Part shown: positions 1-64,000 of the stretch, piece by piece | How positions within the stretch are numbered: the first letter of the stretch is position 1 | Layout of the letters: every line of letters begins with the position of its first letter | Source: Desulfatitalea alkaliphila | GTDB taxonomy: Bacteria; Desulfobacterota; Desulfobacteria; Desulfobacterales; Desulfosarcinaceae | Direction of reading: 5' to 3' | Assembly (NCBI RefSeq): GCF_022968795.1 | Contig: NZ_JALJRB010000001.1 | Location: 248,001-312,000, forward strand | DNA length: 64,000 nucleotides | Notes under the pieces: model-generated | The model's input: the letters and a program-made list of their open reading frames with translations, nothing else | What the model was told of the DNA's origin: nothing | Database searches by the model: none | Made by a program: the position numbers and the translations under genes

Positions 1-402
1 CAGAAGATCCACCAGAACTTCTTCATTTCGGCCAATGCCGCCGTACAAAAAGCCGGTATCGCCGCCTTGAGCGGCGCCCATGCGGATGTGGCCCGCATGA
101 AGGCCACCTACGACCAGCGGCGGCGCTTCATGATCGAGCGGCTGCGGCGCATCGGTTTCACCATTTCCGTGGAACCCACCGGCGCCTTTTACATCTTCGT
201 CAACGCACGGCATTTGTCCGACGACTCATACGCCCTGGCCTTCGACATCCTGGAAAAGGCCCACGTGGGGGTCACCCCCGGCATTGACTTCGGCCCCAAC
301 GGCGAAGGCTACCTGCGCTTCTCCTACGCCAACTCCCTGGAGAACATCCGGGAAGGCCTCGATCGGCTGGAACGCTACGTGCGTCAACACCACAGGACCT
401 GA
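1..402 (+). CDS. PLP-dependent aminotransferase, C-terminal part (partial)
   Basis: Open from the first base of the window, so the N-terminus lies outside. The visible 133 residues match the C-terminal small domain of class I/II (AspC-like) aminotransferases: a GAFYIF segment, then TPGIDFGPNGEGYLRFSYA, which carries the conserved Arg that binds the substrate carboxylate, and a closing helix (NIREGLDRLERYV). The PLP lysine is upstream and not visible. The likely role is transamination of an aspartate- or alanine-like amino acid in the cytoplasm. It ends 5 nt before the sfsA start, so the two are probably cotranscribed. The exact substrate cannot be told from this part. Confidence 0.85.
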   Translation, partial: QKIHQNFFISANAAVQKAGIAALSGAHADVARMKATYDQRRRFMIERLRRIGFTISVEPTGAFYIFVNARHLSDDSYALAFDILEKAHVGVTPGIDFGPNGEGYLRFSYANSLENIREGLDRLERYVRQHHRT

Positions 403-407
403 TCGCC

Positions 408-1148
408 ATGCCGCAAGCAACACCGAACGCCGCCCCTGCAACGGCCGCCCTGGAGTGGCCGCCCCTGGTGCGCGGCCGCCTGATCAAGCGCTACAAGCGT
501 TTCCTGGCGGATGTGGAACTGGACGATGGCCGCGCCATCACTGCCCACTGCCCCAACTCGGGCAGCATGACCGGCTGCAAAACTCCCGGTCAACCGGTTT
601 TCCTCTCGCAAAACGACAACCCCAAGCGCAAACTCAAATTCACCTGGCACATGATCGAAATGCCCACCTCCCTGGTGGGTATCAACACCCAGGTGCCCAA
701 TCGCCTAGTGACCCGGAGCATCACCGCCGGTTGCATCGACGCCCTGCAGGGCTATGAAAAGATCACGGCCGAAGTGACGGTCAACACCCATAGCCGTCTG
801 GATTTGAAACTGACCGGCCCCGAAAAACCGGACTGCTATGTCGAAATCAAAAACTGCACCCTGGTGGAAGAAGGGGTGGCGCTCTTTCCGGACGCCCCCA
901 CCGCACGCGGCCGCAAACATCTACAGGAGCTGATACGCCTTAAGGCGGCCGGACACCGGGCCGTGATCTTCTTTCTGGTACAGCGCACCGATGCCCGCGC
1001 CTTCGCCCCCGCCGTCCATATCGACCCCGAATACGGCCGCGGTCTCTGGGAGGCCGCCGACGCCGGCGTCGAGATCCTGGTCTACGACGTCATCATCGAC
1101 CCGCACACCATCACTCTGAACAAGCCGCTGCCCTACGATCCGGCTTGA
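408..1148 (+). CDS. sfsA: SfsA family DNA/RNA nuclease-like protein
   Basis: 246 residues, close to the usual SfsA length (about 235) with a short N-terminal extension. Family signatures are visible: an OB-like N-terminus (RLIKRYKRFLADVELDDG), the HCPNSGSMTGC motif, then a PD-(D/E)XK-type nuclease core with the YVEIKNCTL segment (E-x-K) and a downstream HLQEL. SfsA was named for sugar fermentation stimulation in E. coli, and the family is now seen as a nucleic-acid-binding nuclease fold; its physiological role is unclear. It follows the aminotransferase gene by 5 nt. The identification is firm, the function is not. Confidence 0.93.
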   Translation: MPQATPNAAPATAALEWPPLVRGRLIKRYKRFLADVELDDGRAITAHCPNSGSMTGCKTPGQPVFLSQNDNPKRKLKFTWHMIEMPTSLVGINTQVPNRLVTRSITAGCIDALQGYEKITAEVTVNTHSRLDLKLTGPEKPDCYVEIKNCTLVEEGVALFPDAPTARGRKHLQELIRLKAAGHRAVIFFLVQRTDARAFAPAVHIDPEYGRGLWEAADAGVEILVYDVIIDPHTITLNKPLPYDPA

Positions 1149-1224
1149 CGCTGCACCGCGCCCGGTCGAATTTGCGGCGCCCGATCATTGACTTTGGCGC
1201 GGGGGTCGGATAATTTTCACGACT

Positions 1225-1240
1225 TGGACCTGCAGTTGCG
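1225..1240 (+). promoter_or_regulatory. Candidate sigma-54 (-24/-12) promoter
   Basis: TGGACCTGCAGTTGCG has the GG and TTGC blocks at the exact spacing of the sigma-54 consensus TGGCACG-N4-TTGCW. It lies 79 nt before the start of a sigma-54 activator gene, so autoregulation is possible. One short motif in GC-rich DNA can occur by chance. Confidence 0.35.
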
Positions 1241-1318
1241 CGACCCATTGGGGTGTGCCCATGTGATGCTGGGCGCGCCCTGTACATTGACCGCCAACCC
1301 CGTGACCCGTGACCCGAC

Positions 1319-2674
1319 ATGACGGAAAGCGCTTCAGTCACCACCATCGCCGGCAAAGAGAACCTGATCCGCATTCTGGACAATCTCAAAGAGGGCATCA
1401 TTGCCCACGATCTGCAGCGGCGCATCTTTTTCTTCAACGCCGAAGCCGAACGCATCACCGGGTATGGCCGCGACGAAGTCCTCAACCGCGATTGCCACGA
1501 AGTGTTCGACGGCCCCTTCTGCGGCCGGCGCTGCAGCTTCTGCGACGGCGCGCCGCCGCCGGACGACCACGCCCACTACCCACTGACCATCATCAACAAG
1601 CGCGGGGAGCCCCGCCGGGTGGAGTTCCGGGCGACCCTGATGCGCGACGCGCTGGGCCGACCGGCAGGGGTGCTGGCGGCCTTCAGCGACGTCACCCAAC
1701 TGTTCGAACTGCAGCAGCGCAGCGACGACATCGACCGTTTCGCCAACATCATCGGCGGCGACCGCAAGATGCGCGCCGTCTATCAACAGATCATCGACGT
1801 GGCCCAGTACGATTTCCCCGTGCACATCCATGGCGAAACCGGCACCGGCAAGGAGTTGGTGGCCAACGCCATCCACAATGAAAGCCGCCGCGGCGGCGCG
1901 CCCTTTGTGCCCATCAATTGCGGCGCCCTGCCCGAAGGTTTGATCGAAAGCGAGCTTTTCGGCCACGTCAAAGGCGCCTTCTCCGGCGCCATCCGCGACA
2001 AGAAAGGCCGCTTCGAACTGGCCGACGGGGGCACCGTGTTTCTGGACGAAATCGCCGATCTGCCCAAACCGATGCAGGTCAAATTGTTGCGTTTTCTACA
2101 GGAGGGCACCTTTGAAAAGGTGGGCGGCGAACGCACCGCAACGGTCAATGTACGGGTGATCAGCGCCACCAACAAGGACCTGAAAAAAGAGGTGCAGCGC
2201 AACGCCTTTCGTGAAGACCTCTTCTACCGGCTCAAGGTGATCCCGGTCTTCATCCCGCCGCTGCGCGAGCGCAAGACCGACATCCCCCTGCTGGCCGAGC
2301 ACTTCCTGCGTCAAACCGCCGAACACAATGGACAGAAGCCGCCCAAGATCGCCGAAAGCGCCATTGCCGTCATGTTGGACTACCCGTGGCCGGGCAATGT
2401 GCGCGAACTGCAGAATGCCGTGCAGTTCGCCTTGGTGCGCTGCAACAAAAAGTGGATCACCGCCGACGACCTGCCCCTGGAACTGCGCCGGTTGGTGCCG
2501 GCGCAATCGCTCCGCCAGGGTCGCAGCCGCAAACTCGATCCGGAGACCGTCCGCGAAGCGCTGGTCGAAACCGGCGGCAACAAGGCCGGCGCGGCGCGCA
2601 AACTGGGCGTGGGCCGCGCCACCCTCTATCGTTTTCTGTCCGAGCAGCCGGAGCTGGTGCCGCAAACCCAATAG
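1319..2674 (+). CDS. PAS domain sigma-54-dependent transcriptional activator (Fis-type HTH)
   Basis: 451 residues. An N-terminal PAS domain (about 12-130) contains a cysteine cluster, C59 plus C68-x3-C72-x2-C75. It is followed by the AAA+ sigma-54 interaction domain: Walker A GETGTGKE at 172-179, GAFSGA at 219-224 (normally GAFTGA, the loop that contacts sigma-54), Walker B FLDEI at 241-245. A Fis-type HTH ends the protein (NKAGAARKLGVGRATLYRFL). It binds an enhancer and drives open-complex formation by sigma-54 RNA polymerase using ATP. There is no receiver domain, so the signal is probably read by the PAS domain; the Cys cluster suggests a metal or redox input (inference). Thr to Ser in GAFTGA is a mild change. 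The target genes are not identifiable here. Confidence 0.93.
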   Translation: MTESASVTTIAGKENLIRILDNLKEGIIAHDLQRRIFFFNAEAERITGYGRDEVLNRDCHEVFDGPFCGRRCSFCDGAPPPDDHAHYPLTIINKRGEPRRVEFRATLMRDALGRPAGVLAAFSDVTQLFELQQRSDDIDRFANIIGGDRKMRAVYQQIIDVAQYDFPVHIHGETGTGKELVANAIHNESRRGGAPFVPINCGALPEGLIESELFGHVKGAFSGAIRDKKGRFELADGGTVFLDEIADLPKPMQVKLLRFLQEGTFEKVGGERTATVNVRVISATNKDLKKEVQRNAFREDLFYRLKVIPVFIPPLRERKTDIPLLAEHFLRQTAEHNGQKPPKIAESAIAVMLDYPWPGNVRELQNAVQFALVRCNKKWITADDLPLELRRLVPAQSLRQGRSRKLDPETVREALVETGGNKAGAARKLGVGRATLYRFLSEQPELVPQTQ

Positions 2675-2790
2675 GCCACCAAACATCGCCCGGCCGTTTG
2701 GCCTTTCCGCGCTCTCGCCACACCTTCCCGTGCACAGGCACCGCCTTGCCCCGGATTGGCCCACCCTTCGCTGCCGCCACGTTGATGCCG

Positions 2791-3741
2791 TCAGTAACCG
2801 GCCGCCGGATCCACCACATTGATCATCTGCCCCTCGCCGGTGAGATAAACGCCCAGATTGTGCTCGATGATCGCCATGGCCCGTTCGTTGTAGCGGGGCG
2901 TTGCGCCGCAAACATGGGGCGCCAGGATCACGTTGTCCAACATCCACAAGGGGCTGTCGGCGGGCAAGGGCTCTTGGTAATAGACATCGCTGACCATGGC
3001 ATGGATCCGGCGGGTTTGCAGGGCCACGATCAGATCCGGCTCGTTGACCGTCCGGCCCCGGCCGATGTTGATGAAACAGGCCGTGGGTTTCATGCGCTCG
3101 AAGCAGCGCCGGTCGATGATTTTCTCGGTGGCCGGGGTCCAGGGCAACAGATTGATGACATAGTCGCTGCGGGCGAACAGCTCTTCCATCTGCTCGGGTC
3201 CCAGGACCGCATCCACATGGGCCACCGGTGCCGGCGTCCGTTTGATGCCGATAACGCGCATGCCCATGAAAGCCGCCTTGCGGGCGATCTCTTGGCCGAT
3301 GGCCCCCAAGCCGAGGATGCCCACGGTGGCCCCGTAAATCTCGCCCTGGGGCACACTGCGATCCCACTTTTGCTGCAGTTGGTTGCGGAACATGATGTGA
3401 AACCCGCGGGCCAGGTTGACCATGGCGGCGATGGCGAACTCGGCCATGTGGATGCGGTGAATGCCCCGCCCGTTGGTCAGCAGGATGGCGCGCCGCTGAA
3501 TTTCATCCAGGGCCATGTAGTCCACCCCGGCACTGATGGCCTGAATCCATTTCAATCGGGGCGCCGCGTCCAGCATGCGCCGGGTGCACAAAAAGAAGGT
3601 GAGCAGGATCTCGGCATCGGGCAGGTGGGTGAACATCTGTTCGCGATCGGTGGACTGCACGATTTCGAGCCGAGGATACTGTTGCCGCAGCCGGTCGACA
3701 TGATGGGCGTCCAGATCGAAGGTGATCAGTGCTTGAGGCAT
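2791..3741 (-). CDS. D-2-hydroxyacid dehydrogenase (NAD-dependent)
   Basis: 316 residues from the ATG at 3741, chosen because a GGAG Shine-Dalgarno lies just upstream; the open frame extends 50 codons further without support. A Rossmann NAD-binding glycine motif (VGILGLGAIGQEIARKA) is followed by LLPWTPATEKIIDRRCF and the NIGRGRTVNEPDLI block, and the catalytic His region is near the C-terminus (LAPHVCGATPRYNERA). This is the phosphoglycerate/glyoxylate/formate dehydrogenase superfamily, which reversibly reduces 2-keto acids to D-2-hydroxyacids. The N-terminal part fits the glyoxylate/hydroxypyruvate reductase A-like group, but the substrate is not assigned. It stands alone on this strand. 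Confidence 0.9.
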   Translation of the reverse strand: MPQALITFDLDAHHVDRLRQQYPRLEIVQSTDREQMFTHLPDAEILLTFFLCTRRMLDAAPRLKWIQAISAGVDYMALDEIQRRAILLTNGRGIHRIHMAEFAIAAMVNLARGFHIMFRNQLQQKWDRSVPQGEIYGATVGILGLGAIGQEIARKAAFMGMRVIGIKRTPAPVAHVDAVLGPEQMEELFARSDYVINLLPWTPATEKIIDRRCFERMKPTACFINIGRGRTVNEPDLIVALQTRRIHAMVSDVYYQEPLPADSPLWMLDNVILAPHVCGATPRYNERAMAIIEHNLGVYLTGEGQMINVVDPAAGY

Positions 3742-3858
3742 GGCGGCGGCTCCTTTGGCGGAATTGAAAGGGTTTTCATCAACGGCATTGCTTGATATTT
3801 TCTGTTGCACATGCGATGGCTTTTGGCAAGCCGATGGCAAACGGGAGATGTTTTGACG

Positions 3859-4008
3859 ATGAAACCTTACACATGCACTGAATATCGCCAAGAGATGATT
3901 CTACTGGGCTTGCAACGCCGTTTGAACGATCCGAACCTGGATCCCGAAGAAAAAAAGGCGCTCGAAGCACAGATTCGAAAAATCGAAAAAGAGATGGATA
4001 TGGGGTAG
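3859..4008 (+). CDS. Small conserved-looking protein of unknown function, 49 aa
   Basis: Reads MKPYTCTEYRQEMILLGLQR, then a charged amphipathic helix rich in Glu/Lys (DPEEKKALEAQIRKIEKEMD). The ATG at 3859 is preceded by GGGAG at a fair distance; the frame also runs 18 codons upstream without a better start. The strong helix bias and the sharp end of coding character at the stop favour a real gene. I do not recognise a named family. It is divergent from the dehydrogenase gene and unrelated to the HAD gene on the other strand. Confidence 0.55.
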   Translation: MKPYTCTEYRQEMILLGLQRRLNDPNLDPEEKKALEAQIRKIEKEMDMG

Positions 4009-4186
4009 GGGTGGGGTCGCGGGCTGGGGTTGCGGGGGTGTGAGTTGTGGGTGATGCGAGCCATATTCGATATGAAAATAGAGTTTTAAGTTTTAAGTTT
4101 AAAGTTTTAAGCAAGGTATGCTGTCATTGATAGGTGGGTGGTTGGGGTTTGCGATTGGTGAATTTTTTGGGGCGATGGATGGCTGC

Positions 4187-4843
4187 TTAGGTGGTCAGGG
4201 TGTTGAGTAGGGATAGGGGGTGTTGGATGATTTGGGTGGCGCCGGCCTCTTTCAGTTCTTGGGCCGGCCGGAAGCCCCAGCCGGCGCCGATGGGCATCAT
4301 GCCCGCGCGACGGGCGGTTTGCATGTCCACGCCGCTGTCTCCCAGAAACAGGCACTCGCTCGGGTGGACCCCAAGCAACTTGGCCGCTTCCAGGGCCTGG
4401 GTCGGATCGGGTTTTTTGGGAATGCCCTCCTGTTGGCCCAGCACGGGGTGCAGGGGCCGGCCGGGAAAATAGTGGTCGATCATCATGCGGCAGAAGCGGT
4501 GGGGTTTGTTGGTGACCACGCCCATGTGCAGACCGCGCTCGGCCAGCCGGTCCAAAAGCGGCTCGATGCCGTCGTAGGGCCGCGTGGCCAGATGCCAGTT
4601 GCGGTTGTAATCTTCCAGAAAGGCCTCCAGGCAGGCGGCCACCGTTTCGGGCGCGCGCTGATCGGGCGGCAGTGCGCGGGTGATGAGCAGGGCCGATCCG
4701 TCCCCCACGAACCAGCGGTAGGCATCGGTCGGATGGGTTGGACAGCCCCGGTCCGCCAACACCCGATTGGCGGCCGCCGCCAAATCCCCCAGGGTGTCCA
4801 GCAATGTCCCGTCCAGGTCGAACAGCACCGCCTTGAAAACCAT
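4187..4843 (-). CDS. gph: HAD-family phosphatase, phosphoglycolate phosphatase-like
   Basis: 218 residues from the ATG at 4843, supported by a GGGAG just upstream. HAD motif I is FDLDGTLLDT near the N-terminus, motif II lies in GVVTNKP, motif III is the KKPDP lysine, and motif IV is FLGDSGVDMQTARRAG. The cap-domain length fits the Gph subgroup, which hydrolyses 2-phosphoglycolate and related small phosphomonoesters in the cytoplasm. Substrate ranges in this family overlap, so the symbol is by similarity. The gene is followed at 4081-4115 by an AT-rich tract and preceded by the large repeat region. Confidence 0.85.
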   Translation of the reverse strand: MVFKAVLFDLDGTLLDTLGDLAAAANRVLADRGCPTHPTDAYRWFVGDGSALLITRALPPDQRAPETVAACLEAFLEDYNRNWHLATRPYDGIEPLLDRLAERGLHMGVVTNKPHRFCRMMIDHYFPGRPLHPVLGQQEGIPKKPDPTQALEAAKLLGVHPSECLFLGDSGVDMQTARRAGMMPIGAGWGFRPAQELKEAGATQIIQHPLSLLNTLTT

Positions 4844-5090
4844 CTTGCACTCCCCTGCACACGTTTGCCCGAGAAAAGGGCGTATCACTGTTGTAACGCC
4901 CACCATCCTTAGTGCCTGGGGCGATTGGGGTCAAGGCGCAAAATGGTGCGTTGAACCACCGTCGGCAATTTCGCGGTTCGACTTCATAAACTGCGGTTTT
5001 CAACCACCGGCAACATTCATTATCGAAATCATTCGAAACTTATTGTTTGCCGCGAATGGAGAACAAGGGTGTATGGCGCGTTGAACCACC

Positions 5091-5277
5091 GCCGGCGGGT
5101 GGGGCGGGGGCGTCGGGTGCTGCGCGTTTTGGCGCCAAGGGGCCGTAATGGGGTGGGCTCCGGGCGGCCCGCAAACTCGCTGCGCTCAGACAGGTGCGGG
5201 CCGGACGCCCTGCGCCCACCCCATTACGGCCCCTATGCGCCTGCACGCATTGCAGCACCCGACGCCCCCGCCCCACC
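5091..5277. mobile_element. 187-bp palindromic insert flanked by CCACC direct repeats (MITE-like)
   Basis: The left arm (about 5094-5157) and right arm (about 5216-5280) are near-perfect inverted copies: one starts GGCGGGTGGGGCGGGGGCGT and the other ends with its reverse complement. The loop centres on 5160-5215. CCACC occurs at 5086-5090 and again at 5273-5277. At the related repeat near 16.8 kb the flanks join directly with a single CCACC (16836-16840), giving an empty site. This is what an insertion with a 5-bp target duplication looks like. Loss of the palindrome by slippage between the CCACC repeats would leave the same trace. No transposase is present. Confidence 0.65.
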
Positions 5278-5462
5278 CGCCTCCGTGCGAGAACAGACGA
5301 TGTCACTCTTGCGGTGTGGAAAAATACCCGCTCTGGTTGGCGCGCCCATCGGCTGCAGAGCATTCCGCGTGATCAGCATCACAATCGCTTGATGAAACCA
5401 TGCTTAAAAATCGATAGAATTCATTAACTTAAAACTTAACACTTAAAATTTACAACTCTTAA
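5278..5462. repeat. Dispersed ~180-bp repeat, copy 1
   Basis: Aligns along its whole length with 16841-17026: both begin CGCCTCCGTGCGAGAACAGA, share GGCGCGCCCATCGGCTG in the middle and AATCGATAGAATTCAT near the end, and finish in AACTTAAAACTTAACAC-type AT-rich sequence. By eye roughly three quarters of positions match. No protein is encoded in a consistent frame in both copies, so it is a non-coding repeat. Confidence 0.8.
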
Positions 5463-5603
5463 CACACAGCGGAGGCCGGATATTGCACCATTTCAGGTGC
5501 AATGCTATGGATGCGGCGGAAGCGATGGTCGAGGAAGCGGCACAAAGCCATCTTCAACCGGCTTGATGTCCGGCCGTTAGTGAACTCTAAAATCGGCGGC
5601 AAT

Positions 5604-6572
5604 ATGGGTATCCCAACAACCAGATGCACTTGGGATCGATTCTGTTGGACAGGTGAGGCGTGCCGGCTCGCGCTGTGGCTGCTTTTGATGCCGGCACTTC
5701 TGTGGGTGGTTGACAGTGCCGAAGCCGACGGAATGGTACGCCGCACGGTCACGGATCCCACGGGGCGGAACGTGGCGGTACCGGTGGCGCCACAGCGTAT
5801 TGTGGCCCTGGCGCCCAGTGTCACCGAAATCATTTTCGCGTTGGGGCAGGAGCATCGACTGGTGGGCGTGACGCGGTTCAGCAACCACCCGCCGGAGGCG
5901 GCGATGCGGCCCAAGGTCGGCTCCTACATCCAACTGGACGTGGAACGCATCGCCGCTTTGGGTCCGGATCTGTGCATCGCCATCAAGGACGGCAACCCCA
6001 TTGCGGCAGTGGAGCGACTGACCGCCATGGGCATACCGGTGTTCGCCGTCGATCCCGTGGACCTGGCCACCGTCATGCAGACCGTTACGGCCATCGGGGA
6101 TCTGCTGGATGCCGCCGACGTTGCCGAAACCGTCGTCACCGGCATGGAGCGGCGGATCGAAGCGGTGCGGCTGCGACTGGAAGGAATTCAGGTACGCCCC
6201 CGGGTCTTTTTGCAAATCGGCGTCTCACCCATCGTATCGGTGGGCCGCGGCACCTTCATCGACATTTTGATTCAAATGGCCGGCGGCACCAACGTGGCCG
6301 CCGGCGGAGGCATGGCCTATCCCCGCTTCTCCCGCGAACAGGTGTTGCTGCTGGCGCCTGAAGTGATCGTGATCTCCTCCATGGAACGCACGGCCGTTTT
6401 CGAGCAGGTGAAGGCCGAATGGATGCAGTGGCCTTCCCTGCCGGCGGTCCAACGAAACGCGGTGCACATCGCCCCGCCCGACCTGTTCGACCGCCCCTCG
6501 CCAAGGCTGGTGGACGCCCTGGAGGTGCTGGCAGCCTTCATCCACCCCGACCGCTTCGAGGCCCGCCGATGA
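5604..6572 (+). CDS. btuF: Cobalamin-type ABC transporter periplasmic binding protein (BtuF-like)
   Basis: 322 residues from the ATG at 5604. The frame is open from 5502, but the later start puts a signal peptide (LALWLLLMPALLWVVDSAEA) near the N-terminus; the ribosome site is weak for either. Mature protein: TDPTGRNVAVPVAPQRIVALAPSVTEI, GVTRFSNHPPEA, then paired alpha/beta lobes typical of class III binding proteins for B12, haem and siderophores. It would deliver substrate to the BtuC permease encoded just downstream with an ATGA overlap. The nearby cobalamin riboswitch and BtuB-like receptor make B12 or a corrinoid the likely ligand, though the ABC genes themselves lie upstream of the riboswitch. 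Confidence 0.88.
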   Translation: MGIPTTRCTWDRFCWTGEACRLALWLLLMPALLWVVDSAEADGMVRRTVTDPTGRNVAVPVAPQRIVALAPSVTEIIFALGQEHRLVGVTRFSNHPPEAAMRPKVGSYIQLDVERIAALGPDLCIAIKDGNPIAAVERLTAMGIPVFAVDPVDLATVMQTVTAIGDLLDAADVAETVVTGMERRIEAVRLRLEGIQVRPRVFLQIGVSPIVSVGRGTFIDILIQMAGGTNVAAGGGMAYPRFSREQVLLLAPEVIVISSMERTAVFEQVKAEWMQWPSLPAVQRNAVHIAPPDLFDRPSPRLVDALEVLAAFIHPDRFEARR

Positions 6573-7594
6573 ACGGCACGGTCCCGAAGGCGGGATTGGC
6601 CCGGCGCTTGATCGTGGTGGCCCTGGTGCTGACGGCAATCCTGATATCGGTGATGTACATCGGTCTGGCGGTCGGTTCCGCCGGGGGAGGATGGCGCGCG
6701 GTGCTGCAAATCCTGATCGGCAGTGACGAGGCCCACCTGTTGCACGATATCATTTGGCGCTTGCGCCTGCCGCGGGTGTTGCTGGCCGCGCTGCTGGGGG
6801 CCACCTTGAGCCTGGGGGGCATGGTGTTCCAGGCCCTTTTGCGCAACCCACTGGCCGAGCCCTATATCCTTGGCGTTTCCGGCGGCGCGGCCATCGGCGC
6901 CATCGTGGGCATACTGCTGGGGCTGTCCCGTTTTCCCGGCGTCTGGATGATGGCCTTCGCCGGCAGCCTGGCCACCTTGGGGGTGCTCTTTCTGATGGCC
7001 GCCGGCCGGACCATGCTGCGGGCCAACACGTTGCTGCTCTCCGGGGTGATGGTCAACGCCTTTTGCGCGGCGGTGATCATGTTCCTGGTCTCCATGGCCC
7101 AGGACAGCCGCCTGCACAACATCATCTTTTGGCTGATGGGCGATCTGGGCAACGCCACCCTCGGCAATACGGCCATCCTGGCCGCCACGGTGCTGCCCTG
7201 TTTCATCCTGATCTTCGCCCGCTCCCACGCCATGAACCTGCTGGCCCTGGGCAGCGACATGGCCCGCACCATGGGGGTCAACGTAGGGGCCACCACCGTT
7301 TTGCTGCTGGCGGTCACCTCCCTGATGGTCAGCGCCACGGTCAGTTATTGCGGCCTGGTGGGATTCGTGGGCCTGGTCATACCCCACATGTTGCGGCTGG
7401 TGTTGGGGCCCGACCACCGCGTGCTGACCGTGGCCTGCATCCTGGGCGGCGCCGCCTTCATGGTGTTGTGCGACGTGCTGGCCCGCACCCTGCCGCCCCA
7501 CGGCGAAATCCCGGTGGGGGTGATCTCGGCCATGATCGGGGCGCCGCTGTTCATCTATCTGTTGCGCCGTTCCAAGGGGGTCGACCATGGCTGA
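6569..7594 (+). CDS. btuC: FecCD/BtuC-type ABC transporter permease
   Basis: 341 residues starting at the ATG that overlaps the btuF stop (ATGA). About ten hydrophobic segments and the FecCD signatures are seen: LRLPRVLLAALLGATLSLGG, NPLAEPYILGVSGGAA, FVGLVIPHMLRLVLGPDHR and GEIPVGVISAMIGAPLFIYL. This is the membrane channel for vitamin B12 or iron-chelate import. It overlaps btuD by 8 nt, so the three genes form one tight operon. Confidence 0.93.
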   Translation: MNGTVPKAGLARRLIVVALVLTAILISVMYIGLAVGSAGGGWRAVLQILIGSDEAHLLHDIIWRLRLPRVLLAALLGATLSLGGMVFQALLRNPLAEPYILGVSGGAAIGAIVGILLGLSRFPGVWMMAFAGSLATLGVLFLMAAGRTMLRANTLLLSGVMVNAFCAAVIMFLVSMAQDSRLHNIIFWLMGDLGNATLGNTAILAATVLPCFILIFARSHAMNLLALGSDMARTMGVNVGATTVLLLAVTSLMVSATVSYCGLVGFVGLVIPHMLRLVLGPDHRVLTVACILGGAAFMVLCDVLARTLPPHGEIPVGVISAMIGAPLFIYLLRRSKGVDHG

Positions 7595-8387
7595 TGCCAT
7601 CGCCCTGGAGCGTCTCGGCCATGCCTACGAAGGGCGCGCCGTGCTGCAGGACCTGAGCGTGCAAGTCCCCTGCGGCCGCTTTTTCGTCATCATCGGCCCC
7701 AACGGTTCGGGCAAAACCACCCTGCTCAAGCTGATGGCCCATCTGTTGCCCTTGCAAAAGGGCCATCTTACGGTCATGGGACGGGCGGTGGGGCGCTTCG
7801 GCGCCCGGCAACTGGCGCGCACCATCGCCTACGTGCCCCAAAGCGTCCCGGCCACCTTCGCCTTCACCGTTTTCCAGGTGGTGATGATGGGACGGGCGCC
7901 CCACCTGGGCATGCTGGGCATCGAAGGCGCCAAGGATCTGGATCTGGGGAGGCAAGCCATGCAACTGGCCGGCGTCGCCGACCTGGCGGAGCGCCGCCTG
8001 GACCAGCTCAGCGGCGGCGAACGCCAGCGGGTCTTCATCGCCCGCGCCATCTGCCAGCAACCGGCCATCATGCTGCTGGACGAACCCACCGCGGCCCTGG
8101 ACCCGGCCCACCAGGTCCGGGTGATGGACCTCATGGAGCGTCTCAAGACCGAACAAGGGATCACGGTGGTGATGGTCTCCCACGATCTGAACCTGGCGGC
8201 CATGTACGCCGATTTGGTGCTGTTGCTGCACAAAGGGCATACAGCCGGGTTGGGGCCGCCCGGCAAGGTGCTCGATTATGCCATCCTGGAAGAGGTGTAC
8301 GGATGCCCGCTGGTGGTGGACAAGAGCCCGCTGGGTGACTATCCGCGTGTGCATCTGGTCCCGGGCCGCTACATGCGCACGCCATGA
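7587..8387 (+). CDS. btuD: ABC transporter ATP-binding protein (BtuD/FecE type)
   Basis: 266 residues. Walker A GPNGSGKTT, Q-loop region around AYVPQSVPATFAFTV, signature LSGGERQRV, Walker B IMLLDEPTAALDP and the H-loop VSHDLN are all intact. It powers the BtuC permease, with which it overlaps by 8 nt. The C-terminal extension (VYGCPLVVDKSPLGDYPRVHLVPGR) is usual in the iron/B12 subfamily. No terminator is evident between its stop and the riboswitch promoter region. Confidence 0.94.
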   Translation: MADAIALERLGHAYEGRAVLQDLSVQVPCGRFFVIIGPNGSGKTTLLKLMAHLLPLQKGHLTVMGRAVGRFGARQLARTIAYVPQSVPATFAFTVFQVVMMGRAPHLGMLGIEGAKDLDLGRQAMQLAGVADLAERRLDQLSGGERQRVFIARAICQQPAIMLLDEPTAALDPAHQVRVMDLMERLKTEQGITVVMVSHDLNLAAMYADLVLLLHKGHTAGLGPPGKVLDYAILEEVYGCPLVVDKSPLGDYPRVHLVPGRYMRTP

Positions 8388-8416
8388 TGCCACTGAAATT
8401 TTAATTGAACCCTTTC

Positions 8417-8450
8417 TTGACAGACCCCTTGCCCATGACATACAGGCTAT
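8417..8450 (+). promoter_or_regulatory. Candidate sigma-70 promoter of the riboswitch transcript
   Basis: A perfect TTGACA (-35) at 8417-8422 is followed at about the right distance by an AT-richer CATACAGGCTATAAG stretch that can supply a -10. It lies immediately upstream of the riboswitch. The -10 is not a strong match. Confidence 0.5.
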
Positions 8451-8457
8451 AAGTGTC

Positions 8458-8634
8458 CAGGTGCTTCGTTGGAAGCTGAAAAGGGAACCCCGTGCAACTC
8501 GGGGACGGGCCCGCCGCTGTGACCCTGCCCGATCCATTATCGATCGGGAACGCCGAATGCCGTGAGCGCCACTGCCGTTATGGTTGGGAAGGCCGCGTTC
8601 GGGGGAGGGAAGTCAGAAGACCTGCCCGGACACC
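8458..8634 (+). promoter_or_regulatory. Cobalamin (adenosylcobalamin) riboswitch
   Basis: Consensus elements occur in the right order: AGGTGCTTCGTTGG with GAAAAGGGAACCCCGTGC, then CCCGCCGCTGTGACC, a variable hairpin region, GCCACTG followed by GGGAAGGC, and the closing B12-box part AAGTCAGAAGACCTGCCC. The leader ends in an intrinsic terminator just downstream, so control is probably by premature termination when B12 is abundant. It precedes the btuB-exbB-exbD-tonB operon. Confidence 0.93.
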
Positions 8635-8696
8635 GCAAGCCGCAGCAACGCGGAAAATCACCGGCTTGCATGATCAAGCGGATAAAAAAGGGACAT

Positions 8697-8730
8697 CCCG
8701 GATCGATAACAATGTCGGTCCGGGTTTTTT
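8697..8730 (+). terminator. Rho-independent terminator of the riboswitch leader
   Basis: A stem CCCGGA (8697-8702) pairs with TCCGGG (8719-8724), followed by six T residues. A competing hairpin GCAAGCCG/CGGCTTGC sits just upstream (8635-8642 with 8662-8669). This is the likely expression platform. Confidence 0.85.
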
Positions 8731-8804
8731 ATTTTGCCGGGCCAGAGAGGGGACGGAACATTTCCCCACAACCGATTCGCTCACTTTGAACGGAGGATCA
8801 CACC

Positions 8805-10820
8805 ATGCGAAGCACTGGAACGGTAACGGGCGCAATCGCCGCAATAGCAATGATATTTGCAGGCGGCCTGACGGCAATGGTTTGGGCACAGGATACCGCA
8901 GAGCAACCCCCGGCGGTGGTCATGGGCGAGGTGGTGGTGACCGCCAGCCGACAAGCCGAGGCGGTCACACGGGTGCCGGCCCACGTTACCGTTATCACCG
9001 CTGAAGACATTCAACGTACGACGGCTCAGAACGTGCCGGAGGTACTACGCTCCTTGGCAGGTGTACAGGCCATTGATATCAGCGGCAACCAACGAAATTA
9101 CAACCTTGATATACGCGGCTTCGGGGAAAGTTCACCGCAAAACATCCTTTTACTGGTCGATGGCCGGCGCATCAATCTGCCAGACCTCTCGGGTCCTGAC
9201 TGGAATCTGGTTCCATTGGAGCGTATCGAGCGCATCGAGGTGATTCGTGGCAGCCGCGGCAACCTGCTGTACGGCGACAACGCCACCGCAGGTGTCATTA
9301 ACATTATTACGAAGGAGGGCGGCGCACTATCAGGCCAATTGTCGGCCGCTTACGGAAGTTACGATACCTTCCGGGGCAGCGCGTCCGCAAGTGGTGCTCA
9401 AGGTCCGCTGGCCCTTGATATCACGACAACCTATCTGGATAACACAGGCTATCGCGACAACAGCGACAGCGACACCAAGGACGTAGGCCTCAATCTGCGC
9501 ATCGATCCCACTGAAAAGTTGCGCCTGCACGTCAGTTCCGGCTACCATTACGACGATGTTCGCAATCCTGGTTCGCTCCTGCAAAGCGAACTGAAAAGCG
9601 GGACACGCCGTACGGCAACGACCCACCCGCTCGATTTTGACAAAACGACGGATTATTATCTTAAAGCCGGCATGGAACTGGACATGCTTTCCGATGATAC
9701 ATTTAAGATCGACGCTTCTTTCAGACGTCGTGACAAACAGAGCTACGGCACTTACTCCGGAGGATATTGGTTCGCAGCCGACACCGAGACAAAGGTCGTA
9801 ACAGTTTCTCCTCAGATGGTATTGCGGTCTGACTTTGATAAAGTATCGAATACCATTATTCTTGGTATCGACCACTCACAAGCCGAACAAGATTACGACA
9901 GCACAAGTGGTTTCGGAGCGATTCAGGCGACATTGGAAAAGAAAAACACCGGTTACTTCATCTATGACGAGCTCGGCATCGGTAGCAAATTACGCCTTTC
10001 GGGTGGATACCGGTATGACCGGGCCACATTTAAATACGATCCGGCCGATACACGGAAAAACATTATGGACGAAGAGGTGCTCAGCGTTGGCATCAACTAT
10101 GAGTTCAAGGACAATTCCCACCTTTATGCCAGTTTCAATCGGGGCTTTCGCTATCCGGTGCTGGACGAGCAGTTCGTCTACGCCACAAGCTCCGTGAACA
10201 CCTCATTGAGACCGGAAAACAATAAAAACTATGAACTGGGCGGGCGAATGGAGATAGTACGTGGATTGGTGTTCCGGCTCAGTCTGTTCCGTTTGGAAAC
10301 GCAAGACACTATTTTTTACAATCCCGCCAGTTTCAACAATGAAAACATGGACGGCAAGACGATCCGTCAAGGGATCGAGACCGGCCTTTCTTGGCACGGC
10401 AAGGGGCTGGGTCTCGGTATTGGTTATACCTACAGTGATTCAGAGTTCGACGGAGGGCCTAACGATGGCAAAGAAGTGCCATTCGTGCCCCGCGACCGGG
10501 CCTCTGCTTTTATCAGTTATGAAATTTTACGGGGCTTGACACTCGGTCTCGACGGCATCTTCGTCGGCCAGAGTTACATGATCAGTGACTATTCGAATGA
10601 TTTTCCCAAGGCGGAATCCTACACGATCATCAACGCCAAAGTGCAATACAAATGGCGCAGGCTCACATTTTTCGTCGATCTGAACAACCTTTTCAACGAA
10701 AAGTATTCCGCTTACAGCGGTTTGACATACATGGCCTTCGATCAGTATGAAGCCGGATTCTACCCATCCCCCGAATTCAACATCCTCGCCGGCGTGAGCG
10801 TGCGCTTCGGTGGGCTGTAG
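8805..10820 (+). CDS. btuB: TonB-dependent outer-membrane receptor, probably for cobalamin
   Basis: 671 residues with a signal peptide (cleavage after about residue 28), a TonB-box-like segment GEVVVTASRQAEAV, a plug domain (VPEVLRSLAGVQAID, LDIRGFGE, NILLLVDGRRIN, ERIEVIRG, YGDNATAGVINIITK) and a 22-strand-type barrel ending in GVSVRFGGL with an aromatic-poor last strand. The start has a good CGGAGG. It follows a cobalamin riboswitch, which points to B12 or another corrinoid as ligand. It stands first in an operon with its own ExbB, ExbD and TonB. Confidence 0.92.
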   Translation: MRSTGTVTGAIAAIAMIFAGGLTAMVWAQDTAEQPPAVVMGEVVVTASRQAEAVTRVPAHVTVITAEDIQRTTAQNVPEVLRSLAGVQAIDISGNQRNYNLDIRGFGESSPQNILLLVDGRRINLPDLSGPDWNLVPLERIERIEVIRGSRGNLLYGDNATAGVINIITKEGGALSGQLSAAYGSYDTFRGSASASGAQGPLALDITTTYLDNTGYRDNSDSDTKDVGLNLRIDPTEKLRLHVSSGYHYDDVRNPGSLLQSELKSGTRRTATTHPLDFDKTTDYYLKAGMELDMLSDDTFKIDASFRRRDKQSYGTYSGGYWFAADTETKVVTVSPQMVLRSDFDKVSNTIILGIDHSQAEQDYDSTSGFGAIQATLEKKNTGYFIYDELGIGSKLRLSGGYRYDRATFKYDPADTRKNIMDEEVLSVGINYEFKDNSHLYASFNRGFRYPVLDEQFVYATSSVNTSLRPENNKNYELGGRMEIVRGLVFRLSLFRLETQDTIFYNPASFNNENMDGKTIRQGIETGLSWHGKGLGLGIGYTYSDSEFDGGPNDGKEVPFVPRDRASAFISYEILRGLTLGLDGIFVGQSYMISDYSNDFPKAESYTIINAKVQYKWRRLTFFVDLNNLFNEKYSAYSGLTYMAFDQYEAGFYPSPEFNILAGVSVRFGGL

Positions 10821-10835
10821 GTAGAGGTTCCCAAT

Positions 10836-11447
10836 ATGATGGCTTTCTTTTACAAGGGCGGGCCGGTGATGTATCCCCTGCTGGCCTGCTCTTTCATTGT
10901 CGTCACGGTGATCGTGGAGCGCGCCATTTTCTGGATGCGCACCGAAGTGCGGCGCAACCGGCCCCTGGTGGACGAGGTGTTGGAGCTGTGCCGCCGGGGA
11001 GACTGGGAGGCGGTGCGGCAAAAGACCGTGGGGTGCCGGGATTATGTGGTGCGCATCCTGGTCAGCGGCATTCTGCACCGCGAGTTCTCCATGCTCAAGG
11101 CCATGGAGGCAGCCGCGGCCGACGAGGTGCAGGGCATGCGCCGCTACATGGGGGCGCTGGACACCATGATCACCGTGGCGCCCTTGCTGGGAATATTCGG
11201 CACGGTGACCGGCATCATCACCTCCTTCGAGATGCTGGGCACCGCCGGCATCGCCCAACCCGAGGCGGTCACCGCCGGTGTGGCCGAGGCGCTGATCACC
11301 ACCGCCTCCGGACTGGCCATTGCCATTTTGTCGGTATTTCCCTACAACTATTTCAACGGGCGGGTGGAGCGGGCCACGTTGGAGATCGAAAAATACGCCA
11401 CCAGCCTGGAAATCGTCTACGAGAAGCTGATGCACGATGAAAATTAA
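10836..11447 (+). CDS. exbB: ExbB/TolQ family proton channel
   Basis: 203 residues with three hydrophobic segments (about 12-32, 105-125 and 150-170). The conserved ExbB/TolQ stretches include APLLGIFGTVTGIITSFEML and ALITTASGLAIAILSVFPYNYF. With ExbD it converts the proton gradient into motion of TonB, energising the receptor encoded 15 nt upstream. It overlaps exbD by 11 nt. Confidence 0.94.
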   Translation: MMAFFYKGGPVMYPLLACSFIVVTVIVERAIFWMRTEVRRNRPLVDEVLELCRRGDWEAVRQKTVGCRDYVVRILVSGILHREFSMLKAMEAAAADEVQGMRRYMGALDTMITVAPLLGIFGTVTGIITSFEMLGTAGIAQPEAVTAGVAEALITTASGLAIAILSVFPYNYFNGRVERATLEIEKYATSLEIVYEKLMHDEN

Positions 11448-11847
11448 AGCCGTTGCGCATCGCTCGCCGCGCATAGAGATGCTGCCTTTGATCGATGTGG
11501 TTTTCCTGCTGCTGGTGGTGTTCATCTATGCCATGCTGGCCATGGCGGTGCACCGCGGCTTGCCTGTGGCCCTGCCCGATTCGGCGGCTGCCGAGCCTGA
11601 AACGGAGGCGTTGATCGCCATTTCCATTACGGCCGCGGGCGACATTTTCGTCGATCGCGTCCCCGTCGCCCTTGCGGATCTGCAAGGAACCCTGGCGCGG
11701 CTTGCACAGGAAGAGAAACAGCGCGGGGTATTGCTCTTCGCCGACCGGCAGTTGCCTTACCAGGCCCTGTTCCAGGTGCTGGACCGGGTCCGCCAGGCCG
11801 GCCTGCACCGCATCAGCCTGCAGGCCGATCCCGAGCAGACGCAATGA
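11437..11847 (+). CDS. exbD: ExbD/TolR family protein
   Basis: 136 residues: a short cytoplasmic N-terminus, one transmembrane helix with the family's functional Asp (EMLPLIDVVFLLLVVFIYAM) and a periplasmic domain ending HRISLQADPEQTQ. It is the partner of ExbB in the TonB motor. It overlaps exbB upstream by 11 nt and tonB downstream by 4 nt. Confidence 0.93.
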   Translation: MKIKAVAHRSPRIEMLPLIDVVFLLLVVFIYAMLAMAVHRGLPVALPDSAAAEPETEALIAISITAAGDIFVDRVPVALADLQGTLARLAQEEKQRGVLLFADRQLPYQALFQVLDRVRQAGLHRISLQADPEQTQ

Positions 11848-12584
11848 AACGGTGGATTGTGCCGTTGGTTTGCGCCCTGGCCGGCCACCTGCTGCTCTTC
11901 ACCTGCGATCCCGGCCGATCCGGCCCCACGTTGCAACCGCCCGCCCGCCGCAGCGTGACCATTTCTCTGCTGTCCCCGCCACCGGCGCCTGAACGCACTG
12001 TTGCCCCCCTGGCGGCCAAGGCGCCTCCTGCCATAAAACCAATGCATAAGATCGCGCCGCCACCGCCTCCCAAGCCGGCGCCACTGCCCGATCCGGCGCC
12101 GCCGCCCGTGCGAGCGCCGCGGCCAAAGCCCCCCACCCCGGCCGAGCCGCCGGTTGTGCCGGCCGAACCCCTGCCGACGCCGCCTCCTGACAGTTCGGAT
12201 GAGGCAGAGGCGCCCACTGACCATTCGACGACAACTGAAAAAGAAACCGAAACCGCAACGGCGACAGAAGAGGTGCAACAGCCGCAGCCGGCATCGGACG
12301 CGGCCGAGGTGCAGGCCTCGGTACCGCTCTATGACCTCAACCCACCGCCCGACTATCCCGCCCTGGCGCGCCGGCGGCAATATGAAGGTACCGTGTTGCT
12401 CAATGTGCGGGTGGATATAGAGGGCAATGCCGCCGAGGTACGGATCTCCCGCAGCAGCGGCTATGCGGTACTGGACCGGAGCGCCGTGGCCGCCGTCGAA
12501 AGCTGGCGCTTCGAGCCGGCCCGGCGCCTGGGCCGCCCGGTGGAGATGTGGGTCCAGGTGCCGGTTCGGTTTGCCTTGAAGTGA
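11844..12584 (+). CDS. tonB: TonB energy transducer
   Basis: 246 residues. An N-terminal membrane anchor (IVPLVCALAGHLLLF) is followed by a long Pro/Ala-rich periplasmic spacer (about 35-150, with PPPPPKPAPLPDPAPPP) and a C-terminal TonB domain: YPALARRRQYEGTVLLNVRV, GNAAEVRISRSSGYAVLDRSA and AVESWRFEPARRLGRPVEMW. It links ExbBD to the TonB box of the B12 receptor. It is last in the operon and ends 1 nt from the stop of the convergent outer-membrane protein gene. Confidence 0.94.
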   Translation: MKRWIVPLVCALAGHLLLFTCDPGRSGPTLQPPARRSVTISLLSPPPAPERTVAPLAAKAPPAIKPMHKIAPPPPPKPAPLPDPAPPPVRAPRPKPPTPAEPPVVPAEPLPTPPPDSSDEAEAPTDHSTTTEKETETATATEEVQQPQPASDAAEVQASVPLYDLNPPPDYPALARRRQYEGTVLLNVRVDIEGNAAEVRISRSSGYAVLDRSAVAAVESWRFEPARRLGRPVEMWVQVPVRFALK

Positions 12585-12585
12585 A

Positions 12586-13335
12586 TCAGAAGCTGTAAGA
12601 AATGGTGAGGCCGGCAACCCATTCGGTATCGAGGCCGTAAATGCCGTTGGCGATGTCGGCCCTGGGCAGCACATCCTTGTCCAGGGTGTTGACGTAGTGG
12701 ACGGCGGCGCCCAAATTCAGGGCATCGGTCACGCTGTAGGAGAGCCCCAGCGAGAACCCGTAATCGTAGAAACCGCCGTCGGTGGCGGCGGCGCTGTAAG
12801 CCAGGGCGAAGTCCTTACCGGCAAAACCCGCCTTGGCGCCCACTTCCATTTCCAATCCCGCCATCAAAGCCATGACATAGGCCAGGCTCACCTCGGTGTA
12901 GTAGCTGTGCACCTCGTCCACATCGTAATAGAAGTTCCAGGCCGCCGACAGACCGCCGAACAGGGGCAGGCCCAGCCCGACGAACAACTCCCGCGTACCG
13001 GCGCCCCCGGCCGGGAACAGATATTCGATCAGGCCGACCCCGATCTCCAACCGCTCGATGGCGAAGGAATAGGAAAGGGTGATGTCCACCTCGGAAAAAT
13101 TGTTCTTGTCCAAAGTGTCATTGTAATCATCCAGATCGAAATTGCCCCACACGTTGATGCCGAAGCCGCCCGTCGTGACGTCCAGACCGGGCTGGACCAC
13201 CCAGCCGTTGTTGAAGGTAATGCCCCGCCACACATAGGCCGAATTGAGATCCAAGGTGGCCTCGGCCTCCGCCGCCCATGCCGTACCGCTTGCCAGCAAA
13301 CCCATCAGAGCCATTGCCAAAATCATGCGTTTCAT
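12586..13335 (-). CDS. Outer-membrane beta-barrel protein (TorF-like putative porin)
   Basis: 249 residues from the ATG at 13335, which has GGGAGAAG upstream; the open frame goes further without support. A signal peptide (MKRMILAMALMGLLASGTAWA) is followed by alternating amphipathic strands rich in Gly, Tyr and Asp, starting LDLNSAYVWRGITFNNGWVVQPG and ending in GLTISYSF with a terminal Phe, the outer-membrane sorting signal. It resembles the TorF family of putative porins, and the substrate is unknown. Its 3' end abuts tonB. Confidence 0.75.
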   Translation of the reverse strand: MKRMILAMALMGLLASGTAWAAEAEATLDLNSAYVWRGITFNNGWVVQPGLDVTTGGFGINVWGNFDLDDYNDTLDKNNFSEVDITLSYSFAIERLEIGVGLIEYLFPAGGAGTRELFVGLGLPLFGGLSAAWNFYYDVDEVHSYYTEVSLAYVMALMAGLEMEVGAKAGFAGKDFALAYSAAATDGGFYDYGFSLGLSYSVTDALNLGAAVHYVNTLDKDVLPRADIANGIYGLDTEWVAGLTISYSF

Positions 13336-13741
13336 TGTCTGCGCTTCTCCCTTTGTACGGTGTGAATGCATCTCTGTGGGACCATCTCTGATCGCCAACC
13401 GGAAAAATTGAAGAGCCGCCGGCCGCCTCGCGTTCCATCCACCTCCTTTCCGGCGCCTTGCGGAGCAATCCATGCCGAATCCGAATGTCGGTTTTGAAAA
13501 GCAGCTTGTGTGCCAGAGGGAGAAATATAGCGAGACAATATGATATATAATGTAAAAATGGTACGTTAGGATATTTCAACAAAAAGGGGAGGGTTTATCT
13601 TTGAAAGATAATCCTACATTTATGCTATTTGAAAGCGCAATACCTACATTTTTGTTCGTTCACTCCGCAAGTCCGTCCCGGAAGGGGAATCGCAAAAAGG
13701 GGCTTGCGCACCCCCGGCGCATCTGGGATAAGCACTGCACA
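13336..13741. promoter_or_regulatory. Divergent intergenic region with a ~28-bp direct repeat
   Basis: The stretch is AT-rich compared with its surroundings. TTTGAAAG...AATCCTACATTTATG (13600-13624) and TTTGAAAG...AATACCTACATTTTTG (13628-13654) are near copies 28 nt apart, a good candidate for a regulator site ahead of the porin gene on the minus strand or the phosphodiesterase gene on the plus strand. No credible gene is present. Confidence 0.5.
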
Positions 13742-14554
13742 ATGTCACTTTCGCCAAACAACGCAACCCACCCCAAACCATGGCGTATCGCACACCGCGG
13801 CGCCCGGGACGAGGCGCCCGAGAACACCCTGACCGCCTTCGAACGCGCCTTGGATTACCCCATCGACGGCATCGAACTGGACATCCAGATGAGCGCCGAC
13901 CAGGTGCCGATCCTGTACCACGACGCCACCCTTTGGCGCGTGGCGCGACGGCGTCTGCGGGTGGCGGATTTGACCCGCGCGCAACTGGCCCGGCTGGATT
14001 GGGGCGCTTGGTATCATCGCAATTTCAGCGGCGAGCCCCTGCCCACACTGGTTGGTGCCCTGGAACGTCTGGCCGGTCGCACCCGGCTGATGCTGGAGAT
14101 CAAGACCACGACGGCCGATCACGCCTCGGGCCACGCGACGCAGCTCACCCGCCGGGTCATCGAGGTGCTGACCGAGGCCGGCCACACCCTATACCCGGAA
14201 CATCTCTTCATCCTCGCCTTCGATCTGCGGGTGCTGCAACAGGCCCACCAATTGGCGCCCCACTGGCAGTACGTCTTCAACGTGCCTCCGCGGCAGCCGG
14301 CGCTTGCAAATGCCCTGGCCGCCGCCCCGACCGAACTCCTGCACGCCATCTGCGCACCCATCGGCAAATTGACGGCGACCACGGCCCAATGGGCCCGCGA
14401 GCACCGGCTGGGGCTTTTCACCTATACCTGCAACGGTCCCCGACAGGTGCGCAAAGCCCTGCGTCTTGGCGTGGACGCCGTCATGAGCGACCGGCCGGGG
14501 TGGCTGACACGTCACTTGGGGAATCGGGAGGGAACGCTTCAGTCGGAAAGGTAG
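13742..14554 (+). CDS. Glycerophosphodiester phosphodiesterase
   Basis: 270 residues from the ATG at 13742; the longer frame has no conserved N-terminus. GDPD signatures: RIAHRGARDEAPENTLTAF with the catalytic His and Arg, then DGIELDIQMSADQVPILYHD with metal-binding Glu/Asp and the second catalytic His, and LMLEIKTT. The end is GLFTYTCNGPRQVRKALRLG followed by GVDAVMSDRPGWL. It splits glycerophosphodiesters to glycerol-3-phosphate and an alcohol. There is no signal peptide, so it is probably cytoplasmic. Its last 16 nt overlap the convergent SIMPL-domain gene. Confidence 0.9.
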   Translation: MSLSPNNATHPKPWRIAHRGARDEAPENTLTAFERALDYPIDGIELDIQMSADQVPILYHDATLWRVARRRLRVADLTRAQLARLDWGAWYHRNFSGEPLPTLVGALERLAGRTRLMLEIKTTTADHASGHATQLTRRVIEVLTEAGHTLYPEHLFILAFDLRVLQQAHQLAPHWQYVFNVPPRQPALANALAAAPTELLHAICAPIGKLTATTAQWAREHRLGLFTYTCNGPRQVRKALRLGVDAVMSDRPGWLTRHLGNREGTLQSER

Positions 14555-15261
14555 TAGACCACCGTGGAGACCACCCGCACTTTTTTGATGTGGGGGGTGT
14601 TGCTGTCGCGGTCGGAGATGGTGAACTGGCCCTGGTGGGCCTCCTTGATCTTGCCCAGGGTGCTGTCCGAATCCTGGGCGAATTTGCGGGCCACCTCCCG
14701 CGCGTTCTTGGTGGCTTCCTCGATCATGGCCGGTTTAATGTCGTTGAGGCCGGTGAAAAGATATTCGGTGCGGGTGTCGTAGTTCTGGCCGCCCACGACG
14801 ATGCCTTGTCGGCCCAGGGCCACCATCTGCTGCATGGTGGCCAACACACGGTCCACCCGGGCGGTGTAGACCGTGACGACGACCGATGCGCTGTAACGAA
14901 AGGGGATCCGTTCATTGCCGCCGTAGTACTCGGCCATGCGGTCGGTGATGGCCGGCGGCCCCACGGCGATCTCATCTTCGTCGAAGCCGTTCTCCTTGAG
15001 AAAGGCCACCACCATGTCGCTTTTGGCCTGCAAATTGGCATACAGCGCATCGAGTGCGTTCTCCACCTCGGTGAACTTGATGGGCCAAATGGCGATGTCG
15101 GCGGCCACTTCCCGCTCGGACAACCCCTTCACCGTCACGGTGCGTTCGGCGCGGCGGATGGTCCATGAACTGGTGGACACCAGGTAGCCCAACAGTGCAA
15201 GCCCCAGAAAAATGGCCAGCCCACCGAAAAATCCCAAACCGCCGGATACCTGTCGTTCCAT
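14539..15261 (-). CDS. SIMPL-domain (DUF541) protein, membrane-anchored
   Basis: 240 residues with one N-terminal transmembrane segment (GLGFFGGLAIFLGLALLGYLV), then a SIMPL domain: ERTVTVKGLSEREVAADIAIW, LKENGFDEDEIAVGPPAITD, DRVLATMQQMVALGRQGIVV and ARKFAQDSDSTLGKIKEAHQG. Families of this type face the periplasm and some members are linked to oxidative or envelope stress, but no biochemical role is settled. The start has AAAAGGAG upstream. The 3' end overlaps the phosphodiesterase gene. Confidence 0.85.
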   Translation of the reverse strand: MERQVSGGLGFFGGLAIFLGLALLGYLVSTSSWTIRRAERTVTVKGLSEREVAADIAIWPIKFTEVENALDALYANLQAKSDMVVAFLKENGFDEDEIAVGPPAITDRMAEYYGGNERIPFRYSASVVVTVYTARVDRVLATMQQMVALGRQGIVVGGQNYDTRTEYLFTGLNDIKPAMIEEATKNAREVARKFAQDSDSTLGKIKEAHQGQFTISDRDSNTPHIKKVRVVSTVVYYLSD

Positions 15262-15343
15262 TGCCTACTCCTTTTAACCGCACTCCGGTTTTACATTTAA
15301 AACAAAAGGGGCTTCCTGTTCAGCTCCCATTTCCTGCACGCGC

Positions 15344-15853
15344 TCAATGATCCGCGACGTGTCCGAAAAGATGTCCCAACTCCGGAAAGATCAGTGCCTT
15401 GCAGGCCAGCTTGACCGCCTTGAGGCTGCCCGGCAGACAGAACACCAGGCAGCGGTCGATCACCCCGGCCGTGGCCCGGGACAACAGGGCGGCCGAATCC
15501 ACCTGTTCGTAGCTGAGCTGGGCGAAAACGGGACCGAAGGCGGTAAGGGTCTTGCTGAAAAGGGGCGCCACCGCTTCGATGGTGACGTCTTTGGGGGTAA
15601 TGCCGGTGCCGCCTGTGATGATGACGGCTTCAGGCGGCACAGCGTTCGTTATCCATTCGGTCAACGCCCGGCGGATGGCGTTCAGATCGTCGTCCACCAC
15701 GCGATGATCCACCACCCGATGCCCCTCCCGATCGGCCCGCCGGGCGATCCAGCGGCCGCTCTCGTCGGTCTCCAACGTGCGGCTGCTGGAGATGCTGAGC
15801 ACCGCCACGCGCAGGGATCGGGGGCCCTTGGCCCGATGTTCTTTGTGTCCCAT
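15344..15853 (-). CDS. moaB: MoaB/MogA family molybdopterin adenylyltransferase-like protein
   Basis: 169 residues. The MoCF-binding fold is clear: LRVAVLSISSSRTLETDESG, VIITGGTGITPKDVTIEAV, and FSKTLTAFGPVFAQLSYEQ followed by VFCLPGSLKAVKLA. The family adenylylates molybdopterin before metal insertion, although MoaB paralogues in some bacteria are inactive. It is 16 nt downstream of pyrR on the same strand, an odd operon pairing. A molybdenum hydroxylase is encoded 21 kb away. Confidence 0.9.
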   Translation of the reverse strand: MGHKEHRAKGPRSLRVAVLSISSSRTLETDESGRWIARRADREGHRVVDHRVVDDDLNAIRRALTEWITNAVPPEAVIITGGTGITPKDVTIEAVAPLFSKTLTAFGPVFAQLSYEQVDSAALLSRATAGVIDRCLVFCLPGSLKAVKLACKALIFPELGHLFGHVADH

Positions 15854-15869
15854 GGCCGTCTGCGCCTCT

Positions 15870-16406
15870 CTATGCCGTGGTCAATACCACCCGGTCCTCG
15901 CCGTCGCTTTCGGTCAGCATCACATTGATCATCTGATCGCGCCGGGTGGGCACGCATTGGCCGGTGTAGTTGCTCTGGATCGGCAACTCCCGGTGCCCCC
16001 GGTCGATCAGCACCGCCAATTCGATGCGCGCGGGTCGCCCGAAATCCACCAGGGCATCCATGGCCGCCCGGATGGTGCGGCCGGTGAACAGCACGTCGTC
16101 CACCAGGATGATCTGTTTGCCGTCCACGGTGAAAGGAATGGAGGTGGTCTTGACCACCGGCTGGGCGTTCATCTGGGTCCAGTCGTCCCGGTATAGGGTG
16201 ATGTCCATCTCCCCCACGGGCAAAAGGTCGCCGGCGAAGGTCTGGAGGTTTTCCCGCAAACGGCGCGCCAAAAACACCCCCCGGGTGTGTATGCCGATCA
16301 AGGCCACGTCGTGGGTTGATTTATGAACCTCCAGTATTTCGAAGGCCATCCGTTTGAGAATGCGGTCGATCTCGACGGCATCCAGGATGTGTCGTGTTTC
16401 GCTCAT
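15870..16406 (-). CDS. pyrR: PyrR-type uracil phosphoribosyltransferase / regulator
   Basis: 178 residues, the normal PyrR length. It shows the PRPP-binding motif IILVDDVLFTGRTIRAAMDA, the N-terminal GIHTRGVFLARRL and LIDRGHRELPIQSNYTG. In Gram-positive bacteria PyrR is an RNA-binding attenuator of pyr operons and a weak UPRTase; in proteobacteria the regulatory role is less certain. No pyr biosynthesis genes are nearby. It is the first gene of a two-gene unit with moaB. Confidence 0.93.
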   Translation of the reverse strand: MSETRHILDAVEIDRILKRMAFEILEVHKSTHDVALIGIHTRGVFLARRLRENLQTFAGDLLPVGEMDITLYRDDWTQMNAQPVVKTTSIPFTVDGKQIILVDDVLFTGRTIRAAMDALVDFGRPARIELAVLIDRGHRELPIQSNYTGQCVPTRRDQMINVMLTESDGEDRVVLTTA

Positions 16407-16590
16407 GGGGTCCGTCCGCCGTTGGAGGGTTGGGGCGACCTCGCTGCCTTGTGTTTCGCGATGCAGAGGGTCGACCGATCATCTTGTTATGCATTGCTCC
16501 ACACATATAACAGTCGGTGGGACAAGGACAAGGTTTAAGTGGGTTGCGGCGTATGAGCCAAAACCGCCGAAAACACCAAGACGGATATCC

Positions 16591-16760
16591 AAACAGCCCA
16601 AGTTGGTGCCTACCCCTGCCAATCCAAATCCAAATCGAAATCGGTATCGGTATCGAGGTGAACCGAAGGCCAAACTGAACTGAATCGATCCCGATTTCGT
16701 TCCCGATTTTGATACCGAGGTCGATGCTGCTTTAGCCGCTTCCCATCATATTTTGATTCA
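16591..16760. repeat. Degenerate hairpin repeat related to those at 27.6 and 58.5 kb
   Basis: Starts AGCCCAAGTTGG and CTGCCAATCC, then AAATCGAAATCGGTATCGG. The second half has inverted matches (GATCCCGATTTCGTTCCCGA). It is more decayed than the other two copies, so the limits are approximate. Confidence 0.45.
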
Positions 16761-16840
16761 GGCATAACCCCAAACACCAATGCATGCGGACCCGGCTCAT
16801 AACGGATGGCGAGCTGGTGTGTTTGGTGCGTTGAACCACC

Positions 16841-17026
16841 CGCCTCCGTGCGAGAACAGACCATGTCACTTTAACGGTAGGAAAATAACCCTTTGTGGTC
16901 GGCGCGCCCATCGGCTGTAAGGGATCCCGCGCAATCAACAACACAAGCGACTGATGCAACCTTACCATAAAATCGATAGAATTCATCAACTTAAAACTTA
17001 ACACGTAAAACTTAAAACTTTCAACA
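16841..17026. repeat. Dispersed ~180-bp repeat, copy 2 (with empty palindrome site)
   Basis: Full-length match to 5278-5462. On its left the sequence TTGAACCACC runs straight into CGCCTCCGTG, whereas copy 1 has 187 bp of palindrome at that point. It ends in the same AACTTAAAACTTAACAC tract. Confidence 0.8.
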
Positions 17027-17169
17027 CTACAAGCCGGACGCCCTGCGCCCACTCCATAGCGTATGGCCGCAGCGATTTTGAAACCGACAGCGTAGGGGCA
17101 CGGCATTGACGCTCCGGCCCCTTTCCCATAGGATGACACCCATTCATCCTCGAATGGACAGGTAATGCG

Positions 17170-18975
17170 ATGCCCCCCACTGAGACGCCAGCATCTTTTG
17201 TACCCACCACGCCGGCGGAAGTCCGGCAGCTTGGCTGGTCGGCGCTGGATGTGATCATCGTCAGCGGCGACACCTACATCGACGCGCCCCAGATCGGCGC
17301 GGCGGTGATCGCCCGGGTGCTGCTGGCGGCGGGTTTCCGGGTGGGGGTCATCGCCCAACCCGATGTGAGCGACGGCCGGGACATCACGCGGTTGGGGGAA
17401 CCGGTGCTTTTTTGGGGCGTCACCGGCGGCAGCGTCGATTCCATGGTGGCCAACTTCACCGCTTCCGGGCGCAGGCGCAAAAGCGACGATTTGACCCCGG
17501 GAGGGCAAAACACCCGACGGCCCGACCGGGCGGTCCTGGCCTACAGCCACCTGATCCGGCGCCACTTCAAGCAGACGCGGCCCATCGTGCTGGGGGGCAT
17601 CGAGGCCAGCCTGCGGCGCATCTCCCACTACGATGCCTGGAGCGACGGGGTGCGACGTTCCATCCTGTTCGACGCCAAGGCCGGTTTTCTGCTCTACGGC
17701 ATGGCCGACGACACGGTGGTGGACCTGGCCCGTCGGCTGCAACAAGGACAATCGCCACACACCCTGCGCGGCCTCTGTTATATCGCGCGCGAGTTGCCCG
17801 ATCCGGATGAAGCGCGCTGGAACGGACCCGACGTGAAACTGCCCGACCATGCGGTGGTGCGTGACGACAAACAGGCCTTTGCCCGCATGTTCGCGCAGTT
17901 CTACGAAAACACCGATCCCTGGCGCGGCCGGCGCCTGATCCAGCGGCAGGACACCCGTTTCCTGGTTCAGAATCCCCCACCGCCACCGCCGCCGCCCGAG
18001 GTGCTGGATGCCGTGCACGAATTGCCCTACACCCGGTCGGTGCACCCCTACTACGCCGCCGACGGACCGGTGGCCGCCCTGGAGACCATCCGCTTCTCCC
18101 TGACCACCCACCGGGGTTGTTTCGGTGAGTGCCGTTTTTGCGCCATCGCCGCGCACCAAGGCCGGCAGGTGATCTCCCGCAGCCCCGCCTCCATCCTGCG
18201 CGAGGCCGAGGCGTTAACGCACCACCCCGATTTCAAGGGGATCATCGCCGACGTGGGCGGCCCCACGGCCAACATGTACGCCATGCAATGCCCTGTTGTC
18301 GCCGGCCGCGGGGGATGCACGGACAAGGGATGTCTCGTTCCCCGCCCCTGCAGGACCCTGGCGCCGGACCACCGCCCCCAGATCGCCCTGCTGGACGCCC
18401 TGCGCCGGCTGCCTGGCGTGCGCAAGGTGTTCGTGGCTTCGGGCCTGCGTTACGACCTGATCCTGGCGGACCGCAAGCATGGCGAAGCTTACCTGGAGAC
18501 CCTGCTGCGCCACCACGTCTCCGGGCAACTCAAGATCGCACCGGAACATTGCGACGACAGGGTGCTGCAAAGGATGGGCAAGCCGGGCCGGGATCGCCTG
18601 GAAGCCTTCATCGATCTGTTCGAGCGCGTCAACCACCGCCTTCCCAAACGGTGTTTCCTGACCTACTACTTCATGGCCGCCTACCCCGGCTGCGGCGAAC
18701 CGGAGATGCGCGCCCTGGCCCGCTTCACCCGCGAAAAGCTGAAGCTGCGGCCCGAACAGGTGCAGATCTTCACACCCACACCATCCACCTATGCCACGGT
18801 GATGCATTATACAGAGACGGATCCTTTCAGCGGAGATGCGTTGTTTGTCGAAAAGAAGATAAAAGGCAAGGTGGCTCAGAAAGCCATGCTGACGGCCGCC
18901 AAATGGAAGGGGTGGGACGGGAAAAAGAAAAAACAACGTCCGGCGCGGGGCGGTAAGCCGGGCACCGGACGGTGA
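17170..18975 (+). CDS. ygiQ: YgiQ family radical SAM protein
   Basis: 601 residues. The N-terminal B12-binding-like domain (WSALDVIIVSGDTYIDAPQIG) is followed by the radical SAM cluster motif THRGCFGECRFCAIAAHQGR; the cysteine spacing C-x3-C-x2-C is characteristic of the UPF0313/YgiQ family. Later blocks are VGGPTANMYAMQC, LKIAPEHCDDRVL, KRCFLTYYFMAAYPGCGEPE and QVQIFTPTPSTYATVMHYT. A run of eight prolines (about residue 275) links domains. The C-terminus is Lys/Arg-rich. The reaction catalysed by YgiQ enzymes is not established. The gene stands alone. Confidence 0.93.
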   Translation: MPPTETPASFVPTTPAEVRQLGWSALDVIIVSGDTYIDAPQIGAAVIARVLLAAGFRVGVIAQPDVSDGRDITRLGEPVLFWGVTGGSVDSMVANFTASGRRRKSDDLTPGGQNTRRPDRAVLAYSHLIRRHFKQTRPIVLGGIEASLRRISHYDAWSDGVRRSILFDAKAGFLLYGMADDTVVDLARRLQQGQSPHTLRGLCYIARELPDPDEARWNGPDVKLPDHAVVRDDKQAFARMFAQFYENTDPWRGRRLIQRQDTRFLVQNPPPPPPPPEVLDAVHELPYTRSVHPYYAADGPVAALETIRFSLTTHRGCFGECRFCAIAAHQGRQVISRSPASILREAEALTHHPDFKGIIADVGGPTANMYAMQCPVVAGRGGCTDKGCLVPRPCRTLAPDHRPQIALLDALRRLPGVRKVFVASGLRYDLILADRKHGEAYLETLLRHHVSGQLKIAPEHCDDRVLQRMGKPGRDRLEAFIDLFERVNHRLPKRCFLTYYFMAAYPGCGEPEMRALARFTREKLKLRPEQVQIFTPTPSTYATVMHYTETDPFSGDALFVEKKIKGKVAQKAMLTAAKWKGWDGKKKKQRPARGGKPGTGR

Positions 18976-18991
18976 TGGTTTTGAACCGTAA

Positions 18992-19096
18992 CTAAATTTT
19001 GTCCTTTTTTTTCTCCTGCTTGGCCTTGCGTTTCTCCTTGAGGGACTGGGCGGGTTTCTTTTTGCCTTCCTTGCGTGTATCCTGGGCTTTGGCCAT
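18992..19096 (-). CDS. Lys-rich small protein, 34 aa
   Basis: Translates as MAKAQDTRKEGKKKPAQSLK followed by EKRKAKQEKKKDKI: about half the residues are Lys or Arg. An excellent AAGGAGGG lies 6 nt before the ATG at 19096, which is the best reason to call it a gene. Similar short basic MAK-type proteins are common in proteobacteria and have no known role; nucleic-acid or ribosome association is only a guess. It is convergent with ygiQ, 16 nt from its stop. Confidence 0.7.
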   Translation of the reverse strand: MAKAQDTRKEGKKKPAQSLKEKRKAKQEKKKDKI

Positions 19097-19240
19097 GGTT
19101 GCCCTCCTTTTGTTTCATGAGTGGATGACGGATCGAAGCCACACCTGTTCTGAACAATGCGAACGATGTCCGATCTTTTCTCCCCCTATCACCAAACCAC
19201 CCGGGATGTCCAAACAAACGCGACGTCCCGCAAGGGTCCA

Positions 19241-20851
19241 TCATGAATGGTTCCGTTTCAACTGCTGCTTCAAAATTTTGCCGGTGGGATTCCGGGGAAA
19301 GGTTTCCATGAAATCAACGATTTCGGGGATTTTGTACTTGGCGAGCTTGTCCCCCAGGTAGTCGCGCAGTTCATCGGCGGTCATGGTGCCGGGCTGTTTG
19401 AGGATGACACAGGCCCGCACGCGCTCGCCCAGGGCCGCGTCGGGGACGCCCACCACGGCCACCTCGGCGATTTTGGGGTGTTTTTCCAGGGGGATTTCGA
19501 TCTCCCGCGGATAGATGTTCTCGCCGCCGCGGTTGATCATCTCCTTGAGCCGGCCGGAGATGAAGACGTAGCCCTGTTCGTTCATGTAGCCGATGTCGCC
19601 GGTGTGCAGCCAGCCGTCGCGCAGGCTTTCGGCGGTGGCTTCAGGTTTGTTCAGATAGCCGAGCATCACGGCCTCGCCCCGCACGCAGATCTCCCCTTTT
19701 TCGCCATAGGGCAGAATGTTGTTGTCGCCATCCATGATCTCCACCTCCAGCCCTGGAAAGGCGGCACCGATGGCGCCGGCCACGCGCGGCAGGTTGGTGT
19801 TGGTGGTGGAGACGCCGGTGGCTTCGGTGAGGCCGTAACCGTCGATCACCTGCACGTCGAACTTCTCCTTGAAGGCGTCCATCAAGGGGATGGGCATGGG
19901 GGCGGCGCCGGTGTAGGCCAGGCGCAACGTGAGCTTTTCGCGGTCGATGACGGCCGGGTCGGCGGCTTGGAAAATATAATCGTACATGGCCGGCACCCCC
20001 TGCACCACCGTGACGCCGAATTGCTGAATGGCGGGCCAGAAGTCGGCGGGCGAAAAGCGGCTGCGGATGCAAACGCTCATGCCGAGATAGATGGAGGGGT
20101 AGGTCCAGACACACAGTGGATTGGTGTGAAACATGGGCAGGAGGATCATCATCACGTCGCCGGGGCGGTGGACGCCCAGCACCGCCTTGCCTTTGCAGAT
20201 GCTCAGCTCGTTGCGGTGGGAGATCAATATGCCCTTGGGCATGCCGGTGGTGCCCGAGGAGTAGAGCAGCATGGTGGGATCGTCGGGGGCTTGGTCCACC
20301 AGGCACTCCTCATCGGGATATTCGGCCAGGATCGCCGCCAGGGTGTATTGGGCGATGTCGGCCTGGTGAGTCACGTCGGTGACCACCTCCACCACCACCG
20401 GCTTGTGCCGGGCCTTGGCCAGGCCGGCGGCGAAGTCGGCCATGTAGTCGCTGCCCACGAACACCACCTTGGGCTTGCTGTCGTCGAGGACGTAGGCGAT
20501 TTCGGGTCCTTTGAGCATGTAGTTGATGGCGCCGGCCACGGCCCCCAATTTCTGCGTGCCGAACATGGTGTAAAAAATTTCCGGCGCGTTCAACACCATG
20601 GTGGAAACGATGTCCCCCCTGTCCACCCCCTGCTTTTTGAGAAAATGGGCCACCCGGTTGGCGCGCCGGTTGACCTGGGCGTAGGTGATCACCTGATCAT
20701 AATAGTACGCCAGGGGGCTGTCGGGTGTTTCCCGGGCGCGAACCACCAGCATTTCGGCGATATTGCGAAAATCGATCTGTTTGCCCTGCAACATTTCGAT
20801 CTGTTCCAGGGGCACCAGCTCCCGGACGATCCGTTGGCTTTTGTCGATCAT
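19241..20851 (-). CDS. AMP-dependent acyl-CoA synthetase (fatty-acid-CoA ligase type)
   Basis: 536 residues. ANL superfamily motifs: the P-loop LLYSSGTTGMPKG, IDGYGLTEATGVSTTN (A5), DGWLHTGDIGYMNEQGYVFI with the ATP-ribose Asp (A7), GRLKEMINRGGENIYPREIE (A8) and NPTGKILKQQLK with the catalytic Lys (A10). It forms an acyl adenylate from a carboxylic acid and ATP and transfers it to CoA. Chain length and substrate are not assigned; length and motifs fit medium/long-chain fatty acid or aromatic acid ligases. It is monocistronic. Confidence 0.92.
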   Translation of the reverse strand: MIDKSQRIVRELVPLEQIEMLQGKQIDFRNIAEMLVVRARETPDSPLAYYYDQVITYAQVNRRANRVAHFLKKQGVDRGDIVSTMVLNAPEIFYTMFGTQKLGAVAGAINYMLKGPEIAYVLDDSKPKVVFVGSDYMADFAAGLAKARHKPVVVEVVTDVTHQADIAQYTLAAILAEYPDEECLVDQAPDDPTMLLYSSGTTGMPKGILISHRNELSICKGKAVLGVHRPGDVMMILLPMFHTNPLCVWTYPSIYLGMSVCIRSRFSPADFWPAIQQFGVTVVQGVPAMYDYIFQAADPAVIDREKLTLRLAYTGAAPMPIPLMDAFKEKFDVQVIDGYGLTEATGVSTTNTNLPRVAGAIGAAFPGLEVEIMDGDNNILPYGEKGEICVRGEAVMLGYLNKPEATAESLRDGWLHTGDIGYMNEQGYVFISGRLKEMINRGGENIYPREIEIPLEKHPKIAEVAVVGVPDAALGERVRACVILKQPGTMTADELRDYLGDKLAKYKIPEIVDFMETFPRNPTGKILKQQLKRNHS

Positions 20852-20953
20852 GGGCCGTCCCTCCGTCCATTGTCAGGATTGCATATGTGCTTTTGTACCG
20901 CAGATCGTTCGGACCATCAACAAGGATCTGAGATGACAGGCCGATGTACGGCC

Positions 20954-22066
20954 CTACCGAACATCCGACCAGTACCGGTCCACCGCCGCCAGGTCCACCC
21001 AGAGGAACGCGGGCCGATAGAGATCGGCGTTGCGATAAACGGCATCGGGATCGTCGATGGGATTGCGGTTGTAAGAAACCAGCGCACGCTGATGGTCACC
21101 GAACTGGGGATGAACAAAGGGGTTGTAAACGGCCGCCCCCGCATGGTCGCCGGGCGCCGTGTAAAGCCGCAGGGGACCTTGCCAAGGCCCCTCGGGTCGA
21201 TCGGCACGGTAAACCACGAGCCGGCGGGAAAAGGGCCGGCGGCCATCCATGGTGAACAGGTAAAACCGCCCACGGGCAACCAACACGCCATATTGGGTGG
21301 AAACCCCGCCGAGGATGGGGCGTGTGGCGGCCGGCTCCGGGGACCAGCCCCGGCCGTCGTAGTATTCCCATGGCCCGTGGAGGTGCGCCGGCGGCGCCCT
21401 GGCCAGGTGGGCCTGCTGGGGCACGGCCTGGTCGTCGATGCCGAAAATATAAACCACACCGTCCCCTTGCACCAAGCTGACGCCGTATAAAATGGCGTTG
21501 TCCGAAGGCGCCGCCTGGATCGACATCCGTTCAAGGCCGGGCAGGTCCAGCCGCGCCAGGGCGTTGCCGGTCCAGCGCCACTGCCACAGCCGGTCGCCCG
21601 TGGATTGGAAGCGGTGCAGAAAGACCAGCAAATGCCCGCCGGTCGCCAGGCCGTGGGCGGGCCAATACCAAGCATCGGGAGCTTCGGCGGGAAAAGCGTC
21701 GGCGCCGCCGCCATCCGGAGCCCGGCAGCGCGTCTCCAGGGCCGAGCCGTCCTGCACCAAAAGGCAGTTGCGCACGAAAGGGGCATCCTTGCCGCGGGAA
21801 CCATCGGGCGCCACGGTGCCCAAAAATGAGTCACCGAAGAGCCACACCGTGCGCCCGTCGGGCAACGGCACGGACAAGGTGCCGTCGCCGCCGGTCCACC
21901 CGCCTTCGCCCGTGTGAAAGCGGCTCTCGAAATCCGCCGCCGGCTGCACCAGCGGGTGTGCCGATGGATGTTGAACCCCATCCTGGCGCGCGCAGTGCGC
22001 CAGGAGCCCTGTCAGGGACAGGAACAGCAGCAGAACGAGGCCATGTCGGCGCATACGATGCCGCAT
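20954..22066 (-). CDS. Putative lipoprotein with DUF4185/DUF5005-like beta-propeller region
   Basis: 370 residues from the ATG at 22066; a TTG seven codons earlier is also possible. An N-terminal hydrophobic stretch ends in GLLAHCARQ, a lipobox with an unusual His before Cys. The rest has repeated blade-like strands with Trp/Gly: FHTGEGGWTGGDGTLSVPLP, VWLFGDSFLGTV, NAILYGVSLVQGDGVVYIFG and YGVLVARGRFYLFTMDG. This looks like the DUF4185/DUF5005 group, related to glycoside-hydrolase-like propellers. The substrate is unknown and family assignment is from memory of the pattern. Confidence 0.6.
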   Translation of the reverse strand: MRHRMRRHGLVLLLFLSLTGLLAHCARQDGVQHPSAHPLVQPAADFESRFHTGEGGWTGGDGTLSVPLPDGRTVWLFGDSFLGTVAPDGSRGKDAPFVRNCLLVQDGSALETRCRAPDGGGADAFPAEAPDAWYWPAHGLATGGHLLVFLHRFQSTGDRLWQWRWTGNALARLDLPGLERMSIQAAPSDNAILYGVSLVQGDGVVYIFGIDDQAVPQQAHLARAPPAHLHGPWEYYDGRGWSPEPAATRPILGGVSTQYGVLVARGRFYLFTMDGRRPFSRRLVVYRADRPEGPWQGPLRLYTAPGDHAGAAVYNPFVHPQFGDHQRALVSYNRNPIDDPDAVYRNADLYRPAFLWVDLAAVDRYWSDVR

Positions 22067-22111
22067 ACCGGGTCCGTTGTTGCCCAACGGCCGTTGCCGA
22101 ACGGCCGCAGA

Positions 22112-22591
22112 TTAAGGGTTGCGTCGTTCCAGATCCAACAGATGGGCCTTGACGCTCAGGCCGCCGCCGAAACCCACCAGTTGTCCGTTGCGCCCGATCA
22201 CCCGGTGGCACGGCACGACGATGGGTAAAGGGTTGCGCCCGACGGCGCCGCCCACGGCCCTGGCGGCCCGTCCATTGCCGATGCGTTCCGCCACCCATTG
22301 ATAGGATACGGTGGCGCCATAGGGGATTTGGCCCAGGGCGGTCCAAACGCGCAATTGAAAAGGGGTGCCGCGGGGCGCAAGGGGCAGTTGAAAGGCGCGC
22401 CGGCGACCGGCGAAATATTCGCCCAACTGTGCCCGCACTTCGGAAAAGAATTCCGGATCGCGGCGCCAGGCGGCATCCATCGACACCGGGTGGCGATTTT
22501 GGGGGAACGTGATGTGGCGCAAGCCATCGGCATCGGCCACCAGGGTCAGTCGCCCCACTTCCGGGGCATCGAAATAATCCCAATGGATCAT
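22112..22591 (-). CDS. ogt: Methylated-DNA-[protein]-cysteine S-methyltransferase
   Basis: 159 residues from the ATG at 22591, fixed by a strong AAGGAGG. The active-site motif IVVPCHRVIG carries the methyl-acceptor Cys. Upstream is GTPFQLRVWTALGQIPYGAT and the helix-turn-helix region with Arg finger (GNGRAARAVGGAVGRNPLPI). It directly reverses O6-alkylguanine in DNA by suicide transfer. The gene lies 38 nt downstream of the lutC stop on the same strand and may be read through with it. Confidence 0.94.
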   Translation of the reverse strand: MIHWDYFDAPEVGRLTLVADADGLRHITFPQNRHPVSMDAAWRRDPEFFSEVRAQLGEYFAGRRRAFQLPLAPRGTPFQLRVWTALGQIPYGATVSYQWVAERIGNGRAARAVGGAVGRNPLPIVVPCHRVIGRNGQLVGFGGGLSVKAHLLDLERRNP

Positions 22592-22629
22592 GGCGTACCT
22601 CCTTGCGCAAAGGATTCGGGTCGCCCGAT

Positions 22630-23304
22630 TCAAGTTTGGGTCAGCAGCAGGACGATCAATTTCTGTGGGCCGTGCATGCCTTTGAAAGGGGTGCCTTGAA
22701 TGTCGGCGGTCATGCTGGGGCCGGTGATGAAGGTAATCTGGCCCGGGCGGCATTCCCCGGCGTAAATGGCGGCCATGGCCGTTTCATAATCGGGCACAAT
22801 CCGCTCGGCCGGCAGCACGGCGATGTGCACCAGCGGCGCCAACGAGATCAGGCGCGCCTGGCGCGCATCGTGGACCAGCACCAGGGTGCCCGATTCGGCC
22901 ACGGCGAAATCGACGCCGGTGATGCCGGCCTGGACATCATCGAAAACGGCGCGCACGTAGCGGTCGCGATCCGGGTAATCGGCGGGGGTGACCATTTCCA
23001 CTCCATGGCGCCGCCCCCGGTCCGCCAACCCCAGCGGCGCCACCACCTCATCCGAGGCCACCATGGCCCGGGCGACCTGCTCCTCGGCCAGGATGCGCGC
23101 CAGGGTTTCCAACAGGGCGACAGGGTCGGCCACCGGGTACACGACGCCCGCCTGTTCCGTCAGCCGATCGATGAAAAGGGCCTGCAAGCGATCCCGATCC
23201 AGGGCCTTTTCCGGTGCCGGGGGCAACGCGGGCCGGGACGGCAACGGTCGTGGCACGGCGGCTTCCAGGCGTTGCAAGATGGCGTTGCGCGCATCGTCGC
23301 TCAT
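22630..23304 (-). CDS. lutC: Lactate utilization protein C (LutC/YkgG family)
   Basis: 224 residues from the ATG at 23304, supported by AAGGAGG and by the ATGA overlap with lutB. It is a LUD-domain protein: GITGVDFAVAESGTLVLVHD, ARLISLAPLVHIAVLPAERI and TFITGPSMTADIQGTPFKGM. With LutA and LutB it forms an iron-sulfur L-lactate oxidase complex that feeds electrons to the respiratory chain. Third gene of lutABC. Confidence 0.92.
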   Translation of the reverse strand: MSDDARNAILQRLEAAVPRPLPSRPALPPAPEKALDRDRLQALFIDRLTEQAGVVYPVADPVALLETLARILAEEQVARAMVASDEVVAPLGLADRGRRHGVEMVTPADYPDRDRYVRAVFDDVQAGITGVDFAVAESGTLVLVHDARQARLISLAPLVHIAVLPAERIVPDYETAMAAIYAGECRPGQITFITGPSMTADIQGTPFKGMHGPQKLIVLLLTQT

Positions 23305-24758
23305 GACGACACCTCCTTGCGCGGCTTTCGCGCCGCCGCCCCCTGCCGCCACCGGTCGTGGAAAGTATCCTGCGGCAAGAGCGGCAGGTCACGGCTGCTG
23401 AACCACCCTTCGGTCCGGCGGGTGATGCGGGAGATGGTGCCGTCGTGCGCGTGCCGGTTGGCCACCCGGCGCACGATGCGGGCAAACAGGCGCCAAAGAC
23501 GGGGATGGCTGCCGACGAAGGCATGGCCCCAATAGGCCAACCGTTCCATGGCGGAACGGCCCCGGCCGCCCATTTGCGGATCGGCCTGCACGTCCTTGTG
23601 GCGATAATAGAGTAGGGTGGCCGGGTGGTCGATGCCGGCCGGGCAGATCACCTTGCAGCGATGGCAGAGGGTGCAGGCCCGGATCAGGTCCCCGGTGTCG
23701 GCCAATCCCCGCAACGCCGGGGTGAGCACCTGGCCCATGGGGCCGGAGTAGGCCCAGCCGTAGGGGTAGCCGCCCACCTTGCCGTACACCGGGCAGGCGT
23801 TGAGGCACGCCCCGCAGCGAATGCAGCGCAGCACCTCGCGGGTGTGGGGATCGGCCGCCATGGCGGAACGGCCGTTGTCCAGCACGATGATGTGCAGCTC
23901 CTCAGGGCCGTCGCTTTCCCCTTCCCGGCGAGGGCCGCTGTCGAAGGTGATGTAGGCGCCCGCCGCCTGTCCGGTGGCGCTGCGGCACAGCACCCGCAGC
24001 ATGTGCAGAGCGTCGGCCATGGTGGGCACCACCTTCTCCAGGCTCATGACGCACACCAGGGTGCGGGGGCTCGACTTGTTGAAACGGATGTTGCCCTCGT
24101 TCTCCACATTGATCACGGTACCGGTGTCGGCCACGGCGATGTTGACCCCGGTGACGCCCATCCGCAGGTCCCGGAACTTGTCCCGCAGAAACCGGCGCGC
24201 GGCCCGTCCCAGGGTCACCGGGTCGATGGTGGGGGTGTCCAGCACGCCGCGGGCCATGAAGATGTCCCGGATCTGTTCCACCGGAATGTTGATGGCCGGC
24301 CCCACGATGTGAAAGGGCGGTTTCTCCAGCAGCTGGGCGATGAACTCGCCCAGATCGGTCTCCCAGGCGGTGATCCCCGCGGCGGCCAGGGCATCGTTGA
24401 GCCCCAGCTCCTCGGTGATCATGGACTTGCCCTTGGTCACATAGCGGGCCCCTTTGCGACGGGCCAGATCCACGATGTAGGCGTTGGCCGCATCACTGTC
24501 CGCGGCCCAGAAAACGAGGGCGCCGTTGGCCTCGGCATTGGCTTCGAAGGTCTTGAGCAGCTCCGGCAGCCGCTCGATGGCCTCGCCGCGGATGGCATGG
24601 CCGTAGGCATGGGCCGCCTCGGGATCGGCGAAACTTCGGTAGGCGGCATCGCGGCGGGCCGAAAGCCGTATGGGCAGCAGGCGCAGGAACTTTTGGGTGC
24701 GGGCGTTGTCCAGCTCCACCTGGGCGGTCTCTTTGAAACGGGCGGTGGTCAGCTCCAT
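23301..24758 (-). CDS. lutB: Lactate utilization iron-sulfur protein B
   Basis: 485 residues from the ATG at 24758. The N-terminal LUD domain includes YVTKGKSMITEELGLNDAL, GVTGVNIAVADTGTVINVEN and VCVMSLEKVVPTM. The C-terminal ferredoxin-like part has two 4Fe-4S motifs, CIRCGACLNACPVY and CTLCHRCKVICPAGI. It is the electron-carrying core of the LutABC lactate oxidation complex. It overlaps lutA by 10 nt and lutC by 4 nt. Confidence 0.93.
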   Translation of the reverse strand: MELTTARFKETAQVELDNARTQKFLRLLPIRLSARRDAAYRSFADPEAAHAYGHAIRGEAIERLPELLKTFEANAEANGALVFWAADSDAANAYIVDLARRKGARYVTKGKSMITEELGLNDALAAAGITAWETDLGEFIAQLLEKPPFHIVGPAINIPVEQIRDIFMARGVLDTPTIDPVTLGRAARRFLRDKFRDLRMGVTGVNIAVADTGTVINVENEGNIRFNKSSPRTLVCVMSLEKVVPTMADALHMLRVLCRSATGQAAGAYITFDSGPRREGESDGPEELHIIVLDNGRSAMAADPHTREVLRCIRCGACLNACPVYGKVGGYPYGWAYSGPMGQVLTPALRGLADTGDLIRACTLCHRCKVICPAGIDHPATLLYYRHKDVQADPQMGGRGRSAMERLAYWGHAFVGSHPRLWRLFARIVRRVANRHAHDGTISRITRRTEGWFSSRDLPLLPQDTFHDRWRQGAAARKPRKEVSS

Positions 24759-25504
24759 GCGTCCCTCGCTGGACCGTCGGGGAGACGGTCGGCCAAAAAC
24801 TGAGCCAGGTGCATCGCCTGTTTGTCCGGATGGTGGCGATGCAGATAACCGCCGATGTTGAGCAGGCAGCCCGGATCGCACATCACCAGCAGATCGGCGC
24901 CGCTTTCCAGGAAAAAGGCCACTTTCTGACGAACCAGGGCGGAGGAGATGGGCGCGAAACTGTTGGCGAAGGTGCCTCCGAAACCGCAGCACACATCGGC
25001 GCCCTGCCATTCCTTCAGCGTGGCGCCCCGCACGGCCCGAATCAGCGCCTTGGGTTGCGCCGAAACACCTAAGGCGTTGAGGGTGCTGCACGATTCGTGG
25101 TAGGCCACCGTCACCTCATCCGCGGCCCCCACATCCTGCACCCCCAGAAAGTCGACCACGAACTGGCTCAGCTCATAAACCCGCGGCGCCAAGGCCAGGG
25201 CGCGGGCGCGCCAAGCGGGTTCATCGGCGAACAGCTCGGCATAGCGCTGCTTGACCATATGCACGCAGGACCCCGAAGGACTGACGATCAACGGGTCATG
25301 CTCGAACACCCGGATGAAGCGGCGCGCCAGGCGCCGGGCCTCGTCGCGGTGCCCGCCGTTGAAGGCCATCAAACCGCAGCAGGTCTGTTCCGAATGGTAG
25401 ATCGGCTTGCAGCCCAAATGGGACAGCAGGGTCGCGGTACACTCGCCCACCCGCGGCAGCACCAGATCCACCAAGCAGGGTATGAAAAGCGATACGGTGG
25501 GCAT
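24749..25504 (-). CDS. lutA: Lactate utilization protein A (CCG-domain iron-sulfur protein)
   Basis: 251 residues from the ATG at 25504, with AAGGAG about 10 nt upstream; the frame is open 21 codons further. Two CCG domains, QTCCGLMAFNGG and DVCCGFGGTFAN, are the cysteine-rich cofactor-binding repeats also found in heterodisulfide reductase HdrB and glycolate oxidase GlcF. It is the first gene of lutABC, so transcription starts upstream on the minus strand at about 25.5-25.6 kb. Confidence 0.93.
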   Translation of the reverse strand: MPTVSLFIPCLVDLVLPRVGECTATLLSHLGCKPIYHSEQTCCGLMAFNGGHRDEARRLARRFIRVFEHDPLIVSPSGSCVHMVKQRYAELFADEPAWRARALALAPRVYELSQFVVDFLGVQDVGAADEVTVAYHESCSTLNALGVSAQPKALIRAVRGATLKEWQGADVCCGFGGTFANSFAPISSALVRQKVAFFLESGADLLVMCDPGCLLNIGGYLHRHHPDKQAMHLAQFLADRLPDGPARDAWS

Positions 25505-25702
25505 ATGGCCCAGGCTCCTTTGCAGGCAATTTTTTAAACCCATCATGGGTTCGGCACGCCGGCCCATCCACGACGGCCCGCCATGTACCCCGAAAACACC
25601 ACCGAAGTCCCAACCTAACCCAATATCACGACAGTGGCAAGGAGCGGTTGGGATCGATCCCGGGACTTTGCCCGCGCCTTCGGGAGGCAGGGTTAATCGA
25701 TG

Positions 25703-25740
25703 GAATTAGGGTTTCCGAAGATCCGATTTGGGGTTTCCCC
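25703..25740. repeat. 38-nt repeat shared with 62899-62936
   Basis: GAATTAGGGTTTCCGAAGAT and the following ATTTGGGG-TTTCCCC align position for position with 62899-62936; about 30 of 38 bases match, without gaps. Both copies lie in non-coding DNA. Confidence 0.5.
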
Positions 25741-25854
25741 TCTTTGCAGGGGCAGCGGTCTCGTCCTATAAGAACCCTAACAGGACAAAACGATATTGCA
25801 GGCAAGAGACACAAAAAATCACAACTGAGATGTCGTTAGGCTTCACTTCCCCGC

Positions 25855-25886
25855 AAAGCCCTTCCTCCCCGGAAGGGCTTTTTTTT
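25855..25886 (+). terminator. Strong rho-independent terminator (plus strand)
   Basis: AAAGCCCTTCC (25855-25865) pairs with GGAAGGGCTTT (25871-25881) and is followed by a run of T. No plus-strand gene precedes it: the nearest upstream gene, lutA, is on the minus strand. Confidence 0.85.
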
Positions 25887-25919
25887 AAACCCCACCCCTA
25901 CTTTCGCGAGCTGCACCAA

Positions 25920-26012
25920 ATGCGGGTGGACAACCTGAACGCCGCTTTCGACAGCGCCGATGCCAGTCCGGCGCTGGCCGACGTGCCGCGCAAGGGATTG
26001 ATCCTGACCTGA
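25920..26012 (+). pseudogene. Short coding-like fragment, possible gene remnant
   Basis: Reads MRVDNLNAAFDSADASPALA, then DVPRKGLILT and a stop; the frame runs back through PYFRELHQ to the terminator at 25886. Composition looks like the C-terminal tail of a soluble protein, but I recognise no family and there is no Shine-Dalgarno. It may be a decayed gene end or chance. Confidence 0.25.
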
Positions 26013-26107
26013 TACCGAACCGAAAGATTGTGAAAACGGATTTGCGGGCTGACGCACCTTGTCCGGTGCATCAGCATGCGCAACACCGGACAGTCGATCA
26101 AATACAA

Positions 26108-26160
26108 ATGGCGGGATGCCTTTTCAGGGCGCGCCACGCGCCCCCGACATCCCGCCCATT
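26108..26160 (-). terminator. Nested hairpin after the pectate lyase gene
   Basis: ATGGCGGGATG and CATCCCGCCCAT form the outer stem, with an inner GGGCGCG/CGCGCCC stem. It sits 22 nt past the pectate lyase stop on the minus strand. The T-rich tail is weak, so termination strength is uncertain. Confidence 0.5.
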
Positions 26161-26181
26161 CCTGAATTCAATACGCAGCCA

Positions 26182-27195
26182 TCAAATCTTGCCGACACCG
26201 GCGCCGTTGCGGACCATGGAAGGAATGTCGCGGGGATTGTCCACCGAATAGGCATAGGGAAAACTGGCCACCGTGCCGCGGGTCTGGGGCGAACTGCCGC
26301 AGTTATCGAAAACATTGTTGCGTTGCACGAGATTGCCGGGGTCCGAGCTGGCATAGCCCACCAGGCAAGGATCCTTCACCCGCAGAAAATAGTTGCCTTC
26401 CACCATCACCGCGGCATCCATGGTGGAGGCGATGCCGTAATCGTTGCCCACGTAGTAGTTGTTGAACACGTGCACATGCCCGAAGCGCACCCGGGGGTGA
26501 CGGGAGCCGGTGCCGTCGAACCAGTTGTGATGGTAGGTGACCTTCAGGTGGCCGCGGTCGGCGGTATGGCTGTCGCTGTGCCCCAAAAGACAGGTTTTGC
26601 CATGATTGTAGAAACGGTTCCAGGAAACGGTGATGTAGGAGGACTCCCTTTTGATATCGACCAACCCGTCGTAGCCGTTGGTGAAATCGCAATGGTCGAT
26701 CCAGATGTGATGGGATCTTTCCTGGATGTTGATCGAATCGTCATCGGCATTGGTGAAACGGATGTTGCGGATGATGACATTGCTTACGCCGGACAGGTTC
26801 AATCCGCCACCGGAGATGACGGCGTTGTTGCCCAGGCCGATGATGGTTTTGTTCGATGCCACCCGATGCATCCCCGAATCGATGCGAATGGTACCGGACA
26901 CTTGAATGACGTAGGCACCCGAGCGGTTGATGTAATCCCGCAAAGCGGATGCACTGGTGACCGTGACCAAGGTGCCGCCGGCGCCGCCGGTGGTGGTGTT
27001 CAGCCCATTGGCGGAAACGGCGGCGAAACCGATCGGACCGCCGGCGGGTCCCGGACCCGGTTGGGAAGGCTCATCGCAACCGCTGCCCGTGTCGGGCTCC
27101 GGGGTCGTCGAAGGCACGCAGCCATAGGACAGCATGAAGGCCATCATCACCGCAAAAAAGAGGGCCGGCCAACTCCTGAAAATACGACGTCTCAT
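26182..27195 (-). CDS. Pectate lyase (PL1 family) lipoprotein
   Basis: 337 residues from the ATG at 27195, with AAGGAGG just upstream. A signal peptide ends in a lipobox (MLSYGC), followed by a Pro/Gly linker. The parallel beta-helix domain has the pectate lyase signatures: NKTIIGLGNNAVISGGG, NVIIRNIRF, HHIWIDHCDF (vWiDH), GLVDIKRESSYITVSWN and SRHPRVRFGHVHVFNNYYVG with the catalytic Arg. It cleaves polygalacturonate by beta-elimination, Ca-dependent in known members. A surface-exposed plant-polymer lyase is unexpected among these neighbours; it stands alone and suggests acquired scavenging ability. Confidence 0.9.
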   Translation of the reverse strand: MRRRIFRSWPALFFAVMMAFMLSYGCVPSTTPEPDTGSGCDEPSQPGPGPAGGPIGFAAVSANGLNTTTGGAGGTLVTVTSASALRDYINRSGAYVIQVSGTIRIDSGMHRVASNKTIIGLGNNAVISGGGLNLSGVSNVIIRNIRFTNADDDSINIQERSHHIWIDHCDFTNGYDGLVDIKRESSYITVSWNRFYNHGKTCLLGHSDSHTADRGHLKVTYHHNWFDGTGSRHPRVRFGHVHVFNNYYVGNDYGIASTMDAAVMVEGNYFLRVKDPCLVGYASSDPGNLVQRNNVFDNCGSSPQTRGTVASFPYAYSVDNPRDIPSMVRNGAGVGKI

Positions 27196-27781
27196 CACTT
27201 CCTCCTTGTCTATGTTTGAATTCGTCTGATTTATAATGCGTTGCATCAATTACCGCCATTCACACATGCACATCGGCTTGGATCGGATGGCGCCGTTGCC
27301 GAATGCGTGTCGGTCCGGAAACGGCCGCATGCGGTTCAGGTCCCGGTCGCAGCCGCGAAGCGATGCCACAGCCGCCGTACGGCGGAGTGGCAGTCAGCAT
27401 TTGCAAATGAGAAGGAAAGCAGCGATGGGCCGCAAGATGCCGGTTCCGGTTGGGAGCCAGATTAGACGAAACCGAGGGGGGCGGCAATCGGGGAAACCCT
27501 GAATGTAAGGCCTGAAAACCCCACAAATGTATTGCTATTTCCGGTTATGCACAAAGCCTAAATAGAATCAGAAGCAGGCTTACGCCCCATCGGGATCGAA
27601 ATCGGTTCGGTTGCGTTTTGCGCTGCGGCGCGCCTCGATTTCGATTACCAATGGGGCACGCCCCAACTTGGGCTTTGTGGACAACCGCCTTGCTTATCGC
27701 ACAGCCCACGCCGCCATGGGCAAGGCGTGCGCTGCGGTTGCATGCCACCACTAACGGTCGCTTGGATCAGCCCGCGACCGC
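27196..27781. other. Intergenic region with one hairpin repeat element
   Basis: Between the pectate lyase and iorB genes. The only clear structure is the repeat at 27550-27679. The stretch 27240-27500 shows no coding signal on either strand that I trust. Confidence 0.6.
27550..27679. repeat. Palindromic hairpin repeat element (130 bp), best-preserved copy
   Basis: Starts CACAAAGCC and ends GGCTTTGTG. Inside, CCCCATCGGGATCGAAATCG pairs with CGATTTCGATTACCAATGGGG. The same ends and inner words occur at 58481-58617. No coding frame is shared, so it is a non-coding, possibly mobile hairpin. Confidence 0.7.
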
Positions 27782-28420
27782 TTAAAGCGACCCGTTGACC
27801 AGCAACCGGCCTTTGTCGAAGGCCTCCAGGTTGGGCGCCATTTTGTCGCCGGGCATCATACGGTGCATGACCCTTTTGAAACCGCCGCGGTCCAGAGGCA
27901 GCACGCCGGTGGCCGCCAAGGCGCCCATCAGCAAAATGTTGCCAAAAATGGGATTGCCCATGGCCAGGGCGGCCTCGGTGGCATTGACGAACCAAACCTT
28001 GCGGCTGAGGGCACGGATCCACTGTTTGAGTTCTTCCGGCTCGGGATAGCGCGCTTCGCCGCTGATCACGCCGATGGCGTGGATCGGCCGCATGTTGCAC
28101 AACACACACACTTCGGGATTGCCGTAGTCCTTTAGTACTCGCAACGCCTCGGTGGGTTCCAGGGATATGACCAAGTGGGCTTGCCCTCGGGGGATTTGGG
28201 GCGCCAGATGGGACTTGGCGGAGACACGCAGGTGGCTCATCACCGATCCACCGCGCTGGGAAGCGCCGAAGGTTTCGCCGATGGTGACATGCAGATCGTC
28301 GGCCAACAACATGTTGCCCAACACGCGGGAAGCCAGCACATTGCCCTGGCCGCCCACACCGGTGATGATGATGTTGTATGGATCCGCCGGCATGGCGGTC
28401 TTTCCGTGATCAAGGCTCAT
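27782..28420 (-). CDS. iorB: Indolepyruvate:ferredoxin oxidoreductase, beta subunit
   Basis: 212 residues from the ATG at 28420, which overlaps the iorA stop (ATGA) and has GGAGG upstream. It belongs to the gamma domain of 2-oxoacid:acceptor oxidoreductases: IIITGVGGQGNVLASRVLGN, TIGETFGASQRGGSVMSHLR and NPIFGNILLMGALAATGVLP. With IorA it oxidatively decarboxylates aryl pyruvates to aryl-acetyl-CoA with ferredoxin reduction, the usual route for aromatic amino acid catabolism in anaerobes. Confidence 0.94.
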   Translation of the reverse strand: MSLDHGKTAMPADPYNIIITGVGGQGNVLASRVLGNMLLADDLHVTIGETFGASQRGGSVMSHLRVSAKSHLAPQIPRGQAHLVISLEPTEALRVLKDYGNPEVCVLCNMRPIHAIGVISGEARYPEPEELKQWIRALSRKVWFVNATEAALAMGNPIFGNILLMGALAATGVLPLDRGGFKRVMHRMMPGDKMAPNLEAFDKGRLLVNGSL

Positions 28421-30354
28421 GCCACCGCCTCCTTTTGGATGGCCCCCACGGGGCAGATGGATGCACACACCCCGCACCCGGCACAAATAACCTCGTCGAT
28501 GCGCGTCGCCTTCGCGGCCGCATCCCAGATCAGGCCCGGACACTTGAACACCCGCGTGCACAACCGATTGCATCCGCACTGCTCACCGCGGCAGCGGTCG
28601 GCATCGATGGTCATCCGGTATTGCTTCTTGCCTTTCTTTTCAGGACTCAGGGCACAGATCTGTTTGAGCACCAACACCTTGGGGCCGCCCGCCGATGCCA
28701 TCAGGTCCAAAAGCGTTTGCTGCGTCAGCGCCAAATCGAAGGGATCGCACTGGGTCACCTCGGCGCCCATTGCCTCGCATATCCGTACGATATCAAGGGC
28801 TTGAACCGATTTTCCGGCGGCATCCACCGCCAATCCGGGATGGGGCTGGAACCCGGTCATGGCCGTGCCGCTGTTGTCCAGCACCACCAGCGTAATGGGG
28901 GCGCGGTGATGGACCGCATTGGCCAGTGCCGGCATGACCGCGTGAAAAAAGGTGGAATCGCCGCTGACGGCCAGCACCGGCTGGTGCATGTCGAACTTGT
29001 TGAGCATGCCGAAACCGGACGCCAGACCGGTACCCGAACCCATGGCGTGCAAGGTGCTGAGGCTGTTGAAGCCCGTGGGCAACATGGCCAGAGAGTAACA
29101 GCCGATGTCGCCGCAGACGAACCCCTGCCGATCATCCATCTGCAAGGCGGAACGAATGGACCAGAAGGAGGCGCGGTGGGGACATCCCGGGCAGAAGGTC
29201 CAATCCCTGGGCGGCGCACCGAAAAAGGCCGACTCGAGGGCTTTTTCGGCGTAGTCCGCCGGCATGGCGGCATGGGAGATGCCGAGCACCTTGGTCAGGG
29301 CTTCGATGACGCGATCCGGATTCATCTCCCCGGTCGCGGGCAAGGTGCCGTCCCGTTTGCCGTAAAAGGTTTTGATCCCGACGGCGGCGGCCCGTTCCGC
29401 GGCCACCAGCTTGACGTTCTCCTCCAAAAAGGGGATCACCTCTTCCACCACCAAGACGGTATCGCTCAACCGCAGATATTTTTCCAGCAGCATGGACGGC
29501 AGGGGCCAGGTGGTGCCCAGCTTGAGCACCCCCACGCGCTCCGCGACACCCAGCACCCGGATTGCCTCGAGGCTGTATAGAAAGCAGGCGCTGCAGGTGA
29601 TCAGCAACACTTCGGGCCGCTGGGGGCCGGAATAGGTGTTGAAAGGCGCGCTTTCGAACTGTTCGGCCGCCTGCCGGATGCGTTCCTGCTGCAATCCGTG
29701 CTTGTAATCCACCGGCGAACTGAGCATGGGCCCTTCCATCAAATCGAGAATGAAGCCATCGTGTTTGAAAAAGGCCTGCGGTGCCGATGCGGGCAGCGCC
29801 CCCAGGACAACATCCCCGGAAGCGTGGGAAAGCCGGGTCACGCTGCGCACCATCACCAGGGTGCGCAACTGCTCGGAGAGCGCAAAGGCATAGGGGATCA
29901 TGTCCTTGGCCTCCTGAAAGTCGGCCGGCTCCAGCAAGGGTATTTCAATCATACGGGCGAAGTGGCGCGACTCCCCTTCGTTGACGCTGGACAACGCCCC
30001 CGGATCGTCGCAAGGCACCAGCACCAAACCGCCCCGGGTCCCCGACCCGGCCAAATGGAGCAGGAAATCCGAGGCCACGTTCACCCCGTTCTGCTTCATC
30101 ACGCACAAGGCGCGCAGCCCGGCGAAGGAGGCCGCGGCGGCCACCTCCAGCGCCACCTTCTCGTTGACCGACCACTCCACGTAAAGACGCCGTTGCTCGG
30201 CCACCCGGGCCAGGTTCTCAATGATTTCGGACGATGGCGTGCCCGGGTAACCGGCAGCCACGCGGATCCCCGCTTCCAACGCGCCCCGCGCGATGGCCTC
30301 GTTGCCCATGAGCAGGCGTCGGTCCCCTGCCCGGCCTTCAATCAAATGCGACAT
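28417..30354 (-). CDS. iorA: Indolepyruvate:ferredoxin oxidoreductase, alpha subunit
   Basis: 645 residues from the ATG at 30354 with AGGAGG upstream. N-terminal pyrimidine-binding domain (AAGYPGTPSSEIIE, SVNEKVALEVAAAASFAGL), TPP-binding domain (DIGCYSLAMLPTGFN, VSGDSTFFHAVMPALANAVH, LVVLDNSGTAMTGFQPHPG), and two C-terminal 4Fe-4S motifs (CGCNRLCTRVFKCPG and CAGCGVCASICPVGAI). It is the catalytic subunit; its partner IorB is encoded next. A TetR gene is divergent upstream and may regulate it. Confidence 0.95.
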   Translation of the reverse strand: MSHLIEGRAGDRRLLMGNEAIARGALEAGIRVAAGYPGTPSSEIIENLARVAEQRRLYVEWSVNEKVALEVAAAASFAGLRALCVMKQNGVNVASDFLLHLAGSGTRGGLVLVPCDDPGALSSVNEGESRHFARMIEIPLLEPADFQEAKDMIPYAFALSEQLRTLVMVRSVTRLSHASGDVVLGALPASAPQAFFKHDGFILDLMEGPMLSSPVDYKHGLQQERIRQAAEQFESAPFNTYSGPQRPEVLLITCSACFLYSLEAIRVLGVAERVGVLKLGTTWPLPSMLLEKYLRLSDTVLVVEEVIPFLEENVKLVAAERAAAVGIKTFYGKRDGTLPATGEMNPDRVIEALTKVLGISHAAMPADYAEKALESAFFGAPPRDWTFCPGCPHRASFWSIRSALQMDDRQGFVCGDIGCYSLAMLPTGFNSLSTLHAMGSGTGLASGFGMLNKFDMHQPVLAVSGDSTFFHAVMPALANAVHHRAPITLVVLDNSGTAMTGFQPHPGLAVDAAGKSVQALDIVRICEAMGAEVTQCDPFDLALTQQTLLDLMASAGGPKVLVLKQICALSPEKKGKKQYRMTIDADRCRGEQCGCNRLCTRVFKCPGLIWDAAAKATRIDEVICAGCGVCASICPVGAIQKEAVA

Positions 30355-30862
30355 CGCTCCTCCTGCGCTGTTTTTGGATTGCCCCGGGGTGATCGGGTGC
30401 ATGGTGCGCCACGCCGGCGGCCCCGATGACGGCACGGGACCCGTTCGCGCACACCGCCGCCCCTTCCTCTTGTGTATATCCAGCCACCGATGGAACACAA
30501 GGCCTAATGGCGCGCGCAACCATCCGCCCCGTTGTACCTATCCCCGGTTCAAGCCGTTTTGCCCGAATCCGTGCGCCTGAAACGGAAATGGTATTTTTCG
30601 TGAGCCCGGGGGTCCCATCCGCCGGCCGTGAAGGGATTGGAGAAAATAGGCTTTTGGTGGGGGATAATTGGGAAATGTCCCATTGCCGGTCCCTGCGGCC
30701 GCTCCTAAAATGTGGACAGCTCGGCCTTCTGAATTTGCCGGTTGACGGTTGCCACCAAACGATTGTATTGCATCCGCGCTGATTCCACCATTGACACCCA
30801 ACCCACCACTTGAAAGGGTTCCCACTTCGGCATCCATTCGAACCAAAGGCAGGTGATGCACC
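30355..30862. other. Divergent intergenic region iorA / tetR
   Basis: About 500 nt between the two divergent starts, so promoters for both should be here. I see no clean palindromic operator, riboswitch or small gene. Open frames in it have no coding character. Confidence 0.5.
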
Positions 30863-31537
30863 GTGCAACCCCACTCCCCAAAAAAACCAACGCCGCTGAC
30901 CGTCGCTTTGAGCGCTCCCCAACGTCCTCCTGCAACCCCCTTGTCGGTCTTTGAACTGGCCCGCGGCTGGTACCAGGACGGCAGGTCCCTGTGCATGGGC
31001 GAGATTGCAAAGGCCGCCGGCATCAGCCGAGGCACCTTGCAACGCTGGGTGGGCAGCAAGGAGAACCTGTTGAACGAAATCCTCTGGTGCTTGGCCAAGC
31101 CTCTTTTCGAACAGGCGGTACGGGAAACGCCGGGCAACGGCGTTGACCATGTTGTCGGGGTTCACCGCCACTTCATGTCCGCACTGCTGGCATCGGTCAC
31201 ACTGAACCAATTCATCTGCAACGAGCCCAACTACGCACTTCGACTACTGACCAACACCGACAGTCCGGTCAGCCGGCGCCTGATGCGCCTGTTTGCGGCC
31301 CACCTGGAAGAACAGGTGGCCCGCGGCCACCTTCTAACGGAGGTACCGGCCGAACAAATCGCCCGATTCATGTTGCCTGTCAATCAGGCGATCCTGATCA
31401 ACGGCCATTTCAGCGGGCGCATGGCGGCTCTGGATCGAGCGCTGGCCCTCGTCCGCATTCTGCTGGCATCCAGCCACTTGCCCGAAGTGCAAACCGCCCT
31501 GGCGCAAACCGCTCCAACGGTCGAAACAATCGAATAG
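30863..31537 (+). CDS. TetR-family regulator with QsdR-like C-terminal domain
   Basis: 224 residues. The HTH lies at about 45-75 (GEIAKAAGISRGTLQRWVGS), with an unusual RWVGSKENLL in place of the common YxYFxxKE motif. The rest is the helical ligand domain (FEQAVRETPGNGVDHVVGVH, NQFICNEPNYALRLLTNTDS). It is strikingly similar to the regulator at 62135-62776 and resembles the QsdR group of TetR proteins. It is divergent from iorAB, which is a natural target. The ligand is unknown. Confidence 0.85.
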   Translation: MQPHSPKKPTPLTVALSAPQRPPATPLSVFELARGWYQDGRSLCMGEIAKAAGISRGTLQRWVGSKENLLNEILWCLAKPLFEQAVRETPGNGVDHVVGVHRHFMSALLASVTLNQFICNEPNYALRLLTNTDSPVSRRLMRLFAAHLEEQVARGHLLTEVPAEQIARFMLPVNQAILINGHFSGRMAALDRALALVRILLASSHLPEVQTALAQTAPTVETIE

Positions 31538-31654
31538 GGTTTTCCCTACCGAAATACAGGCGATTCCTACTTGTACACCGCTGCAGCATCCTTCTATACT
31601 GCAGCAGCAGTTCCGAACGCGAAAGCGTTTTACAGACGGCGCGAAAAATGCCAC

Positions 31655-31683
31655 AAGCCCTTTCAACGCGGAAGGGCTTTTTG
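31655..31683 (+). terminator. Rho-independent terminator after the TetR gene
   Basis: AAGCCCTT (31655-31662) pairs with AAGGGCTT (31672-31679), then TTTTT. It lies 118 nt past the tetR stop and 47 nt before the Lgt-CPBP start. Confidence 0.75.
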
Positions 31684-31729
31684 CTTGGCCGCCGACAACC
31701 GATCTGGAACACAACCCTGCAGGCCGGAT

Positions 31730-33211
31730 ATGTTCAAATACTTAGGATGGATAGCACAGAATCCCATCTTTCACACTGTCGGCGAGGTGATTTACTACGG
31801 CACCATCATCGGCGTCATCGTCGCCTTTCTGGTTTTGGCGGCACGGCGCTGGATCGCCTTGGGCTATGACCGCAAACGCGTCTTGCTGCTGGCCGGTTTG
31901 CTCGTCGTTCTGTCCTACCCCCTGGGCCACCTGGGTTCCAGAGGCGCCAGCATGTTCTACCGTCCGTTCGAGCAGTGGAGTTTCTCTTTCCTGCTGGAAC
32001 AGATGCTGCACGGATCATCCCACACCTTTCACGCCAGCCTTATTTTACCGACCTTGTTCGGCGCACTTTTGTGCTACCTGCTGCGATTCAAATTTTTGGA
32101 AATCTTCGACACCCTCTACCTATACGTGCCCCTGGCCCATGCCTTCGGCCGTCTTTCCTGCCTGATCGTGGGATGTTGCTGGGGTCGCTATGTCCACCTG
32201 AACCTTTTCGGACTGCACCTGGGATTTCAAAACCCGATCCCCCTCTACGCCATCGGGGCCAACGTGGCCATTTTCCTGCTGCTGCGCCGGATTTACACAC
32301 GGGTGTACGCCGACCCCTGGACACGGGAGCGGTACCGTGGCGCCTTGCTGGCCGCTTACCTTTTGCTTTATCCGCCGGTACGCATCGTTTTCGAGGTATT
32401 CCGCACCGAACGGCGGATTTTCTATGGATTAACCCATGCCCAGGTGGCCATGGGCCTTTTCCTGCTGCTCGGCCTGGTGCTATTTGTGGTGATTCGGCTG
32501 CGCCGGCGCCGTTTGTCCCAGGACGCGGCGGCAGCGGCTCCCGAACCGGCCGCCCAAGCGGCCGCCGACACCCTGCATCGCTATTTTTCCATGATCGGCC
32601 TTCTGAGCATTTTGATCCTGAGCAGTTTTTTCATCCACTATTTCACGCGAGAAATCCGTGTCTGGCCGTGGCCCATCCAACCAGTGACGTCCCTGGCCGA
32701 CGCCTACAGCCGCATCTGGCATTATCTGCCCATGGTAATGATTCCCGCCGGCTGCCTGCTGTGGATGCGCCGATCCGGCATGGAGATATGGCCCTGGTTC
32801 AAATGGAACCGGTTTTCATATACCTTTTTCATCGCCTTGGCGATGAGTCTCTACCACTGCATCGATTTACTGGTCCTTCGACAAGCACCATTGCGCGGCG
32901 TCGCTTTTTGGCCCCCCGTCTTGATTTTAAGTGCCATGAACGCCGTAACCGAAGAGATCATGTACCGCTTGGCCTTGTACCGCATGCTCCGGCGCGTCGA
33001 TTTCACACCATGGGTCGCCAACGTGGTGCAGGCCTTGGTTTACTCGCTGATCCATTTCATGATCGCCGGGGCCTGGCTGGGCATTTTCTCGCTCATTTAC
33101 GGGCTGGTTCTGGGTGTGATCGTGCAACGCAGCAAGAGTATCACACCCGCCATTATAGTGCATTTCATCGTCGACCTGGGGGCCATCGGGTATCCGCTGC
33201 TCCGGTTCTAA
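31730..33211 (+). CDS. Fusion of Lgt-like prolipoprotein diacylglyceryl transferase and CPBP-type intramembrane protease
   Basis: 493 residues from the ATG at 31730; the ribosome site is weak and the frame opens earlier. Residues 1-255 are Lgt-like: FHASL (100-104) in the place of the usual FHGG segment, LAHAFGRLSCLIVGCCWGR (135-153) with the conserved GR and CC, PIPLY and a C-terminal VRIVFEVFRTERR then GLTHAQ. An Ala-rich linker (265-282) follows. Residues 286-493 are CPBP (ABI/Rce1-like): the metalloprotease motif EE at 408-409 with R413, His442 in SLIHF, and H478/D482 in HFIVD. About 14 membrane segments. Lgt adds diacylglycerol to lipoprotein Cys; CPBP proteins cleave within or near membranes. 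The fusion may couple lipid transfer and processing (inference). Confidence 0.85.
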   Translation: MFKYLGWIAQNPIFHTVGEVIYYGTIIGVIVAFLVLAARRWIALGYDRKRVLLLAGLLVVLSYPLGHLGSRGASMFYRPFEQWSFSFLLEQMLHGSSHTFHASLILPTLFGALLCYLLRFKFLEIFDTLYLYVPLAHAFGRLSCLIVGCCWGRYVHLNLFGLHLGFQNPIPLYAIGANVAIFLLLRRIYTRVYADPWTRERYRGALLAAYLLLYPPVRIVFEVFRTERRIFYGLTHAQVAMGLFLLLGLVLFVVIRLRRRRLSQDAAAAAPEPAAQAAADTLHRYFSMIGLLSILILSSFFIHYFTREIRVWPWPIQPVTSLADAYSRIWHYLPMVMIPAGCLLWMRRSGMEIWPWFKWNRFSYTFFIALAMSLYHCIDLLVLRQAPLRGVAFWPPVLILSAMNAVTEEIMYRLALYRMLRRVDFTPWVANVVQALVYSLIHFMIAGAWLGIFSLIYGLVLGVIVQRSKSITPAIIVHFIVDLGAIGYPLLRF

Positions 33212-33272
33212 GGGCTGCGGCAAGATCAATTCCTATTGCATTGATATGCCTTACTGAATAAAGGGAAACCCC

Positions 33273-33875
33273 ATGTCGTCACTGCTGCTGAGTCTGTGGA
33301 TCAAACTCTTCTTCGTTTTGACCCCGTTCTTCGCCCTGACCATGTTCCTGACCCTGACCGAAGGGTACGATGCACCCGAGCGCCGCAAGCTGGCGTTGAA
33401 GGTGGCGCTGGTGACGGCGGCGGTCTGCCTGGTGCTCTTCTTCGCCGGTCGCCAGATCTTCGCCCTGTTCGGCATCACTCTGGACGCCTTTCGCATCGGC
33501 GCAGGGGTGTTGCTGCTGCTGTCGGGCATCTCCCTGGTGCATGGCCGGGCGACAGCGGCGGCGGCCGGGGCCGCCGAAGGGGATGTGGCGGTGGTGCCCC
33601 TGGCCATCCCGATCATCGTGGGGCCGGCCACCACCGGCACCCTGCTGGTGTTGGGCGCCGAAATGGTTGGCCTGGCACAAAAGGCGGTCGGGGTCCTGGC
33701 CCTCCTGGCGGCGGTGGCCTGCATCGGCGGTGTGCTGTTGGCCGGCACTTATATCCAGCGGGCGCTGGGTATCCGCGGGATCGCTATCCTGAGCAAGTTG
33801 ACCGGCCTGATCCTGTCGGCCCTGGCGGCCCAGATGATCATGATGGGCGTTCAGGGATTTCTGGGAATTTCCTAA
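33273..33875 (+). CDS. MarC family integral membrane protein
   Basis: 200 residues with six hydrophobic segments. Family blocks include LTPFFALTMFLTLTEGYDAP, FRIGAGVLLLLSGISLVHG, VPLAIPIIVGPATTGTLLVL and LSALAAQMIMMGVQGFLG. The UPF0056/MarC family was once linked to multiple antibiotic resistance, but that role was not upheld and its function is unknown. The gene lies 61 nt after the fusion gene and may share its transcript. Confidence 0.9.
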   Translation: MSSLLLSLWIKLFFVLTPFFALTMFLTLTEGYDAPERRKLALKVALVTAAVCLVLFFAGRQIFALFGITLDAFRIGAGVLLLLSGISLVHGRATAAAAGAAEGDVAVVPLAIPIIVGPATTGTLLVLGAEMVGLAQKAVGVLALLAAVACIGGVLLAGTYIQRALGIRGIAILSKLTGLILSALAAQMIMMGVQGFLGIS

Positions 33876-33989
33876 AGCCGGATCGCCGGACGGCCGATAA
33901 GGGGACGGGTAAGCAAGACTTGTGGCGGGCGGCCGATTTTGTTTCCAGGCGGGCGCCCACGTGACGATGCAACGGAAAGGAAGGCACGC

Positions 33990-34376
33990 ATGTCCCTCAA
34001 TATATCGGTCAAACAGCAGGCCAAAAATGCCTGGGTGATCTCCTTGACAGGTTCCCTCAACACCGAGACGGCCCCGGCCTTCGGCGAGCGGTTGCAGCCC
34101 CTGCTCAACAACCCCGGCGGCACCCTGGCGCTGGACATGGCGGGGTTGGAATATATCAGCAGCGCCGGTTTGCGGGAGGTGTTCAAGGCCCAGAAAGCCC
34201 AGAAGGCGGTCAACGGCAAGCTGGTTTTCATGGGGCTCCAGCCCCAGATCCGCAAGGTGTTCGAAATTGTCAACGCCCTGCCCTCCATGCGCATCTTCAG
34301 CAGTCTCCAGGAGATGGATGACTACCTGGACAGCATGCAGAAGCAGGTGACCCACCCCGGCGATCCCAACGACTAA
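33990..34376 (+). CDS. STAS-domain anti-sigma factor antagonist
   Basis: 128 residues from the ATG at 33990 with AAAGGAAGG upstream. SpoIIAA/RsbV-like fold: VISLTGSLNTETAPAFGERL, then LALDMAGLEYISSAGLREVF, where the SSAG serine is the usual phosphorylation site, and KLVFMGLQPQIRKVFEIVNA. In partner switching the unphosphorylated form binds and inactivates an anti-sigma kinase. A degenerate kinase-like domain is encoded 61 nt downstream, which makes the pair plausible partners. Confidence 0.9.
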   Translation: MSLNISVKQQAKNAWVISLTGSLNTETAPAFGERLQPLLNNPGGTLALDMAGLEYISSAGLREVFKAQKAQKAVNGKLVFMGLQPQIRKVFEIVNALPSMRIFSSLQEMDDYLDSMQKQVTHPGDPND

Positions 34377-34437
34377 ATCTCCGGAAGGCGGCCATGCCGC
34401 CCCTTGCCACCCATTCCTTGTTAATACTGGAATCGCG

Positions 34438-35769
34438 ATGACACTTGGTTCGATGTGCCAACTGAAGGCCGGCCTGGAGGACCTCCCCCGCGCCATGGCC
34501 TTTGTGGAGACCGCCGGCCGGCACCACGCAATGGCGGTCGATGCGGTACGCAAGCTGCAACTGGCCGCCGAGGAGGTGATCACCGCCCTGGACCCCGGCA
34601 CCGATCTGGAATTCGCCGTGGCGGCCGGGGCCGACCGCACGCGACTGACCATCACCTGCCATGGCCGGGGGATGGACCTGGCGGCCTTCAATTTGGCCTG
34701 GCGGCCCGATCCGGAAACCATGGACACCGGCCTGGGCCTGGCCCTGGCCAGCCGCTATGTGGATGCTTTCGCCCTGGAAGCCGATGCGGGCGGGCGGTTG
34801 GTGCTTCAATTCGGGGTGGACACGCCCTACGACGGCTCGGTGACCCCGCCGCCGCCCGCGGCGCCATGGCGCTTTTACCGTTTGATCCGTCCCACGCCGC
34901 AGACCATCATGGCGGCCGGCAAGCACCTCTACCACCGGGCCCTGGCGGCCAAGGGCAACCCGAGGGCCATGCATCCCGACCGTCTGGCGGCCCTGACGGC
35001 GGGCGACGCCCTGTTCGGCACCCTGGCCGAAGCGGACGACGGGCGGATTGTCGGCTGCTGCTTCTGCATTCCCCGTGATCGCCGGCTGCTGGACGGCTTC
35101 GGCCCCTTCGTGTTCACCGAACAGGAGCGCCGGCGCATGGCCCGCGACCTGGCCTGCCACACCCTGGAACGGGTGGCGCGCAAGCCCTATTCCGGCGTGC
35201 TGACCACCCGGTACGATGGAGATTGTTTTCCGGCCGAATTCTTCATCCCCGCCCGCCGACCGACCGCCGGACCGACCGGGGGGGGCGGCGCAGCAACGGG
35301 AACGACGGTGTGGCATTTTCCCCTGGCCGACGACGCCGGCGGGCCGCTGCACTATCACGTCGCGGCCGAGCCGTTCATCCGCGAAGCGGCGACCCTGCAA
35401 GATCTTCCCCGACAGATGATCCGACTCAGCGACGCCGACCTGGCAGCCGTGACGGGCGATGGGGCCAGCGTCTTTTCCACCGCCCTGGACCGCGGCGAAC
35501 GCGCGGCGATGCTGCATCTGCTCATGCCGGGCACGGACCTGGCAGCCAACGCCGATGCCCACCTGGCATTCTTCGCCCAGGAGGAGATCGCCCTGTGCCG
35601 CTTTTTCCTGGACCTGGGCCGTCCCGGCGATGCGGCCCTGATCCCCGTGCTGGTGGAACGGGGCTTCGCGCCGTGCCTGCTGCTGCCCGGCGGCGGCCGG
35701 GGAGATCTGCTGGTCCTGGAACGGCTGTCGGACGCTTCCGCCTGCGGCGTTGCGCAAGGAGGCGCCTGA
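34438..35769 (+). CDS. Degenerate RsbW-like HATPase domain fused to an acetyltransferase-like region
   Basis: 443 residues. Residues 1-130 look like an anti-sigma serine kinase fold (LPRAMAFVETAGRHHAMAVD, LAAEEVITAL, TGLGLALASRYVD), but the N-box has no Asn (EEVITALD) and the DxGxG box is CHGRGMD, so ATP binding is doubtful. Residues 140-440 resemble a GNAT-type region: HLYHRALAAKGNPRAMHPDR, LFGTLAEADDGRIVGCC, and FLDLGRPGDAALIPVLVERG near the C-terminus, which matches the end of the acetyltransferase-like protein at 40692-41687. No clear Shine-Dalgarno. It shares one base with the next gene (TGATG), so the two are coupled. Confidence 0.7.
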   Translation: MTLGSMCQLKAGLEDLPRAMAFVETAGRHHAMAVDAVRKLQLAAEEVITALDPGTDLEFAVAAGADRTRLTITCHGRGMDLAAFNLAWRPDPETMDTGLGLALASRYVDAFALEADAGGRLVLQFGVDTPYDGSVTPPPPAAPWRFYRLIRPTPQTIMAAGKHLYHRALAAKGNPRAMHPDRLAALTAGDALFGTLAEADDGRIVGCCFCIPRDRRLLDGFGPFVFTEQERRRMARDLACHTLERVARKPYSGVLTTRYDGDCFPAEFFIPARRPTAGPTGGGGAATGTTVWHFPLADDAGGPLHYHVAAEPFIREAATLQDLPRQMIRLSDADLAAVTGDGASVFSTALDRGERAAMLHLLMPGTDLAANADAHLAFFAQEEIALCRFFLDLGRPGDAALIPVLVERGFAPCLLLPGGGRGDLLVLERLSDASACGVAQGGA

Positions 35770-36881
35770 TGAACCCCTACCCGGCCATGCTGGTGCCCCC
35801 CGCCATCCGCACCATCGATCCCTACATGCCCTCCAAGCCGGACCGCCACCTGATGGCCGCCTACGGCATCGACACCTTGTACCGGCTCAACAACAACGAG
35901 AATCCGCTAGGCCCGCCGCCCGGCGCGGCAGCGGCCATCTCCGGCCTGCGCCCCGAGCGGATGGCCATCTATCCCAGCGGCGACGCCTACGACCTGCGCG
36001 GTCACATCGCCAAATTCCTGGACGTGTCGCCGGACCAGGTGGTGTGCGGCAACGGGGCCAACGAGATCATCCAGTTCGTCATTTCTGCCTATTGCGGGCC
36101 CGGCGACAACATCGTCACCGGCGACAAGACCTTCGCCGTCTACGAATGGGTGGCCGAGTTCTCCGGGGTGGAGGCGCGCCTGACCCCCATGAAGGACCAT
36201 GGCTTCGATCCCGATGCCATGCTGGCCTTCATGGACGGACGCACCAAGATCCTCTTCGTGTGCAATCCCAACAACCCCACCGGCACCTACTGGAACGGGC
36301 AGACCCTGGAGGCCTTTTTGCGGGCCGTGGACGGCCGGGCCATGGTGGTGGTGGACGAGGCCTACTGCGAATTCGTGGACCGGCCCGATTTCCCCGATGC
36401 GGCAACCCTGCTGGACCGCTACCCCAACCTGCTGGTGTTCCGCACCTTTTCCAAGGTGTACGGCCTGGCCGGCCTGCGCATCGGCTACCTGGTGGGCCAC
36501 CGCGACGCGGTGTACGATGTGTGCCGCACCCGCATCGTTTACAGCATCAATGCCGCCGCCCAGGCCGCCGCCATGGCCGCTCTGGGGGACACAGACCACA
36601 TCCACCGCACCCGGGAGATGGTGGCGGACGCCAAATGCTACCTCACCGGGGCATTGAAGGGATTGGGGCTGCCGGTCATCGCCGGGGAGGGCAACTACGT
36701 GATCGGCGGCCTGCCCTTCAACGATCAGCTGGCCTACCGCCGACTGATCCGCAGGGGCTACATGGTGCGAACTATGACATCGTTCCGCTTTCCCAACCAT
36801 ATCCGCATCACCCTGCGCCGGCGGCCGGTGATGGAAGGATTCGTCGCGGCCCTGGCAGCGGTGCTGGAAAAAATCACATAG
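35769..36881 (+). CDS. hisC: HisC-type aminotransferase (histidinol-phosphate aminotransferase family)
   Basis: 370 residues. PLP fold type I of the HisC group: RLNNNENPLGPP at the N-terminus, CGNGANEIIQFVISAYCGPG, VCNPNNPTGTYW, VVDEAYCEFVD, and the PLP lysine in FRTFSKVYGLAGLRIGY. It overlaps the preceding gene by 1 nt and is 9 nt before the molybdenum hydroxylase gene. No other his genes are here, so it may serve another amino acid or imidazole substrate in this operon; several HisC-like enzymes act on aromatic amino acids. Confidence 0.85.
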   Translation: MNPYPAMLVPPAIRTIDPYMPSKPDRHLMAAYGIDTLYRLNNNENPLGPPPGAAAAISGLRPERMAIYPSGDAYDLRGHIAKFLDVSPDQVVCGNGANEIIQFVISAYCGPGDNIVTGDKTFAVYEWVAEFSGVEARLTPMKDHGFDPDAMLAFMDGRTKILFVCNPNNPTGTYWNGQTLEAFLRAVDGRAMVVVDEAYCEFVDRPDFPDAATLLDRYPNLLVFRTFSKVYGLAGLRIGYLVGHRDAVYDVCRTRIVYSINAAAQAAAMAALGDTDHIHRTREMVADAKCYLTGALKGLGLPVIAGEGNYVIGGLPFNDQLAYRRLIRRGYMVRTMTSFRFPNHIRITLRRRPVMEGFVAALAAVLEKIT

Positions 36882-36890
36882 AGGAAACAG

Positions 36891-39197
36891 ATGGATCCGT
36901 TACAGATCGGGCAATCGCGCCCCAGGGGAGATGCGGCGGCCAAGGTGGCCGGCCGGGAGCCTTATGCGGCCGACGCCTATCCGGACAACCGGCTGTGGGC
37001 CCGGGCCGTGCGGCCCGGTGTACCCAGCGGGCGGATCGTGGGCCTGGCCTGCGATGCGGCCCTGGCGGTGCCGGGCGTGGTGAAAGTGCTGCGGGCCGGG
37101 GATGTGCCCGGCAGCAATCGCCAGGGCATCGTTCACAAGGACATGCCGGTGCTGGCCGACGACCGGGTGCGCTGCTGCGCTGACGCGGTGGCCCTGGTGC
37201 TGGCCGAAAGCCCGGCGGCGGCGGCGGCCGGCGCCGCGGCTGTCGCGGTGGAGATCGAACCCTTGCCGGGGGTGTACGATCTGGATGCCGCTCTGGCCGA
37301 AGCGGCCCACCTGGTGCACGCCGACCGGCCCGGCAACCTGCTGGCCCGGGCCACCATCCGCAAGGGCGACGGCGCGGATCCCCTGGCCCGCTGCGATGTG
37401 GTTGTGGAGGGCACTTTCACCACGCCGGTGCAGGCCCACGCCTTCCTGGAAACCGAGAGCGGCGTGGCGCGCCTGCAGCCCGACGGCACCTTGTGGATGC
37501 AGGTCTCCACCCAATCGCCCTTCCGGGACCGGTTCGAAATCGGTCACGCCCTTTCGATCCCCTACGACCGCATCCATATCGAAGCGCCTTGTTTAGGCGG
37601 CGGCTTCGGCGGCAAGGACGGCGCCACGGTGCAGTGCCTGCTGGGGCTGGCGGCCCTGCATGCCGACGGCCGGCCGGTAAAAATGGTCTGGGACCGGGAG
37701 GAGAGCTTCGTGGCCGGCTACAAGCGGCACGCCTGCCGGCTGCACTACCGCCTGGGCGCCCGCCGGGACGGCACCTTGCAGGCCCTACACGCCCGCATCT
37801 GGTACGACACCGGGGCCTACGCCCACCTGGGGGCCGAGGTGATGGAGCTGGGCATGGAGCACGCCGCCGGCCCTTACCGCATCCCCCACGCCCTGATCGA
37901 GGGTTGGTGCGTTCACACCCACAACCCCACGGCCGGGGCCATGCGCGCCTTCGGCGTCTGCCAGGTGAGCTTCGCCTTCGAATCGATGATGGACCTGCTG
38001 GCCCAGCGGTTGGGCATGGATCCCCTGGCGCTGCGCACGGCCAACGCCCTGGTGCGTGGCGACACCAACTGTGCCGGTATACACTTGGAGACCTCCACGG
38101 GCATCAAAGCCTGCCTGGCGCAGGTGGCCCGCCATCCGCTGTGGCGGGAGCGGGAGATCTGGCGACGACAGGCACCGCCCTTCAAGCGCCGGGGGGTGGG
38201 GCTGGCGGCGGTGTTCAATGCCGCCGGGTACGGCGGCGGGGTGCGCGACGCGGCCATCGCCAAGATCGAGATGGATCCGACGGGACACTTCATCGTGCAC
38301 AACGCCGTCAGCGACATGGGCCAGGGCAACAGCAGCGCCTTTATGCAGATGGCGGGGCATCTGCTGGGGCAGACCGCCGATCGGCTGCGGATCCGGCAGC
38401 CCGACACGCGCACGGCCTACCCCTCCGGCTCATCTTCGGCCGGCCGCACCACCTACACCTTCGGACGCGCGCTGACCTTTGCCTGCGAAACTTTGAAAAG
38501 CCGCTTGCTCAACCGGGCCGGCCTGATGCTGTTTTTGCAGGATGACGACGACCTGGTGCTCGAACCGGACCGGGTGCGCCACATCCCCACCGATCGCAGC
38601 GTCACCCTGGCGCAGTTGGGCGCCATGATGAGCGCCGAGGAGCGGGTCTGCCTGGGGCAGTTCGTGGCCCCCACCTGCAAGCCGGTGCCGGACACGGCCA
38701 CGGGCTTTTTCATCGGCTTTCCCCATGTGATCTTCAGCTACAGCGCCCACCTGGCCCGGGTGGAGATCGACACCCTCAGCGGCGTCGTCCAGGTAACGAA
38801 TTACCTGGCGGTCACCGACGGCGGCCATGTGATCAATCCGGCCATGTTCCATCAGCAAATCCAGGGGGGCGTGGCCCAAGGGATCGGCTATGCCCTGTAC
38901 GAGGATTTCATCACGCACCATGGGCGGGTGCGAACGGAAGATTTCACCACCTACATCATCCCCGGCGCCCTGGACCTACCGGAAATCGTCTCCGTCGCCT
39001 GCGTCGAGGAAACCGAGGCGACCGGGCCCTTCGGCATGAAGGGCATCGGCGAAGTGGCGATGAACGGCCCCCTGCCGGCCATCGCCAATGGGGTGGCGGA
39101 TGCCGGCATGGGGCGGATATGCCGAGCACCGTTGACGCCGGAACGGGTGTTGGACAACGGCGTTCGGGCGCCAGCGACGGCGCAACTTCAAAAATAA
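36891..39197 (+). CDS. Xanthine dehydrogenase family molybdopterin-binding (large) subunit
   Basis: 768 residues. N-terminal domain (DAAAKVAGREPYAADAYPDN), then the molybdopterin contacts QSPFRDRFEIGHALSIPYDR, APCLGGGFGGKDGATVQCLL near residue 236, and AFGVCQVSFAFESMMDLLAQ. The catalytic Glu is in MKGIGEVAMNGPLPAI near residue 717. It would hydroxylate a heterocycle or aldehyde using water, passing electrons to the 2Fe-2S and FAD subunits encoded just downstream. The substrate is unknown. Confidence 0.9.
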   Translation: MDPLQIGQSRPRGDAAAKVAGREPYAADAYPDNRLWARAVRPGVPSGRIVGLACDAALAVPGVVKVLRAGDVPGSNRQGIVHKDMPVLADDRVRCCADAVALVLAESPAAAAAGAAAVAVEIEPLPGVYDLDAALAEAAHLVHADRPGNLLARATIRKGDGADPLARCDVVVEGTFTTPVQAHAFLETESGVARLQPDGTLWMQVSTQSPFRDRFEIGHALSIPYDRIHIEAPCLGGGFGGKDGATVQCLLGLAALHADGRPVKMVWDREESFVAGYKRHACRLHYRLGARRDGTLQALHARIWYDTGAYAHLGAEVMELGMEHAAGPYRIPHALIEGWCVHTHNPTAGAMRAFGVCQVSFAFESMMDLLAQRLGMDPLALRTANALVRGDTNCAGIHLETSTGIKACLAQVARHPLWREREIWRRQAPPFKRRGVGLAAVFNAAGYGGGVRDAAIAKIEMDPTGHFIVHNAVSDMGQGNSSAFMQMAGHLLGQTADRLRIRQPDTRTAYPSGSSSAGRTTYTFGRALTFACETLKSRLLNRAGLMLFLQDDDDLVLEPDRVRHIPTDRSVTLAQLGAMMSAEERVCLGQFVAPTCKPVPDTATGFFIGFPHVIFSYSAHLARVEIDTLSGVVQVTNYLAVTDGGHVINPAMFHQQIQGGVAQGIGYALYEDFITHHGRVRTEDFTTYIIPGALDLPEIVSVACVEETEATGPFGMKGIGEVAMNGPLPAIANGVADAGMGRICRAPLTPERVLDNGVRAPATAQLQK

Positions 39198-39250
39198 AAT
39201 GGTGCGGCCCCCGGGCGGGGTCGATGCAGGCGGTTCGGCGGAGGTGGATC

Positions 39251-39769
39251 ATGAACGATGAAAAGCAACAGGATGCGGGCGTGCCCGAAGGGCCGCCCGA
39301 AAAGAGCGCAGTGATCGCTTTCACCTTGAACGGGACAGCGGTAACCGTTCATGCAACGCCGGACCGGCGGGTGATCGATCTGCTGCGGGAGGATCTGGGG
39401 CTCACGGGCAGCAAGGAGGGCTGCGGCACCGGAGAGTGCGGCGCGTGCACCATCATGGTCGATGGCAGAACCCGGCTGGCCTGCCTGATGGTGGCGGCGC
39501 AGTTGGAAGGACGGACCGTCGAAACGGTGGAATCCTTGGCCGACAGCGACACGGGCCGCCGGGTGCGGGATGCCTTTGTGACCCATGGCGCAGTGCAGTG
39601 CGGCTACTGCACGCCCGGGATGGCCATGGCCGCCCTGGCCGTGGTGCGCGAATCACCCGAGGCGGACCGGCCCGCCATCCGGGAAGCGCTTTCGGGCAAT
39701 CTGTGCCGCTGCACCGGCTATGTGCAAATCATCGATGCCGTGGTCCACGTCGCGTCGGAGGAACGATGA
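39251..39769 (+). CDS. 2Fe-2S subunit of molybdenum hydroxylase
   Basis: 172 residues from the ATG at 39251. The N-terminal extension is acidic, then TLNGTAVTVHATPDRRVIDL. The plant-type cluster is GCGTGECGACTIMVDG with a later Cys (RLACLM), and the second cluster domain has CGYCTPGMAMAAL and LCRCTGY. It relays electrons from the Mo centre to FAD. It overlaps the FAD subunit gene by 4 nt. Confidence 0.94.
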   Translation: MNDEKQQDAGVPEGPPEKSAVIAFTLNGTAVTVHATPDRRVIDLLREDLGLTGSKEGCGTGECGACTIMVDGRTRLACLMVAAQLEGRTVETVESLADSDTGRRVRDAFVTHGAVQCGYCTPGMAMAALAVVRESPEADRPAIREALSGNLCRCTGYVQIIDAVVHVASEER

Positions 39770-40605
39770 GGCCTGTTCTGTTTCCCACAACACTGGCAGC
39801 CTTGTTCGATATTGTCGAACACCAACCCGATGCCCGCCTGATGGCCGGCGGCACCGACCTGTTGGTACGCCTGCGCCAAGGCCCTGCCGACCGGCGTCCG
39901 CTGATCTGCCTGGAGCGCATGGCGCGGCTCAACGGCATCACCACCGAAAACAACACGGTGATCATCGGCGCCGCCACTCCCTTGTCCGCCATCATTGCGG
40001 ATCCCCTGGTCCAGCGCCACTGCCCGCTGCTGGCCCGGGCCGCCGCCACCGTGGGCGGCCCGGCCATTCGCAACATGGCCACCCTGGGCGGCAACATCTG
40101 CACCGCTTCGCCGGCCGGCGACACCCTGCCGCCGCTCTACCTTCTGGACGCCCGGCTCGACCTGGCCGCGGCCCACGCAACGCGGCAGGTGCCCATCGCA
40201 GCCTTCATCACCGGCCCGGGTCGCACCGATCTGCGCTCCGGAGAACTACTGACCGCCATCCGCATCCCCATGGCCGAGCGCTTCGGTCTGCAGCACTTTG
40301 AAAAGGTGGGCCGGCGCAACGCCCTGGCCATCGCCGTGGCCAGCCTGGCCGCCTTGATCCGCTTGACGCCGGGCGGCCGGGTGGCCGAAGCCCGCCTGGC
40401 CTGGGGCAGCGTGGGTCCCTGCGTGGTACGCTGCAGCGAAGCCGAAGCGCGGCTGACGGGCCGGCGTTTGACCAGCGAGACCCTGAGGGCCGCCGGCGCC
40501 GCCGCCCGCGCGGCGGTGACGCCCATCGACGACATCCGCGCCACGACCGCTTACCGCCGCGACCTGGTCGCCAACCTGCCGCTGCGCCTCGGCGCGGCGA
40601 CATGA
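39766..40605 (+). CDS. FAD-binding subunit of molybdenum hydroxylase
   Basis: 279 residues beginning at the ATGA overlap. FAD-binding motifs of the CoxM/XdhB family are ARLMAGGTDLLVRLRQG and TVGGPAIRNMATLGGNICTA with the ASPAGDTLP segment after it. The C-terminal CO-dehydrogenase-flavoprotein domain ends TTAYRRDLVANLPLRLG. It takes electrons from the 2Fe-2S subunit and passes them to the acceptor. Order Mo, Fe-S, FAD is one of the common arrangements. Confidence 0.93.
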   Translation: MRPVLFPTTLAALFDIVEHQPDARLMAGGTDLLVRLRQGPADRRPLICLERMARLNGITTENNTVIIGAATPLSAIIADPLVQRHCPLLARAAATVGGPAIRNMATLGGNICTASPAGDTLPPLYLLDARLDLAAAHATRQVPIAAFITGPGRTDLRSGELLTAIRIPMAERFGLQHFEKVGRRNALAIAVASLAALIRLTPGGRVAEARLAWGSVGPCVVRCSEAEARLTGRRLTSETLRAAGAAARAAVTPIDDIRATTAYRRDLVANLPLRLGAAT

Positions 40606-40691
40606 GATCGCCCGGTGATCCCCGAATCAACCGTGCACGCGGATGAATTGCATCCCGAACATCCAAGACCCACGAGGAGATAGCAGAGATC

Positions 40692-41687
40692 ATGAGCATT
40701 GAAATCCGATTGATGCAGGCCGCCGACGCCCCGCGCGTGGTGGATCTTTACCGCGCCGTTTACGGCGACGACTATCCTGTCAAAAGCGTCTACGACCCCG
40801 CGGCGATCCTGGCCGCCCAGGAGGCCGGCGATTTTTACCGCATACTGGCCTTCGCGGACGACCAACTGGTGGGCCAGAGCGCGATATACCGTTCCGGAAC
40901 ACCCAACCCCGATCTCTACGAATCCGGCCAGGGGATCGTACTGCCGGCATATCGCAACCAGGGCGTCATCGAACAGCTCTTGCGCATCGGCCAGGACACC
41001 GTTTACCCGTCGATAGGCATTCATCAGCTCTGGGGCGAAGCGGTTTGCAACCATGTCTTCATGCAGAAAATGATCACCAAACTGGGTTGGGAATCCACCG
41101 GCATCGAGATCGACCTGATGCCGGCCGCCGCCTATACCAAGGAGAAAAGCAGCAACGGCCGGGTTTCCACCGTAGTGGCCTTCAAGGTGGCGGATCCCGA
41201 AATGCGCAACGTCCATCTGCCGGCCGCCTACGAAGAACTGCTTGCGTGGCTCTACCAGCCCTTGAGTCTGCCGCGGCGATTCGTCCGCGGAACGCCTTCC
41301 CTGCCGACCGACAACGCCACCGCGGTTGACGAGCAGGTATTCAGCGACGCCGCCGTGGCCCGCTTGACCTTCACCTCCCTGGGCAGCGATTTTAGCAACT
41401 GCCTGCAATCCCGGGAGCGGACCGCCGTGGCGCAAGGGTGCACCGTGCTGCAAGCCTTTCTCGACCTGGGAGATCCGGCGGTCGGCGCCGCCGCGACGAC
41501 TTTGCGCGGGCAAGGCTATTTCCTGGGAGGGCTATTGCCGTGCTGGTACGGCGGAGACGGGCTGTTGCTGCAAAAAATATTGCATACCCCGAACATCGAG
41601 GGCATCCACCTCGACGGCGAGCGAAGCCACCAAATCCTGGATCGGATCCTGGCCGATCAGGCGACGGTGGGGCCCTCCGCCGCCTGA
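40692..41687 (+). CDS. GNAT-type acetyltransferase-like protein
   Basis: 331 residues, with a GGAG just upstream. An N-terminal GNAT-like half (IRLMQAADAPRVVDLYRAVY, ILAFADDQLVGQSAIYRS, GIVLPAYRNQGVIEQLLRIG) is followed by a second half ending FLDLGDPAVGAAATTLRGQG and LLPCWYGGDGLLLQKI. That end is homologous to the end of the fusion protein at 34438-35769. Probable substrate and acyl donor unknown. It is 86 nt after the FAD subunit gene and may close the operon. Confidence 0.75.
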   Translation: MSIEIRLMQAADAPRVVDLYRAVYGDDYPVKSVYDPAAILAAQEAGDFYRILAFADDQLVGQSAIYRSGTPNPDLYESGQGIVLPAYRNQGVIEQLLRIGQDTVYPSIGIHQLWGEAVCNHVFMQKMITKLGWESTGIEIDLMPAAAYTKEKSSNGRVSTVVAFKVADPEMRNVHLPAAYEELLAWLYQPLSLPRRFVRGTPSLPTDNATAVDEQVFSDAAVARLTFTSLGSDFSNCLQSRERTAVAQGCTVLQAFLDLGDPAVGAAATTLRGQGYFLGGLLPCWYGGDGLLLQKILHTPNIEGIHLDGERSHQILDRILADQATVGPSAA

Positions 41688-41728
41688 AACACTACCGGAA
41701 AACAATCTCAGAGCAAAATAAATAAGAA

Positions 41729-41769
41729 AGAAAATCGAAAAAAAGGGTCCCGGCCGACGGCCGGGACCC
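41729..41769 (-). terminator. Rho-independent terminator for the minus-strand gene at 41793
   Basis: GGGTCCCGGCC (41745-41755) and GGCCGGGACCC (41759-41769) form a perfect 11-bp stem. Read on the minus strand it is followed by a run of seven T, then more T-rich sequence. It lies 23 nt after the stop of the gene at 41793. Confidence 0.9.
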
Positions 41770-41792
41770 ATCAGAACGGGCAAGGGGAGGAT

Positions 41793-42761
41793 CTATCCCT
41801 GCGCCTCTTTTTCCAGCTCATCCAGTTTGGCGGGATCCGAAACGGCGATGTCCACGAGGGCCTTGGGGATGGAACTCTGCTCGCACATCGTTCGAATCTC
41901 CTTCTCCTGATCGCTGAACTCCATGATTTCGCGAATGGAGTCGATGTACTCCAGCATGGCCTCCGGCTCGATGTCTTCCAGGGCCGGCCCTTCGGCCTCC
42001 TTCTTCTTGCGCGCGGCCTCTTCTTCGGCCAGGCGCTGCTTCTCCTTCAGCTCCTCTTCCATGGCCTTGTTGACGGCCTCGATGACCCCCTTGTCCACTT
42101 TGGCCATCTCCAGGATCAAGGCTTCAGCGACGTTGTTGTCGATCAAGTGCCGCACTTTTTCTTCATCGGTCTTGTCCGCCACCTTTTCCAGCAACGCGGC
42201 CACGCGTGCCCGCTCCGCACGCTCCTTCTCGATCTGCGCGATCACCTCTTTGAGCTTCTCCTCGGTAATACCCATCGCGCTGATGATAACCGAGTGATCG
42301 ATTTCTTCTTCCACCAGCAGCCGGATGCCTTCATCGCCCGGCAGGGCTTTGGCCTTGGCGATCAGCAGATCGAGCTTGGTCTTCACCAAAATGGCGACCA
42401 CATCCGCGCGGCGTTCCGCGCTGTTGAGTTCAAACCAGGTGCTACCGAGGCTGTCAATGAGCTTGGTGGTGGCAACATAGGGGTCAATCACATCTTCCAA
42501 GGAAAGCGTCGATACGGCGGCGTTGAAGTCTTTGAGCAGCGGCTTTTTGACCTCACGGGCGCGATCCACGGCAAACCGCAATTTGATCAGATTGCCGCCA
42601 TGACGTGAAACATTGTATCCTGCCTCGTCCAGACCCTTCGCAATCTGCTTTATCGCTGCTTCCGGATGGCTCCCCGACAGAAGCTGCGACTCGTGCTGCA
42701 GGATTTGTTCCTCCATGGACAGCCAAAGCGGCCTTTTCCCCTTTTTGTCGTTGCTCGCCAT
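41793..42761 (-). CDS. Unrecognised acidic, helical coiled-coil protein
   Basis: 322 residues, not matched to a family I know. The N-terminus has no signal peptide (MASNDKKGKRPLWLSMEEQI). Helical throughout; a Lys/Glu-rich coiled coil lies at about 225-265 (EELKEKQRLAEEEAARKKKE). Repeated features include LVEEEIDHSVIISAMGITEE and VRHLIDNNVAEALILEMAKV, which look like two copies of a helical module. The C-terminus is acidic. It has its own strong terminator and no operon partners. Probably cytoplasmic; possibly a scaffold or regulator, but no function is claimed. Confidence 0.8.
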   Translation of the reverse strand: MASNDKKGKRPLWLSMEEQILQHESQLLSGSHPEAAIKQIAKGLDEAGYNVSRHGGNLIKLRFAVDRAREVKKPLLKDFNAAVSTLSLEDVIDPYVATTKLIDSLGSTWFELNSAERRADVVAILVKTKLDLLIAKAKALPGDEGIRLLVEEEIDHSVIISAMGITEEKLKEVIAQIEKERAERARVAALLEKVADKTDEEKVRHLIDNNVAEALILEMAKVDKGVIEAVNKAMEEELKEKQRLAEEEAARKKKEAEGPALEDIEPEAMLEYIDSIREIMEFSDQEKEIRTMCEQSSIPKALVDIAVSDPAKLDELEKEAQG

Positions 42762-43045
42762 TGTTCACACTCCTTTTTAATGGGTTTCGTGAATATGCAT
42801 GTCCTTGTTACTGGATGTCGGCCGTAAGCAAGCCGTTGCTGCCGTTTTGCGCGCGCACAAGCGCACCCCCCACGGTTCAGGCCGAACCCTATAAAGACCC
42901 CCGGTGTGAGTCAAGAAAAAAGCAGCGCTGTATATTTCCTCTAATTGACATACTGGCAGGTGGCTGTTACGTTTTTTAATCGGCTTCCGACATGTTTGCC
43001 TGTCCCCTTTTGTCATTGCCACCACCCCCACTGCGGCGCGGGCCT

Positions 43046-43717
43046 ATGAATGTGATTGGTTTCATTCGCGACAACGCCTCCCTGGTCCTGGCATATACAG
43101 GCAACCATATCGCCTTGGTGCTGGTGGTGCTTGCACTGTCCTTGGGTTTGTGGATCTCGACGGGGTTGCTCATCAGCCGCCATGAACGCCTGGCCGGCGC
43201 CGTCATCGGCCTGGGCAATGTGATCTTCTGCATTCCGAGCATTTCCCTGTTCGGCCTGTTCATGAGCGTTCCCGGCCTGGGCCTGGGCCGTAGAACCGCC
43301 ACCCTCGTATTGGTCCTTTATGCCATGATGCCGCTGGTCCGCAGCGTGCACGCCGGCATCCGTTCGGTGGACGGCACCGTAGTGGACGCCGGCAAAGGCA
43401 TGGGCATGACCGGCCTGCAACTTCTGCTCAAAATTCAGGTGCCCATGGCCTGGCCGGCGGTTTTCGCCGGCATCCGGGTCACGGTGGTGTTGATCACGGG
43501 CATTGCCACCATGGCCACCTTCATCGGCGAGCGCAATCTGGGACGGCTGATCCACCAGGGCATCACCCGCGGCGATGCGGAGATGATCATCGCCGGGGCC
43601 CTGATCGTATCGGTGATCGCGCTGGCGCTGGACTACGCAATGGGCCGCATGGAACGTATCATTATATCGCCCGGCTTGCAGGTTCAGGGCGGAGAAAGGC
43701 CGCGGGTCGGCGCATGA
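43046..43717 (+). CDS. OpuB/ProW-type osmolyte ABC transporter permease
   Basis: 223 residues from the ATG at 43046; the frame opens 18 codons earlier and neither start has a strong ribosome site. Five or six hydrophobic segments and the BPD signature region VDAGKGMGMTGLQLLLKIQV followed by WPAVFAGIRVTVVLITG. Import of glycine betaine, choline or related compounds is typical. It overlaps the ATPase gene by 4 nt. Confidence 0.88.
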   Translation: MNVIGFIRDNASLVLAYTGNHIALVLVVLALSLGLWISTGLLISRHERLAGAVIGLGNVIFCIPSISLFGLFMSVPGLGLGRRTATLVLVLYAMMPLVRSVHAGIRSVDGTVVDAGKGMGMTGLQLLLKIQVPMAWPAVFAGIRVTVVLITGIATMATFIGERNLGRLIHQGITRGDAEMIIAGALIVSVIALALDYAMGRMERIIISPGLQVQGGERPRVGA

Positions 43718-44685
43718 TTCAACTCGAACAGGTCAGCAAGACGTTCCGCGGCAGCCGGCAGCCGGCGGTGGACCGGATCACGCTGCGGGTGAAGCAGGGC
43801 GATATCTGCGTGCTGGTGGGCCCTTCGGGCTGCGGCAAAACCACCCTCCTGCGCATGATCAACCGGCTGGTGGAGCCGGACGACGGCATGATCACCGTTG
43901 ACGGCCGGTCCATCGCACAGATGGATCCACCGACGCTGCGGCGCACCATCGGCTATGTGATCCAGCAGGTGGGGTTGCTGCCCCACCGCACCATTGCGCA
44001 AAACATCGCTCTGGTACCGGAACTGCTCAAGTGGCCACGGGAGAAGACAGCGCGGCGGGTTGCGGCGTTGCTTGAAATGATGGACCTGGATCCGGGCGAG
44101 GTGGGCCACAAATACCCCCATCAATTGAGCGGCGGGCAGGCGCAGCGTGTCGGTGTGGCCCGGGCCCTGGCGGCCGATCCACCCATCATGCTGATGGACG
44201 AGCCATTTGCCGCCGTGGATCCCATCGTCCGGGTGCGTTTGCAGGACCAATTGCTGCGGTTGCAGCAAACCATGCAAAAGACCATCTGCTTTGTCACCCA
44301 CGACATCAATGAAGCGATCAAGCTGGGCGACCACCTGGTGGTTTTAAAAGCGGGCCGCATGGTCCAGTCCGGCACCCCCCTGGACATATTGACCCAGCCG
44401 GAGAATGATTTTGTCCTGCGCCTGCTGGGAGACGACCGGGGTGTCAAGATCCTGGACCAGACCCGCGCCGAGACCCTGATGGATCCCTTCGCCGATGCTG
44501 CGGCACAAGCCGCGGCCAACGGGCACCGGGTCCAGGCCATCGACCCGGTAAAAATCGCCCTGGAACGGATGATGCTGATGAACACCGACGAAATTACGGT
44601 TTGCGAGGGTGCCCGGCCGGTCGGCCTGCTGCGTTGGAACGCGATCAAGGCGCACGTCCACCGGATCAGCGGCGGTGCATCATGA
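43714..44685 (+). CDS. OpuB-type osmolyte ABC transporter ATP-binding protein
   Basis: 323 residues. Walker A GPSGCGKTT, the Q-loop GYVIQQVGLLPHRT, signature LSGGQAQRVGVARALA, Walker B IMLMDEPFAAVDPIVR and the H-loop FVTHDINEAIKLGDH. The C-terminal 70 residues look like a shortened CBS-like sensor domain, which in OpuA responds to ionic strength. It overlaps both neighbouring permease genes by 4 nt. Confidence 0.93.
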   Translation: MIQLEQVSKTFRGSRQPAVDRITLRVKQGDICVLVGPSGCGKTTLLRMINRLVEPDDGMITVDGRSIAQMDPPTLRRTIGYVIQQVGLLPHRTIAQNIALVPELLKWPREKTARRVAALLEMMDLDPGEVGHKYPHQLSGGQAQRVGVARALAADPPIMLMDEPFAAVDPIVRVRLQDQLLRLQQTMQKTICFVTHDINEAIKLGDHLVVLKAGRMVQSGTPLDILTQPENDFVLRLLGDDRGVKILDQTRAETLMDPFADAAAQAAANGHRVQAIDPVKIALERMMLMNTDEITVCEGARPVGLLRWNAIKAHVHRISGGAS

Positions 44686-45350
44686 ACTTCGACACGACAC
44701 TGTTTCTACAAGCCCTGCTGCACCGCGCCCCCGGGCACATTGCCGAACACCTGCAACTGGTCCTGATCCCATTGACCCTGGCCGTGTTGATTGCCATGCC
44801 CGCGGGGATACTGCTGACCCGGCCGGCCTACCGCCGCCAAGCTGAGCGGGTCATGTCGGTGTTCAACGCCGGCCAGACCATCCCGCCCCTGGCGGTGATC
44901 GCCCTTTTCTTTCCTTTCATGGGGTTGGGCTACGGGCCGGCCGTGCTGGCCTTGACCATTTACGCCCTTTTGCCCATTGCCAGGAACACCGTCGCGGCCA
45001 TTGCTTCCGTTCCCGAGGAGGTGAAGGAGGCGGCGCGAGGGATGGGCATGACCCCCGGGGAAATTTTCTTCCGCGTGGAACTGCCGTTGAGCATTCCCAC
45101 CATTATGACCGGCATCAAAACGGCGGCGGTACTGACGGTCAGCACCGCCGTGCTGGCGGCCCTGGTCGGCGGCAAGGGAATGGGCGCCATCATTTTCGCG
45201 GGTATCCATTTTTTTCGTTTCGAGCTGGTGCTGGCCGGCACGCTCTACATCGGCATCATGGCCATCTCGCTGGAGCGCGGGCTGGCGCTGCTGGAACGGA
45301 AACTGACGCCGCCCCATCTGAAATCCGCCCGGCGCAGGGGCACCATTTAG
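44682..45350 (+). CDS. OpuB/ProW-type osmolyte ABC transporter permease, second
   Basis: 222 residues beginning at the ATGA overlap. The membrane topology and the loop EEVKEAARGMGMTPGEIFFR with VELPLSIPTIMTGIKTAAVL identify a second permease, so the channel is a heterodimer as in OpuB/OpuC. The downstream substrate-binding gene follows after 95 nt. Confidence 0.9.
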   Translation: MNFDTTLFLQALLHRAPGHIAEHLQLVLIPLTLAVLIAMPAGILLTRPAYRRQAERVMSVFNAGQTIPPLAVIALFFPFMGLGYGPAVLALTIYALLPIARNTVAAIASVPEEVKEAARGMGMTPGEIFFRVELPLSIPTIMTGIKTAAVLTVSTAVLAALVGGKGMGAIIFAGIHFFRFELVLAGTLYIGIMAISLERGLALLERKLTPPHLKSARRRGTI

Positions 45351-45445
45351 GCAAGCGCAAAAAACACACCTATTGAGCGCCCGGATGGCTTCGAGAAGGT
45401 GAACTGGTCTTTGCGTGCGCCCAAATAATGAAGAAAGGAATTCCC

Positions 45446-46402
45446 ATGAAACCTTTGCACAAATGTTTGGCCGCCTGCCTGCCGCTGTTGCTGCTGCTTC
45501 TCGCCGGCTGCGGCAACGGCGAACGCGCTTCCGATGACCGTCCCGAACTCAAGATCGCCGCTGCCGCGGAGTGGACCGAGCGTTCCGACGGCCTGCGCGG
45601 TTTCCAGGAACACTACGGGTTTGCATTTCCGGAAATCGCGGTGGTGGACCTGGGCCTGGCTTACCAGGCGGTGGGCACCGGCCTGGCCCATGTCGGTGTC
45701 GGCGACGCCACCGAAGGCCGCATCGCGCGCTACGATCTGGTGATCCTCGACGATGACCAGGGCTTTTTTCCGGCCTACAATCCGGCACCGGTGGTGCGGG
45801 CGGAAATACTGGTCATCTATCCCGAACTGGCCGACATCCTCAAGCAGTTGTCATCCCGCCTGACGCTTGAAACCCTGGTGCAACTCAACAAACAGGTTTC
45901 CATCGACAAGCTCATGCCCCAACAGGTGGCGCAGGAATGGCTCATCGCACAAGACTTGATCCATGAGCAGCAGCAGGACACCGATACCGCCAGGCAGACC
46001 CCCATCGTCGTCGGCGGCAAGACCTTCACGGAAGCGCTGACCCTGGGCTACCTGACCAAGTATCTGCTGGAAGACCGCGGCTACAAGGTCGTCGATGAGA
46101 TCGGGCTGGGCGAGGTGGCCGTCATCACACCGGCCCTTTTTGCCGGTCGTATCGATCTGTACTGGGAGTACACCGGCACCGGACTGATGAATGTCATGGG
46201 CCATGACCGTGTGGTCTCCGATCCGCAAACCTGCTGGGAATTGGTACGGGACTGGTACATGGAAAACCACAACGTGGTCTGGCTGGACTACGCACCCGCC
46301 AACAACACCTTTGTTCTTTTCACCTCCCGTGAGCTGCATGCAAAGCACGGTTGGCGCACCGTCTCCGATCTGGCAGCCTATGTGAACCGCGCACCGCAGT
46401 GA
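45446..46402 (+). CDS. OpuBC-like osmolyte-binding lipoprotein with swapped (circularly permuted) halves
   Basis: 318 residues with AAAGGAA upstream. A signal peptide ends in the lipobox LAGC (Cys22). In ordinary OpuBC/OpuCC proteins the half starting with the K-x-(F/M)TE motif comes first and the half with the DG-x(3)-F...YGF motif second. Here residues 34-170 carry the usual second half (SDGLRGFQEHYGF, EGRIARYDLVILDDDQGFFP, LETLVQLNKQVSIDKL) and residues 186-312 the usual first half (VVGGKTFTEALTLGY, LFAGRIDLYWEYTGTG, HGWRTVSDLAAY). A linker (about 170-186) joins them. The fold could still form two complete lobes. The ligand is likely a quaternary amine. Confidence 0.88.
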   Translation: MKPLHKCLAACLPLLLLLLAGCGNGERASDDRPELKIAAAAEWTERSDGLRGFQEHYGFAFPEIAVVDLGLAYQAVGTGLAHVGVGDATEGRIARYDLVILDDDQGFFPAYNPAPVVRAEILVIYPELADILKQLSSRLTLETLVQLNKQVSIDKLMPQQVAQEWLIAQDLIHEQQQDTDTARQTPIVVGGKTFTEALTLGYLTKYLLEDRGYKVVDEIGLGEVAVITPALFAGRIDLYWEYTGTGLMNVMGHDRVVSDPQTCWELVRDWYMENHNVVWLDYAPANNTFVLFTSRELHAKHGWRTVSDLAAYVNRAPQ

Positions 46403-46514
46403 ACGATCCAGCGCCGGTTGTGTTCGCGGAACGGCGGTGGGGCGGACTTCCGCCGGCGCGCCCGCTTGAATCTGGGGCCGGCTGCCGGCTTCAGCCCTCC
46501 ATAGGTGATGGTGT

Positions 46515-46997
46515 TCAACTGCAACACGACGGGTGCCGGCGCGCGAACCGGCCGGCGTCGGTCACCACCGCCGTGATGGTCGGCATCATGCGGCGGCGCA
46601 CATAACGGGTACGATCCAGCAGGACGACGAGCACCACGCCGGCGGCCAAACCGGCGCCACCCATCAGCACGGCTCCGGCGGTTTCGTTCCACCCCATGGG
46701 CTGCGCCAGCCAAAGACCGGCAAACGCGCCGCACAGCAGCAGCAACACCGGCATGAGATAGAAGATGAACGCCCCTTTGAGCAATTCCGATGTCCGCAAA
46801 CGAATCTTCACCATATCGCCCGTGCGCGCGTTGATCGGGTTGGCCACACGGCTCTCCATCTTGGAAACCGTCAGACAGGAACGACATGCATCGCCAGCGC
46901 CGGTGTGGCACCCGCCGCAAGCACCTGTGCGATTCGTCATCACGATGGCCCAGCCGTCACTATGATGTTTCCGTACGATCCCTATTTGTTCGGCCAT
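46515..46997 (-). CDS. rseC: RseC/MucC-family SoxR-reducing protein
   Basis: 160 residues from the ATG at 46997, with AAGGGAGGG upstream. The N-terminal cysteine cluster GACGGCHTGAGDACRSC is followed by two transmembrane helices (AFIFYLMPVLLLLCGAFAGL and AGAVLMGGAGLAAGVVLVVL). The family is associated with SoxR reduction and with Rnf complexes; here no Rnf or sigma-E genes are near. Its stop lies 112 nt past the stop of the convergent binding-protein gene. Confidence 0.85.
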   Translation of the reverse strand: MAEQIGIVRKHHSDGWAIVMTNRTGACGGCHTGAGDACRSCLTVSKMESRVANPINARTGDMVKIRLRTSELLKGAFIFYLMPVLLLLCGAFAGLWLAQPMGWNETAGAVLMGGAGLAAGVVLVVLLDRTRYVRRRMMPTITAVVTDAGRFARRHPSCCS

Positions 46998-47499
46998 AAT
47001 CCCTCCCTTCGGCGACGTACCCGGCAATTGGACACTGCCCCGAAAAATCGGCAGCATCAGTGGCCATCCATCGCCCTCTTCACAACGCCATGGCCGTCTT
47101 TGTCTCAAATGATCGACCTTCGGCTCTAACAAAACAACCTAAGCACTGTTGGGTTGAAGTGAAGCGATACGGCGTGGATACCAAGGATTCCGGCACCCCT
47201 TCGGCCGGCATTATGCCAGGCAAACAGGTGCGGTGGGTGCTGAAGGAGTGTCCCGCAAACGAATCCGACCTCGGGTTTCTAAGAATGCGAGCTATTTTCC
47301 ATCAAAGGTGTAAAGTTTTCATGGAGTGGCACCGATAGGGAAAGAGCAGTGCCCATAATTTGCCTGGGCATAAGACATTGCATTTTATGGGGTTTTGGGG
47401 GAATTAATAGGGGGGGGGCAGGACTCGCCGGCATGGATAGCGACCCACCCGGTTAGGCTTCTACTTTTGCAAGGACATCGATTAAGGAGAGGAGGTTGT
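46998..47499. other. Intergenic region, no supported gene
   Basis: About 500 nt between divergent genes. It contains a run of nine G at 47411-47419. Open frames here lack coding character; a promoter for the downstream binding-protein gene is expected, but no clear boxes were found. Confidence 0.5.
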
Positions 47500-48498
47500 A
47501 TGCATTCGAAACAGCGCGTCTACGGTTTATGGATCTGTCTGCTGTCACTGATGGTGATGTGCACGGTCAATGTGGCTGCCGCCAACAAAGTGGTGGTGGT
47601 GGTTGGGGTGGGCAACACCAGTTACCAGAACATCGGCTCCATCGAACCCATCATCCAAGGGATTCAAGATGGATTGAAGACCAAGCGCATCACCCCTGAG
47701 ATCCAGTTCACGGAGCTGGTCGGCTTGGGCTCGGACGGGGCCAGGGCCGCGGTCGGCAGCGCGGCCATCGCCAGGGCCAAGGTGAGCAACCCGGATCTGA
47801 TCATCACCTTGACCGATGATTGCTTGAAGTTCGTCGGTTCTCGAATCGATGATATTCCAGTGGTTTTCACCTTCATCGCCAACATGCCCGAAGCCCTGGG
47901 ATTGCCCAAGAAGAACGTCACCGGCGTTCTATTCCGCAGCTACGCCCCGGACACCTTCGGCTTGGCGCGCAAGTTGATGGGTGTATCGTCGGTCACCTTT
48001 TTCACCAAGGACAGCCCGGCCATGCAAGCATCGGCCGGATTGCTGCGGGCCAATGCCGGAGCGCTCGAGCAAGGCACCGGGGTCCGCTTGGTGGATGCGC
48101 ATCTGTTGGAAACTTTCCGCGACTGGGTGGATGCAACCAAGAAAACGACCACCGGCATGATATATCTGGGCGATACGAGCCGCATCGATCGCAACGGATA
48201 TCCGGTCAGCGACAGGGAACTGGTCCATTGGACGGTACGCAATGCCACGGTACCGGTCATTGGGGCCGCGGAGAAGGATGTCGAAGCCGGCGCGCTGTTT
48301 GCCGTTGTTCCGTCGGGCAGGGCCATGGGCCTGCTGACGGCCAACACCGCTCTGAAAGTGTTGGGCGGCGCATCGCCCGCCGACCTTTCGTACACCACCA
48401 ACACCCAGGGGGAGCTGGTGGTCAACATCTCGACCGCCCGCCGCTACAACCTGGTCCTGCCGGAAGCGCTCTTGGCCTCCGCCCGGATATACGAATAA
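47500..48498 (+). CDS. ABC transporter substrate-binding protein (ABC_sub_bind/TrpX-like)
   Basis: 332 residues with GGAGAGGAGG upstream. A signal peptide (LWICLLSLMVMCTVNVAAA) precedes a domain of the ABC_sub_bind type: GIQDGLKTKRITPEIQFTE, LIITLTDDCLKFV, NVTGVLFRSYAPDTFGLARK, and YLGDTSRIDRNGYPVSDREL. No permease or ATPase genes are adjacent, so the protein is orphaned here. The ligand is unknown; some relatives bind amino acids. Confidence 0.8.
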   Translation: MHSKQRVYGLWICLLSLMVMCTVNVAAANKVVVVVGVGNTSYQNIGSIEPIIQGIQDGLKTKRITPEIQFTELVGLGSDGARAAVGSAAIARAKVSNPDLIITLTDDCLKFVGSRIDDIPVVFTFIANMPEALGLPKKNVTGVLFRSYAPDTFGLARKLMGVSSVTFFTKDSPAMQASAGLLRANAGALEQGTGVRLVDAHLLETFRDWVDATKKTTTGMIYLGDTSRIDRNGYPVSDRELVHWTVRNATVPVIGAAEKDVEAGALFAVVPSGRAMGLLTANTALKVLGGASPADLSYTTNTQGELVVNISTARRYNLVLPEALLASARIYE

Positions 48499-48518
48499 CG
48501 CACACAAGCGATGGGCCC

Positions 48519-48545
48519 GAGGCCGCCCGCCCGGTGGGCGGCCTC
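48519..48545 (+). terminator. Hairpin after the ABC binding-protein gene
   Basis: GAGGCCGCCC (48519-48528) and GGGCGGCCTC (48536-48545) form a perfect 10-bp stem 20 nt past the stop. There is no U-run, so it may act with Rho or protect the 3' end. Confidence 0.5.
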
Positions 48546-48550
48546 CCACC

Positions 48551-48780
48551 CGCTTTCCAGGCCGCCTTGAGCAGGTTTGCAGCCAAAGGTCCATGGTTTT
48601 TGTGCACCCTGCAGTGGTCTTCACGGAACGATACGTCCAGCACCGGTGCAGGCTGTTTTCGATGCCCCAATTATCTCTGATGGGTTTTGCGATTGTAAAG
48701 GCCCGGTTTTCGAGGCTGGAAATGAAACAGGACGGTGTTTTCGTGAAGCGCGTCAAAGCCCACGATTCCCCCCGGTAACC
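48551..48780 (-). pseudogene. ISAs1-family transposase remnant (C-terminal, frameshifted)
   Basis: On the minus strand one frame reads RFTKTPSCFISSLENRAFTI then AKPIRDNWGIENSLH, the well-known transposase box, and after a one-base deletion near 48645 the next frame continues VLDVSFREDHCRVHKNHGPL and AANLLKAAWKAG. The N-terminal catalytic part and both IS ends are missing. The remnant marks an old insertion between the ABC protein and catalase genes. Confidence 0.8.
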
Positions 48781-49188
48781 CTTGGAAATACGATCAATAA
48801 TAGCTCCCGCACCTACCCACGCAGCCGGATAAATGCCAAATCGCACATGTTTGTGGAAACTCGAGGAGAGCCGGTACGCTTTAGCCGGATGCACCGCTTT
48901 TAAACGCGTGTGCGCTTCCCATACCAAGACTACATGCGATGGCTCTGGGAATGTCACAGCTATAGTTTGCGCAAATCCCTGCAACCTGATACTTTAATGT
49001 GCTATAAATTGTTCGTATGTCTTTTATAACCATCGCCACTGCCTCGGGATTCGACCCAGGGGGCCGCGCTGCATTCTGATCGATGCCGACCCTTAAAACA
49101 GCCGTTTCAAACCATTACCAGGCAACACATCCTCTACAGCCGCCGAGCCAATCACTGGCCGGACGCAAAAAGGAAAGGAGTTGTGATC

Positions 49189-50643
49189 ATGACGGATAAA
49201 AATAACAAACCCACCACCAACGATGCAGGCAACCCTGTTTCCAGCGACGAGTTTTCCCTTTCTGTAGGCGCCGACGGTCCCATTCTACTCCAGGACCACT
49301 ACCTCCTCGAGCAGATGGCCAACTTCAACCGGGAGATGATTCCGGACCGCCAGCCCCATGCCAAGGGCTCGGGGGCCTTCGGCCACTTCGAGGTGACCAA
49401 GGATGTCAGCGCCTACACCAAGGCGGTCCTATTCCAGCCGGGGACGAAGACGGACGTGCTGGCCCGTTTCTCCACCGTGGCCGGCGAGAGCGGCAGCCCC
49501 GACACCTGGCGGGACGTGCGCGGGTTTGCGCTCAAGTTCTACACCCCCGAAGGCAACTACGACATGGTGGGCAACAACACGCCGGTGTTCTTCGTGCGCG
49601 ATCCCATGAAGTTCCAGCATTTCATCCATTCGCAGAAGCGCCGCGCGGACAACGGGCTGCGGGACAACGACATGCAGTGGGACTTCTGGACCCTGTCGCC
49701 GGAAACCGCCCACCAGGTGACCATCCTGATGAGCGATCGCGGCGTGCCCCGCAGCTATCGGCACATGAACGGCTACACCAGCCACACCTACATGTGGGTC
49801 AACGCCAAAGGCGAGCGCTTCTGGGTGAAGTACCATTTCAAGACCGACCAGGGCATCGAGTTTCTCACCCAGGAGGAGGCCGACCGGATTGCCGGCGCGG
49901 ATGCCGACTACCATCGGCGAGACCTTTTCGATGCGATCAAGCGTGGCGACCACCCCAGCTGGACCCTCAAGGTGCAGATCATGCCCTTCGCCGAAGCCGC
50001 CACCTACCGTTTCAACCCCTTCGATCTGACCAAGGTGTGGCCCCACAACGACTATCCGCTGCACGAAGTCGGCCGTTTGACCCTGACCCGCAACCCCAGC
50101 GATTTCCACACGGAGATCGAACAGGCGGCCTTCGAGCCCAACAGCTTCGTCCCGGGGATCGGACCGAGCCCGGACAAAATGTTGCTGGCCCGCCTGTTCT
50201 CCTACGCCGACGCCCACCGGGCCCGCCTTGGCGTCAACTACAAACAGATCCCGGTCAACCGGCCGGTCAGCCCGGTGCACAGCTACAGCAAGGGCGGCAC
50301 GATGCGGGTCGAAAACGTCCGCGATCCGGTGTACGCACCCAACTCCAAGGGCGGCCCCAAGGCCGACCCTGAGCGCTATCCCGAACAGGCTGTCTGGCAA
50401 GCCGACGGTGACTTTGTCCGTGCGGCCTATACGCTGCGCAAAGACGATGACGATTGGGGGCAGCCCGGCACCCTGGTACGCAAGGTGATGGATGACGCGC
50501 AGCGGGATCGCCTGGTGGCCAACGTGGTGGGCAATCTCAAAGGCGGCGTGTCCGAACCGGTGCTGGCGCGCGCCTTGGAATATTGGCGCAACATCGACAA
50601 AGAGGTCGGCGATCGTATTGCCAAGGGCGTGAAAGAGGGCTGA
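49189..50643 (+). CDS. katA: Monofunctional haem catalase (small-subunit clade)
   Basis: 484 residues from the ATG at 49189, with AAGGAG 8 nt upstream; a GTG two codons earlier is less likely. Catalase core: [17 protein letters not shown] with the catalytic His, [35 protein letters not shown] with the catalytic Asn, and [14 protein letters not shown] with the haem-ligand Tyr. It dismutates hydrogen peroxide. In an anaerobe this would serve oxygen tolerance. It is monocistronic and preceded by a decayed transposase. Confidence 0.96.
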
Positions 50644-50692
50644 TCGCAGCACGCTTGCAGCACATCCCAGAGAATCAATACCATGAACCGCA

Positions 50693-50731
50693 ACCGTGAC
50701 GGCGGCGGCCTCGTGCCGCCGCCGTCACGGT
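50693..50731 (+). terminator. 17-bp perfect hairpin after katA
   Basis: ACCGTGACGGCGGCGGC (50693-50709) pairs fully with GCCGCCGCCGTCACGGT (50715-50731), loop CTCGT. It starts 50 nt past the catalase stop. There is no U-run, but such a stable stem should mark the transcript end. Confidence 0.65.
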
Positions 50732-50847
50732 GCTTCACCCCATGCCCCAGCCGCAATCCCTTTCCATGGTCATCGCGAAGAAGCCGATAAGGGTGCAATG
50801 CCGGCTTGCATGGCACCCGACAATCGGCACTCGATATGGGCAAAAGA

Positions 50848-51546
50848 ATGCGCGCACACTGTTTGCAACACGTCCCTTTTGAAGGGCCCGGCTGTATTGC
50901 ACCTTGGCTTGAATCCAACGGGTACCGGCGGACCCATACCCGCTTTTTCGAAGCCATGGATGTGCCGAAGGCCGAGGAGATCGATCTGCTCGTCATCATG
51001 GGCGGCCCGATGAGTGTGAACGATGAAGACCAATTCCCCTGGCTTGCTTTGGAAAAACATTTTGTTCGCGCGGTGATCGCCGCCGAAAAACCTGTCCTGG
51101 GCATATGCCTGGGCGCTCAGGTCATCGCAAACGCCATGGGCGCCAAAGTCTATCCCAATCGTGAAAAAGAGATCGGCTGGTTTCCCGTCCAGGGGGTCCA
51201 TCCGACGGCAGGCGACCGCTTTGCTTTCCCACCCTCCCAGACGGTGTTTCATTGGCACGGAGAGACATTTGATTTGCCGCCGGGCGCGATACGGCTCGCA
51301 ACCAGCCAAGGTTGCGAGAACCAGGCCTTTCAGCTCGGCAAGCGGGTCCTTGGATTGCAGTTTCATCTTGAGACAACGCCGGCCCTGGTGACGGAACTGG
51401 TTGCCCATTGTGGCGACGAATTGGTGCCATCGAAATATGTACAGACCGCCGAAGCGCTGCTATCATCGGCAGGCCCGGATCGTTACACCGCCATGAACGG
51501 CCTGATGGGCCGTATCCTTGCTTATCTGGTGCGAAGCGATGGGTAA
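50848..51546 (+). CDS. Class I glutamine amidotransferase-like protein
   Basis: 232 residues from the ATG at 50848; ATG at 50836 is also possible and neither has a clear ribosome site. GATase1 triad: the nucleophile Cys in LGICLGAQVIANAMG, and His/Glu in LQFHLETTP. It also has LLVIMGGPMSVNDEDQFPWL. This is the GMP-synthase-like stand-alone group; members act on gamma-glutamyl compounds or transfer ammonia. The substrate is not assigned. Two domains are absent, so it is not GuaA. Confidence 0.85.
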   Translation: MRAHCLQHVPFEGPGCIAPWLESNGYRRTHTRFFEAMDVPKAEEIDLLVIMGGPMSVNDEDQFPWLALEKHFVRAVIAAEKPVLGICLGAQVIANAMGAKVYPNREKEIGWFPVQGVHPTAGDRFAFPPSQTVFHWHGETFDLPPGAIRLATSQGCENQAFQLGKRVLGLQFHLETTPALVTELVAHCGDELVPSKYVQTAEALLSSAGPDRYTAMNGLMGRILAYLVRSDG

Positions 51547-51771
51547 GCGGCGCTATCATCCATGGCTCGATAGGCAATGCGGCCGGATCAACGATGCCCT
51601 CCGGCGCCATTGTTGCGGCGGCACCACGGTTTGCGCTATAGTCCCGCCCCGTGAACCTGAATTCGTGACCATGCCTATCCAACACATTGTCGATCCGGTC
51701 CATCGCCTTGCCGAGGGCGGCGCCCCTTGTCCGCCGCCCGGGCCGTGGTCAAGGGCCCGTGGAAGAACCCC

Positions 51772-52656
51772 ATGAATATTCTGCTGTTGATCGTCCCCAT
51801 CTTGATGTTGTTGATGTTTTCCCTCGGGCTGGACCTGCGGCCCGCGGATTTTGCACGGGTCGTGCGAGGACCGCGGGCGGCGCTGATCGGGTTGACGGCC
51901 CAGATGTTCGGTTTGCCCCTGGTGGCCTTCCTGGTGGCCGCGCTGCTGGGCTTGCCGCCTGTTTTAGCCGTGGGGCTGGTGCTGTTGGCGGCCTGTCCCG
52001 GCGGTGCCAGCAGCAATGCCTTCACCATGCTGGCACGGGGGGATGTGGCGCTGTCGGTCAGTCTGACCGCCGTCACCAGCGTGATGACCGTGTTGACCAT
52101 CCCGATGGTGGTGAACCTGGCCATGGGACACTGGATGACCACCGATGCGGGGTTACGCCTGCCCCTGGGACCGGTGCTCGGCCAGAACGCAGTCACCATC
52201 TTGCTGCCCATCGGCGCGGGGATGCTGCTGCGGACCCGGCGCGCGAAGTTGGCCGACCGGTGGGGCGACCTGCTGCGCAAAGCCGCCCTGCCGCTACTGC
52301 TGGTGATGATCGCCATCTTCATGGTGCAGCAAAGAGCGGTGCTGCTGGCCGGCGTGACCACGGTGGCCCTGGCCACGCTCCTGCTCATCGCCGCCACCAT
52401 GGCGCTGGGCGCCTTTCTGGGGTGGGCGGGACGCCTGCGGGAGACGGCCCGGCGGGCCATTCTAATCGAAGTGGGGATGCAGAACGCGGCCCAGGCGATG
52501 GCCGTCGCCGCCAGTCCGTTTCTGCTGGCCGACGGAGCTTACGCGATCCCCGCGGTGGTTTATGCGGTCACCATGAATGGCGTACTGCTGGGCTACCTGG
52601 CATGGTTGCGCCACCGGGCACCCAAGCTCGGCATGCTGTACGGGTGCCGCGGATGA
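51772..52656 (+). CDS. BASS (bile acid:sodium symporter)-family transporter
   Basis: 294 residues from the ATG at 51772. Nine to ten membrane segments; the family blocks are FSLGLDLRPADFARVVRGPR, VLLAACPGGASSNAFTMLAR (the CPGG/SN motif of BASS proteins) and IEVGMQNAAQAMAVAAS. The family moves organic anions with sodium; bacterial members carry bile salts, pantoate, pyruvate and others, so the cargo is open. It overlaps menA by 4 nt. Confidence 0.85.
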   Translation: MNILLLIVPILMLLMFSLGLDLRPADFARVVRGPRAALIGLTAQMFGLPLVAFLVAALLGLPPVLAVGLVLLAACPGGASSNAFTMLARGDVALSVSLTAVTSVMTVLTIPMVVNLAMGHWMTTDAGLRLPLGPVLGQNAVTILLPIGAGMLLRTRRAKLADRWGDLLRKAALPLLLVMIAIFMVQQRAVLLAGVTTVALATLLLIAATMALGAFLGWAGRLRETARRAILIEVGMQNAAQAMAVAASPFLLADGAYAIPAVVYAVTMNGVLLGYLAWLRHRAPKLGMLYGCRG

Positions 52657-53576
52657 ACTTCGACCTTGGACAAATCCGTCCCGGCTCAGCGGCGGCCTGG
52701 TGGCTGGCCATCCGCCCGCTGACCTTGCCGGCCTCCATGGCCCCGGTGCTTCTTGGCTGGGCGCTGGCGGCCTACCAGTCAACGGCTCCCGTCGATCTCG
52801 CTTTCGCCTGCCTTGCCGTGGCCGGGTTGCTGCAGATCGCCGCCAACTTGGCCAACGATTACGGCGACGCCCGCAGCGGGGTGGACGGCACCGACCGCCT
52901 GGGGCCCATCCGCGTGACCCAAAGCGGCCTGCTTTCCCGGCGCCAGGTACTTGCGGGGTTGATGTTGTGCATGGCGCTGGCCGCGGCCGCCGGCATGTAC
53001 GCCGTGGCACAGACCGGCTGGTGGCTGTTGCTGCTCGGCGCGGTCTGCATGGTGGCGGCCCTGGCCTACACCGCCGGTCCCTGGCCCCTTTCCCGCATCG
53101 GCATGGGCGAGGTGGCGGCACTGGTGTTTTTCGGGCCGGTGGCCTGCACGGGAACTTACGCGACGCTGACAGGCACAACCACGCCCGCGGCCTGGTGCGC
53201 CGGGTTCGTGCCGGGGTTGCACGCCGCAGCGATCATGGCGGTCAACAACCTGCGCGACATCACCGGCGACCGCCGCGCCGGCAAACAGACCCTGGCCGTA
53301 TGCCTGGGCGAAGACCGTGCGCGCCGGCTGGCCATGGGACTGTTGCTCCTGGGCAACCTGACGGTCACGCCCCTGGCCTTGACCACCGTCCATCGGGCGC
53401 TGTGGGCGAGCCTGGCACTGGCCCCCCTGAGCCTGCCCCTGCTGCGGGCCATGCACTTTACGCCCCGGTCGGCCGAGCTCAACAAAGTCCTGGCGCGCAC
53501 GGGGCGCTGGGCGCTGCTGACCTGTCTGGTCATCGCCGCCCTTCTGCACCAACCGTTCTATCCAAGCAGTGGTTAA
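52653..53576 (+). CDS. menA: 1,4-dihydroxy-2-naphthoate polyprenyltransferase
   Basis: 307 residues. UbiA superfamily: the first Asp-rich motif NLANDYGDARSGVDGTDRLG and the second NNLRDITGDRRAGKQTLAV, with eight or so membrane helices and RPLTLPASMAPVLLG at the N-terminus. It attaches the isoprenoid tail to DHNA in menaquinone synthesis. No other men genes are close. It begins within the stop of the BASS gene, so the two are coupled. Confidence 0.92.
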   Translation: MNFDLGQIRPGSAAAWWLAIRPLTLPASMAPVLLGWALAAYQSTAPVDLAFACLAVAGLLQIAANLANDYGDARSGVDGTDRLGPIRVTQSGLLSRRQVLAGLMLCMALAAAAGMYAVAQTGWWLLLLGAVCMVAALAYTAGPWPLSRIGMGEVAALVFFGPVACTGTYATLTGTTTPAAWCAGFVPGLHAAAIMAVNNLRDITGDRRAGKQTLAVCLGEDRARRLAMGLLLLGNLTVTPLALTTVHRALWASLALAPLSLPLLRAMHFTPRSAELNKVLARTGRWALLTCLVIAALLHQPFYPSSG

Positions 53577-53673
53577 AGCGGAATCGGGATCGTAGTGACT
53601 GAAATGGTTCTTGGCATGTTGAAGTGACAACTAGTCAACAATGAAACAGCGTCCCCTCGATTCTCGATGCCGC

Positions 53674-54471
53674 CTAATTCATGCGCATTCCGCCGCAGAC
53701 ATTGATGGCCTGGCAGGTGATGTTGGCCGCCAGATCCGAGCACAGGAAAAGGGCCGTGTGGCCGATGTCTTCACCGCTTTGAAAACGGCGCAGGGGAATG
53801 GATTTGCGCACGTTTTCCTGTAACAGAGCTTCGTCCTTGCCGGAGTATCGGGCCATTTGCTGGATCAGTCTACCGCCCTGCTTTTCGCCCAAGCGGGTGA
53901 TGACGACCCCCGGACAGATGCCGTTGACATTGATGTTGTGACGCGCGGCCGCCAGTCCGATGCTCTGGGTCAGGCCCATGAGCCCGAATTTCGAGGCTGA
54001 GTAGTGGGAGAAGAAGTCGCTGCCCATTCGCGAGGAGGCCGACAGGACGTTCACGATTTTGCCTTGGCGGCGCGGGATCATCTGTTTGAGGACCGCCTGG
54101 CAGCAGTTGTTCACACCGACCAGGTTGACTTCCAATATTTTGCGGAACTCGTCGTCGGTGGTTTCCATGTAGGGCTTGCTCACCATGATGCCGGCACTGT
54201 TGATCAGATGATCGATTTTGCCGTCCTTTTCCACGATGCGTTCCACGAGCGCGGCAATCCGATCCTTGCGGGTGACATCCAGTTCAACCGCTTCCACGGC
54301 AAAGCCCTCGCTTAGCAACGGAGCGGCTGTGGCCTGCGCGTCCTCCCATTCCAGGTCGGCGGCGTACACCTTGGCGCCCGCCTGTGCGAACACATTGGCG
54401 ATGCCGCCGCCGATGCCGCCGCCGGCGCCGGTCACCAGAGTCACTCGGTCTGTCATTTCCAGGGTGATCAT
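53674..54471 (-). CDS. Short-chain dehydrogenase/reductase
   Basis: 265 residues from the ATG at 54471, with GGAGAAGG upstream. Rossmann motif LVTGAGGGIGGGIANVFAQ, NSAGIMVSKPY (NAG variant), catalytic Ser in NVLSASSRMGSD, YSASK (YxxxK) and the C-terminal GICPGVVITRLGE. NAD(P)H-dependent oxidoreduction of a hydroxyl/keto group. It lies 63 nt downstream of the flavoenzyme gene, and the two form the operon controlled by the palindrome at 56550. Confidence 0.9.
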   Translation of the reverse strand: MITLEMTDRVTLVTGAGGGIGGGIANVFAQAGAKVYAADLEWEDAQATAAPLLSEGFAVEAVELDVTRKDRIAALVERIVEKDGKIDHLINSAGIMVSKPYMETTDDEFRKILEVNLVGVNNCCQAVLKQMIPRRQGKIVNVLSASSRMGSDFFSHYSASKFGLMGLTQSIGLAAARHNINVNGICPGVVITRLGEKQGGRLIQQMARYSGKDEALLQENVRKSIPLRRFQSGEDIGHTALFLCSDLAANITCQAINVCGGMRMN

Positions 54472-54534
54472 CCCAACCTTCTCCTTTTTTGCTTGATGGG
54501 AGCATTGATTGCACAACCGGTCAGTGCCTTGCCC

Positions 54535-56493
54535 CTAAATCTGCCAGGCGGCATCGGCCCCTTCGGTGGTGGCTTCGATGATGCGGCGCGGTTCCCGGGC
54601 GTCGCCGATCACGAAATGGCGGATGCCTTTGCGCACCAGGATCTCCTTGAGGGCCTGGCGCGGCGTGACCCCTACCGCCACGATCACCTGGCCCACCGGC
54701 GCCAGCCGTTGTTCTTCCCCGCCGGTGGAGACGATCACGGCCCCTTCTTCGATCCGCTCCACCGTGGTGCCGAACATCAAGCGGGCGCCGGCGGCAGCCA
54801 GGCGGCGGTGCAGCATGGTGCCGTGGGCGGAAATCGGCCGTACCGGCGGTTTGGCTTGCATTTCCACGAGGGTCACATTGCGGATTCCCTGCTGGCAGAG
54901 AAAATCGGCGGTCTCCATGCCCATCAGGCCGCCGCCGATGACGACCGCATCATCCCGGGGCGCCACCTCTCCGTTGAGGATCTGCCAGGCGTCACAAACC
55001 ACCGACATGGTGATGCCCTGCGCCGGGCAATCGGCCTTGTCCGCGCCGCTGGCCAGGATGACCACCTCGGGATCGCCCTGATTGATCATCGCCTCGGTCA
55101 CTTCCGTAGCGGTGTGCACTTCCACCCCCCTTTTGGCGGCACGAGCCGCCAGGGTGCGGACCCACTTGCCGTAAGCCGATTTGTGGGGTGCGTTTTCCGC
55201 GTAGCGGATCTGCCCCCCGATCTGCGCCTCCTTTTCGAAAAGGGTGACCTTGTGGCCCAGGCGGGCGGCTTCATCGGCGGCGGTCAGGCCGGCCGGTCCG
55301 CCGCCGATCACCCAGACCCTGCGGGGCGTTTGCGCCGTTTGGGTGGGATAGATCAACTCCTGTCCCGTTTCCACGTTGATGGCGCAGCGGACCGGCTTGC
55401 CCTCCAATGCTTCACGCTCGATGCAGCCCTGGTTGCAGGCCAGACATTCGAAGGTCTCTTCCGGGCGGCCCTCGCGAGCGTTAATCAAAAAGTCGGGGTC
55501 CGCCAGGTGTTGGCGGCCGACGGCCACGAGATCGGCATCGCCGCGGGCGATCACCTCATCCATGAGGAAGGGATCGGTGTAACGGCCGACGGTGATGACC
55601 GGCACGCCGGCCACCGCCTTGATCTTGCGGGCCAGGTGGGCCTTGAATCCCGGTTCGTACTCGATGGGCGCGCTGGGATTGGGCGTGTCGATGTACTTGT
55701 CGGCGCGGCCGTGGGTGCCGAAGGAGACATGCAACAGGTCGGCGCCGGCCGCCACCAGATCAGGGATGATGGTCAGCATGTCCTCGATGGTGTAGCCACC
55801 CTGCAGGCCCTCCTCGCCGGAAATGCGCAGCGAGATGGGAAAGTCTTCGCCCACCTGCCGCCGCACCTCCGCCAGACATTCGCGCATGAAGCGGGAGCGG
55901 GCATGGAAATCCCCGCCGTAGGCATCGGTGCGCTGATTGGAAAAGGCGGAGAGAAACTGCATGAGAAGATACCCGTGGGCCCCGTGCAGCTCCACGGCAT
56001 CGAACCCCGCCGCCTTGGCCCGACGGGCGCCATCGCCGAAGGCGCGGATGGTTTGTTGGATCTCCTCGATCGTCATTTCGCGCGGGGTGGCGATGAAGCC
56101 GAACATAAAACTGCCCAAGGCCGAAGGAGCCACCGCCGTCTTCTTGCGCGTCTGATACAGGCTTTCGCGGCCGCAGTGGTGCAGCTGCATGGCGATTTTG
56201 CCGCCGGCCGCATGAACGATGTCCGCCATTTGGCGCAGGCCGGGAATGAACTTGTCGTCCCAGATGGCCAGGCAGGAGGGGGTCACCGCGCCCAGCGGAT
56301 CGATCTCGGTGATCTCGGTGATGTAAAGCCCGGCGCCACTGCGGGCGCGGCGCCGCAGATAGGCCAGATTGGCCTCGCTGACCGTGCCGTCGTTGTTGCC
56401 CAGGCCGGTGCCCATGGGCGGCATCACGACCCGATTGGCGATTTCCAATGATTTGATCCGGATCGGCGTCAGCAAATGTTCGAGTGTTTTCAT
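54535..56493 (-). CDS. NADH:flavin oxidoreductase of the FadH/BaiCD type
   Basis: 652 residues from the ATG at 56493, with GGAGATG upstream. An N-terminal old-yellow-enzyme TIM barrel (IANRVVMPPMGTGLGNN, VELHGAHGYLLMQFLSAFSN, VGRQHLADPDFLINA), then the 4Fe-4S motif CLACNQGC with a later Cys, then a C-terminal FAD/NAD(P)-binding part (VWVIGGGPAGLTAADEAARL and DDAVVIGGGLMGMETADFL). The family includes 2,4-dienoyl-CoA reductase and the bile-acid enzymes BaiCD/BaiH. Reduction of an activated C=C bond is expected; the substrate is unknown. Transcribed from a palindromic operator, divergent from the TetR gene. Confidence 0.9.
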   Translation of the reverse strand: MKTLEHLLTPIRIKSLEIANRVVMPPMGTGLGNNDGTVSEANLAYLRRRARSGAGLYITEITEIDPLGAVTPSCLAIWDDKFIPGLRQMADIVHAAGGKIAMQLHHCGRESLYQTRKKTAVAPSALGSFMFGFIATPREMTIEEIQQTIRAFGDGARRAKAAGFDAVELHGAHGYLLMQFLSAFSNQRTDAYGGDFHARSRFMRECLAEVRRQVGEDFPISLRISGEEGLQGGYTIEDMLTIIPDLVAAGADLLHVSFGTHGRADKYIDTPNPSAPIEYEPGFKAHLARKIKAVAGVPVITVGRYTDPFLMDEVIARGDADLVAVGRQHLADPDFLINAREGRPEETFECLACNQGCIEREALEGKPVRCAINVETGQELIYPTQTAQTPRRVWVIGGGPAGLTAADEAARLGHKVTLFEKEAQIGGQIRYAENAPHKSAYGKWVRTLAARAAKRGVEVHTATEVTEAMINQGDPEVVILASGADKADCPAQGITMSVVCDAWQILNGEVAPRDDAVVIGGGLMGMETADFLCQQGIRNVTLVEMQAKPPVRPISAHGTMLHRRLAAAGARLMFGTTVERIEEGAVIVSTGGEEQRLAPVGQVIVAVGVTPRQALKEILVRKGIRHFVIGDAREPRRIIEATTEGADAAWQI

Positions 56494-56549
56494 GTTTTCA
56501 TCTCCGACTAGGCAAGGTTGTTCAAGGCTGAATTTGCGTGTGGACAATT

Positions 56550-56563
56550 ACAACGTACGTTGT
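56550..56563. promoter_or_regulatory. TetR operator palindrome, site 1
   Basis: ACAACGTACGTTGT is a perfect 14-bp palindrome in the gap between the divergent TetR (56665) and flavoenzyme (56493) genes. With flanks it reads TTACAACGTACGTTGTTATA, identical except for one base to site 2 at 58424. Confidence 0.85.
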
Positions 56564-56664
56564 TATACAAAAAACGTGGCATGTCAACAAACTTGCACAT
56601 TGCGATGGACCAACGGCGTGTCTGAGATTCCGGTGCTGTCCGATTCCCAAAGGATGGGGTCCCC

Positions 56665-57291
56665 ATGAGAAAAAAAATAGCGGGGAACGGCGATTGCGCG
56701 GCGGCCGAAAAAAGCGGCGTGTATCAAAAGCGACGCACGCAGATCATCGAGAAGGCCGCAAAGCTGTTCGCGCAAAAGGGGTATGCGCAAACCTCCATGC
56801 GGGAAATCTCCAAGGCCACCGGCATCGACTTGAGCAACCTTTATTATTTCATCGAGAGCAAGGAAGAGATTCTTTTCCGGGTCTTTGAAATGATTCACCG
56901 ACCGGAAAGCAGTGTGTTCGAAAACCCTGCGATCATGGGGCTGGAGGACCCGGCGCAACAGCTCAGGGCCGTGATCCGCGAGATGATGCGCTTTTCCTTC
57001 CGCTACAAAGAGGAAGTGCTGCTGCTTTACAGAGAATCCAAGCAGTTGCCCAAAATGTTGCGCAAGGAGATTCTGATCCGCGAAAACGGCTTCATCCGCG
57101 AGATCGAAGCGATCTTGAGGAAGGGGGTTGAAAAGAAGATCTTCGTCATGGAAGACCCCGCCTTCACGGCCGACATGATCGCCTACGAACTCTCCTTTTT
57201 TCCATTGCGCAGCTGGAACTTGAAGCACATTTCCAAAGAAGCGCTCATTCAAAGGGTGGAAGCCCACATCATGGGCGCCATCACCGTTTGA
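56665..57291 (+). CDS. TetR-family transcriptional regulator
   Basis: 208 residues. The HTH is in QTSMREISKATGIDLSNLYY then FIESKEEILFRVF, the standard TetR N-terminus with the YYFIESKE motif. The C-terminal helices end FFPLRSWNLKHISKEALIQ, which resembles FadR/AcrR-like repressors of acyl-CoA metabolism. It is divergent from the FadH-like gene and beside palindromes at 56550 and 58424 that are its probable sites; the gene at 57325 (convergent end) is likely also controlled. Confidence 0.9.
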   Translation: MRKKIAGNGDCAAAEKSGVYQKRRTQIIEKAAKLFAQKGYAQTSMREISKATGIDLSNLYYFIESKEEILFRVFEMIHRPESSVFENPAIMGLEDPAQQLRAVIREMMRFSFRYKEEVLLLYRESKQLPKMLRKEILIRENGFIREIEAILRKGVEKKIFVMEDPAFTADMIAYELSFFPLRSWNLKHISKEALIQRVEAHIMGAITV

Positions 57292-57324
57292 CCCTTTCCT
57301 TCGCAGGGCAGCGCCGGGCGTCGT

Positions 57325-58335
57325 TCAATCCATGGTGAACATTACCTTGATGGCGTCCGGATCCTGGAGCTGGGTACGGAACGCTTCGGCGGCCTGGTCC
57401 AGGGTGAAGCGATGGGTGATCAGGGGTTTTGCGCTCACCTTGCGGCTCCTGAGCAACTCGATGGCAGCCGGAAAGTTCCCGCCCAGACACCCGATCAGGG
57501 AAATGTTCTTGGCAATCACCGCCATGGGGTCCCAGGTCAGCGGCTGTTCGAAAATACCCACCAGCATGATTTTGCCGCCGCCGCGGGCCATGGTCACCGC
57601 CTGATCGAAAGTGGCCTGCACTCCGGCGCACTCCACCACCGTATTGACACCCATTTCACCGGTGGCGTCCATCACCGCCGCGGCGGCATCCTGGACGGCG
57701 GCATCGATCACTTCGTCGGCGCCGCATTCCGTGGCGGCCCGCAACCGTGCATCCCGCCTGCCGCCGGCCAGGATTCGGGCCACACCAAAACTTTTCAGCA
57801 CCTGAACAGCATACAGGCCGATCACCCCGAGTCCCAGAACGGCGACGCTTTCATCCGGCTTGGGCTGGGCCCGGTTGACCGAAAAATAGGAGATCGATAG
57901 GGGTTCCACCGAAGCCGCCTCTTCATAGGTCAACTCATCGGGCAGGGGAAAAACCGTCCGCCCGATGGCAGCGAAGGGGATGTGCACGTACTCGGCCATG
58001 GCGCCGGGAAACTGATAACCCAGCAGCGCCATGTTCGAGCAGCGGTGGCCTTTGCCCCGTGCGCACCAGAAACATTTGCCGCAGGGTTTGAACCCCACGG
58101 CGGTCACGCGCATGCCCGGCGTGATCCCCTTGACTTGCGCACCCACCGCCACCACATCCCCGCTGAACTCATGTCCGAAAATGGTGCCCTGTTCGTCGCG
58201 CTTGTACACATGCAGATCGGACCCGCAAATGCCGCAGGCCTTGACCTTGATGATCACCCCGTGGGGTTCGAGCACCGGGTCCGGCACGGTTTCCGTCCGA
58301 ATCTCTTTCGCTCCGCGCATCACGGCGGCTTTCAT
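57325..58335 (-). CDS. Zinc-dependent alcohol dehydrogenase (MDR superfamily)
   Basis: 336 residues with AAGGAGG upstream. Catalytic zinc ligands in KACGICGSDLH and GHEFSG; structural-zinc cysteines in CGKCFWCARGKGHRC; NAD-binding VAVLGLGVIGLYAVQVL. Similar to sorbitol/threonine dehydrogenases. NAD-linked oxidation of an alcohol. Its promoter region contains the second TetR operator at 58424, so it belongs to the same regulon as the flavoenzyme and SDR genes. Confidence 0.92.
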   Translation of the reverse strand: MKAAVMRGAKEIRTETVPDPVLEPHGVIIKVKACGICGSDLHVYKRDEQGTIFGHEFSGDVVAVGAQVKGITPGMRVTAVGFKPCGKCFWCARGKGHRCSNMALLGYQFPGAMAEYVHIPFAAIGRTVFPLPDELTYEEAASVEPLSISYFSVNRAQPKPDESVAVLGLGVIGLYAVQVLKSFGVARILAGGRRDARLRAATECGADEVIDAAVQDAAAAVMDATGEMGVNTVVECAGVQATFDQAVTMARGGGKIMLVGIFEQPLTWDPMAVIAKNISLIGCLGGNFPAAIELLRSRKVSAKPLITHRFTLDQAAEAFRTQLQDPDAIKVMFTMD

Positions 58336-58423
58336 GGCATGGGCCTCCTTAGAATCGGTTGAGGTAGAGATCGTCGAACAGGTCCGATTTCAAAGCGCTG
58401 TCGGCGATGGCAACCCCGTGTTT

Positions 58424-58437
58424 ACAACGAACGTTGT
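58424..58437. promoter_or_regulatory. TetR operator palindrome, site 2
   Basis: ACAACGAACGTTGT sits 89 nt upstream of the alcohol dehydrogenase start, in TTACAACGAACGTTGTTATA. It matches site 1 at 56550 except for one central base. Confidence 0.85.
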
Positions 58438-58480
58438 TATATATGTGCGGTTCGTTGTCAATAGGGTTTTGCGATTACTT

Positions 58481-58617
58481 ACAAAACCCAAGGTTGGGGG
58501 CTTTCTCCATTGGAAATCGAAATCGAAATCGCGTGGAACCAAGGCGAAAAACGGAACTGATTCGATTTCGATCCCGAAACTGCTTGCGTCCGCTGCCAAT
58601 CCCACTTGGGCTTTGTG
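58481..58617. repeat. Palindromic hairpin repeat element, second copy
   Basis: Begins ACAAAACCCAAGG and ends CCCACTTGGGCTTTGTG; inside are AAATCGAAATCGAAATCG and the inverted GATTCGATTTCGATCCCGA, bounded by CATTGG and CCAAT. Same ends and same core words as 27550-27679. It lies in the 348-nt gap between the alcohol dehydrogenase and DinB genes, which holds no gene. Confidence 0.7.
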
Positions 58618-58683
58618 CAAATCCGCATATGGTTCCCAAAATGTGACATCCGGCGGCTGCCCAGGAACACAGCCCAACCGGCA

Positions 58684-59196
58684 CTACTTGTCCATGCCGC
58701 GCTGCATGCCCCGCAAGTAAGATATCTCCCCGATGTGCTCGGCGGCATGGGCGATCATGAAAGAGAAAAGCGCCCCCACAGGCATCTCGCCGAAATTCGG
58801 AAAGGTGACCTTCTCATTGAAGGCCTCGACCGGCATGCTGCGCAATTTTTCCTTGGTCTTGGCCCGCACGGCGTCGGCATAGCTCAGGATGTCGGCCAGT
58901 GCCGGCATGGGAAAAGCGTTGACCTGGTCGGCGGTATAGTGGGATCCTTCCTCATCTTCCGCGAGGCCGAGTTTCTCGTACCACTTTTCTGAATGCCAGA
59001 TCAGGGCCTTCTGCTGGAGCATCCGCTGCATCAAGGCGTCCTCGGTGCGCGCCATGTGAAACAAGATCAACCCGATGGGGTTGCAGCCCGAAGCCGGCCG
59101 CCAGGCCAGCTCCGCCTGGGTCAGCCCCTCGAGCACGCGATCCTGCGCCCTCTTCAAGCCGGACAGCTCGATACCGATGTAACGCTGCAGTTCCAT
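58684..59196 (-). CDS. DinB-family (YfiT-like) protein
   Basis: 170 residues from the ATG at 59196, with AAGGAGG upstream. A four-helix bundle with the metal-binding His pattern: LILFHMARTEDALMQR and, in the last helix, MIAHAAEHIGEISYLRG. Such proteins bind a divalent metal and some are thiol-dependent S-transferases, such as bacillithiol enzymes. The substrate is unknown. Monocistronic. Confidence 0.85.
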   Translation of the reverse strand: MELQRYIGIELSGLKRAQDRVLEGLTQAELAWRPASGCNPIGLILFHMARTEDALMQRMLQQKALIWHSEKWYEKLGLAEDEEGSHYTADQVNAFPMPALADILSYADAVRAKTKEKLRSMPVEAFNEKVTFPNFGEMPVGALFSFMIAHAAEHIGEISYLRGMQRGMDK

Positions 59197-59490
59197 TATT
59201 CCTCCTTGGTTCAAGGCGTCGCAATTCATATCGTTCGATTCGCTTCGTTGTGCAGCGAATTCGGATTTTAGCTGCTATTCCCGCTGCCTTCAATCCTTTT
59301 CCCGCATGGCCGCGCAGAAAACACCATCAATTGCGGCGTCGGTGTTGCCCTGCGAAATCAGGCAGATTTCTTACCCTGAACCATTTTGATCTTGCGATGG
59401 TCTCCTTGTGTGTGGCAGGATTCCAAGGTTTTCATCCATATGGATTTTGCCGCCAGGCAGATCTGCAACAGCAATTCAATAGGAGGCTTA

Positions 59491-60606
59491 ATGTATCGGT
59501 TCCAAGGCAAACAATGGGTGGCGATGACCGGAATGGTTGTCTGCCTGCTGATCTTCACGGCAGCTTCCGCCGCAGCCTGCACCGGCATTCAATTGCGGGC
59601 CGGGGACGGAACGGTTGTTCGGGGTCGAACCATGGAGTGGGGCAGCTTCGATATGCAAACCCGGGTGGCGGTAATTCCCAGGGGAACAACGTTTTCCTCG
59701 CCTACACCCGACGGCGGGCAAGGTCTTGCCTGGAAGGCGAAGTATGGTTTTGCCGGTATGGAAGTACTGGGCAAGGCGGTTTCCGATGGGATGAACGAGA
59801 AGGGTCTGTCCGGGGGCATGTTCTACCACCATGGATTTGCGGAATATGCCGAATACGACGCCGGCCGGACAGCAAAATATTTATCTCCGAATGATGTGCT
59901 GAATTACATCCTTTCCAGTTTTGCCACATTGGAAGAGGTAAGGGAGGGATTGTCGCAGGTCACGGTGGTACCGGTTGTCGACTCTGATTTTGGCATTCCC
60001 GCGCCCATTCATATGATGCTCAGCGCGCCCGGCGGAAATAGCATGGTCGTGGAATTCAAAAACGGAAAACCGGTCTTTTTCGACAATCCAGTGGGTGTGA
60101 TAACCAACAATCCGACCTTTGACTGGCATTTGACCAACCTGCGCAACTACGGTTTTTTATCGCCGAAACCCTTCCCGAACACACAATGGGGTGATCTGAA
60201 AATCAGCCCGCTGGCCGGGGGCTCAGGGTTTATCGGTTTGCCGGGCGATTTCACGGCGCCTTCAAGATTTGTAAGGGCGGCGGTGTTCACCCAATTTGCC
60301 CGTGACACAAACAACGGCCCAGCTACCGTGCTGGAATCTTTCCGCATCCTCGACAACTTCAATGTGCCGCCCGCACAGTCCGAGGGTTCGGATCAATCGA
60401 CGGCCGCAAGCCTTCCATCGGCCACGCAGTGGACGGTTGTGATGGATACCGGCAACCTGACCATGTATTACCATACGATGTTCAACCGAAGAGTGCGCAA
60501 GATCGATTTGAAAAAGATCGATTTCACAAAAGGGACCAAGCGCGGCATACCGGTGGACAAAAACCGGGCCCAGGACATCGAGGACCTGACGCGAGAACTT
60601 CACTGA
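59491..60606 (+). CDS. Exported choloylglycine hydrolase-type Ntn hydrolase
   Basis: 371 residues with AGGAGG upstream. A signal peptide (LLIFTAASAAA) is followed directly by Cys30 (AAACTGIQLRAGDG), the N-terminal nucleophile of the Ntn family after cleavage. Further family features: VVRGRTMEWGSFD, AVSDGMNEKGLSGGMFYHHG, VITNNPTFDWHLTNLRNY and RFVRAAVFTQF with Arg. Relatives include bile salt hydrolase and penicillin V acylase; linear C-N amide bonds are cleaved. Periplasmic location by the signal. The substrate (bile-salt conjugate, N-acyl lactone, peptide) is open. Confidence 0.92.
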   Translation: MYRFQGKQWVAMTGMVVCLLIFTAASAAACTGIQLRAGDGTVVRGRTMEWGSFDMQTRVAVIPRGTTFSSPTPDGGQGLAWKAKYGFAGMEVLGKAVSDGMNEKGLSGGMFYHHGFAEYAEYDAGRTAKYLSPNDVLNYILSSFATLEEVREGLSQVTVVPVVDSDFGIPAPIHMMLSAPGGNSMVVEFKNGKPVFFDNPVGVITNNPTFDWHLTNLRNYGFLSPKPFPNTQWGDLKISPLAGGSGFIGLPGDFTAPSRFVRAAVFTQFARDTNNGPATVLESFRILDNFNVPPAQSEGSDQSTAASLPSATQWTVVMDTGNLTMYYHTMFNRRVRKIDLKKIDFTKGTKRGIPVDKNRAQDIEDLTRELH

Positions 60607-60792
60607 TCCACTGCACTGCACATTTCCGCGAGCGCGGCTTTTGTTCAATACCCGTGTGGAAGCAAGAGACGATGAAAGCAGACATGGACGTCGACCATGA
60701 AAATCGCTTATGCGGTTATGGAATTGCTTATAAACCAAAAATGAACCCGGCTTTGCCATAGGCCCCTGAAACAGCGAGGACGCCAAGCCAAG

Positions 60793-61881
60793 ATGCATTC
60801 GGAAGCAGTGGACACCATCATCGTCGGCGGCGGCCTCAGCGGGATATATGCGGCCGCGCTGCTGGCTGAGAAGACAAAATCGTTGGTGGTGCTCGAAGCC
60901 CGGCCCCGTGCCGGGGGCAGAATTTCGAGTCCCGAGCACCATGGCTTTTTCACCGATCTGGGACCATCCTGGTACTGGCCCATGATCAACCCGCGGGTTT
61001 GCGCACTGATACAGGCCCTGGGCCTTAAAGGATATCCGCAATTTGAAAACGGCCGGGGCCGACTGCAGGCCAAAAACGGCCAAGTGGAAACCATTGCCGG
61101 GTATCCGATGAATCCGCCCGGATGGCGCTTAAGCGGCGGCATGGCCTCCCTGGTTGAGGGCCTTTGCAGCCGGATTCCCCAAGATGTCATCCGGTTGGAC
61201 CATCCGGTCTGCGAAATCGAACGCCTGGACGATGGCGTTCGCGTCACCGTGGGGCATCATGACCAGGCGCCCCGATGCCGCCTGACGGCCGCCCGTGTAA
61301 TTCTTGCCATGCCGCCCCGGCTCGCGGCACGCACCGTTTGGTTCACACCCGATCTGCCCTACGATCTTACCCAGGCGATGTTGAAAGCCAGTACCTGGAT
61401 GGCGGGCCATGCCAAATTTTTTGCCTTGTACGATGCGGCGGATTGGCGGAAAATGGGCCTATCCGGCCAAGGGTTCAGCAGGAGCGGCCCTCTGGCGGAA
61501 ATCCATGACGCATCCAGCGATACCGGCAGGCCGTACGGGTTGACCGGCTTTGTCGGCATCCCGGCATTGCGGCGCACAAACAGAGAGGCCATCATCCAGG
61601 CCGGCCTGGCCCAACTGGCCCTGCTTTACGGTCCCTCGGCCGCACAGCCGGCCAAGGTGTTTTACCAGGATTGGGCGCAGGAGGCATTCACCGCAACCGA
61701 GTATGACCTGCGATCTGCCCACAACCATCCCGAGTTCCATCCACCCTCCGGAAACACCAGCATATGGGGCGGCCGGTTGCATTTTGCCGGCACGGAAACG
61801 GCGGATGATTTCGGCGGTTATCTTGAGGGCGCACTGTCCAGTGCCGAACGGGCGGCTACGGCAGCGATCCAATCACAATAG
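60793..61881 (+). CDS. Flavin amine-oxidase-like protein
   Basis: 362 residues. N-terminal FAD dinucleotide motif IIVGGGLSGIYAAALLAEKT then LEARPRAGGRISSPEHHGFF, the GG motif of amine oxidases, and the C-terminal FAGTETADDFGGYLEGALSS that contacts FAD. It is shorter than typical monoamine oxidases (about 450), mainly in the substrate domain. It probably oxidises an amine or related compound. It lies 187 nt after the Ntn hydrolase and before a TetR gene. Confidence 0.9.
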   Translation: MHSEAVDTIIVGGGLSGIYAAALLAEKTKSLVVLEARPRAGGRISSPEHHGFFTDLGPSWYWPMINPRVCALIQALGLKGYPQFENGRGRLQAKNGQVETIAGYPMNPPGWRLSGGMASLVEGLCSRIPQDVIRLDHPVCEIERLDDGVRVTVGHHDQAPRCRLTAARVILAMPPRLAARTVWFTPDLPYDLTQAMLKASTWMAGHAKFFALYDAADWRKMGLSGQGFSRSGPLAEIHDASSDTGRPYGLTGFVGIPALRRTNREAIIQAGLAQLALLYGPSAAQPAKVFYQDWAQEAFTATEYDLRSAHNHPEFHPPSGNTSIWGGRLHFAGTETADDFGGYLEGALSSAERAATAAIQSQ

Positions 61882-62134
61882 ATATTGGAGGAGGCGAACC
61901 TATATTTGGTGTGGGCGCAAACTTCACGATCATGAATTCAAACGCTTTTCCCTCAAACACCAGAACGGGCTGCTCGATCACAACAACCCATGGAAAACAT
62001 AGGCGACCGAGGCAGTGCAAGGGACCTCTCCGGCTGGAACAGGCCTTGAGCACCGTCACCCTCACCATTGACAACATCCCGCCAACTTGGCATAATGGCC
62101 GCAAAAATCGAGACTCAATTGCAAAGATGTATCC

Positions 62135-62776
62135 TTGAAAAAATCGACCACCAAACCGACGCCCCTCGCCATCGCCCTTGCCAAGGATAAGCAACCGCGA
62201 GCCACACCCATTGATGTGTTCAAACTTGCGCGAAAACTTTATCTGCAAGGCAAACATATCAGCATCGGCGAATTGGCCAAAAAATTGAACGTCAGTCGGG
62301 GTACCGTCTATCGCTGGGTCGGGAGCAAAGATCTGCTACTCGACGAAATCTTCTGTTCATTGATCAAGCCGACTTTCGAACAGGCCATTGCAGCCACGCC
62401 GGGGCATGGCGTCGGCCACGTGGTGGGTGTGCACCGCCACTTCATGACCACCCTTCTCTCCTTTCCGGCACTGCAGAAATTCATTCAAAACGAAACCAAT
62501 TACGCCTTTCGCATCCTGACCAACACAAACAGCGCCGTGAGCAAGCTGATCGTGTCCCTGACCGCTGATCATTTGCGTCAACAGGAAGCACAAGGCCATC
62601 TGCACCTTTCCGCCCCCCCCGAAGAGTTGGCCGAATTTTTCATCCTGGCCAACCAGGGCCTCATTTACTCCAACACCATCAGCGGCGGATCGCCGGCCAT
62701 CGAGAAGGCCTGCGCGCTGATCCGCATGCTGCTATCCGGCCGGTCGCCCTCCGCGCCTGACCCCCAAACCGAATAA
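62135..62776 (+). CDS. TetR-family regulator, paralogue of the one at 30863
   Basis: 213 residues. The start is TTG at 62135, because no in-frame ATG precedes the conserved KPTPLAIALAKDKQPRATPI segment, which lines up with the N-terminus of the protein at 30863. HTH: GELAKKLNVSRGTVYRWVGS. The ligand domain shares FEQAIAATPGHG, HVVGVHRHFMTTLLSF and NETNYAFRILTNTNSAVS with its paralogue. QsdR-like C-terminal domain. It follows the amine-oxidase-like gene by 253 nt; no divergent target is visible. Confidence 0.85.
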   Translation: MKKSTTKPTPLAIALAKDKQPRATPIDVFKLARKLYLQGKHISIGELAKKLNVSRGTVYRWVGSKDLLLDEIFCSLIKPTFEQAIAATPGHGVGHVVGVHRHFMTTLLSFPALQKFIQNETNYAFRILTNTNSAVSKLIVSLTADHLRQQEAQGHLHLSAPPEELAEFFILANQGLIYSNTISGGSPAIEKACALIRMLLSGRSPSAPDPQTE

Positions 62777-63219
62777 GCAAAACGCATCAGAACCGCCGCC
62801 CGCCCCCTCCTACGCGTCCACCGAACCCCCTTCAGCCTTACCTGTTGTTGTGTTCCATCCGACCCATATTCGATATTATCGAACAATAGACCCCGTCCGA
62901 ATTAGGTTTTGCGAGGATCAAATTTAGGGATTCCCCGATTGTCAACAGCCGGTAGACTGTGTACGAATGGTGCTAAAGGCGATTCGGGTCGATATCGAAC
63001 ACTTTTCCAGTCCGGCTTACAGTGGATCAATTTTCCATTTGCATCGATCGGCCACCCACACGGGTCAAAGCCGGCGGCCTCGAAGACAAGCTGCTCAATC
63101 TTCAATGCAAAGGGGGTGATAGCGGAACGCCGTGGTATTGGACCACAATGGTTTATCGACCATTGGAACCGCCGATCCAACAACCTTTTTAACAACCAAT
63201 CCTTGTATGGAGGAATTCG
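62777..63219. other. Intergenic region, second copy of the 38-nt repeat
   Basis: 62899-62936 matches 25703-25740. Two overlapping open frames lie at 62902-63223, but neither has a ribosome site or recognisable domain. AGGAGG-like sequence and a promoter for the next gene are near 63200. Confidence 0.5.
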
Positions 63220-64000
63220 ATGAAAACTTTCAGGAATCTAACGGTAGTGCTGCTGGCCATCTGCACACTTTTCCTTTTCACCGCCTGTGAGCCCTCCGGC
63301 GTACAGACCTATGACATCCGCAGCGGCAGCGGCATCAGCTCCGCGCGGGTCTTCTATCCGGGCAACATCGACCAGTTGAACAATGTGGGCGCCACCACCC
63401 TGTCCAGCGGCATGGGCGGCTCCAAAGAGGGCATGTACTGGTTGGCCGAACCCCTGGCCGAAGCCGGTATGGTGGTCATCGCCGTCAGCGCCAGCAACAA
63501 CCAGACCGTGGGCGGTTATGAACGGGCGCATCGCGGCGGCCTGGATCTGCTGCAAAGCGAAAACGCCAACAGCCGCAGCCCCATCTACGGCAAGCTGGGT
63601 CAACGCGGCATCATCGGATACTCCAAGGGCGGCGGTGCGGTGATCAATGTGGCATCGGCATTGGGCAACCAGGTCGGCACCTGCGTGGCCCTGGCCCCCT
63701 GGTCCCCCAGCCCCACCCGCAATCACAGTGCGGCCACCATGATCCTGACCGGTACCACCGACGCCATTGCCCCGGCCTACATGGGTTCGGGCGCCTACCG
63801 CGGTCTGCCGGCGGGCGTGCCCAAATTGTACGCCTCCATGCGCGGTGAAGGCCATTTCTATTGGAACATGCGTTCGCGCCTGGGCAGTGAGACCGACTTC
63901 ATCCGCGCCTGGCTGCAATACTACCTGGAAGACAACGATGGTGCCTACAATGTCTTCAGCCAGGGGCCGGGCAGCGGTATGACGGACTACCAGTTCGATC
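63220..64000 (+). CDS. PETase/cutinase-like alpha/beta hydrolase lipoprotein (partial, cut at the window end)
   Basis: Starts at the ATG at 63220 with GGAGG upstream and runs to the end of the window without a stop, 260 residues visible. A signal peptide ends in TAC (Cys23). The hydrolase triad is visible: nucleophile elbow GYSKG (Ser135), Asp181 in GTTDAIAP and His212 in GEGHFYW. The arrangement (SSGMGGSKEGMYWLAEPLAE, then GYSKGGGAVINVASA) fits the PET hydrolase/cutinase/dienelactone hydrolase group. Surface-exposed ester hydrolysis is likely; plastic degradation is not implied. Confidence 0.85.
   Translation, partial: MKTFRNLTVVLLAICTLFLFTACEPSGVQTYDIRSGSGISSARVFYPGNIDQLNNVGATTLSSGMGGSKEGMYWLAEPLAEAGMVVIAVSASNNQTVGGYERAHRGGLDLLQSENANSRSPIYGKLGQRGIIGYSKGGGAVINVASALGNQVGTCVALAPWSPSPTRNHSAATMILTGTTDAIAPAYMGSGAYRGLPAGVPKLYASMRGEGHFYWNMRSRLGSETDFIRAWLQYYLEDNDGAYNVFSQGPGSGMTDYQFD

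Follow-up and report, generated by a model that had tools for sequence, protein, structure and literature searches.

Circular permutations in natural proteins tend to be reported as ancient events that happened once. A permuted betaine-binding protein as such is already known: the CPSARST report of 2008 (PMC2395249) included circular permutation in glycine betaine-binding proteins, and OpuAC of Bacillus subtilis (BsOpuAC) is a permuted version of the arrangement in L. lactis OpuA and ChoX, with its cut in the same loop as in the protein described here. Treponema pallidum TpMglB-2 (Tp0684) is likewise circularly permuted and tethered, and still binds its ligand (PMC4990184), but it has a type I fold, binds sugar and belongs to another family. 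OpuBC, OpuCC, EgtUC and AfProX, of subcluster F-III, share a Pfam family and kind of operon with our protein, and their chains run A-B. In EgtUC, lobe D1 comprises residues 232-331 and 445-503 and lobe D2 residues 341-432, and the cage consists of F293, Y341, Y419 and Y443 with N339 at its base (PMC9732360). In the literature that we searched, largely outside subscription papers, we found the OpuBC/OsmF-type subfamily nowhere described as permuted, and repeated permutation in it appears to be unreported within that literature.

The window analysed here is the whole 64,000-nucleotide stretch of Desulfatitalea alkaliphila DNA. It encodes what is very probably an intact tethered binding protein of a ProU/OpuC-type ABC importer, circularly permuted and belonging to a subfamily in which permutation has recurred.

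Domain order of the binding lipoprotein and its operon

The permuted substrate-binding lipoprotein (318 aa; 45446-46402, forward strand) lies in an open reading frame of 324 aa (45428-46402) that is also open from an ATG at 45428. The ATG at 45446, which the initial annotation had chosen, is the likelier start, since an AGGA ribosome site lies upstream of it and the alignment with a 79% identical homologue begins there. A signal peptide with a lipobox (LAGC) occupies 45446-45511, the predicted lipidated Cys28 (324-aa numbering) being encoded at 45509-45511; G27 and C28 are almost invariant in an alignment of 21 permuted proteins.

The Pfam OpuAC model (PF04069) matches the protein with E=4.7e-46 and 157.9 bits against a gathering cut-off of 21.2, and it does so in two stretches of swapped rather than co-linear order. 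Residues 40-172 correspond to model positions 114-255 and come first, whereas the second half, scanned alone, corresponds to positions 2-113. Segment B, normally the C-terminal half, therefore leads (45548-45961; most of lobe D2 together with the C-terminal part of D1, holding E48, R52, D93 and Y117). It is followed by a linker that bridges the ancestral C- and N-termini (45962-46000), which is variable in alignments and forms a block of pLDDT 64 between confident segments, and then by segment A, normally the N-terminal half (46001-46390; the N-terminal part of D1, the hinge strand and the start of D2, holding K198, Y248, T251, N293 and F295).

Each PDB relative among the matches listed aligned in at least two stretches, in reverse order wherever the residues were displayed. 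A canonical-order paralogue from the same genome (L002/L087) matched the protein as encoded in two separate BLAST stretches, each of half length and scoring 111 and 85 bits, and gave a single full-length match of 180 bits once it was rotated; end-to-end alignment with canonical relatives was achieved only on rotation. The order is thus B-A by Pfam, PDB alignments and BLAST, as opposed to A-B in OpuBC and OpuCC, which bears out the swapped halves first proposed for this gene. The full length claimed at the same time also holds: the counterparts of residues 167-308 and then 30-164 of a canonical relative (L109) are all present, and the domain is complete. The best NCBIfam model, that of YehZ (OsmF) of E. 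coli and Brucella (NF049931), likewise matches in two stretches with 158.4 bits, below its cut-off of 400 bits, and YehZ itself has the canonical order.

Directly upstream on the same strand lie permease 1 (BPD_transp_1, 43046-43717; PF00528, E=2.8e-15), an ATPase of the ProV/OpuCA type (43714-44685; PF00005, and TIGR01186 proV with 309 bits, below the cut-off of 326.6) and permease 2 (BPD_transp_1, 44682-45350; PF00528, E=4.9e-24). The frame of permease 1 is open from 42992, its start being picked by comparison with the homologue in L032, and this permease is present in every operon of the window's clade, here called the soda clade. This operon of permease, ATPase, permease and binding-protein genes is common to the whole clade across two phyla, which suggests that it moved between phyla as a unit. 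Sharing across the clade is limited to these four genes, and conserved neighbours gave no clue to the ligand. The flanking region encodes a molybdopterin oxidoreductase subunit (36891-39197, forward), an RseC/MucC protein (46515-47132, reverse) and a catalase (49183-50643, forward), together with an ABC_sub_bind protein (PF04392; 47395-48498) that stands alone, with no permease beside it in the list of open reading frames.

Predicted fold, cut position and binding site

An AlphaFold2 run on the protein with 21 permuted homologues predicted one confident protein (mean pLDDT 88.6, pTM 0.82), superseding an earlier run on 10 sequences (pLDDT 75.8). In a sequential Foldseek search with this model, the top five matches were all BsOpuAC, over about 295 columns (2b4m, 3chg, 5nxx and 2b4l among the entries), and among betaine-type proteins only the permuted BsOpuAC matched sequentially over that length. 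Canonical OpuBC, OpuCC, EgtU and YehZ matched over about 140 columns only, with an rmsd mostly of 1.2-4 Å and 30-36% identity. Full-length matches to BsOpuAC and half-length matches to canonical proteins are the pattern expected from circular permutation of a protein folded as modelled. TM-scores to OpuAC were moderate (0.48-0.54, by query), as for an overall related fold rather than a close copy. The confident model and the half-chain superpositions would be consistent with the F-III trait of two lobes with two long hinge strands, and we infer an ordinary two-lobed Venus-flytrap fold.

On EgtU, the cut corresponds to a position near residue 367, within D2 (341-432), and the clean break between lobes envisaged by the initial annotation does not hold. 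The new termini would have been opened in a D2 loop between the 'SDLAxY' helix and the following strand, while a short linker would have joined the ancestral N- and C-termini. Such an arrangement could arise by in-frame tandem duplication of a canonical gene followed by loss of the outer pieces; fused A-B-A-B intermediates or leftover duplicate pieces were looked for beside permuted genes, and none were found.

Most of the predicted binding residues are conserved. When the EgtU cage positions were transferred by spacing, Y248, F295, Y117 and N293 were found at equivalent places, and the residues equivalent to the carboxylate-binding K242, T296 and R379 of EgtU (K198, T251 and R52) are conserved in the clade. 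The alignment shows K198, Y248, T251, E48 and R52 to be retained, and the cage and carboxylate-site positions coincide with those of F-III proteins (K198, Y248, T251, E48, R52, N293 and Y117), with the exception of the fourth cage aromatic, which is replaced here by Asp93 (45704-45706). This position, Y419 in EgtU, is Asp in 10/10 members of the window's clade and Phe or Tyr in 63 of the 64 other sequences. Judged from these residues, the protein most likely acts as an ordinary F-III binding protein: a solute would be captured between the lobes, the lobes would close, and delivery would be to the two permeases encoded directly upstream. A quaternary amine is the probable ligand, and the Asp93 replacement throughout the clade implies that the ligand may differ from simple betaines. 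Elsewhere in the same genome, the canonical-order betaine-type importer (L087:4271-11891) adjoins SAM synthetase-, sugar/adenosine-type kinase- and S-adenosylhomocysteinase-like genes, identified by eye from their translations; these neighbours suggest that this importer is tied to methyl metabolism.

With the cut in D2, the N-terminal lipid anchor would shift from lobe D1 to lobe D2. All of the permuted proteins carry an N-terminal membrane anchor, now on D2, in the form of a lipobox (imperfect in L039) or a permease fusion (L086), and every cut seen falls in D2. This regularity could mean that permutation was selected, because anchoring through D2 improves the docking or the freedom of the tethered protein, and a comparable idea was put forward for the permuted Treponema MglB-2 (PMC4990184). 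We consider such selection possible but doubtful. Lipoproteins also account for 41/85 of the canonical proteins in the set, so that the association may be phylogenetic, and our searches were biased toward cuts near the site in the window protein. The fuller proposal, in which permutation is recurrent and possibly adaptive and a D2 hot-spot loop is reopened because the shift of the anchor from D1 to D2 alters permease docking, is still speculative.

Recurrence of the permutation

Independent assemblies carry the same swapped order. About 20 permuted relatives were recovered in Desulfobacterota and Bacillota, mostly within a permease-ATPase-permease operon, and most of the named members come from metagenome-assembled genomes. 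Close homologues of verified order, 59-79% identical, are present in Desulfatitalea, Desulfobacteraceae, a Desulfonatronospira MAG and Syntrophomonadaceae MAGs, and deeper ones in 9/398 genomes of the Bacillota sample and 6/389 genomes of the window's own class, the latter including one partial gene and one permease-fused form. Permuted homologues were also found in Actinomycetota; in the Pseudomonadota sample, searched without a positive control, none of the 249 genomes had one. In L127 (7136-14596), a complete importer operon is present in two near-identical tandem copies, each with a permuted binding protein, and in a genome from the same taxonomic order as the window a permease is fused to a permuted binding domain (L086:4415-5989, forward; 524 aa) beside a ProV-type ATPase. 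The dN/dS ratios were about 0.03-0.17 (per half, dN 0.04-0.16 and dS 0.7-1.8), and both halves are under purifying selection.

A maximum-likelihood tree with 200 bootstrap trees was calculated after rotating the permuted sequences to canonical order; the permease-fused L086/L074 protein, a long branch of uncertain placement, was excluded from the tests. The tree required five order changes, each forced by supported branches, and a single change was found in 0% of the 200 bootstrap trees. Approximately unbiased (AU) tests rejected a single clade of all permuted sequences (p=3.75e-6), a grouping of the soda clade with the c97 clade (p=2.6e-4) and one of L085 and L129 with c97 (p=2.2e-7); as the groups were chosen after the tree was seen, these p-values are somewhat optimistic. 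The canonical L090 is sister to the permuted L085 and L129, all three having GLTHEAL and TDGKI motifs in common. The tests did not reject a union of L096 and the soda clade (p=0.086) or of L099 and c97 (p=0.056), which limits the firm count within the subfamily to about four.

The permuted proteins of two Actinomycetota genomes (G1380 and G1464; L149:1399-2379, reverse, and L175:6658-7677, forward) are cut at a different place, after the DGLPGMEAHYGFEI helix, within a matching operon. Canonical orthologues from the same class and in the matching operon are up to about 80% identical to that of G1380 and 73% identical to that of G1464. In these recent cases the linker retains the former C-terminus joined to the former post-Cys spacer, as expected of tandem duplication followed by trimming. 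On these comparisons, the Actinomycetota permutation is a separate and recent event.

A rival history has a single ancient permutation in the subfamily, with the canonical order later restored several times or the halves recombined; parsimony alone cannot tell repeated gain from gain plus reversion, and the five changes do not decide between gains and losses. This history is nevertheless unlikely: the Actinomycetota proteins, differently cut and nested among canonical orthologues, must represent an event of their own, canonical order prevails across the sampled groups, and the exchange of halves offers no explanation, as trees of A alone and of B alone each require 6-7 changes. A single origin of the permuted proteins is strongly rejected by these sequence data, and a conservative count would be about four permutation events in the subfamily, in addition to that of BsOpuAC, usually opened at one loop.

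Descent of the window protein from the BsOpuAC permutation itself would fit the shared circular order, loop cut and lipoprotein nature (2b4l), and in the sequential structural search it was BsOpuAC that matched the predicted model best. We regard it as very improbable. BsOpuAC belongs to the Trp-prism subfamily, its identity to the window protein is 13-14%, and profile comparison (probability 6.8%) gave no convincing co-linear match, whereas canonical OpuBC/OsmF-type proteins are far nearer, at 31-46% identity per half. The mapped cage positions of the window protein hold no Trp, although W246 lies nearby. Shared descent was rejected on the Foldseek identity and the profile comparison, and the window protein would represent a separate event. 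The initial annotation had suspected a known class; this was right as far as BsOpuAC and the CPSARST report go, but not in the subfamily, where the window protein stands as a case of its own.

It is hardly conceivable that halves of two unrelated binding proteins were joined into a functionless chimera or pseudogene: recombination could produce shuffled halves, but both match one family and sum to exactly one complete domain, purifying selection on each half completes the grounds on which these readings were ruled out, and the order and operon are kept in many genomes. Circular permutation, preferred from the outset to a chimera with a missing part, is the reading on which sequence, structure prediction with Foldseek, conserved order and low dN/dS in both halves agree. 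At the sequence level, the permutation, the conservation of its order and its occurrence more than once are established.

Implications for the family

About four permutations thus seem to have occurred in one family beyond the B. subtilis case, one of them recent, with canonical orthologues of up to 80% identity in the matching operon. The recent Actinomycetota pair permits a before-and-after comparison of folding, binding and docking, and the results help to interpret permuted genes annotated merely as 'OpuAC' with two matches. A rare type of protein evolution thereby becomes directly testable.
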